This document shows, piece by piece, positions 1 through 27,261 of a stretch of DNA of 27,261 bases; position 1 is the stretch's first letter, and each line of letters opens with the position of its first letter. The notes beneath the pieces were generated by a model. That model had not been told where the DNA came from, did not search any database, and saw only the letters and a list, made by a program, of their open reading frames with translations. The DNA is from a virus. The position numbers and the translations under genes were made by a program. Location of the stretch: IMG/VR virus record IMGVR_UViG_3300023096_000016, positions 1-27,261 of that record, one strand, 5' to 3'.

Positions 1-2
1 GA

Positions 3-371
3 GGTTTAGAAACTATTCAAAAAATGAGGCAAATTTCTCAAGGAAATAACCTAGGAAGAGGATCAGCAGCACTAGGATTTTTTGGGGGGCAAACAGCACA
101 AGACAGAGCTATGTATTCACAACTCGGGAAATCGCTTATTTCTTTAGCTTCTAATATTCCTATTCGAAATCAGAAAGAATTTGAAACGTTAGCACATGAT
201 CTTTACGATCCTTCTTTGCCAGATGATGCGAGAGAAGGGATTTTGCAAGCCATGGAAGCGATCATTATGGGTAATATGCAGCAGTTTGAAAATGGTCAAT
301 CCATGAATAATAATCCTGCTAAATCTAGTGTTAAAAATAATAGACCTCCTATTTCATCATTTATGAGATAA
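3..371 (+). CDS. C-terminal part of a phage structural-region protein (5' end outside window)
   Basis: The reading frame is open to the left edge, so this is the end of a longer gene; the ATG at 24 is probably internal, because in-frame codons before it continue without a stop. The visible 123 residues hold a Gly/Arg-rich stretch (NLGRGSAALGFFGG), then AQDRAMYSQLGKSLIS and a helical segment with LAHDLYDPSLPDDAREGI, and a polar Asn/Ser-rich tail. I do not recognise a family with a proven function. It sits 2 bases before the repeat-bearing virion protein gene and is surely co-transcribed with it, so a head or ejection-related role is likely by position only. The ordered helical part ends near residue 95 and the tail looks disordered. 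Confidence 0.7.
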   Translation, partial: GLETIQKMRQISQGNNLGRGSAALGFFGGQTAQDRAMYSQLGKSLISLASNIPIRNQKEFETLAHDLYDPSLPDDAREGILQAMEAIIMGNMQQFENGQSMNNNPAKSSVKNNRPPISSFMR

Positions 372-373
372 AC

Positions 374-2755
374 ATGAATAAAATAGAATTTGCTTATCAT
401 CCTGAACTTGATCAAAACCCTAACAATATTGCTAAGGTTCAACAAAATCAAAATCAAGATCCTGAAGTTTCTCTTTTAAATCAAATAGCTAATACTTTTC
501 CGAATTTCGATTTAAAAGCAGCTTATGATTCGGGTTATTCTGCTCAAGAGATTGCAGAATATTTAGGAAAACAAACGCAAGCAAGTTCTAATAATTCATC
601 AGATACATCTAATAATTTTGATTTTTCAAGTTTATCTAAAAAGCACCCTAACTTTGATTTTCAAGCGGCTGTTGATGCTGGGTATTCTCCTGAAGAAATC
701 CAAGGGTTTTTGAAGAAAAACAAACCTAAAAAAAGCTTGGGAGAAAAAAGCGCTAGAATCGCAGGACAATATGCTTTAGGTGTTGCTGAAAACGCTTTAC
801 TCCCTTATGAACTTGCTGTCGCTCCCCTAGCTTCTAAAGAAGCTCAAAACGTGCAATATCGCGAAACATTGTCTGATGATTTAGAAAGACTCATGGACCA
901 AAAGGCGATGGGTCAATGGGATGAACAGGATCAAGCTTTATATGATAGTATTGTTGAGCAAATTTTAGATCCTCGAAAATCTATGGAAAATGTTCAGACA
1001 GCCGATATTGGAGTCAGAGGACTTGCAGAAAAAGCAACAGGTCAAGATTTAAAACCTGAAGGTGTTTTAGAAAAAGCAGCCAACTGGTCGGGTTTAATAA
1101 AGGATCCTAGAAAATTAGCTAAATTAGCTCAGTCCGGCATTAAGCTTCCTGATGTTATTAAAGCATTTACTCCTACCGGAAAAGAATCGCTAAGAGGTTT
1201 AACAACTGGTGCTGCTTTGGAAATGGCTGAAGCAGGAGAGTTCGGACCTATCGGAACTTTAGCATCTGCGGTCGTCGGGGATGTTTTAGGCCACGGGATT
1301 GGAAATACTGCTAAACTAACTAAAAATTTAATCACCAAACCTAAAGAAACTTTAGCAGATGTAGCAGCTAGTTTTACGAAAAAAGACAAATTAGATCTTC
1401 AAAAGCAAGTCATTAAAGATTTTCGCGATTCGGGTATTCAAGCAGATCTTGGCTCAATTACAGATAGCGACTTGATAAAATGGACACAATCAAGATTAGC
1501 TCAATCTGGTTTAGTCGGAAAAGATTTGAAGCAATTTAGAAATGAATTAACAGATCAAATTAAAGCAGAATATAAAGGGCTTGCAGATGCATTGGGTGAA
1601 AGTCGATTCAGCACGATGTATGAAGCAGGTGAATCTTTACGAGCAGCCACTAAAGAAATTAGAGACGCAGATTTAAAATCAGTTAGAAAACTATACGAAA
1701 ATGCTGCAAATTCTCTTAAAAACGATAAAAATGCCTATGTAGATTCTAGAAGAATTGCAGATTCTATTGAACGAATCGAAAAAGACTTAAGACCTGGAGC
1801 AATCAAGTCTGGAGAGCAAAAAGTTGTTTTAGATACTCTTGAAAAATTAAAACAAGATGTTTTTGATTCTTCTGGAAGACCTATGTTTGCTAACGTAAAA
1901 GATCTGATTAACAATAAGATTGCTCTACAAGACATCATAAATTATGAAGTTCAAGGCGGTACTAAACAGCTTTTGAAAGGTGTTGTTGCTGATTTAGACA
2001 GAGCAATTATTCAACACGGAAAAAACAACCCTACTTTTGCTAAAAACTATATTCAAGCTAATAAGAAATTTGCAGATCATGCAAAAACTTTTAGAAATAA
2101 AAATATAGAACAGATTTTATTTGCACAAGACCCTGAAAAAGTCATTAATAAAATGAACTCAATACAAGGCATAAGAGATGTTGGAAAAATATTAAGTAAA
2201 ACCCCGGAAGGAAAGAAGCTATTTGACGATTTGAAAAGGCTTAAACTTGATAAAGTCATCGGAGATAATTTAATAGATAGCACAACAAAACAAGCAAAAC
2301 TCGGTACATTTTCTAAATTGTTAGAAAAAGGTAAAAACCGTGATCTTATTAAAGAAATTCTAGATCCTGTTTCTTTTAAAAGATTAGAAAAATTACAAAA
2401 AAACTCTGGAAAATTAGCAGATGCAGTACAAAAATTCTATAATGCTTCTCAGAGTGGAGTTGTAGCAGTTGACGCAGCTATCATAGCCAAGGGTATGTCA
2501 ACAATTGCTAATTTGCTGCAAGGTAATCCATGGCCTATGATGAAAATCGGCGGCGGATTTATCTTCGCTAAAAAAATCGGTAAATTACTTGCAGATCCTG
2601 AATTTCTGAAACTTACTGAAGAGGCAATTTTAGCTTCACAAAAAGGAACGGAAAAGCAATTAATAGACTCATTCAGCAAGCTTGGACCTTTTATATTAAA
2701 AGCGTTGCAATCTGATGAAGACGAAGATGATAGAGATTTAGGTCAACCCGTGTAA
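374..2755 (+). CDS. Large virion protein with two N-terminal PNFD repeats; probable DNA-ejection/internal virion protein
   Basis: 793 residues. Two copies of a short helical repeat lie near the N-terminus (about 35-66 and 83-116); both read PNFD-x-x-AA-x-D-x-GYS-x-x-EI and their PNFD motifs are 49 residues apart, separated by a Ser/Asn-rich linker. The rest is long, charged and alpha-helical, rich in Lys, Asp and Gln with coiled-coil character (about 320-690). A hydrophobic, Gly-rich segment follows (about 705-745, including IGGGFIFAKKIG) and the protein ends in a very acidic tail (DEDEDDRD). Long helical proteins with an amphipathic or membrane-active end, placed between head genes and fibres, are typical of ejection proteins in P22-like podoviruses. 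The function is inferred from architecture and position. The start is supported by GAGA 5 bases upstream and by the tight spacing to the previous stop. No lytic transglycosylase motif was found. Confidence 0.72.
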   Translation: MNKIEFAYHPELDQNPNNIAKVQQNQNQDPEVSLLNQIANTFPNFDLKAAYDSGYSAQEIAEYLGKQTQASSNNSSDTSNNFDFSSLSKKHPNFDFQAAVDAGYSPEEIQGFLKKNKPKKSLGEKSARIAGQYALGVAENALLPYELAVAPLASKEAQNVQYRETLSDDLERLMDQKAMGQWDEQDQALYDSIVEQILDPRKSMENVQTADIGVRGLAEKATGQDLKPEGVLEKAANWSGLIKDPRKLAKLAQSGIKLPDVIKAFTPTGKESLRGLTTGAALEMAEAGEFGPIGTLASAVVGDVLGHGIGNTAKLTKNLITKPKETLADVAASFTKKDKLDLQKQVIKDFRDSGIQADLGSITDSDLIKWTQSRLAQSGLVGKDLKQFRNELTDQIKAEYKGLADALGESRFSTMYEAGESLRAATKEIRDADLKSVRKLYENAANSLKNDKNAYVDSRRIADSIERIEKDLRPGAIKSGEQKVVLDTLEKLKQDVFDSSGRPMFANVKDLINNKIALQDIINYEVQGGTKQLLKGVVADLDRAIIQHGKNNPTFAKNYIQANKKFADHAKTFRNKNIEQILFAQDPEKVINKMNSIQGIRDVGKILSKTPEGKKLFDDLKRLKLDKVIGDNLIDSTTKQAKLGTFSKLLEKGKNRDLIKEILDPVSFKRLEKLQKNSGKLADAVQKFYNASQSGVVAVDAAIIAKGMSTIANLLQGNPWPMMKIGGGFIFAKKIGKLLADPEFLKLTEEAILASQKGTEKQLIDSFSKLGPFILKALQSDEDEDDRDLGQPV

Positions 2756-2805
2756 TCGACATGCAATATAACATGAAATTAAAGTGATGAAGAAGATACT
2801 CATTT

Positions 2806-3102
2806 TTACTCTGCCATTCTTTGTTTGTTATTGTCTTTGATTACACAACAATCTTTAGAAGCAAATGCACCTTCCAATCTGCATAGTCTTCTATCGATGT
2901 CTAAAAGTTTATCGTCCATTTTATCTATTTTTCTGTTTACATCTTCAAATTTCTTATCGATAATTTCAAATTTCTTATCCATTTTTTCTTCAAATTTTTC
3001 GAATTTTTTATTTATCTTTTCATTATACAAATAAAACATAGCTAACATTCCGACAAGTATAGGCCAATCTGTCTTAGCTAACATTTGTAGTATATAATCC
3101 AT
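2806..3102 (-). CDS. Small membrane-anchored coiled-coil protein
   Basis: 98 residues. An N-terminal hydrophobic helix (about 13-27, WPILVGMLAMFYLY) is followed by a long charged coiled coil built on repeats of the type DKKFE-x-x-DKKFE-x-VNRKIDKMDDK (about 28-72). The C-terminal part has RLCRLEGAFASKDCC, ending in a Cys pair and a charged tail. The start codon directly follows the stop of the upstream gene (TAA-ATG junction), implying translational coupling. The design (one membrane helix and a coiled coil facing one compartment) resembles small phage spanin- or holin-associated proteins, but there is no motif proving lysis function. It is the last gene of the leftward five-gene cluster. An antisense ORF in the same place is a shadow of the coiled-coil repeats. 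Confidence 0.65.
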   Translation of the reverse strand: MDYILQMLAKTDWPILVGMLAMFYLYNEKINKKFEKFEEKMDKKFEIIDKKFEDVNRKIDKMDDKLLDIDRRLCRLEGAFASKDCCVIKDNNKQRMAE

Positions 3103-3708
3103 TTATTTGTCCTTTTTCTTGTCTTTTTTATCTTTCTTTTCTTGTTGTTTCTTTTCATATCGATGATTCACGATAACAACTCCGCTGCCTGTAACACCTG
3201 CGAAAAATAATCTTTTACCATAGTCCTGCAATGGTGGCATCGGTAAAGTTATTAAAAATAAACCTGCTAAACCCATGCAAATATTATAAATTAATAAATC
3301 GGGTAGACCTTCTTCGCTATCGCTACTATACGAGCTTTCTTTTTTCGCTTTACAAATGTACGGATGATTAAACTTATATTTTAAAGATTTGATTTCTTTT
3401 GCAGTGAGTCTTTGTCCACTTTCTTTTTGTATTTCGTTAAGTACTCTATCAATATACTCGTCTAAGCTAATCGATTTCCCTAAAACTTTTTCTAAATCTT
3501 TTTTGCAATCATAGATATTTTCAATACAACTTTGATTGCTTAAATTTAAATTAACTAATTCGTTTACCGCGTCTTGAATATTTCTTACATAATCGGTTTT
3601 TTGCTTGGGCGTAATTGCGATCAATCCGGTAGGAGATACAGTTTGAGAACATAAAGCCAAACACAAAACATTTGTAAAAATAGAACGATATAGATACATG
3701 CGGACCAA
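3103..3708 (-). CDS. Secreted or membrane protein with signal-like N-terminus and poly-Lys tail
   Basis: 201 residues from the ATG at 3708; a second ATG at 3699 (MYLYRSIF) gives a better signal-peptide shape, a short basic start and a hydrophobic core to about residue 31. A helical Cys-containing domain follows (about 35-125, with four Cys). Two hydrophobic segments (about 137-155 and 167-181) come next, then a strongly basic tail composed mainly of Lys and Asp (from about 186). Its 5' end lies inside the 3' end of the upstream membrane-protein gene (88-bp overlap in a different frame). I do not recognise the family. The signal and membrane segments suggest an envelope role, perhaps in lysis or in modifying the host inclusion membrane. 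A loosely similar plan, signal peptide then helical domain then one membrane segment, is seen in the protein at 22604-23152. Confidence 0.6.
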   Translation of the reverse strand: MVRMYLYRSIFTNVLCLALCSQTVSPTGLIAITPKQKTDYVRNIQDAVNELVNLNLSNQSCIENIYDCKKDLEKVLGKSISLDEYIDRVLNEIQKESGQRLTAKEIKSLKYKFNHPYICKAKKESSYSSDSEEGLPDLLIYNICMGLAGLFLITLPMPPLQDYGKRLFFAGVTGSGVVIVNHRYEKKQQEKKDKKDKKKDK

Positions 3709-3833
3709 ACTTTTTTTGGAGTAAATGTGATTTCTAGGTCTTTTAATATTTGAGTTAAAATCGGTTTAAGGATTACTGTAAAAATTGCCATAAATACAAA
3801 ATTTGCAATACAGAGTAAAAGATCTTTATTCAT
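3621..3833 (-). CDS. Two-helix membrane protein, holin-like
   Basis: 70 residues with two hydrophobic segments: about 5-30 (LLLCIANFVFMAIFTVILKP) and about 43-68 (WSACIYIVLFLQMFCVW and onward), joined by a short polar loop (LKDLEITFTPKK). Two membrane helices in about 70 residues fit the size and shape of a class II phage holin, but holins have no conserved motif, so this is inference. The gene overlaps its upstream neighbour by 8 bp and its downstream neighbour by 88 bp, a compact arrangement reminiscent of phage lysis cassettes. No endolysin gene accompanies it in the window. The alternative is a non-lytic small membrane protein. Confidence 0.5.
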   Translation of the reverse strand: MNKDLLLCIANFVFMAIFTVILKPILTQILKDLEITFTPKKVWSACIYIVLFLQMFCVWLYVLKLYLLPD

Positions 3834-4032
3834 GAGGATACTCCCTATACCTTATTTTAAAAGCTCTGGGTTCATGATGTTCTTTTTCTAAGTACTTTTT
3901 TTCTAGCAAATCTAATCTAGAGTTAAAGTCTTTCTCAAGCGATTTGCAGTATTTCTCCATTTGAGATGCTAAATAATAGTTTAGTAAAAAATTTATAATT
4001 ACTAAAACGCTCAATACATATATCCATTCCAT
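3826..4032 (-). CDS. Small membrane-anchored coiled-coil protein, spanin-like shape
   Basis: 68 residues: one N-terminal membrane helix (about 4-22, YVLSVLVIINFLLNYYLA), then a charged helical stretch (about 24-54) with heptad-like spacing of Leu, and a basic end (RAFKIRYREYPHE). It starts with an ATG that overlaps the stop of the upstream gene in the sequence TAATG, a standard translational coupling signal, and its end overlaps the next gene by 8 bp. An N-terminal anchor plus coiled coil is the architecture of inner-membrane spanins, but that shape is common and the assignment is tentative. It belongs to the five-gene leftward cluster. Confidence 0.6.
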   Translation of the reverse strand: MEWIYVLSVLVIINFLLNYYLASQMEKYCKSLEKDFNSRLDLLEKKYLEKEHHEPRAFKIRYREYPHE

Positions 4033-4202
4033 TACTTACCTAATTTTTTCAGGTTTTCTTCTTGAATTTCAACGAAGTTTTTAATAAGAGCATTCATTTG
4101 CATCGGCAAGCTTAGCTCTAATTTTGTGCATATAATACGTAATCTTAATAGCAATTCCGCGTCTATGACAAACCTAACTTCTTTCTTTTTATCATTAGCC
4201 AT
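4032..4202 (-). CDS. Ribbon-helix-helix (Arc/MetJ-like) DNA-binding protein, 56 aa
   Basis: Reading the minus strand from the ATG at 4202 gives 56 residues: a basic start (MANDKKKEV), then RFVIDAELLLRLRIICTKL and SLPMQMNALIKNFVE. A short beta segment followed by two helices with a small turn between them is the ribbon-helix-helix pattern, and it resembles the proteins at 17069, 18956 and 19140. RHH proteins act as dimers on short repeated operators. This would be the first gene of the leftward cluster and could be its autoregulator. Its stop overlaps the next start (TAATG). Its small size makes it easy to overlook; the conserved pattern and coupling argue it is real. Confidence 0.6.
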   Translation of the reverse strand: MANDKKKEVRFVIDAELLLRLRIICTKLELSLPMQMNALIKNFVEIQEENLKKLGK

Positions 4203-4346
4203 TATTTTATAAATCTCTATGTTTTAGTATTTTAAGTTATATGTTAATTATTCCACAAACGGGAAATTATTTCAATCTAAATTTGTTTTTAGTTAGATAC
4301 TTAATAATTTTGCTCTTATTATTAAAATAAAAAATAGAGAGGTAAT

Positions 4347-4931
4347 ATGTTTCAAAGTAGCGGTGCACCACTTTACACAGCCGGTTTCGGTATTAGAGCT
4401 GAGAATCTAGAAATTCCGTTAATTTCTCCACGTTCTCCAACGGCTTCGGATGTTAATTTTCCAATCGGAAAGCGATGGGTTAATACTGCATTGAATTTAG
4501 AATTTGTACTAACTTCGCAAAATTCTGTAGGTGGAGTATTAAGTTCAACGTGGACTGCTTTAGTTCCTAGTGCTACAACAAATATTGCAGCAAACAATAT
4601 TACAACGGCAGGTACTGTTGCTTCTACGGGTAACGTTTCTACAGCTGGAAACTTAGTAGCTAATACAGCAGGTGGTGGTTTAAGAGTTGCTGAAGGCGCA
4701 AACGCAAAGCAAGGCGTAGCAACTTTAGTTGCAGGTACTGTTGTTGTTGCTAATACATCTGTTACTGCAACTAGTAGAATTTTTCTAACAGCTCAAAATT
4801 TAGGAACTGTTACAACTCCTTCCGCTCTTTGCATATCTGCAAGAACAGCTAGCACAAGCTTTACAATTTTAGCGTCTCAAGCTACTGATACGTCAACTGT
4901 TGCTTATGAAATATTTGAACCAGCTCCATAA
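4347..4931 (+). CDS. Phage tail-fibre/appendage protein with C-terminal beta domain
   Basis: 194 residues, Thr/Ser/Ala-rich and low in Lys, typical of extended trimeric beta structures. Residues about 1-70 form one domain (GKRWVNTALNLEFVLTS), about 75-105 is a repetitive NITTAGTVASTGNVSTAGN stretch of the kind that forms shafts, and about 110-194 is a globular beta domain containing GVATLVAGTVVVANTSVTA and SARTASTSFTI, ending TVAYEIFEPAP. That last domain resembles the C-terminal domain of many phage fibre and head-decoration proteins. A good Shine-Dalgarno (GAGAGG) lies 6 bases before the ATG. It is the first gene of a seven-gene fibre run and sits downstream of a divergent intergenic promoter region. 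Confidence 0.75.
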   Translation: MFQSSGAPLYTAGFGIRAENLEIPLISPRSPTASDVNFPIGKRWVNTALNLEFVLTSQNSVGGVLSSTWTALVPSATTNIAANNITTAGTVASTGNVSTAGNLVANTAGGGLRVAEGANAKQGVATLVAGTVVVANTSVTATSRIFLTAQNLGTVTTPSALCISARTASTSFTILASQATDTSTVAYEIFEPAP

Positions 4932-4941
4932 TAGGTAAAAC

Positions 4942-5271
4942 ATGTCTATTTTCCGCGCGGATATTTTACGTACAGCAGCTTTTGGAACTATTTCGGGAAC
5001 ATATTCAGAGGTAGGACCTGCGGTTACTCATAATTTACGTATATTTAAGATAACAAATACGACTGATGCAGATTTAATTTTCAGTTTTGATGCTATCAAC
5101 GACAATTTATTTGTACCAGCTGGGAGTTTCACTTTATATGATATTTCAGCAAATGCGCCTCCGACAAATTTAATTATGAGCTTGGGCACAGTTTTTTTTG
5201 TTAGATCAAATACTTCTGTTCCCACGTCCGGAGACGTCTGGGTAGAAGGTTTATACGCAAAAGGAGAGTAA
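4942..5271 (+). CDS. Small beta-rich virion appendage protein
   Basis: 109 residues, beta-rich, with FKITNTTDADLIFSFDA, then VPAGSFTLYDISAN and SGDVWVEGLYAKGE at the end. The pattern, a nearly constant C-terminus stating a beta strand with VWVEG, is common among small phage tail-tip or fibre-associated proteins. No enzymatic motif is present. It lies 10 bases after the previous gene and 2 bases before the S74 fibre, so it is transcribed and probably assembled with them. Role inferred from position and composition. Confidence 0.65.
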   Translation: MSIFRADILRTAAFGTISGTYSEVGPAVTHNLRIFKITNTTDADLIFSFDAINDNLFVPAGSFTLYDISANAPPTNLIMSLGTVFFVRSNTSVPTSGDVWVEGLYAKGE

Positions 5272-5273
5272 GA

Positions 5274-6668
5274 ATGAGTCAAGCAGGTTCAGTTTCTGGA
5301 GGCGGTGGCGGTGGCGGTGGTAACGTTGTCGGGCCAGCTTCTAGCGTAGACAATGATATTGTTATATTTGATGGAGTCACAGGAAAAGTTATTAAAGACA
5401 CGGGGATTTCTTCTTTAGCTCCTTCTTTTGTCGGTGATGTATCAACAGGCGGAGACTTTAATCTTCCTGCAACTACGGCTAGCACAGGGAAGTTGACAAT
5501 CGCCGGTGTTGATTTTTTAAGTAACGGGGGAGATGCTTCTAATACTTTTCTCGGCGGAAATGCTGGTAATACAACAAATACAGCAAGCCAGTGTACAGGT
5601 ATTGGACAAGATGCTTTAAATGACATTACTACAGCTGTTTTTAATACAGCCGTAGGCAGTTCTTCGATGAATTCTTTAGTTTCTGGGGGTGGAAATACAG
5701 CTCTTGGATATGCATCAATGTCTTCTTGTGGAGCCAGTGTCGGAGGAAATACAGCTATCGGTTCAACAGTATTGACAGGAACTTCTGCAAATTTTAATAC
5801 CGCAATAGGTTTTGCATGCATGTCCCAGGGGGCAGTATCGGGAAATCAAAATGTGGGTGTAGGAGTTTCAACTTTATTAAGTTTGTCTGCAGGAAACGAT
5901 AATATTGCCTTGGGATATTTAGCTTTGCAAAGCATTACAAGCGGTAGTTCTAATGTTTCAATTGGTACAGTGAGCGGAAGTGGAATTAATACGGGAAGCG
6001 GGAATACAGCAGTAGGTCATGATTCTTTTAATAATGCGATCGGCACAGGATCAGCTTCAAATAATTGTTTTTTTGGAGTTAGCGCTGGTTCTAATATAGA
6101 AAATGCGACCGGAAATAGTTGTTTCGGTTCTGCTTCTTTATTATCAGGCCAAGGTTCTTATAATTCATGTTTCGGGTTCAATTCAGGTATTAATTACAAT
6201 GCGAATGAATCAAGTAATATCTGCATAGCAAACTTAGGTGTAGCAAGTGACAATAATACATTGAGAATCGGAACTCAAGGTAACGGAGATAATCAAGTAG
6301 ATACAACTTTCATTGCAGGAATTTTTGGCGTAACAGTTCCAGCATCTTCACCAGTTGTAATTGATGCAAACGGTCAAATGGGAACCATTGTTTCTTCTGC
6401 AAGATTTAAAGAGAATATTAAAGACTTAGAATCTGAAGCCGTTTTAAATCTAAGACCCGTCACTTTCAATTATATCTCGGACAGTACAAAAGAAAACAGC
6501 GTTGGTTTGATAGCTGAAGAAGTACATAAAGTTCTTCCGAATTTAGTTATTTTAGATGCTGAAAATAATCCATATACTGTCAAGTACGAGCAATTGTGTA
6601 TTTATTTGCTTTCAGAAGTAAAGAAACTAAGCGAAAAGGTAATTGAATTGGAAAAAAGAATAGCATGA
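5274..6668 (+). CDS. Tail fibre with N-G repeats and C-terminal peptidase S74 (intramolecular chaperone) domain
   Basis: 464 residues. It opens with MSQAGS and a Gly-rich flexible hinge (about 1-22). Residues about 85-330 hold at least a dozen imperfect copies of N-T-x-I/V/L-G-x-x-A/S (NTAVGSSSM, NTALGYASM, NTAIGSTVL, NTAIGFACM and so on), like the head repeats of YadA-type adhesins, so a trimeric beta-helix is likely. The C-terminal 90 residues are a peptidase S74 domain: SARFKENI, then LRPVTFNY, GLIAEEV, and a final coiled coil. S74 domains trimerise fibres and then cut themselves off; the expected cleavage is before Ser375, with the Lys of FKENI as partner. The fibre would be the receptor-binding or adhesion element. 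The start has GGAG 8 bases upstream. The following gene shares its N-terminal MSQAGS-Gly hinge. Confidence 0.9.
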   Translation: MSQAGSVSGGGGGGGGNVVGPASSVDNDIVIFDGVTGKVIKDTGISSLAPSFVGDVSTGGDFNLPATTASTGKLTIAGVDFLSNGGDASNTFLGGNAGNTTNTASQCTGIGQDALNDITTAVFNTAVGSSSMNSLVSGGGNTALGYASMSSCGASVGGNTAIGSTVLTGTSANFNTAIGFACMSQGAVSGNQNVGVGVSTLLSLSAGNDNIALGYLALQSITSGSSNVSIGTVSGSGINTGSGNTAVGHDSFNNAIGTGSASNNCFFGVSAGSNIENATGNSCFGSASLLSGQGSYNSCFGFNSGINYNANESSNICIANLGVASDNNTLRIGTQGNGDNQVDTTFIAGIFGVTVPASSPVVIDANGQMGTIVSSARFKENIKDLESEAVLNLRPVTFNYISDSTKENSVGLIAEEVHKVLPNLVILDAENNPYTVKYEQLCIYLLSEVKKLSEKVIELEKRIA

Positions 6669-7090
6669 GCCAAGCAGGTTCATTTTCTTCCTCGGGAGGG
6701 GGAGGCAATGTTCGTAATGGACAAGTACAAGCTTTTGGCGGACAAACAATTGATCTTTTAACAGTTCAAAGTAACATGATTTTTACTACTGATAATAGAT
6801 CTTTTATAGTGACAAATTTGACTACTCGCATTGTCGATTTGCAAGGATTTCCAGAAAGTTCTATAGTTTCAACAGGAGGGTTTAACTCTCCTGATTTTGA
6901 TAATATATTTTCATTCTCTGGAGTTTTTCCGACTTCAATTGATTCAACAACTACTTATACGACTCAAGCTTTAAATGGTTTGGGTACTGTAGTTCCTCCA
7001 AATACATCTCTTTTTATAAATATAGTTTCAACTGCTAGTGACCCTACTGTTTACACAGCTCAAGTTTATTTTTTAGGATTTTACATATAG
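6665..7090 (+). CDS. Tail-fibre-associated protein with Gly hinge
   Basis: 141 residues. The start overlaps the S74 fibre's stop (ATGA), so the two are translationally coupled. The first residues (MSQAGSFSSSGGGG) match the start of the S74 fibre (MSQAGSVSGGGGGG) at protein and DNA level, meaning the two probably share the same attachment point on the virion. The rest is beta-rich and hydroxyl-rich (SFIVTNLTTRIVDL, SLFINIVSTASD, YTAQVYFLGFYI), without known enzymatic motifs. It looks like an alternative or accessory fibre head. Function is inferred from the shared N-terminus and location. Confidence 0.65.
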   Translation: MSQAGSFSSSGGGGNVRNGQVQAFGGQTIDLLTVQSNMIFTTDNRSFIVTNLTTRIVDLQGFPESSIVSTGGFNSPDFDNIFSFSGVFPTSIDSTTTYTTQALNGLGTVVPPNTSLFINIVSTASDPTVYTAQVYFLGFYI

Positions 7091-7103
7091 GAAAATAATA
7101 TAT

Positions 7104-7442
7104 ATGCCGGCTTTCAGTTGGACTAACGTTACAAGTGCTAATAATCCGATCACTTTGGCTCAAGATACAGCGTATTCTTGCAAAGGAAATTCTTTATGTA
7201 TTTTTAAATTACCTTCTTTCTCAAGTAACGGTTTTCGTGCTCAGATTGTAGGCAATACAGCGAATTGGACATTAACTCAAAATGCTAATCAAACGATTCA
7301 AATTAGTCAAACGATGACAACTCCAGGTGCAACAGGAAGTATTTCATCTACTTCTGCTACCGATGTTGTAGAAATTGATTGTATTAATGTTAGTACAGAT
7401 TTTAGAGCAATTATTTTAAGTGGAAATATAACAATTAATTGA
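7104..7442 (+). CDS. Small fibre-cassette protein, single beta domain
   Basis: 112 residues, essentially one beta-rich domain: ITLAQDTAYSCKGNSLCIF, then FKLPSFSS, WTLTQNANQTIQIS, DVVEIDCINVSTDFRAIILSGNITI. The order of elements (LP, then a QI segment near Asn, then a hydrophobic strand with I/L-K/D-C-I near the end) is the same as in the C-terminal half of the next gene, so the two domains are probably homologous. It contains Cys residues but no zinc motif. It is transcribed with the fibres (13 and 9 base gaps). Inferred to be a small virion appendage protein. Confidence 0.6.
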   Translation: MPAFSWTNVTSANNPITLAQDTAYSCKGNSLCIFKLPSFSSNGFRAQIVGNTANWTLTQNANQTIQISQTMTTPGATGSISSTSATDVVEIDCINVSTDFRAIILSGNITIN

Positions 7443-7451
7443 GGTTTTTAA

Positions 7452-7937
7452 ATGGCAACTGGAAATGCACTAAATGCAAATCAGGTAGGTTTACAATCAT
7501 ATGACGGGGCTGGAACTTGGAACGGTAGATCAATCACGGGAACCAGTGGTGTAATTGTTACTAATGGAAATGGAGTTTCTGGAAATCCTACAATTTCTGT
7601 ATCACCAGGTGGTCTTCCGACAACTGAAGTGACAACCGCAACTCAAGCAATGTCTACTAATAATACATATGTAGCAAATAGAGTGGGGGGAGTTGCATTT
7701 ACATTACCAGCAATTGCTGCATTCGGGGATGAATTTGAAGTGATAGGAAAAGGTGGCTTGTGGTCAATTGCGCCAGGTTCTGGACAACAAATTATATTCG
7801 GAAATTTAACGGGAACAGTAAGCACAGGAGTTTTGACAGCTACTAATCAAAATGACTGTGTACGTCTAAAATGCATAACAGCTAATACAACTTTTATTGT
7901 TAAACAAGGCCCGCAAGGCAATCTTACATTGAGTTAG
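7452..7937 (+). CDS. Two-domain fibre-cassette protein
   Basis: 161 residues in two parts. The N-terminal part (about 1-53) contains GRSITGTSGVIVTNGNGVSGNP, which recurs almost unchanged in the next gene. The C-terminal part (about 60-161) contains FTLPAIAAFGDEFEVIGKG, IAPGSGQQIIFG and VRLKCITANTTFIV and resembles the domain that makes up the whole of the previous gene. The protein thus looks like an N-terminal anchoring domain fused to a binding domain that also exists alone. SD is weak (GAGG 9 bases upstream). Expected location: virion surface. Confidence 0.65.
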   Translation: MATGNALNANQVGLQSYDGAGTWNGRSITGTSGVIVTNGNGVSGNPTISVSPGGLPTTEVTTATQAMSTNNTYVANRVGGVAFTLPAIAAFGDEFEVIGKGGLWSIAPGSGQQIIFGNLTGTVSTGVLTATNQNDCVRLKCITANTTFIVKQGPQGNLTLS

Positions 7938-7939
7938 AC

Positions 7940-8473
7940 ATGGCATACAATAACGCTATTAATGCAGGTGTGACAGGATTAGTTTCTACAAGTTCTACCG
8001 GTGTTTCATCAGGTAGAACAATTACAGGAACAACAGGTCAAGTAATAGTGACAAATGGTAACGGAGTCTCTGGAAATCCTATTATTTCTTTAGATCCTTC
8101 CGTCATATCTAATAGAAGCCAAACCGCGGTGACACGTCCTCTAAACACAGCATTTCAAGTTAGTGCTACAAGATGGTCCACTGTGCGCTATGCTATTGAT
8201 ATTTCTACTACAGTTTCTTTGACAGGATCTCAAGTAGGAACTGTAATTTTAGAGATAGCATCAGATGCTGGTTTTACTGCAAACGTTCAAACTATCTTAA
8301 CTTTTAGTAACGGAAATTCCGGTAGCTTAGTTGTTGGATTAGTTTTAACTCAATTGAGTACAGCTTTACCTTCCGCGGACGTTCCGCCTGCATATTATGT
8401 TAGAATAAGAACAGTAAATGTGACAGGAGTTCCAACATTTACTTACAAATCGGGACAAGAAGTATTATTGTAA
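7940..8473 (+). CDS. Two-domain fibre-cassette protein with distinct C-terminal beta domain
   Basis: 177 residues. Residues about 1-52 repeat the previous gene's N-terminal domain (GRTITGTTGQVIVTNGNGVSGNP), but the rest is different: RPLNTAFQVSATRWSTVRYAIDI, GTVILEIASDAGFT, then YYVRIRTVNVTGVPTFTYKSGQEVLL. The last part resembles a C-terminal domain found in tail or fibre proteins of many phages, ending in SGQEVLL. It is the last gene of the rightward fibre run; the oppositely oriented groES ends 16 bases later. A common anchor with different heads suggests modular exchange. Confidence 0.7.
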   Translation: MAYNNAINAGVTGLVSTSSTGVSSGRTITGTTGQVIVTNGNGVSGNPIISLDPSVISNRSQTAVTRPLNTAFQVSATRWSTVRYAIDISTTVSLTGSQVGTVILEIASDAGFTANVQTILTFSNGNSGSLVVGLVLTQLSTALPSADVPPAYYVRIRTVNVTGVPTFTYKSGQEVLL

Positions 8474-8497
8474 TAAATGTTTTAATGATTTATTTTT
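8472..8497. terminator. Weak AT-only hairpin between convergent genes
   Basis: AATAAAT (8472-8478) and ATTTATT (8488-8494) can pair over a 9-base loop and are followed by TTT on the plus strand. It lies exactly where the rightward fibre genes meet the leftward groES gene, where a two-way terminator would be expected. The stem is only A-T pairs, so the call is weak. Confidence 0.3.
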
Positions 8498-8780
8498 CTA
8501 TTGAAGCGATAATATCGTCAGCACGCAAAATGACATACTGTTGTTCTTCAAATGTGACCTCTTGACCGGAGTATTTTTCCATCAAAATAATATCGCCGAC
8601 TTTCACGGGCATGGACATCAACGTGCCTTCTTTATCTTTTTTACCTTCGCCAATTGCTACAACTTCAGCTTGTTCTTGTTTTTTCTTTGCTGTGTCTGGA
8701 AGAATGATGCCGCCTTTTGTTTCTTGAGCATCTAATCTTTTCACAATTACACGATCTGAAAGAGGTTTTATTTTTAGCAT
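8490..8780 (-). CDS. groES: GroES-type co-chaperonin (chlamydia-like)
   Basis: 96 residues, full length for GroES. It starts IKPLSDRVIVKR, has the mobile loop KGGIILPDTAKKK, and ends with YVILRADDIIA. GroES caps the GroEL chamber during protein folding; phage GroES proteins such as T4 gp31 adapt the host chaperonin for folding the phage coat protein. The PDTAKKKQ-x-x-AEV and VGDIILM-KY-GQE-x-T stretches match the pattern I know from Chlamydia GroES far more closely than that of Escherichia coli. There is no GroEL gene in the window, so it would have to work with the host's GroEL. SD is good (AAGGA, about 8 bases before ATG). It is the last gene of the leftward operon. I am sure of the family; the host inference is less certain. 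Confidence 0.95.
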   Translation of the reverse strand: MLKIKPLSDRVIVKRLDAQETKGGIILPDTAKKKQEQAEVVAIGEGKKDKEGTLMSMPVKVGDIILMEKYSGQEVTFEEQQYVILRADDIIASIEK

Positions 8781-8792
8781 ATTTTAATTCCT

Positions 8793-9011
8793 TTATGTTT
8801 TTTTAAATTTCATATTGTAAACGCCATTTGCAGCAATGAATAAATACAAACCAAAAAGTATAGCTTGCTCCCATTGGGAAATCATAACATTATTAATCAT
8901 AAAAATAATATCAGTCACAATCCAAATAGCAAAACCCCACCACTTTCCATTGGACACAAGCCATGCACCAAAAAGTGCAAAGAATGTTGTTATAGGCAAT
9001 AAGATTTCCAC
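8793..9011 (-). CDS. Small three-helix membrane protein, PnuC-like half transporter
   Basis: 72 residues with three hydrophobic segments (about 4-19, 25-43 and 49-66), including FFALFGAWLVSNG, WWGFAIWIVTDIIFM and QAILFGLYLFIAANGVYNM. The Trp-rich second helix and the QA-x-LFGLYL-x-x-A-x-G-x-Y pattern resemble one half of the vitamin transporter PnuC, which imports nicotinamide riboside and is built from two three-helix halves. Such short PnuC-like proteins would need to dimerise. The gene overlaps the end of the P-loop kinase gene by 22 bp; that pairing (NadR-like kinase next to PnuC) is the recognised context of nicotinamide riboside salvage. The transport role is an inference. Alternative: a membrane protein of unrelated function. 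Confidence 0.6.
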   Translation of the reverse strand: MEILLPITTFFALFGAWLVSNGKWWGFAIWIVTDIIFMINNVMISQWEQAILFGLYLFIAANGVYNMKFKKT

Positions 9012-9508
9012 TTTTCGTCCTTTTCAAAAATATTTGATGAGTAAATTTCATGATACATTTTGCCTTTGAGCTTATGAGCAAAAAGTTGATCAATTGATGA
9101 CTGAAATTCTTTATCTTTTGATCTTACACCGTCGTCTTGAATAAACAAATTTGGTCTTACATAAATCAATTTGTCATATTGATTAAGCTTTTGAAAAGCT
9201 AAATTGCTGTACTCAAAAAATAACTCATCTTCTAATTTAAAATATTCAGCATAGACAAAAGAATCAAAAACAGATCTATCACTAATAATCACTTGATTTT
9301 TTTTTGCTTCAAGTTCTTTGCGTGCATGCTCTAGAAATATCCACTTTGCAGCTTCTATTGTCATCTTTTCATTGATAGGAAAAGGACAAGAGCGCGCAAC
9401 TTCTTGAACTATTTTTACGCTTTTTCCGAGTGATTTATAATGAGCTGCTAAGTTGTAAGAAAGAGTTGTCTTTCCAGTTCCGTGAGTTCCGATTATCGCA
9501 ATTTTCAT
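8990..9508 (-). CDS. NadR-like P-loop kinase (AAA_28 family)
   Basis: 172 residues. A canonical P-loop is at residues 7-14 (GTHGTGKT). EVARSCPFPINEK and AAKWIFLEHARKE follow, then IISDRSVFDSFVY (probable Asp of Walker B), and a C-terminal DDGVRSKDKEFQ, which is characteristic of the AAA_28 family that includes the ribosylnicotinamide kinase domain of NadR. The likely reaction is phosphorylation of a nucleoside-like substrate, possibly nicotinamide riboside, but the family also contains kinases with other substrates. There is no N-terminal adenylyltransferase domain. It is directly upstream of the PnuC-like membrane gene (22-bp overlap) and separated from the YqaJ gene by 105 AT-rich bases, which may hold its promoter. 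Confidence 0.75.
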   Translation of the reverse strand: MKIAIIGTHGTGKTTLSYNLAAHYKSLGKSVKIVQEVARSCPFPINEKMTIEAAKWIFLEHARKELEAKKNQVIISDRSVFDSFVYAEYFKLEDELFFEYSNLAFQKLNQYDKLIYVRPNLFIQDDGVRSKDKEFQSSIDQLFAHKLKGKMYHEIYSSNIFEKDEKWKSYCL

Positions 9509-9613
9509 ATGATTTATTCTTTAAAATTTTTAATATTTTTTTACAAATATATAAGAACCTTCGAAAAAAACATAGAAAATTGCATAAATTATTTTATAAA
9601 ATTTGTTCTTTTC

Positions 9614-10483
9614 TTAAATTAAAAATTGATTGTTTTTATCTCTTGTAATTCTTAAAAAAGAACTGTTTTCTTTTCTGTATTTTTCTAAATTGACATTTTG
9701 AATTTCTGGAATAGATTTGTAATCAATTTGCCCTTTTCTCACCGATTGGTAAAGTGATATACCTCCCCCCTTCGTATTTGATTTGCCAGACATGTCTTCT
9801 AAAGATTTTCTTATCTCTAATTCTTGTTTTTCCAAATCTTTTATTTGAGAGTTTATACTTAACCACTTTTGCGCTGTTTGGTTCCAAATGTCGTCATTCC
9901 TTTCTTTGTAGTCATTTTGAGTTAATTCAGGCGCTTCTAAATGTTCCATGCAATAAAAGAATTCTTTTTCTTTTGAGATTAGATCATCAATATAAGAGTC
10001 ATTTCTATAGATTTCTATGAGTTTAGAAGAGTCTTTGTAGCGGCTGAAATAAAACATTTTATCAAGATTAGCAACAAACATTTGTTGTTGAAGTTGAGGA
10101 TAATACTTGGTCGGTACTATTCCACTCATTGCAACTTCATGATCTTTTTCTCCAGGACATTTTATTTCGACAGCCGTTTTAAACTCAATATCAATTCCGT
10201 CAAGAGATGCCATCATGAATTCATGCTCTTCACTAACTAGAACCTGAGGAAACACAATAATTCCTGTGATTCTTTCAAATTCTTGACGTGCTTCTTCTTC
10301 TTTTCTAAGACCTTCTTTCATTTGCCAAGTCACTGGCTGTTGAAATAAGTTTAGTTTTTCTAACCAAAGCTGATAAGGAGTTTTCCAGGGGGAAACCCCC
10401 ATGATAACCGGGGCATCAGATGCCCCTATTTTTGTTCTTCTTAATGAAAGCCATTCTGGTGATTGTTGAGTTAAGTGCTGCAT
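9614..10483 (-). CDS. YqaJ-family (lambda exonuclease-like) recombination nuclease
   Basis: 289 residues. It begins with the family's RRTKIGASDAPVIMG (about 15-29), then LWLEK, EEARQEFE, and the catalytic set: ASLDG (Asp95), VEIKCPG (Glu106 and Lys108) and the PQLQQQM helix (129-135). This is the restriction-endonuclease-like fold of lambda exonuclease. It would chew 5' strands of linear duplex DNA to leave 3' single strands for the RecT-like partner two genes upstream. Together they form a phage Red-like recombination system, useful for concatemer formation and repair. Its start overlaps the 74-residue gene by 13 bp. The C-terminal 100 residues are a charged helical extension. Confidence 0.92.
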   Translation of the reverse strand: MQHLTQQSPEWLSLRRTKIGASDAPVIMGVSPWKTPYQLWLEKLNLFQQPVTWQMKEGLRKEEEARQEFERITGIIVFPQVLVSEEHEFMMASLDGIDIEFKTAVEIKCPGEKDHEVAMSGIVPTKYYPQLQQQMFVANLDKMFYFSRYKDSSKLIEIYRNDSYIDDLISKEKEFFYCMEHLEAPELTQNDYKERNDDIWNQTAQKWLSINSQIKDLEKQELEIRKSLEDMSGKSNTKGGGISLYQSVRKGQIDYKSIPEIQNVNLEKYRKENSSFLRITRDKNNQFLI

Positions 10484-10695
10484 TCTTCTTCACACGCTTT
10501 AGTTACTTTAGTTAATGAATCTTCTATTTTGTCTTGTTGAAATGTTTTTAAAATAACATTAAATTTGTATCCAATAAGCTCAAATAAATGCTCAAATTCT
10601 TTTTCTGATAGCTTTTCTAAATCAAAATAAAAAATTAATTTGTTTGTATCTGCATCTTTTTTTATTTTAATTTCTAGATTTGATTTAGTTTTCAT
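10471..10695 (-). CDS. Small protein between RecT and YqaJ, unknown function
   Basis: 74 residues. It overlaps the recT-like gene's stop (ATGA) and the nuclease gene's start (13 bp), so the three are coupled. Sequence: a basic start, then LIFYFDLEKLSEKEFEHLFELIGYKFNV and a Cys-ending tail (TKACEEECST). No known family is recognised. The beta-then-helix pattern gives no clear function. The position suggests a partner in recombination, for instance a modulator of the annealing protein or of a host nuclease; that is inference only. Confidence 0.55.
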   Translation of the reverse strand: MKTKSNLEIKIKKDADTNKLIFYFDLEKLSEKEFEHLFELIGYKFNVILKTFQQDKIEDSLTKVTKACEEECST

Positions 10696-11513
10696 TCTTC
10701 TCCCATGGCGACTTGCTGCGTTTCAATAGATTCTAATTCTCGTTCTCTTGCTTCATCTCTTTTTTTAATTGCAGCACTTTTCACTCTATCAAAAAGCGAC
10801 GCCGGCAGGTCTGATAACTTGTTAACAGAAACGGGAGGCTTTCTTATAAATTTCATGACAGACTCAACATAATCTTCATCACATTCAGAAAGTATTTGAA
10901 TTAATTCTGAAGTTTGGTCTTCATTAATTGTTTCAACTACTGTAATTAATTTTGCAGGTTCAACGTGATTAAAATTGTTAGAATTGTTGTTATTCTTTAT
11001 TTCGACTAATTCATCATGTGTGTAACCAGCGCCTTTGATGACATCAGGAAATAATTGTCTAGCAAGCATTGACATTGCGCGATTATAAAGCATCACGCCA
11101 GGGTATTTATCGTATAAGTTTTTTAAAAGACCTGCTCGTTTTGCATCTTCTAAAGAAAATGAAACAGTCCATGTGTCGCCGTTATCTGCTCTTTTTCCGT
11201 TTAAGATACAAATAGAATTGTCGGAACGAGGATCTTTTACAATGCTATGCCCTTGCTGTCTAATAAGAGAGGCCATCATTTCAGATGACATTCCCACTTT
11301 TCCTTGAACAAAATAGAGTCCACCGTTTAAAGCTTCGAGAGGATGAATATTTAAAGACTTTGCTTTTTGAACTATCGCAAATAAACCGGCTTCGCCCATG
11401 GTTTGATAATGTTTTGTTTTCATTAAGTTAGCGCACATATTTTGCATGACTTCGACGTCTTTTAAAATAGCTTCGAAATTAACTTCTTCTCTAATTGCTA
11501 ATTGATTATTCAT
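10692..11513 (-). CDS. recT: RecT-family single-strand annealing protein
   Basis: 273 residues. The core (about 30-175) reads MQNMCANLMKTKHYQTMGEAGLFAIVQKAKSL in pieces, then NIHPLEALNGGLYFVQGKVGMSSEMMASLIRQ and the W-x-V-S-F-S-x-E-DAKRAGL block, all typical of RecT. The C-terminal 80 residues are charged and include ETINEDQTSELIQIL, a linker-type region. RecT proteins bind single-stranded DNA and pair complementary strands. Partner: the YqaJ nuclease one gene downstream. The ATG follows a well placed GGAG, and the gene is third in the leftward operon. Length is normal for the family. Confidence 0.92.
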   Translation of the reverse strand: MNNQLAIREEVNFEAILKDVEVMQNMCANLMKTKHYQTMGEAGLFAIVQKAKSLNIHPLEALNGGLYFVQGKVGMSSEMMASLIRQQGHSIVKDPRSDNSICILNGKRADNGDTWTVSFSLEDAKRAGLLKNLYDKYPGVMLYNRAMSMLARQLFPDVIKGAGYTHDELVEIKNNNNSNNFNHVEPAKLITVVETINEDQTSELIQILSECDEDYVESVMKFIRKPPVSVNKLSDLPASLFDRVKSAAIKKRDEARERELESIETQQVAMGEE

Positions 11514-11527
11514 ATTTATCTCCTTTT

Positions 11528-11821
11528 TTATTGTTGATTTATTTGTGAAACACTTCTTCTTTCATTATATCTGTATTTCTCTTTATAGTGCTCGACACAT
11601 AAACCATGTTCATCAATTAATAATTCTGAATATTCTGAGTTTACGTTTAATTCTCTGCATAAAAAAGCAAAGTCTGATCTTAGTTTCTTTTTGTTAATAT
11701 CATTATAACTATTATAAAGCTCATCTAGTATGTTTTCTAATGCTTCACTAGCACTTTTATAATTTGGCATTTCAATTTCTGCCACTTCTTCGGGCAAATC
11801 ATAATGTGTAACGTAATTCAT
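11528..11821 (-). CDS. Hypothetical early protein, 97 aa
   Basis: 97 residues, acidic then basic: VTHYDLPEEVAEIEMPNY, SEALENILDELYNSYNDINKK, SDFAFLCRELNVNSEYSELL, ending RYNERRSVSQINQQ. No recognisable domain. The start overlaps the stop of the 66-residue gene upstream (ATGA) and the gene is followed 14 bases later by recT, so it belongs to the recombination operon. I cannot assign a function. Two Cys and several aromatic residues; no membrane segment. Confidence 0.6.
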   Translation of the reverse strand: MNYVTHYDLPEEVAEIEMPNYKSASEALENILDELYNSYNDINKKKLRSDFAFLCRELNVNSEYSELLIDEHGLCVEHYKEKYRYNERRSVSQINQQ

Positions 11822-12018
11822 TTGTTCTCCTGCGTATTGTTATTGTTTTCTATAGCTTCAACATTAAAACCCATGAGTTCTAATAGTTTGATTTCAGCAG
11901 CTTTCAAGAAATTTCTATTTACCAATTTACACGCTCTAAGAGAATTTTCGCACAAAGGAAATGCAACAAAGTCTACAAAAGACCCCTTGCTTTTCTTTAT
12001 TAAAACTTTCATCTTCAT
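11818..12018 (-). CDS. First gene of leftward early operon, small hypothetical protein
   Basis: 66 residues: MKMKVLIKKSKGSFVDFVAFPL, then ENSLRACKLVNRNFLKAAEIKLLELMGFNVEAI in pieces, ending in a poly-Asn/polar tail. No family recognised. The gene starts only a few bases downstream of a probable promoter in the divergent control region, and its stop overlaps the next start (ATGA). It has a basic N-terminus and a predicted helical centre; a nucleic-acid-binding or regulatory role is possible but unproven. No clear ribosome-binding site is visible, suggesting a short-leader transcript. Confidence 0.55.
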   Translation of the reverse strand: MKMKVLIKKSKGSFVDFVAFPLCENSLRACKLVNRNFLKAAEIKLLELMGFNVEAIENNNNTQENK

Positions 12019-12166
12019 TGTTTTCTCACGTGTTTATTTTTCCGTATGATGTAAATGTAAACAATTACATAATTTAACGCAATAGAAAAAGAAGAAAAGA
12101 AATAAAATTGACAATAAACACAGAAAAAGTGAGAATAGCTTTTTATATTAAAATTACGGGGGAAGT
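12019..12166. promoter_or_regulatory. Divergent early control region with mirrored operator-like elements
   Basis: Two related elements face each other. At 12023-12038 the sequence is TTCTCAC joined to GTGTTTATT. At 12113-12135 the mirror image appears, AATAAACAC and GTGAGAA separated by 7 bases. The rightward promoter has a perfect TTGACA at 12108-12113 and a GAGAAT -10 hexamer at 12131-12136 (17-bp spacing), so the second element lies between and over it. The leftward promoter can use TTTACA and AATAAA with 17-bp spacing, with the first element over its -10 hexamer. Two mirrored sites over two promoters is the pattern of a phage switch bound by the regulator encoded at 12167. Confidence 0.55.
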
Positions 12167-12403
12167 ATGGATTTATTTACTTATTATATGTTGAGAAAAA
12201 AGGAAAAAAGAAGTTTTACAATGAAAGAATTTGCAGACGAAATTGGATGTTCTTACTCTCATTTGTCAAAAATAATACATAATCCTGAGGCTACTGGTAC
12301 AAACCTTGCGCGCAGATTAGAAATTGCTACAAATGGGCAAGTTTCATTGGAAGACTTGGGGAAAGAAAAGAAGGCAAGTAAAGGAAATGTTAAGAAAGAT
12401 TAA
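12167..12403 (+). CDS. Cro/YdaS-like helix-turn-helix regulator
   Basis: 78 residues. The helix-turn-helix runs about 19-43: FTMKEFADEIGCSYSHLSKI, with the recognition helix CSYSHLSKI. It is followed by ARRLEIATNGQVSLEDL, whose ATNGQVSLEDL is characteristic of Cro-like and YdaS-like phage regulators. The tail is Lys-rich. It should bind the divergent operator region just upstream and act as the lysis or early-late switch. The ATG has GGGGGAAG 5 to 8 bases upstream. No larger CI-type repressor is seen in this window, so a lytic lifestyle or a missing repressor beyond the window remains open. Confidence 0.8.
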   Translation: MDLFTYYMLRKKEKRSFTMKEFADEIGCSYSHLSKIIHNPEATGTNLARRLEIATNGQVSLEDLGKEKKASKGNVKKD

Positions 12404-12768
12404 CGTTAAATTAGATTTTTATTTATATTTATATTGATGAAGTGATAAAAAGATCCCTCCGCAAAGAGGGAATCTAGCAATACGCAAACCGCAGCATCAG
12501 CCTGAAATCAAATGCAACGGTATTGAGAACGGAAATTTGTTAAACTATACGTTTATGTATCCATGTTATAACTCATAGGAATTTATAGCAATATGTAAAT
12601 GAAAAAAAACAAGAAAAGATTATATACTCTCTCTTGTGATAGCTGAAAATTTAGCCCGAAGTTCAATACTTATGAACGAATATTCGAAATTTGCAAATAC
12701 TCTACGCGTATATCGAATTTTAGTCAACTCTCTCTATTTTACCTGAAGAAAAACAATGGGGTTAATGA
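12404..12768. other. 365-bp untranslated stretch upstream of the initiator gene with hairpins
   Basis: No ORF of useful size is seen. TCCCTC (12454-12459) pairs with GAGGGA (12466-12471) over a 6-base loop, and CAATAC (12478-12483) pairs with GTATTG (12520-12525), enclosing GCAT/ATGC (12494-12497 with 12512-12515). No U-run follows, so this is not a clear terminator. Further on are the palindromes CGAATATTCG (12677-12686) and TACGCGTA (12703-12710), and ACTCTCTCT twice (12626-12634, 12727-12735). It probably contains the promoter of the replication block and perhaps a structured leader or RNA. The GC content of 12454-12530 is visibly higher than its surroundings. Confidence 0.4.
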
Positions 12769-13953
12769 ATGATGCTCAACGATCTTCCACCAGAAGTCAG
12801 TGCAATGGGACAGATGCATTTCGAGGGAAATATAGTCCCCGAGATGTGGTATAGTAATATTAAATTCGAGAACGGAAAAGTCGATTTAATTTCAATTACA
12901 CTTCTTTCAGAAATTTGTTACTGGTACAGACCTTCTTACATTCGAGATGAGATGACTGGTCGAGTCATTTGCATTAAAAAGAAATTCAAAGCCGATTTAC
13001 TTCAAAAGTCTAAAAAGGCATTAGCAGAAAAGTTTGGATTTACAGAAAGACAAGTCAAAGATTCGTTAGAAAGACTCGAAGCCAGCGGTTATATCTTTCG
13101 AGATTATCGAACAGTTGTCAATGCATCGGGTGTAAAAATGCCGAATATTTTATTTATTAAAATCTTTCCAGAGAAAATTCAAGAAGTTACTTTTCAAGGA
13201 TTTCCTACATATGACGTTCAAACGTCAGATACCCGACGTTCAAACGTCACATATATGACGTTTCAACGTCAGCCACATCTATATAGTACAAAGACTACTA
13301 CAGAGATTACTAAGAATAACACACCCCCTACCCCCGAAAACGGGGAAGCTGCTATCGCAGCAGTGAGTGAGATTCATTCTAAAAACTTAAGAGATTATTC
13401 AGAAGACGAACGAGAACCCTCTAAATTCGAACAGAAACAACCTTCTAATAGCAAAAACTCTCAAAAAGATGATAAGTGTTCGGTTAAGCAAAAAAACTCA
13501 ACACAAGCGAAATATGAACGTTTTGGAGAATTCGTTAAATTCAAGACAGGTGAGTATGAAACTTTCTGCGAAAAGTACTCGAAAGAAATGATCGATTCGC
13601 TAATTGAAGAGATGAACGACTACTGTGCAGCTTCAAAACCCAAGGGCTACGCTGATTATGCAGCCGCGATGAGGCAATGGATCTCTAGAAGAAAAACAAA
13701 TCCTTCAGCAAACGTTGTTGATAAAAGCAAATGCGAGTTGAATAAGAAAATAGCTCAAAAAATAGAAAACACTCTCGATCAAGTTCCTTCGAATAAGAAA
13801 AAAGTTATTTTTGCAGCTCTAAGCGAAGGAGTAGAAATCTCAGAAAGTCCGTACAAAAAACCGCTTTTCATAAAATATTCTGAAAACGGTTTCGAAGAAC
13901 AACTAAAAAATGCGTTAGATAAATACGATTTATTGAAGTTTATAAAAAAATAA
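12769..13953 (+). CDS. Phage replication initiator with N-terminal winged helix and internal iteron linker
   Basis: 394 residues. The N-terminal domain (about 20-135) is a winged helix of the phage replication-protein type: VPEMWYSNIKF, LLSEICYWYRP, then LAEKFGFTERQVKDSLERLEASGYIFR, where ERQVKDSLERLEASG is the recognition helix. A flexible Thr/Ser/Pro linker (about 145-235) is encoded by DNA with three 22-bp iterons (13212-13271). The C-terminal half (about 240-394) is a charged domain with FGEFVKFKTGEYETFCEKYSKE and YADYAAAMRQWI, a pattern seen in replication proteins that load the helicase. It should bind the iterons and recruit host DnaB, as lambda O and P do together; no separate helicase loader is visible. 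GGGG lies about 8 bases before the ATG. Confidence 0.75.
   Translation: MMLNDLPPEVSAMGQMHFEGNIVPEMWYSNIKFENGKVDLISITLLSEICYWYRPSYIRDEMTGRVICIKKKFKADLLQKSKKALAEKFGFTERQVKDSLERLEASGYIFRDYRTVVNASGVKMPNILFIKIFPEKIQEVTFQGFPTYDVQTSDTRRSNVTYMTFQRQPHLYSTKTTTEITKNNTPPTPENGEAAIAAVSEIHSKNLRDYSEDEREPSKFEQKQPSNSKNSQKDDKCSVKQKNSTQAKYERFGEFVKFKTGEYETFCEKYSKEMIDSLIEEMNDYCAASKPKGYADYAAAMRQWISRRKTNPSANVVDKSKCELNKKIAQKIENTLDQVPSNKKKVIFAALSEGVEISESPYKKPLFIKYSENGFEEQLKNALDKYDLLKFIKK
13212..13271. repeat. Three 22-bp iterons with internal dyads: probable replication origin
   Basis: Three copies of TGACGTT-NN-AACGTCA start at 13212, 13234 and 13256, exactly 22 bp apart; copy 2 begins with C instead of T. Each is a 7-bp inverted repeat (6-bp in copy 2) with a 2-bp centre (CA, CA, TC), and the gaps (GATACC, CATATA) are not conserved. 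They lie inside the initiator gene, between its DNA-binding domain and its C-terminal half, as the lambda origin lies inside gene O. Spacing of about two helical turns puts every copy on the same face. Confidence 0.8.
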
Positions 13954-13967
13954 ATATGGAGTCAAAC

Positions 13968-14189
13968 ATGAGCGCTTGCGATGATTTTATACAAAAAATT
14001 GATAGAGTTTTGCCCGAGATGGCGACTACTCGTGACTTGATAAAAGCTGGAATTTTCAGATCAGATCAGGGAGCAGCAGCAGCAAGAAAAGCTGGAAATT
14101 GTCCGGAGTTTTTTAGATTCAATAACAAAGTAATTTTATATCCAAAGTCTGGAGTTTTAGAATTCTTACGCAAAGCGAAAACTGTTTGA
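13968..14189 (+). CDS. AlpA/excisionase-like winged-helix DNA-binding protein
   Basis: 73 residues from the ATG at 13968, chosen because GGAGT lies 5 bases before it; a less likely ATG is at 13956. Pattern: PEMATTRDLIKAGIFRSDQGAAAARKAGNCPEFFRFNNKVILYPKSGVLEFLRK in sections, matching small AlpA-like or MerR-like helix-turn-helix proteins that have a T-x-x-DLI first helix and an IYPKxGVLEFLR end. These proteins regulate phage or excision genes. It follows the initiator by a few bases and overlaps the next gene, so the three form one operon. Role: probable regulator, not proven. Confidence 0.65.
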   Translation: MSACDDFIQKIDRVLPEMATTRDLIKAGIFRSDQGAAAARKAGNCPEFFRFNNKVILYPKSGVLEFLRKAKTV

Positions 14190-14881
14190 AGATTATTATC
14201 CCTGGAAATCCAATTTCTCAAGCAAGAATGAGATCTGTAGTCAGAAACGGTTTTGTTTCTGTTTATGATCCGCTTAGTAAACAAAAGAATGAAACTAAAA
14301 CTTTTTTAAAGAATTACACAAAAGATTTTCCAAATTTGCAAGATGCGAAAAGTTATTATGTTTGTATTCACTTTTATTTGCCGTTTCCAAAATCAATCAA
14401 TAAATCTGAAAAAAACATACTTAGTTGGATTCGTGATTGTGCTAATAAAAAACCTGATATTGATAATTTAGCTAAATTTTATTTAGATTGTTGTAATGAA
14501 ATTATTTATAGCGATGATCAAAAAATAACTAAATTACATATGACTAAAATTTATAGTCAAAATCCGAGAACGGAAATACACATAATGAAAAATAAAGAAT
14601 TAGATTTACCAAAAGAAGTTTTAGGAATTTTAGAAATTTTTGATATCAACGAATACAAGGAATTTATTAATGAACTTACAAAGATTAACATGCACGTCGA
14701 TTTTTTTAAGGAAGCATCTTCTGACAATACTAATGAAAGTGACATTGAAAAGAATCAAGAAATACTTAAACAAGCAGCGCATTTCTTAAGTTATTTTTCT
14801 GAAAAGTACGCTCCGATTTTAAACAAAGTTAAGAAAAAATGGCCTCTTTATTATCAAAAAGAAGGAATTAAAAATGGATGA
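14186..14881 (+). CDS. rusA: RusA-family Holliday junction resolvase with C-terminal extension
   Basis: 231 residues. The start is TTG at 14186, overlapping the previous stop (TTGA); the sequence from there, KIIIPGNPISQARMR, is the family N-terminus, so this start is preferred over the first ATG, which would remove it. The catalytic set is KPDIDNLAKF (Asp91 and Asp93) and SDDQKI (Asp110/111). RusA cuts four-way junctions to process recombination and replication intermediates before packaging. The family is usually about 120-140 residues; about 90 extra C-terminal residues (charged, helical, LTKINMHVDFFKEASS and on) are unexplained. Partners: RecT and YqaJ on the other arm. Confidence 0.85.
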   Translation: MKIIIPGNPISQARMRSVVRNGFVSVYDPLSKQKNETKTFLKNYTKDFPNLQDAKSYYVCIHFYLPFPKSINKSEKNILSWIRDCANKKPDIDNLAKFYLDCCNEIIYSDDQKITKLHMTKIYSQNPRTEIHIMKNKELDLPKEVLGILEIFDINEYKEFINELTKINMHVDFFKEASSDNTNESDIEKNQEILKQAAHFLSYFSEKYAPILNKVKKKWPLYYQKEGIKNG

Positions 14882-15119
14882 CATAAGATTAATGACTGTA
14901 AAACAAATGCTAATTGTTATGTGTTCGTTCTTGATATTGTTTATTATCTTTGTGATTGGAGCTACTATATATACAGGATCTAAGAATTATCATATTTACA
15001 AAGATGATTACGAACTTGATAGAATTTTGAGAAAAATCAAAGAATCTGAAAAAACATTTTATTTGTATTCTCCTTATTCTCGTGAAGTTTTCATTCTTGA
15101 AAATGATATGAAAAGTTAA
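14874..15119 (+). CDS. Small single-pass membrane protein
   Basis: 81 residues. The N-terminal 12 residues are followed by one hydrophobic helix (about 12-34, LIVMCSFLILFIIFVIGATI), then a charged helical tail with DDYELDRILRKIKESEK and a final FYLYSPYSREVFILEN. It overlaps the end of rusA by 8 bp, with AAGGA just upstream of its ATG. No family recognised. One anchor with a cytoplasmic or periplasmic tail would suit a lysis-related or membrane-docking factor, but there is no evidence for either. The gene is the last before a strong terminator. Confidence 0.6.
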   Translation: MDDIRLMTVKQMLIVMCSFLILFIIFVIGATIYTGSKNYHIYKDDYELDRILRKIKESEKTFYLYSPYSREVFILENDMKS

Positions 15120-15142
15120 ACAACGACCTCCAATTTGTTGTG

Positions 15143-15180
15143 AGACTATCTAATCACTAACAAAGTTAGATAGTCTTTTA
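15143..15180 (+). terminator. Strong Rho-independent terminator closing the replication block
   Basis: AGACTATCTAA (15143-15153) pairs perfectly with TTAGATAGTCT (15166-15176) over a 12-base loop and is followed by TTTTATT. It lies 23 bases after the membrane-protein stop, ending the rightward early operon before the small terminase gene. Confidence 0.85.
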
Positions 15181-15229
15181 TTAATAAATTTAGTAATATA
15201 AAATTTTAAATGACAAAAAAAGATATATT

Positions 15230-15679
15230 ATGCCAGCTGGAAGACCTGAAAAAAAAATTGACTGGGAATTAGTAGACAGAATGCTTGAAGCTAATTGTTC
15301 GGCTAAAGAAATTGCTTCACATTTTGGTATGTATTATCAGACGTTTTATGAAAAAATTGCTGAAAAATACAATACAAATTTTACGAATTATGCAGCATCT
15401 AAGAGAGAGAGCGGACTAGCTCGTTTAAAATTGTCACAATTTGAGAAGGCAATTAACAATTCTAGCACCGGGAATGTTCAAATGCTAATTTGGCTTGGAA
15501 AGAATTTACTCGGACAAAAAGAAACTGTTTCAACAGAGAATTCAGTAAACGAAAATACGATGAGTCAATTTACTGCTTTGATGAAACAAATTTCAGAACT
15601 TCAATCCCCATCGGGAATTTCTTTTAATTCAGACTTGAATATTGACGAGATTAACATAATCAACGAGCAAAAGTCGTAA
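15230..15679 (+). CDS. Phage terminase small subunit
   Basis: 149 residues. It begins PAGRPEKKIDWELVDRMLEA, then a helix-turn-helix: CSAKEIASHFGMYYQTFYEKI (about 24-44), typical of the DNA-recognition end of small terminases. The block GLARLKLSQFEKAI and NVQMLIWLGKNLLGQKE is the family's conserved helical part leading into oligomerisation. It recognises packaging sites on phage DNA and hands it to the large subunit. The large subunit gene is 3.76 kb away with a block of opposite genes in between. The last 79 bases overlap the end of the converging 141-residue gene. No clear SD is visible upstream. Confidence 0.85.
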   Translation: MPAGRPEKKIDWELVDRMLEANCSAKEIASHFGMYYQTFYEKIAEKYNTNFTNYAASKRESGLARLKLSQFEKAINNSSTGNVQMLIWLGKNLLGQKETVSTENSVNENTMSQFTALMKQISELQSPSGISFNSDLNIDEINIINEQKS

Positions 15680-16026
15680 TGATTAATAGGAGATAACATC
15701 GCTTGATTCGGTAAATTTTCAATATCTTCTACCATTTTATCAAGCAATTTTATAAGATTATCTTTTGATGGTGCGCAATTTAAGACGGTGTTTGAAAGCT
15801 TCAATTGCGCATCATTAAATTCATCATCTTTATCTATCACTTGAATAGCAATCTCTCTGTCTGAATCATCTATTCTTAAAAAGTTTTCCCAGTTTTTAGC
15901 AGCACATTCATTACGAACATTACCGCCTGAAATAGAGATCTCGTCACATACGCACTTTACATAATCAAACTCATGAAAAGATTCTAATACTGTTTGACAA
16001 AGTTTGCATTTAGCTCTATTTCTCAT
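15601..16026 (-). CDS. Cys-motif protein (DUF7695-like N-terminus)
   Basis: 141 residues. N-terminal MRNRAKCKLC, ESFHEFDYVKCVCDEISISGG has Cys at 7, 10, 25 and 27 and a FHEFDYVKC spacing that fits a small zinc-binding domain seen in phage hypothetical proteins (I recall it as DUF7695, from memory). The C-terminal 90 residues are acidic and helical, with QLKLSNTVLNCAPSKDNLIKLLDKM. It is last in the leftward accessory block and its 3' end overlaps the small terminase gene tail by 79 bases. Its function is not known; nucleic-acid or protein binding through zinc is a guess. Confidence 0.6.
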   Translation of the reverse strand: MRNRAKCKLCQTVLESFHEFDYVKCVCDEISISGGNVRNECAAKNWENFLRIDDSDREIAIQVIDKDDEFNDAQLKLSNTVLNCAPSKDNLIKLLDKMVEDIENLPNQAMLSPINHYDFCSLIMLISSIFKSELKEIPDGD

Positions 16027-16321
16027 TAGATTCCTCTATTTTTGGTACTTTAGGTAAAGGCATCCAATGGGTAAATAATATGTTTTCTCCCTCAAATCCC
16101 GCATCACATGTCCATAGAGTTCCACTATTTCCGCTATTTTTAAAATAGTTTACAACGTGCATATTTCCAACGTAAGAATATATTAAAATTCTTTGATAAT
16201 GATTTTCAGGCAACTGATCTTTAACACTAATCCATCCAGCCATTTTCATTTTTGATAATGGGTTTCCTTTGTCATCTACAAAACACATCCTATTTAAATA
16301 TTCCTGATTATTGTTTATCAT
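16016..16321 (-). CDS. DUF551 protein (copy 1)
   Basis: 101 residues. The DUF551 pattern is clear: GWISVKDQLPEN, RILIYSYV, and FTHWMPLP at the end. DUF551 is a small beta domain widespread in phages with no known biochemical function. It starts 14 bases inside the next DUF551 gene, so the two are coupled and probably arose by duplication. An N-terminal extension (MINNNQEYLNRMCFVDDKG) precedes the domain. Likely accessory function; no enzyme motif. Confidence 0.75.
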   Translation of the reverse strand: MINNNQEYLNRMCFVDDKGNPLSKMKMAGWISVKDQLPENHYQRILIYSYVGNMHVVNYFKNSGNSGTLWTCDAGFEGENILFTHWMPLPKVPKIEESNEK

Positions 16322-16619
16322 TTTTTATTATCCTTTTCATTGAAACATCAAATTCATCACTATCAGATAAATGTTCCATTATTATCATAATTTTTGGTTT
16401 ACTTGGTTTGTCAAGATTATAAGAATCTACTCTTTGCCAAAAATGTGTCCACCTACATTTATCATCTTCAAAAGAATACCACCCTTCACTAGGATCGCAT
16501 TCAATAGCTTCTCTTCCCACATAAACGCGACAGCCTAAAAGCACTTCTCTATCCCTCCAAAAAATCCAAACAACTTCAAAAGGAGAGGGGAGTTCATCTT
16601 TAACACTTATCCAATTCAT
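16308..16619 (-). CDS. DUF551-like protein (copy 2)
   Basis: 103 residues, opening NWISVKDELPSPFEVVWIFWRD, the DUF551 signature, then VLLGCRVYVG and WYSFEDDKCRWTHFWQRVDS, where WTHFWQR replaces the usual THWMPLP ending. It continues past the domain with a helical tail. It is diverged from the other copy (16016-16321), but the WISVKDELP opening and the aromatic ending match. Both lie in the leftward accessory block. Function unknown. Confidence 0.65.
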   Translation of the reverse strand: MNWISVKDELPSPFEVVWIFWRDREVLLGCRVYVGREAIECDPSEGWYSFEDDKCRWTHFWQRVDSYNLDKPSKPKIMIIMEHLSDSDEFDVSMKRIIKNDKQ

Positions 16620-16626
16620 TTTTTCC

Positions 16627-16767
16627 CTATTTCTTTAAGGCTTCTTCGATTGCATCGCCGATTTTCATATTATCAAGATAAGCTTTCTCGAGCTCATTTA
16701 AATATCGCTTACACATATCACAATCACATCTTTTAGCGCGTGCTATCATATCAGGTGTTACAGTCAT
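16627..16767 (-). CDS. 46-aa CxCxxC protein
   Basis: Reading the minus strand from the ATG at 16767 gives 46 residues: MTVTPDMIARAKRCDCDMCK then a helix LNELEKAYLDNMKIGDAIEEALKK. The motif VTP-x-x-I-x-x-x-K-x-C-x-C-x-x-C recurs in the 102-residue upstream gene (TVTPKIIHTKKCSCYLC), so a shared small metal-binding knuckle is likely. The start directly follows that gene's stop (TAA-ATG). Too short for ordinary gene finders but supported by the motif and coupling. Confidence 0.55.
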   Translation of the reverse strand: MTVTPDMIARAKRCDCDMCKRYLNELEKAYLDNMKIGDAIEEALKK

Positions 16768-17076
16768 TTATTTAGTTTCCTTTCTGTTTAAACAATCTTT
16801 CGGAACGCCGATAAGTGTATTATTATTATAAGATTTATCTTCGCTTGAAAGTAAGATTGCCATCTTCGAATTATTACTAAGATTTTTATCACCCTCACAC
16901 AGATAGCAACTACATTTCTTAGTATGTATTATCTTGGGTGTTACTGTCTTTTCATCACTTATTTTATTTCTTAAACTTTCATTCTCTTTCTTAAGTTTTT
17001 CATTTTTATGTTTCTGAAATTCTATTTTTATAGACAAATATAAAACTTGTATTTTCATCCAAAATGTTTTAAGCAT
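16768..17076 (-). CDS. Coiled-coil protein with CxCxxC knuckle
   Basis: 102 residues from the ATG at 17076, chosen because AAGGGAAAG lies a few bases before it; an ATG at 17091 would add five residues. It has an amphipathic, hydrophobic N-terminus (LKTFWMKIQVLYLSIKIEF), a charged coiled coil (EKLKKENESLRNKI), then TVTPKIIHTKKCSCYLCEG, the knuckle shared with the 46-residue neighbour, and a polar tail. Its start overlaps the end of the RHH gene. Function unknown; coiled coil with a possible metal site suggests a binding or scaffolding role. Confidence 0.5.
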   Translation of the reverse strand: MLKTFWMKIQVLYLSIKIEFQKHKNEKLKKENESLRNKISDEKTVTPKIIHTKKCSCYLCEGDKNLSNNSKMAILLSSEDKSYNNNTLIGVPKDCLNRKETK

Positions 17077-17221
17077 TTTCTTTCCCTTCATCTTTTATTA
17101 CATGTTTCATAAGCAGATCTACAATTATCTTTTGTATGCTAATTTCTTTGTCTACTGCATACATCTTTAGCTTCTTGTGAATATCCGCATCTAAGCGGAT
17201 AACGAATTGTGTTTGTTTCAT
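17069..17221 (-). CDS. Ribbon-helix-helix DNA-binding protein, 50 aa
   Basis: 50 residues from the ATG at 17221, preferred because GAAGGA lies 5 to 10 bases upstream; longer versions exist but run through the previous gene. Sequence QTQFVIRLDADIHKKLKMYAVDKEISIQKIIVDLLMKHV in sections: a strand FVIRLD, helix DIHKKLKMYAVDK, turn, helix SIQKIIVDLLMKH. This is the Arc/CopG plan. It is one of four such small proteins in the window. Nearby is a perfect inverted repeat at 17470-17487, in the region upstream of this operon, which could be its operator. Confidence 0.7.
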   Translation of the reverse strand: MKQTQFVIRLDADIHKKLKMYAVDKEISIQKIIVDLLMKHVIKDEGKENA

Positions 17222-17222
17222 A

Positions 17223-17447
17223 TCATCCTTCATATCCACTAAACCCCTGATAATCTTCTTTAAAATGCTTTTTGTATAAAGAGTAATATTCATCTATCAT
17301 CTCTTGATAAACATCTATACGAGCTTGTAAAAGATCTTTTTCTTTCTTTGTTTTACAATAAGTAGATTCTACTTCTTCTAAATACCTTTTCTTGTTTCTT
17401 AAAGAATCTAAGTAATCTTCATTCATTTTAAAGTATGTCATGTCCAT
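17223..17447 (-). CDS. Charged helical (coiled-coil) small protein
   Basis: 74 residues, almost all charged or aromatic helix: YFKMNEDYLDSLRNKKRYLEEV, then TKKEKDLLQARIDVYQEMIDEYYSLYKK. No motif for enzymatic function. AAAGG about 8 bases before the ATG is a good ribosome-binding site. It is first of its transcription unit, immediately downstream of the AT-rich region with the ATGATAT inverted repeat, and it is followed by the RHH gene after 1 base. The pattern suggests a coiled-coil dimer, possibly an anti-host or regulator partner. Confidence 0.55.
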   Translation of the reverse strand: MDMTYFKMNEDYLDSLRNKKRYLEEVESTYCKTKKEKDLLQARIDVYQEMIDEYYSLYKKHFKEDYQGFSGYEG

Positions 17448-17469
17448 TTTGTAACCTTTGTTTGTTGTT

Positions 17470-17487
17470 ATGATATAAACATATCAT
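17470..17487. promoter_or_regulatory. Inverted repeat ATGATAT-AAAC-ATATCAT: candidate operator
   Basis: A perfect 7-bp inverted repeat with a 4-bp centre sits 23 bases before the ATG of the coiled-coil gene at 17447 and upstream of the RHH gene. On the transcribed (minus) strand TGTTAACATGATATG precedes the start. Its place fits an operator for the RHH protein or a local regulator; direct evidence is lacking. Confidence 0.4.
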
Positions 17488-17556
17488 GTTAACACATTTA
17501 ACACAACACAAAAGATGAAAATAAATGTAAGTTGCTAAGAAATAATGCTTTAAATA

Positions 17557-17841
17557 CTAAGAATATCTATCAACTCTCATTTCATAGAATAAATGTTTGA
17601 TATAATAATGCATTGAAAAGTGCTCATAACTTTCTTTGACTAAATTAAACTCATAGAATTCAATTTTTTCTGGTATTAATGGGGGCTCACTACTGAGAAA
17701 ATTAAACTTATCTAACAATTTTGTGCATTTAGGAATGCGATAAACATCTGAAGGTACAATGTCACCTTCTACTATATCCTCTTTATCCCATCCTTTATCA
17801 TCTTTAAAGTGATAGACTGTACGAATGATTTCTTTTTTCAT
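17557..17841 (-). CDS. Hypothetical accessory protein, 94 aa
   Basis: 94 residues: IIRTVYHFKDDKGWDKEDIVEG and DIVPSDVYRIPKCTKLLDKF, ending YEHFSMHYYIKHLFYEMRVDRYS. The mix of aromatic, charged residues and the beta-like start are compatible with a compact domain, but no family is recognised. It directly follows the 107-residue gene (TAG-ATG junction). An AT-rich region of 109 bases without a gene separates it from the next leftward unit. Confidence 0.55.
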   Translation of the reverse strand: MKKEIIRTVYHFKDDKGWDKEDIVEGDIVPSDVYRIPKCTKLLDKFNFLSSEPPLIPEKIEFYEFNLVKESYEHFSMHYYIKHLFYEMRVDRYS

Positions 17842-18165
17842 CTAAAACTCCTTGTCATGCTGACAGCATTCTTCTTCGTCTTCTTCTTCATTTTCTCTAT
17901 GATATAAATCAGCATCTATTTTAGCAGTTAAACCACCTAATAATAAAAAACCTTTATATTTTTCTTCTTCTTCAGTGCGCGTCAGAAGATCGCAAATTTG
18001 TGTTAATCGCTCTAAAATAGTTTCATGACTTAGCATATTTTTTTGATTATCTTTTTCATCTAGCATTTTTTGCTTTATCAACTGTTCAGTGAGTGTTGCT
18101 CTTAGTTCTTGTAATTTCTCATGTCTACTTAACATGTCTAATATTTCTTTCATTGCGTTGCTCAT
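17842..18165 (-). CDS. Hypothetical helical protein with acidic C-terminus and CCQH tail
   Basis: 107 residues, alpha-helical: MKEILDMLSRHEKLQELRATLTEQL and ERLTQICDLLTRTEEEEKYKG in parts, then an acidic run (ENEEEDEEE) and the ending CCQHDKEF. That ending recurs in the HAD protein 27 bases upstream (CCQHNEEF), and the DNA matches at about 22 of 27 positions. The stop abuts the next gene's ATG. Function unknown. The last part also carries the ribosome-binding site (AAGGAG) for the downstream gene. Confidence 0.55.
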   Translation of the reverse strand: MSNAMKEILDMLSRHEKLQELRATLTEQLIKQKMLDEKDNQKNMLSHETILERLTQICDLLTRTEEEEKYKGFLLLGGLTAKIDADLYHRENEEEDEEECCQHDKEF

Positions 18166-18192
18166 TGTCTTTCCTTTGTGTAATTTTTTAAG

Positions 18193-18750
18193 CTAAAACT
18201 CTTCATTATGTTGACAGCAATTAAATACAAATATTCCTCGTCTTCTCCACATTCTAATAACTTTTGGTCTATCATCGAATACGAAATCAATAATCTTACC
18301 TTCTGCAATAACTTCATCTAACCACTTTTCTTTAAGCTGATCATCTCGGGTATTATCACCGATGGGGCGCATTTTTAAATGGTTTTTCCAATCAATATCT
18401 CTTGCAAAGTGTTTTTCTAACCAATTTATTGTTTTTAATTTTATAGATTCACATCGACCACTCCATATTTGAATCGGATGACCTATTCCGAATTTTTCAC
18501 GTAATGCGTAAAATTGAAATAAAACGGGAAGTATTACTTCATCTTGATCACACGCTTCATAGAATGCTTTCCAGTCTTGTTCCCATAGACCTGGTTGACG
18601 ACCACACAAACAAATTTGATTGAAATCTTTGTTTTTATCTTTATCTGTCAAAAAGTCATGGCATAAACCACAATAATCTTCGGGAGCTTGAACAAAATGT
18701 CTTCTATGCTCACAATCTGCAAGTGTTCCGTCGAGTTCAAATATGATCAT
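18193..18750 (-). CDS. HAD-family phosphatase resembling polynucleotide 3'-phosphatase domains
   Basis: 185 residues. Motif I is FELDGTLAD (residues 4-12): canonical DxDGT but with Glu5 where the nucleophile Asp should be. Motif II is IWSGR (Ser97), motif III is Lys140 in DDQLKEKW, and motif IV is FDD (159-160). LKMRPIGDNTRDDQLKEKW and FDDRPKVIRMWRRRGI are close to T4 polynucleotide kinase-phosphatase and related phage phosphatases. Such enzymes remove 3' phosphates to repair cut RNA or DNA. An insertion at about 27-50 carries C27xxC30 and C47xC49, possibly a zinc site. The missing nucleophile could mean inactivity or altered chemistry. It starts overlapping the previous gene (ATGA). Confidence 0.75.
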   Translation of the reverse strand: MIIFELDGTLADCEHRRHFVQAPEDYCGLCHDFLTDKDKNKDFNQICLCGRQPGLWEQDWKAFYEACDQDEVILPVLFQFYALREKFGIGHPIQIWSGRCESIKLKTINWLEKHFARDIDWKNHLKMRPIGDNTRDDQLKEKWLDEVIAEGKIIDFVFDDRPKVIRMWRRRGIFVFNCCQHNEEF

Positions 18751-18959
18751 GGTGCGATTCCTTCTTCCCAGTCGTAACCTTCTTTTTTTATACCATCAAC
18801 GATATCTTGATATTCATCACCTGCAAGTATTCTAAAAACTTGATCTAAACACCATTCTTTATGATGCTCTCCATCGTGTCCCCCATGCTTAATAATCATT
18901 TGCATAGCTTCAAAAATGCGTGAATCTTTCTGTTGTGTTTCTTTTTCATCTTTATTCAT
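18747..18959 (-). CDS. Small conserved-phage-type protein, 70 aa
   Basis: 70 residues: QMIIKHGGHDGEHHKEWCLDQVFRIL in sections, DEYQDIVDGIKKEGYDWEEGIAP. The HHKEWCLDQVFRILAGD core and the WEEGIAP ending are familiar from small hypothetical phage proteins. It overlaps the HAD gene start (ATGA) and the RHH gene stop (ATGA), so it is tightly coupled. His and Cys residues in the first half might bind metal. Function unknown. Confidence 0.6.
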   Translation of the reverse strand: MNKDEKETQQKDSRIFEAMQMIIKHGGHDGEHHKEWCLDQVFRILAGDEYQDIVDGIKKEGYDWEEGIAP

Positions 18960-19135
18960 AACTTTTCCTTCTTCTTTTCCCTTTTCTCTAAGTATCTATC
19001 TATAATCTTTTGAATAAGCTCACTCATTGACATATTCAGATCATATGCTAAGAATCGAATAGCTCGATGACTTGAAGCAGTAAGTTTTAAAGTGTATTTT
19101 TTCTTATCTTCTAAGTTTTCTATTTCCACTTCCAT
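18956..19135 (-). CDS. Ribbon-helix-helix DNA-binding protein, 59 aa
   Basis: Reading the minus strand from the ATG at 19135 gives 59 residues: a basic-acidic start, then KKYTLKLTASSHRAIRFLAY, NMSMSELIQKIIDRYLEK. The strand-helix-turn-helix layout with the conserved S-E-L-I-Q-K-I-I second helix is RHH. AAGGAG lies 7 to 8 bases before the ATG, a strong site. It abuts the neighbouring RHH gene (4 bases) and overlaps the next gene by ATGA. It probably acts as a dimer on operators in this block. Confidence 0.7.
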   Translation of the reverse strand: MEVEIENLEDKKKYTLKLTASSHRAIRFLAYDLNMSMSELIQKIIDRYLEKREKKKEKL

Positions 19136-19139
19136 TTCT

Positions 19140-19304
19140 TTACTCCTTGTCTTTTTCGAGTTCTTTTTCTATTAACATAATTAACCACTTTTGAGCTGAG
19201 TTGCCTTCAGTGATCATCTTAACTTTCATTTTCTTATGAAGTTCTTTTGGCATTCTAAACCCATAAAATTGAAACTGTTCTTTTTCTTTTTTCTTAGCAC
19301 TCAT
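19140..19304 (-). CDS. Ribbon-helix-helix DNA-binding protein, 54 aa
   Basis: 54 residues from the ATG at 19304: Lys-rich start, FQFYGFRMPKELHKKMKVK, SAQKWLIMLIEKELEKDKE. Same layout as the other three RHH proteins: strand FYGFRMP, helix ELHKKMKVKMI, turn, helix SAQKWLIMLIEKEL. AAGGAA is 5 to 9 bases upstream. It is first in the leftward block, so it is the most likely autoregulator of the cassette. The 133-bp region before it is divergent with the large terminase gene. Confidence 0.7.
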   Translation of the reverse strand: MSAKKKEKEQFQFYGFRMPKELHKKMKVKMITEGNSAQKWLIMLIEKELEKDKE

Positions 19305-19437
19305 AAGTCTTCCTTTAATTAATAAATTGTTGTAAAATATACATTTCCACTTATTTATTATCTAACAAAATAATTTAATAATATACTACTATTGCACTTT
19401 CAAGTCAGACAAAGAAAAACTTAAACACGAGTATTAA
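19305..19437. promoter_or_regulatory. Divergent promoter region between accessory block and large terminase
   Basis: An AT-rich 133-bp gap. On the plus strand TATACT (19382-19387) is a candidate -10 hexamer for the terminase gene; the matching -35 is poor. On the minus strand a TATATT hexamer is present about 35-45 bases before the RHH start. No strong repeat was found. Confidence 0.35.
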
Positions 19438-20721
19438 ATGACTGAAGCACCTTTAAGCACTAAGCAGCTAGAATTTGTAATTAAATCGACCGCACATTGG
19501 AATTTAGCACACGGCTCAGTGAGAACAGGCAAAACTTACGCTACTTTGTTTCGCTTTATGCAAGCTGTTAATGAATGTCCAGATAGTCAAATTTATATGG
19601 TAGGTCACACAGTAGATACGATTTATCAAAACGCTGTGAGATTAATATTCGAAAGTCCTCAGTTGTCAGTTTTTAAGCCGTTCTGTTCGTGGTTCAGTGG
19701 TCATAAAGTATTAAAGTTTCGAGATAAAACTATTAAATGCTTGGGAGCAAAAGACACGGGAGCTATTGGACAATTCCAAGGTAAGACAATGTCACTTATA
19801 TATTGTGATGAGATGACTTTGTATCCTGAGTCTATTATATCTATGATAGATACTCGTCTTTCGTTACCTCATTCCATGGGCTTTGGTTCAATGAACCCTA
19901 CATATCCAAATCACCCTATTAAAAAATGGATCGATGCTGGAGAAGCAGGAGACCCAAACTATTATTCATTACACTTTACATTAGAAGATAACCCGTATGT
20001 TGACGATGCTTACAAACAGCGTATTAAAAATAGCTCTAGTGGCGTGTTCTATAAAAGAAATTATCTCGGACTATGGTGCTTGGCAGAGGGGGCTATTTTT
20101 GATTTTTTTGATTATAACATTCATACTGTTCGATTGCCCCCCACTTCTCCTAATTACTATATTGCTTCTATTGATTATGGAACTTCCAACGCCTTTACAT
20201 GTTTGGTTATCGGAGTATCTACAGGAGAATTCTATCAAACTCCAAAAATGATGTGGGTTGAAAAAGAATATTTCTGGGACTCAAAAAAAACAGGTAAACA
20301 AAAAGTTAACTCAGAGTTTGCAGATGATGTTGTAGAGTTTTTACAGCCATACGGAATCACACAATTATATATAGATCCCTCCGCGGCATCATTTCAATTA
20401 GAATTATCTCGACGTGGATTACACGCAGTTCATGCTAATAATGATGTATATAACGGTATTCAAAAGATGGCCGCTGCCTTGCATAACGGTGAATTGCTAA
20501 TATGCAGAGAGTGTAAAAATACAATTAGAGAGATTGAATCTTACGTATGGGATAACAAAAAGTCTGAAACTGGTGAAGATGCTCCAGTCAAAAAAGACGA
20601 TCACTGCATGGACGCTCTTAGATATGCAGTTTATTCTCATAAGATATCTGAATACAACCCTTATAAAGACCAACAGCGTTCTCAAGATTATAGACAGAAT
20701 AGATTCAGTAGAGGTTTTTGA
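19438..20721 (+). CDS. Phage terminase large subunit (packaging ATPase/nuclease)
   Basis: 427 residues, the usual length for the group. Walker A is GSVRTGKT (26-33). Walker B is IYCDE (121-125), Glu125 being catalytic. The coupling motif is GSMNPTYPNHP (150-160). Nuclease residues: Asp246 (SIDYGTSN), Asp313 (YIDPSA), and DDHCMDALRYA (Asp388, Asp392). The enzyme cuts the concatemer and pumps phage DNA into the prohead through the portal. The tail (KDQQRSQDYRQNRFSRGF) is basic. No strong SD is visible. It starts after a divergent promoter region and is separated from the small terminase gene by the opposite accessory block. Portal lies 3.25 kb downstream. Confidence 0.93.
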   Translation: MTEAPLSTKQLEFVIKSTAHWNLAHGSVRTGKTYATLFRFMQAVNECPDSQIYMVGHTVDTIYQNAVRLIFESPQLSVFKPFCSWFSGHKVLKFRDKTIKCLGAKDTGAIGQFQGKTMSLIYCDEMTLYPESIISMIDTRLSLPHSMGFGSMNPTYPNHPIKKWIDAGEAGDPNYYSLHFTLEDNPYVDDAYKQRIKNSSSGVFYKRNYLGLWCLAEGAIFDFFDYNIHTVRLPPTSPNYYIASIDYGTSNAFTCLVIGVSTGEFYQTPKMMWVEKEYFWDSKKTGKQKVNSEFADDVVEFLQPYGITQLYIDPSAASFQLELSRRGLHAVHANNDVYNGIQKMAAALHNGELLICRECKNTIREIESYVWDNKKSETGEDAPVKKDDHCMDALRYAVYSHKISEYNPYKDQQRSQDYRQNRFSRGF

Positions 20722-20723
20722 TA

Positions 20724-20939
20724 ATGATTCAGTGTTTAAAGAATTTATTTTTGCAAAAAAATCAACAAGAGGAAAGAGACCGGTTAATAGAATATTATAG
20801 ACGGAGATTACACGAAGAAATGCAAGAAAGGCTAAGAATAGAAAATTTATACACTTATCATCTAAACGAATACATAGATAAGTCAAACAAATATAGAGAT
20901 AAGTTAATCGAATATGGGTTGTATGATTTTGATGAATGA
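20724..20939 (+). CDS. Small charged helical protein, 71 aa
   Basis: 71 residues from the ATG at 20724, chosen because AGAGG lies about 9 bases upstream; an alternative TTG at 20718 overlaps the terminase stop. The sequence is mostly Arg/Glu/Gln-rich helix: QQEERDRLIEYYRRRLHEEM and IENLYTYHLNEYIDKSNKYR. No known family. It follows the terminase by 2 bases and overlaps the phosphoesterase gene by 8 bases. Possible packaging partner by position only. Confidence 0.55.
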   Translation: MIQCLKNLFLQKNQQEERDRLIEYYRRRLHEEMQERLRIENLYTYHLNEYIDKSNKYRDKLIEYGLYDFDE

Positions 20940-21591
20940 AAAGATAAAAAAAACAATTGATGTGACATGTATAAGTGACTTGCACGGACACTATCCAAAA
21001 CTCGAAGGTGGAGACTTACTTATTATAGCAGGGGATTTGACGGCTAGAGATGAACCACATGAATATATATATTTTAGAAATTGGTTATCTTTACAAGATT
21101 ACAGAAAAAAAATAGTAATTGCCGGAAATCATGATAATAATTTGGAATTGGATTATAGATTTGGATCAAAACCCTTTTTAGAAATAGCAGATTATCTTTG
21201 CGACTCAGGAACAGAATTCGAAGGTCTTAAGATCTGGGGTTCTCCGCATACCAAAACATTCCCTGGCATGAATCCTAAATGCAAAGCGTTTACATGTGAT
21301 ACAGAAGAAGAACTAAACGAAAAATGGAAACTTATCCCTGATGACGTTGATATTTTAATCACACATTCACCTGCTTACGGAGTGTTAGATCAGAACATTA
21401 AAGGTGAACATTGCGGAAGTAAATCTTTATTAGAAGCAATTCAAAGAATAAAACCTCGTTTGATAGTTCATGGTCACCTACACGAACAAGGTTCAATTTG
21501 CAATGCAATAAATGGAACAACATTTGTAAATGCTAGCCACGTAAATGAAAAATATCAACCTGTTAACAAACCTGTGAGAATTGAAATATGA
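20932..21591 (+). CDS. Calcineurin-like metallophosphoesterase
   Basis: 219 residues from the ATG at 20932 (earlier in-frame ATGs at 20914 and 20923 lie deeper in the upstream gene). All metal motifs are present: DLHGH (Asp16, His18), GDLT (Asp35), GNHD (66-68), ITHSP (His145), GHLHE (His180, His182). These bind two metals and hydrolyse phosphate esters. WGSPHTKTFPGMNPK between motifs 3 and 4 resembles the MPPED-type group. The substrate is unknown: a nucleotide, nucleic acid end or signalling molecule are all possible, and an anti-defence role is conceivable. The gene overlaps both neighbours (8 and 4 bases). Confidence 0.85.
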   Translation: MNEKIKKTIDVTCISDLHGHYPKLEGGDLLIIAGDLTARDEPHEYIYFRNWLSLQDYRKKIVIAGNHDNNLELDYRFGSKPFLEIADYLCDSGTEFEGLKIWGSPHTKTFPGMNPKCKAFTCDTEEELNEKWKLIPDDVDILITHSPAYGVLDQNIKGEHCGSKSLLEAIQRIKPRLIVHGHLHEQGSICNAINGTTFVNASHVNEKYQPVNKPVRIEI

Positions 21592-21869
21592 GTGAAACAG
21601 AACAACTTGAATTCCCAATAGAGAAATTTATATCAAGTAATACCGAGTTATACCCAAAAGTAGATATAACTAGAAATGATAACGAAATATTTAGAAAGTC
21701 ATTGCCTAAGGGAAAGTACGATATAAATTACGTAATAAATTTACTGCGCATTATTCACGACAAGATTGAATCAATGAAGTTTAATGCTAGAGACATTCCT
21801 TTTACTATGTGTGATAGCATGAGGCGATTGATAGCTAATTTAGAGACTGAGAGAGATCAACAAAGATAG
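21588..21869 (+). CDS. Hypothetical protein, 93 aa
   Basis: 93 residues: SETEQLEFPIEKFISSNTEL, VDITRNDNEIFRKSLPKGKY, INYVINLLRIIHDKIES, then RDIPFTMCDSMRRLIANLE. It is amphipathic and helical at the end. The ATG overlaps the phosphoesterase stop (ATGA), so it is coupled to that gene and may cooperate with it. No family recognised. Compact and soluble in appearance, without membrane segments. Confidence 0.55.
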   Translation: MSETEQLEFPIEKFISSNTELYPKVDITRNDNEIFRKSLPKGKYDINYVINLLRIIHDKIESMKFNARDIPFTMCDSMRRLIANLETERDQQR

Positions 21870-21883
21870 CATAGGAATAGATA

Positions 21884-22084
21884 ATGGCTAAATATCGACT
21901 TACAATATGTCAAAGCAAAGGATTTAGCGGAGGCATGTGGTTTTTCAGTCCCGTTGATTTAAGGAAAAGGTTTTATTTTTGTAATCATTGTCAAGGGCAT
22001 CATTTAGTTAAAGAAGGTCTTGTTAAAGATAAATCTTTTATGAAACCGTCCGAAAATTTAATGGAGGTTAATGATGAACAGTGA
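21884..22084 (+). CDS. Small Cys/His protein, 66 aa
   Basis: 66 residues: YRLTICQSKGFSGGMWFF, then PVDLRKRFYFCNHCQGHHLV and VKDKSFMKPSENLMEV. The pattern C-x-x-C with GHH two residues later (FCNHCQGHH) could bind zinc. There is no recognised family. The start follows the preceding stop by 14 bases; ribosome binding is not strong (AGGA). Its end overlaps the next tiny gene. Possible nucleic-acid binding. Confidence 0.5.
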   Translation: MAKYRLTICQSKGFSGGMWFFSPVDLRKRFYFCNHCQGHHLVKEGLVKDKSFMKPSENLMEVNDEQ

Positions 22085-22235
22085 ATGTGACAAATGCGAA
22101 GAACATACTTTAGATTGTAAATGCGAATTAATCGAAATGAACAAAATGCGCATCGAAAATCTAAAGCATCAAAAATTCTATCTAGAAAAGTTTTTTCCTT
22201 GGACATGTGGACCATATGAAGATGAAAATAAATAA
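22074..22235 (+). CDS. 53-aa protein with CxxC and CxC motifs
   Basis: Reading from the ATG at 22074 (GGAGG 6 bases upstream; an in-frame ATG at 22071 is closer to it) gives 53 residues: MNSECDKCEEHTLDCKCELI, then helical IEMNKMRIENLKHQKF, then FFPWTCGPYEDENK. C-x-x-C, C-x-C and H spacing hints at a small metal knuckle. It overlaps both the previous and next genes, so the three may be translated together. Too small for an ordinary screen but well supported by the strong ribosome-binding site. Confidence 0.45.
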   Translation: MNSECDKCEEHTLDCKCELIEMNKMRIENLKHQKFYLEKFFPWTCGPYEDENK

Positions 22236-22479
22236 AAAAATGGCTGAACATCTTTTGCGTTGGCATTTAGACTATCAGACTACTTCCCAGAAAAATAAAG
22301 ACATAAAAGATGCATATATTTTGATAAAGTATCTTTTAGAACAAATTGAAAACCTCAGTTTACAAATAGAAATTTTAAAAGAAACTAAACAAGACAAGTA
22401 TGTTGAAAAATTTGACGAATGTCATACTCCCGGATATACATACGGAGATAAGATTTTTCTATCAGATAAAAAAAGTTAG
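22216..22479 (+). CDS. Helical small protein, about 87 aa
   Basis: From the ATG at 22216 (others at 22222 and 22240 are possible; a GTG at 22207 is also in frame) the protein is helical and charged: INKKMAEHLLRWHLDYQTTS, IKDAYILIKYLLEQIENLSLQ, IEILKETKQDKY. It ends with HTPGYTYGDKIFLSDKKS. No family recognised. No clear ribosome-binding site; translation may be coupled to the overlapping 53-residue gene. It is the last gene of the large-terminase unit. Confidence 0.5.
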   Translation: MKMKINKKMAEHLLRWHLDYQTTSQKNKDIKDAYILIKYLLEQIENLSLQIEILKETKQDKYVEKFDECHTPGYTYGDKIFLSDKKS

Positions 22480-22486
22480 AATAACA

Positions 22487-22507
22487 AATGTAAAGCCGCT
22501 TTACATT
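22487..22507 (+). other. Perfect 9-bp hairpin after the terminase unit
   Basis: AATGTAAAG (22487-22495) and CTTTACATT (22499-22507) pair fully with a 3-base loop (CCG). No U-run follows, so it is either a poor terminator, an operator or an RNA-processing signal. It sits 8 bases after the last gene of the terminase unit. Confidence 0.45.
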
Positions 22508-22603
22508 ACAAAGAATAACACTCCAAAACTTTTAAAACTTGAAATAAATTCTATTTAATATAATGTTGAATAAATATTTATCTATTTTTTAAAGGGTCAA
22601 ATT

Positions 22604-23152
22604 ATGAAAAGTTTTTTACTAAAAAGTGTTTTTGCGTCTGTTCTTCTAAGTAGTCTTGCATTCATGTCTAATGCTGAATGTCAAAGTGTTTCTATCTTCA
22701 ATTCAGAATTAGAGCCATGCAAAGATTACAAACTACATAGCTTCATAGAAGGTTTACACGTTCATTTTTATGAGCAGCAAATTAACGATATGATTAAAGA
22801 CATGTTTGTTATAAAAGACGAACTTGAAAACATACATAAAGTAAAAGTAGATTTAAATGATTCAATTAATGAAATATTTAAAGATTTATCAGTAAAAAAC
22901 ATTGAAATTGATGGATATTCTAAGCAAATAGTAAAGAATATTCTTTTGAAACAAGAATACTCATATCTTGCAAATCAAGAGTCTAAATTAAGATCATCTG
23001 AAATTGAAAACATCAATCTATTAGCTGGGACTGTAATTAGTCTTTCAGCTCTTTTTCTAGAAAAGATCTCATGTAAATATGTAGAAATAGAAAGAATAGC
23101 AAAGTCTTTAAAATTTAATGGTACTCAAATGATAATTCATAATGAGGCTTAA
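22604..23152 (+). CDS. Secreted protein with signal peptide and C-terminal membrane segment
   Basis: 182 residues. MKSFLLKSVFASVLLSSLAF and SNA at 22-24 form a classical signal peptide with cleavage expected after Ala24 (S-N-A before E-C). The mature part has Cys26 and Cys39, then a charged helical domain (about 50-125, IKDELENIHKVKVDLND) and a hydrophobic segment (about 136-153, INLLAGTVISLSALFL). No family recognised. AAGGG is 8 bases before ATG. Being the only gene in this stretch with a full export signal, it may act in the host envelope or beyond, for example superinfection exclusion or effector activity; this is speculation. It may be distantly related to the 201-residue protein at 3103-3708. 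Confidence 0.65.
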   Translation: MKSFLLKSVFASVLLSSLAFMSNAECQSVSIFNSELEPCKDYKLHSFIEGLHVHFYEQQINDMIKDMFVIKDELENIHKVKVDLNDSINEIFKDLSVKNIEIDGYSKQIVKNILLKQEYSYLANQESKLRSSEIENINLLAGTVISLSALFLEKISCKYVEIERIAKSLKFNGTQMIIHNEA

Positions 23153-23181
23153 AAGAAATATACTTGTTATTATTACATGTA

Positions 23182-23187
23182 TATAAT
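23182..23187 (+). promoter_or_regulatory. TATAAT -10 hexamer of the small RNA
   Basis: A consensus TATAAT sits 6 bases before the first hairpin of the RNA (GCGTC at 23193), matching the usual distance from -10 to transcript start. The -35 is poor (ATACTT or CTTGTT can be placed upstream). Confidence 0.5.
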
Positions 23188-23192
23188 TAAAA

Positions 23193-23272
23193 GCGTCTGT
23201 ATTGATGCGATGTGATATGGGTTATCACATTACGACTACGGGGGAGCGGAGATACTTTCCCGTAGTTTTTTT
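23193..23272 (+). ncRNA. Candidate small RNA with three stem-loops and terminator
   Basis: Three successive hairpins fill the stretch. H1: GCGTC (23193-23197) with GATGC (23204-23208). H2: ATGTGATA (23210-23217) with TATCACAT (23223-23230), loop TGGGT. H3: ACTACGGGGGAG (23235-23246) with CTTTCCCGTAGT (23255-23266), two G-U pairs, loop of 8, followed by T7 at 23266-23272: a strong terminator. A consensus -10 hexamer at 23182-23187 puts the expected start at H1, so the unit has promoter, about 80-nt body and terminator. It contains no ORF. It resembles no RNA family I know; it could also simply be the terminator of the secreted-protein gene with two extra hairpins. Confidence 0.55.
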
Positions 23273-23290
23273 ATTTAATACGAGATTAAA

Positions 23291-23461
23291 ATGAATGATG
23301 AAATGCAATGCTTAGTAACTCTAGAGCTACCTTTTGATCCTAATGAAAAGATATTCAATAGTGTAGATGAGGATGGAAAAGCTCTGGGTGATCCTTACAG
23401 CTACAATGATTTTTTAGAAGAAATGAAAAATATTTCAGGGATTTCAAGAGATTTATGTTAA
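23291..23461 (+). CDS. 56-aa hypothetical acidic protein
   Basis: ATG at 23291 gives 56 residues: NDEMQCLVTLELPFDPNEK, then IFNSVDEDGKALGD and YNDFLEEMKNISGISRDLC. A compact beta-alpha appearance, acidic, with two Cys. The ribosome-binding site is weak (CGAGAT). The next ORF begins within its end. It follows the small RNA by 19 bases. Support: sensible composition and chained overlap; no homologue recognised. Confidence 0.4.
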   Translation: MNDEMQCLVTLELPFDPNEKIFNSVDEDGKALGDPYSYNDFLEEMKNISGISRDLC

Positions 23462-23622
23462 ATGAATCATCTAAAGAAAGAAAATTTAAGATTTACTTTT
23501 ACGCAATCATACTCGTATTAGCAATCCCTCAATTTATATATAGATTTAAACATCCAGAATTGACAGAAACCGAGCTTTTTTTTAACTTCTTTGAAGTTTA
23601 TCGCGAATTTTTTACAAAATGA
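23455..23622 (+). CDS. 55-aa single-pass membrane protein
   Basis: ATG at 23455 gives 55 residues: basic start LNESSKERKFK, one hydrophobic helix (about 13-29, IYFYAIILVLAIPQFIY), then a polar end with HPELTETELFFNFFEVYREFF. It overlaps the 56-residue ORF by 7 bases and the following ORF by ATGA. A basic N-terminus, one helix and a charged end is usual for tiny phage membrane proteins. No function known. Confidence 0.4.
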   Translation: MLNESSKERKFKIYFYAIILVLAIPQFIYRFKHPELTETELFFNFFEVYREFFTK

Positions 23623-23744
23623 CAAATCTTTTACAAATACTTAAGTATCACTTTAAAATTTTATGCCCTCACAAACAGTGTGGGTCGCTTTGTCGGCAAC
23701 ATAAGATATATTATCAGACTATTACCCCTATTCTTTTATGTTGA
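23619..23744 (+). CDS. 41-aa Cys/His mini-protein
   Basis: The ATG overlaps the previous stop (ATGA). 41 residues: MTNLLQILKYHFKIL, then CPHKQCGSLCRQH and a final YYQTITPILLC. The CPH-x-x-C-x-x-x-C-x-x-H spacing is a possible zinc-binding pattern, but at this size chance is possible. There is no dedicated ribosome-binding site; coupling is the argument for it. Confidence 0.25.
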   Translation: MTNLLQILKYHFKILCPHKQCGSLCRQHKIYYQTITPILLC

Positions 23745-23976
23745 ACAGACCATATTTTGAATTTTTTGGGGGATGACACTAACATATTATTTACGCTAAT
23801 TTATAGCAATACATAAGTTTTCACAGAAATTTCACTTCTTTTTTAGTATTTTAAACTTAATTTAAAACTCATATCATATAGAACTCATAGTCATCTATAG
23901 TAAACCATAGTATCCTAAATTTAATTAATACTGTTTATAAGAGAGTGTGTTGATATAATTAAAACTTTTATTTATT
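23745..23976 (+). promoter_or_regulatory. Portal operon promoter region with extended -10 and phased ATAG words
   Basis: A 232-bp stretch without a gene. TATAAT at 23954-23959 is preceded by TG one base away (TGATATAAT), an extended -10, with a weak -35 (CTGTTT, 23931-23936) 17 bp upstream. The start of transcription would fall near 23966, only about 11 bases before the portal ATG. Between 23877 and 23910 ATAG ends four successive segments (ends at 23881, 23890, 23900, 23910), about 10 bp apart, and AACTCATA appears twice (23866, 23882). AATTTATAGCAATA (23798-23811) also occurs at 12580-12593. Confidence 0.45.
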
Positions 23977-26175
23977 ATGTTGTTTAACAACATATTAGAA
24001 TCGAGGTTTATCATTTCTCTACACCTCCCCACATGGAATAACAACATAGAGCCTCATCAGGGAAACATCCGGCAATGGATGGATAACCTCTCTGCACGAT
24101 TTCAGCCATTAGAGCAATCTAGATGGAATCAATCTAATATTGACACGCTTTTTCACGCTGGTTGTCAGCAGTATGTTAATAGACATTTTGGATTCAATCC
24201 TTCCTCTAATTCTAATCAGTTTTATTTCAATCTAGTGCAACAACCTGTAAATATGATCACTGGTTATCAAAGACAGCATAGAAAGAATATTACTTATCAA
24301 GCTGCTCAAGGAACAGATTCAGAAACTACAGATCAATACACTAGTTTGATTATTCATAATAACAATACTGAAGGTGTTAACGAACAGTTTTCAAAGTCAT
24401 GTGAATTGTCAGCAGTTGCAGGAATGAATTTACTTCAACCCTATCTAGACTATACTGGAGACGATCCTGCACAGGGACAACTGAAAGTGAAGATTTGGGA
24501 ATACAATTCATTCATGGTTGATCCATACTTTAGAAGCCCGGACATGTCCGATGCTCAATTTGTATGGTGTCAAGAATACATTAGCAGGGGAGAAGCTGAG
24601 AGACGTTTTCCTGACAAGTTAGATCAAGTTAGACCTATGTCTGCATCTCCACAAAGATACGGAAACTTTTACTTTCTTCCCGAAAATCAAAACATGGCTA
24701 GAAACGATCTGATGGTTCTTTCTTACATATGGTATAAATGGAAAAGAAAGAAAAAACGTCTTTATTCTAAAAAGATGAATTTGTTTTTCGATTATGCAGG
24801 AGGAGACGAACAACTTGACGCTATTCAAAGAAATATTCCAGATCTTCAGCCAGTTAATGTCGAAGTTCCAACATGGAAAGTGGCCGTTGTTCTGAACGAT
24901 CAAATGATGTATCAAGGCAATAACCCGCTTGGATTTGATAATTGCCCATTTGTAGCTAACTTCTGGAACTATTCACCTCATATTAACTATCCAGATCTCA
25001 GAGATAGATCTTTAGTAAGATGTATGAGAGATGCAAACTTCTTATTTAACTACAAAGTACTTCAAAATAACGATATCGCAGCAGCTACAATTAACGCAGG
25101 TTGGAAGAGAAAAGTAGGCGCTGTAGCTAATGAAGACAATTTGAAGAAAGCTGGTCAAGGCTGGGATGTAGTCATTCGTGAAGGCTACGAAATGACAGAT
25201 GTAGAGAAGATTATTCCTAGCGCTGTTCCTCAGTCTGATTTGGAACTTGCTCAACAAATGGCTGAACTTGTTTTTCAAGTATCTGGTTTAAATATGGAAA
25301 ACTGGGCCGGTCAACAAGATAAGCAGATTTCTACATTAACTATGATGATGAAACAAGCTGCTAATCTCATGGTCTTTCAAAAGTATTTTGATCAATGGGA
25401 TTATGCTCTAAAGCTTCTTGGTGATCTTCAAATGCAGATTGTTCTTAACAATTGGAACGCTGAAAAAGTTAAGCTTTTAATTGGGGAAGAACCAACACCT
25501 TATTTCTATTCTAAGATATTTGCAAAGTATAAAGTAATTGTTGAAGAGGGTATTGAGACAGCTACTCAGCAAAATATGCAAGCTCAGCAAATGTTAGAGA
25601 TTAATGAACGCTTTGGAAGAGAAGTTATTCCGCCTTCTATGATTATCAAAGACATGAACATCCAAGGTAAATCAAAAATATTGAAGTTCTTAGAAGAGCA
25701 AGAAAAACAAGCGGCAGCTACTCAACAAGAAACTCAAACAATCGAACATGCGTTTCAAGAAGCTAAACTTAAAGAGTTGTATTCGAAAGCTACTGCAAAT
25801 ATTGCTACAGCAAGAGAAAGACATGGAAGAGCTGAAGCAGATGTAGGATTATTTGAAGAAAGGCTTTCTGAGATCACTCAAAATAGATCAATGGCTCTTA
25901 AAAACAAAATGGAAGCCCTTGAAAAGTTACTTGAAATCATAGCAAAATACGGTGAAATGGATGCTATGATCCAGGGAGAGACGCTTCAACAAGTCGAATA
26001 TCGACAAGAAGTAAGCGAAGATCGAGAAAAGCAAGACGCTAAAGATACATCAGAAAGTAATAAGTTTATTGCCGATCTTCTGAGAGGAATGCAAAACCTT
26101 CCTCAACAAAATGAACAAATGGGGCAAATGTCTCCTATGAATGAACAAATGCCAGAAATGGCACAAATGATGTAA
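23977..26175 (+). CDS. P22-like portal protein
   Basis: 732 residues, close to the 725 of P22 gp1. Conserved patterns: RFQPLEQSRWNQSNIDTLFHAG in pieces, FYFNLVQQPVNMITGYQRQHRK (portal wing region), VKIWEYNSFMVDPYFRSPDM, FVWCQEYISRGEA, and the crown and barrel with long C-terminal coiled coil (about 540-690, EKQAAATQQETQTIEHAFQ in parts), as in P22's long barrel. A Gln/Met-rich tail ends it. The portal is the dodecameric ring through which DNA is packed and ejected. The start at 23977 has no ribosome-binding site; an in-frame ATG at 24079 (MDNLSARF) is an alternative. Its partners are the terminase upstream and the four small genes downstream. Confidence 0.9.
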   Translation: MLFNNILESRFIISLHLPTWNNNIEPHQGNIRQWMDNLSARFQPLEQSRWNQSNIDTLFHAGCQQYVNRHFGFNPSSNSNQFYFNLVQQPVNMITGYQRQHRKNITYQAAQGTDSETTDQYTSLIIHNNNTEGVNEQFSKSCELSAVAGMNLLQPYLDYTGDDPAQGQLKVKIWEYNSFMVDPYFRSPDMSDAQFVWCQEYISRGEAERRFPDKLDQVRPMSASPQRYGNFYFLPENQNMARNDLMVLSYIWYKWKRKKKRLYSKKMNLFFDYAGGDEQLDAIQRNIPDLQPVNVEVPTWKVAVVLNDQMMYQGNNPLGFDNCPFVANFWNYSPHINYPDLRDRSLVRCMRDANFLFNYKVLQNNDIAAATINAGWKRKVGAVANEDNLKKAGQGWDVVIREGYEMTDVEKIIPSAVPQSDLELAQQMAELVFQVSGLNMENWAGQQDKQISTLTMMMKQAANLMVFQKYFDQWDYALKLLGDLQMQIVLNNWNAEKVKLLIGEEPTPYFYSKIFAKYKVIVEEGIETATQQNMQAQQMLEINERFGREVIPPSMIIKDMNIQGKSKILKFLEEQEKQAAATQQETQTIEHAFQEAKLKELYSKATANIATARERHGRAEADVGLFEERLSEITQNRSMALKNKMEALEKLLEIIAKYGEMDAMIQGETLQQVEYRQEVSEDREKQDAKDTSESNKFIADLLRGMQNLPQQNEQMGQMSPMNEQMPEMAQMM

Positions 26176-26184
26176 GGGGTTTAT

Positions 26185-26406
26185 ATGAGCGGTGGTAGAA
26201 AAATTAATGATCATTCAAGTTGGGTCGGAAAAGGTAGTGACGGTACTGTTTTTCCGATGGGCGTAAAAGTTAAAACTGTAACTTCAGCAGAAGGCGCAGG
26301 AGAAATTAACCGTTATGAAGATACTTCTGAGGAAATTAAAAAAGCTCAAGAGTATAACAAAGGTAAAATCAAAAGCAACGCACCAAAAGCAATGTTTAGA
26401 AACTAA
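26185..26406 (+). CDS. Small virion-region protein following portal
   Basis: 73 residues: GGRKINDHSSWVGKGSDGTVFPMGVKVKTVTSAEGAG in pieces, then TSEEIKKAQEYNKGKIKSNAPKAMFRN. Gly-rich and basic, without membrane or catalytic features. Its GGGG-like ribosome-binding site (AAGGGG) lies 7 bases before ATG. By position between portal and terminator it is likely a small head or completion protein. No family recognised; function is by context. Confidence 0.6.
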   Translation: MSGGRKINDHSSWVGKGSDGTVFPMGVKVKTVTSAEGAGEINRYEDTSEEIKKAQEYNKGKIKSNAPKAMFRN

Positions 26407-26411
26407 ATTTT

Positions 26412-26442
26412 ATATGGATATCTATTAAGGTATCCATATTTT
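26412..26442 (+). terminator. Hairpin terminator after portal unit
   Basis: ATATGGATA (26412-26420) pairs with TATCCATAT (26431-26439) over a 10-base loop, followed by TTTT (26439-26442). It follows the small virion gene's stop by 6 bases and would end or attenuate the portal transcript. Confidence 0.6.
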
Positions 26443-26443
26443 G

Positions 26444-26479
26444 CTCAACGTATTGAGTAAATTTACTCAATGTACTGAG
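26444..26479. repeat. Two tandem 22-bp dyads with a central 20-bp palindrome
   Basis: CTCAA-CGTA-TTGAG (26444-26457) and CTCAA-TGTA-CTGAG (26466-26479) are 22 bp apart; the first is a perfect 5-bp inverted repeat and the second a 4-bp one with an A-C mismatch next to it. The 20-bp palindrome ATTGAGTAAATTTACTCAAT spans 26452-26471. Two copies at the same phase just after a terminator and 31 bp before the next gene look like operators for a dimeric regulator. Confidence 0.65.
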
Positions 26480-26509
26480 TGAATTTTGAACAAATTATGA
26501 GAAGGTATT

Positions 26510-26761
26510 ATGAAAACAGGTTTTAAAGAAACGAATAAAATTAAATATCAAAAACCGAAAGATGTTGAAAAATCACCTTTTAGTTTTAAGTGTCCTCAAT
26601 ATGACAATAGATCTTCTTGTTTTATTCAAGCAGGCACAACTTATGGCGTAGGAATGAGACAACCTGTTGGACATGACGGTAATCCTAAAACAACCGCAGA
26701 AGTGTTGCCAAAGGGAAGAGTACACACGTTAAAAGTGCAAGATGAGTATGGGAACTACTAA
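26510..26761 (+). CDS. Small virion-region protein, GTTYG motif
   Basis: 83 residues: GFKETNKIKYQKPKDVEKSP, FSFKCPQYDNRSSCFI, then QAGTTYGVGMRQPVGHDG, VLPKGRVHTLKVQDEYGNY. The G-T/D-T/S-Y-G-x-G-x-R element also occurs in the 55-residue protein at 26947. AGAAGG lies 7 bases before the ATG. Without membrane or enzyme features; Cys pair could bind metal. By location in the portal block, a small virion or assembly factor. Confidence 0.55.
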   Translation: MKTGFKETNKIKYQKPKDVEKSPFSFKCPQYDNRSSCFIQAGTTYGVGMRQPVGHDGNPKTTAEVLPKGRVHTLKVQDEYGNY

Positions 26762-26969
26762 AGTGCAAGAAGATTTCAAAAGTAACTCTGAAGAATTTAG
26801 AGTAGAAACTTTGTTAGTCTTAGAAAACTTTTGTGATTTACTGAGGAAAAAACAATTTTGTAAAGAACGCTTATTTAATGAGTATTTTCATTTAACACGT
26901 TCATTACAGAAATTAACATCGGTTTTAAAAAACAAAGAAGATTTAGATGAAAAAGACAAAAGTGAATAA
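26742..26969 (+). CDS. Helical protein overlapping two small virion genes
   Basis: 75 residues from the ATG at 26742 (a second ATG is at 26748). Mostly charged helix: NSEEFRVETLLVLENFCDLL, LFNEYFHLTRSLQKLTSVL, ending DLDEKDKSE. It overlaps the previous gene by 20 bases and the next by 23. Its ribosome-binding site is not clear. No family recognised. Probably translated by coupling within this compact four-gene group. Confidence 0.5.
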   Translation: MSMGTTKVQEDFKSNSEEFRVETLLVLENFCDLLRKKQFCKERLFNEYFHLTRSLQKLTSVLKNKEDLDEKDKSE

Positions 26970-27114
26970 GAATTGGCACACCCCCAACACTAAAATTGGT
27001 ATGGGTGACTCTTATGGAACAGGTGTTAGAAATAAAACAGCTAGATCTTTAGACGTTACCCCACTTGGAAAAACTTCTAAAAACGTTGGTAAGCCTCCTA
27101 AAAGTCTAGCTTAA
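26947..27114 (+). CDS. 55-aa small virion-region protein with DSYGTG motif
   Basis: From the ATG at 26947, 55 residues: basic start KKTKVNKNWHTPN, then IGMGDSYGTGVRNKTARS, LDVTPLGKTSKNVGKPPKSLA. The GMGDSYGTGVR core and the PPKSLA ending resemble small proteins found beside portal genes in related phages (from memory). It shares G-x-x-YG-x-G-x-R with the protein at 26510. The strongly basic, Gly-rich sequence looks disordered, which fits DNA or protein binding. It is the last rightward gene, 5 bases before the converging one. Confidence 0.5.
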   Translation: MKKTKVNKNWHTPNTKIGMGDSYGTGVRNKTARSLDVTPLGKTSKNVGKPPKSLA

Positions 27115-27118
27115 TTTT

Positions 27119-27261
27119 CTATAAATCTAATTTGATCGGTTGATCAATACCTTTCATGCTTTGATAAATTTCTTTAACTTTATGGTCAGGAAAATCGTCA
27201 GGATGATCTAAACCCAGCTTCTCTTTATTATATCGAAATTGAGAAATACTCCAAGCAACTG
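27119..27261 (-). CDS. C-terminal fragment of an unidentified protein (continues beyond window)
   Basis: On the minus strand a frame enters the window at its right edge and ends with TAG at 27119-27121: VAWSISQFRYNKEKLGLD, then HPDDFPDHKVKEIYQSMKG, IDQPIKLDL. No family is recognisable from 46 residues. It converges on the rightward portal-block genes with only 4 bases between stops, with no terminator hairpin seen. Confidence 0.55.
   Translation of the reverse strand, partial: VAWSISQFRYNKEKLGLDHPDDFPDHKVKEIYQSMKGIDQPIKLDL

Follow-up and report, generated by a model that had tools for sequence, protein, structure and literature searches.

A GroES co-chaperonin gene of apparent Chlamydia type in a tailed phage from an uncultivated clade

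The virus contig IMGVR_UViG_3300023096_000016, whose entire 27,261 bases form the window analyzed here, carries an intact gene for a GroES co-chaperonin. The reading we favor, at a probability of about 0.6, is that a tailed phage of ∼40 kb from an uncultivated clade carries this co-chaperonin of bacterial origin as a lid for the GroEL of its host, and that the donor was a bacterium with a Chlamydia-type GroES. Phage-borne GroES as such is already known, and the window gene adds another member; such genes are present in other tailed phages as well and are thus an established kind of phage gene. Among the sequences compared, the window protein is nearest to that of Chlamydia, a hint that these viruses, of which little is known, may have a host akin to chlamydiae.

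The product of the gene matched Pfam Cpn10 (PF00166) over residues 3 to 93 with 106.6 bits against a cutoff of 21.1 (E = 6.7e-31), PHROG 3188, "co-chaperonin GroES" (E = 5.1e-25), and several NCBIfam GroES models. Its open reading frame starts with ATG, and an AAGGAA upstream of the start provides a Shine-Dalgarno sequence. The strings quoted in the preliminary description, GGIILPDTAKKKQ, VGDIILMEKYSGQE, and YVIL, were all located in this reading frame. That description had also taken the contig for a tailed double-stranded DNA (dsDNA) phage with terminase, P22-like portal, and tail fibers around GroES, and this was borne out by the genes found (Table 1), which place the contig among the Caudoviricetes; TerL and the portal lie 11 to 15 kb from GroES and are not its direct neighbors. 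The contig has no terminal repeat, and near-complete relatives that share its portal mostly measure ∼38 to 43 kb, from which it follows that about one-third of the phage genome is missing, including the major capsid gene, which lies outside the contig.

Table 1. Features of the 27,261-base window, in order of position
Feature	Positions	Strand	Basis or remark
Tail fiber protein with C-terminal S74 intramolecular chaperone domain	5274-6668	+	PHROG/Pfam
Tail-fiber-like gene, convergent with GroES	7940-8473	+	clusters with 7104-7937 and relatives
GroES/Cpn10, 96 amino acids (canonical length); mobile loop (GGIIL) and roof-loop region present	8490-8780	-	Pfam, PHROG, NCBIfam
72-amino-acid membrane protein with similarity to the C-terminal half of PnuC, a nicotinamide riboside transporter	8793-9011	-	weak PF04973
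P-loop kinase of NadR/ribosylnicotinamide-kinase type (AAA_28), overlapping the half-PnuC gene	8990-9508	-	
RecE-like exonuclease (YqaJ)	9614-10483	-	PHROG/Pfam
RecT-like annealing protein, in the leftward cluster with GroES	10692-11513	-	PHROG
Small HTH protein	12167-12403	+	weak HTH_3 match
Replication initiation protein	12769-13953	+	PHROG
RusA-like Holliday junction resolvase	14186-14881	+	PHROG/Pfam
Terminase large subunit (TerL)	19438-20721	+	PHROG/Pfam
P22-like portal protein, clade marker	23977-26175	+	PF16510, E = 1.1e-47

A compact set of leftward genes leads from the RecT-like protein through a small gene, the RecE-like exonuclease, the NadR-type kinase, and the half-PnuC, and it ends with GroES. 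The replication genes, RusA, TerL, and the portal lie to the right of this cluster, and the tail fiber genes lie to its left and converge on it. The overlap of the kinase and half-PnuC genes, together with a gap of only 12 bp between the end of the latter and GroES, suggests cotranscription; promoter-like sites were not commoner here than in shuffled sequence. The small HTH protein, encoded divergently, may regulate the leftward operon. The tight gene order also bears on mis-assembly, in which a fragment of a bacterial groES would have been fused to a phage contig. This is very improbable, since GroES sits amid phage genes, 16 bp from the tail-fiber-like gene on one side and 12 bp from the half-PnuC on the other, with no groEL neighbor, and since cpn10 genes occur in other members of the clade. 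Within the cluster, the half-PnuC and the NadR-like kinase (8793-9508, minus strand) may constitute a minimal NAD-precursor salvage pair. The kinase match is moderate (AAA_28, E = 5.4e-19; PHROG 2107 thymidylate kinase, E = 1.3e-25; PHROG 3462 nicotinamide-nucleotide adenylyltransferase, E = 9e-14), and the PnuC match is weak (PF04973 profile positions 113 to 172, E = 2.2e-4, 21.7 bits, below the Pfam cutoff of 27.3).

GroES caps GroEL via a mobile loop, and the T4 co-chaperonin gp31 substitutes for host GroES in the folding of the T4 capsid protein; RB49 CocO is likewise a phage-encoded co-chaperonin. The 27,261-base window contains no groEL gene, and we propose that the window protein relies on the GroEL of its host. 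It would form the usual heptameric lid and dock on the infected cell's GroEL through the hydrophobic tripeptide of its mobile loop, helping to fold proteins of the phage, for example the capsid protein, when host GroES is limiting or unsuited, a role that we infer from T4 gp31 and similar phages. The position of the gene in the recombination cluster suggests that GroES is made before the structural proteins; most likely it acts with host GroEL as the product of the last-expressed gene of an early recombination operon.

The phages encoding T4 gp31, RB49 CocO, and the co-chaperonins of PHROG 3188 share with the window phage a tailed morphology and a GroES-like gene without groEL, and use of host GroEL is expected for all of them. 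The sequence of gp31 is highly diverged from bacterial GroES, whereas the window protein keeps a canonical bacterial sequence and length, and its gene, unlike those of gp31 and CocO, lies among recombination genes. Flavobacterium phage immuto (H34) also carries a phage-borne GroES, but there groEL adjoins groES, whereas the window has no groEL.

The preliminary description had read the protein as having the wording of Chlamydia GroES rather than the enterobacterial one. Our Chlamydia reference was one provisional Chlamydia trachomatis GroES sequence, not drawn from a database record, which stands alone for the Chlamydiota in all comparisons, and both the comparisons and the trees were made without environmental chlamydiae, other PVC phyla, Babelota, and Spirochaetota. 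NF001533 was the best NCBIfam model for the window protein (132.3 bits, cutoff of 99; next model, 111.1 bits) as well as for the provisional C. trachomatis protein (144 versus 109 bits), and these were the only 2 of the 14 GroES proteins scanned for which it was the clear winner. Eleven others, from Pseudomonadota, Nitrospirota, Gemmatimonadota, Bacteroidota, a fecal phage, wastewater contigs, and two other phages of the clade, scored best with other models, and the GroES of clade phage G003 gave a tie between NF001537 and NF001533. The reading of NF001533 as chlamydial rests on the provisional C. trachomatis sequence; the window protein's own score with the model does not. Besides the best model, the two proteins share GGIILPDTAKKKQ and the VGDI..L..KYSGQE region, and they differ in that the window protein lacks the N-terminal extension and is phage-borne without groEL. 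A literature search did not find the chlamydial GroES wording in print.

In pairwise comparison the provisional Chlamydia protein was 57% identical to the window GroES (107 bits), the best among 398 Pseudomonadota genomes 52 to 54% (100 to 102 bits), the best plasmid records 50 to 51%, and the best among 148 Nitrospirota genomes and the best phage records each 47 to 48%. The margin in raw similarity is small, 107 versus 102 bits, and the statement that the gene was "this close to a host gene" was too strong. A direct search of IMG/VR found no close relatives of the window GroES; a search with a two-row alignment found a clade relative at 45% identity and all others at no more than 37%.

In a maximum likelihood tree of all rows, the window, provisional Chlamydia, and G003 proteins formed one clade (support, 99/98), and with long branches removed (97 columns) the window and Chlamydia proteins paired at 100/96. 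Omitting the provisional Chlamydia row left the window protein paired with that of G003 (97/96). Constraining the window protein to the proteobacterial rows was disfavored (15.3 log units worse, p-AU = 0.035), and constraining it to the Nitrospirota rows was rejected (16.6 log units worse, p-AU = 0.008), within a resolution limited by the 96 amino acids and 97 columns. Within the sequences compared, assignment to the Chlamydia type is supported by the best model and the tree, and the single provisional reference makes it a lead. We would place the origin of groES, or of its ancestor, in a bacterium with a Chlamydia-type GroES, with moderate support; this donor may have been the host or a neighbor within the same protist.

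Genes for cpn10 were sporadic in the clade. They exceeded the family cutoff in 4 of the 47 long clade contigs, with weak matches in 3 more, and they occupied differing positions relative to the window gene map, which indicates an accessory gene gained or moved more than once. One of these proteins, that of G003, also groups with Chlamydia and is 45% identical to that of the window.

The clade itself is defined by the portal, for which one pair of patterns retrieved 342 relatives in IMG/VR, 63 to 71% identical among the matches listed. No relative was present among 50,697 phage records, and the portal is without an isolate relative. A scan of 84,980 species genomes returned only two, at 60 to 62% identity, on metagenome-assembled genome (MAG) contigs assigned to Nitrospiraceae UBA9159 and Pseudomonadota REEB109. 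Both contigs are phage throughout with no clear host flank; their binning is for that reason weak host evidence, and they are probably mis-binned. These two MAGs would point to a common free-living soil host (Nitrospirota, Pseudomonadota, or Bacteroidota), with the Chlamydia likeness of GroES arising by convergence in a short, fast-evolving phage protein. The short alignment and the long branches of phage cpn10 would suit such convergence; the constrained trees, the lack of host flanks on the MAG contigs, and a portal profile that matched only the starting MAG and none of 397 other Pseudomonadota genomes tell against it, and we regard it as unlikely.

The proposal that these are tailed phages of Chlamydiota goes beyond the type of the GroES. 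Under it, a phage of Chlamydiota living in soil or freshwater protists would have captured the groES of its host; the broadest form is that a large, widespread clade of ∼40-kb tailed phages infects environmental chlamydiae in protists, has repeatedly acquired host groES, and includes the first tailed dsDNA phages of the phylum. The step from GroES to such a host is plausible, and we hold the host claim, in either form, tentatively, at about one chance in three. In its favor are the GroES type and tree grouping; the occurrence in one clade of two such GroES proteins, 45% identical and differently placed, which fits repeated or old exchange; a clade G+C content of 33 to 47%, which fits Chlamydiota and is not specific to them; and the near absence of the clade from sequenced genomes and isolate phages, as expected if the hosts are rarely sequenced intracellular bacteria. 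Against it, GroES was the only shared gene found, and neither a contig from chlamydiae nor a CRISPR spacer turned up, with spacers and chlamydial chromosomes lying outside the data searched, and the 84,980 species genomes, presumably with chlamydial ones included, gave only the Nitrospiraceae and Pseudomonadota MAGs. That scan held no portal match in a chlamydial genome, as would equally be expected of a lytic phage. TerL was absent from the Simkania plasmid pSn, and the gene families listed for the relatives, mostly phage families with integrase, resolvase, ParA/ParB, RtcB, and glycosyltransferases among them, included none specific to chlamydiae. CRISPR-Cas is present in some Chlamydiota (PMC8242063).

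The known phages of chlamydiae are microviruses (PMC8466579), in agreement with the preliminary description, which spoke of mainly microviruses, and a search of the literature at hand found no paper on tailed phages of chlamydiae. These Chlamydiamicroviruses (Chp1-4, phiCPG1, and phiCPAR39) are Microviridae with single-stranded DNA genomes of ∼6 kb (PMC8466579), in contrast to the tailed dsDNA phage of the window, and no gene common to the two was seen.

About as likely is a host of low G+C content from some other group of bacteria that live inside cells or bound to particles, such as the Babelota, Legionellales, or an unsampled PVC group, with a GroES either native in type or exchanged inside a shared protist. 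GroES by itself names no host, those groups were missing or thin in the sampled set, and the ParA proteins of some relatives were nearest to mixed groups that include Cardinium and Bealeia. A point against such a host is that none of the 398 Pseudomonadota genomes held a GroES closer than the provisional Chlamydia protein, with sampling within orders thin.

Other routes to the host were uninformative. TerL is of a generic PBSX type and matched 1,175 phage records from many hosts (∼35% identity in the rows listed), and it adds nothing for Chlamydiota; the portal led to no isolate phage and only to the two phage-fragment MAG contigs. The nearest taxa for ParA of the relatives were mixed, with the endosymbionts Cardinium and Bealeia among them, and the tRNAs present in relatives gave no tie to any host.

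If the chlamydial host is correct, tailed dsDNA phages of Chlamydiota would give the study of obligate intracellular bacteria access to transduction, receptor biology, and genetic tools. Should the host be another, the clade, given its many IMG/VR portal relatives, is still common in environmental data, and the GroES gene is a concrete lead to its host, whichever that is.

The clade mixes lifestyles, as indicated by integrase, resolvase, ParA, and tRNA arrays in some relatives. Stand-alone ParA was seen in seven sequences (L008, L009, L010, L024, L025, L043, and L049) and suggests that some members of the clade form phage-plasmid lysogens. The tRNA arrays comprise 10 genes in L112 (G008; 5076-8645) and 5 genes in L104 (G019; 16132-16513), and several other clade phages have a single tRNA-Asn (gtt) in common. 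In the REEB109 contig (L083:15000-18200), homing-endonuclease-like open reading frames on the opposite strand split a capsid-like gene region and resemble mobile introns. No Rfam family matched within the 27,261-base window. On its minus strand, positions 18193-18750 encode a polynucleotide kinase 3'-phosphatase-like HAD domain (PF25109, E = 6.8e-19), which, with the RNA ligase and RtcB of some relatives, suggests RNA repair genes. A DUF7695 protein (15601-16026, minus strand), encoded opposite to and upstream of TerL, is conserved in 52 of 113 clade sequences.
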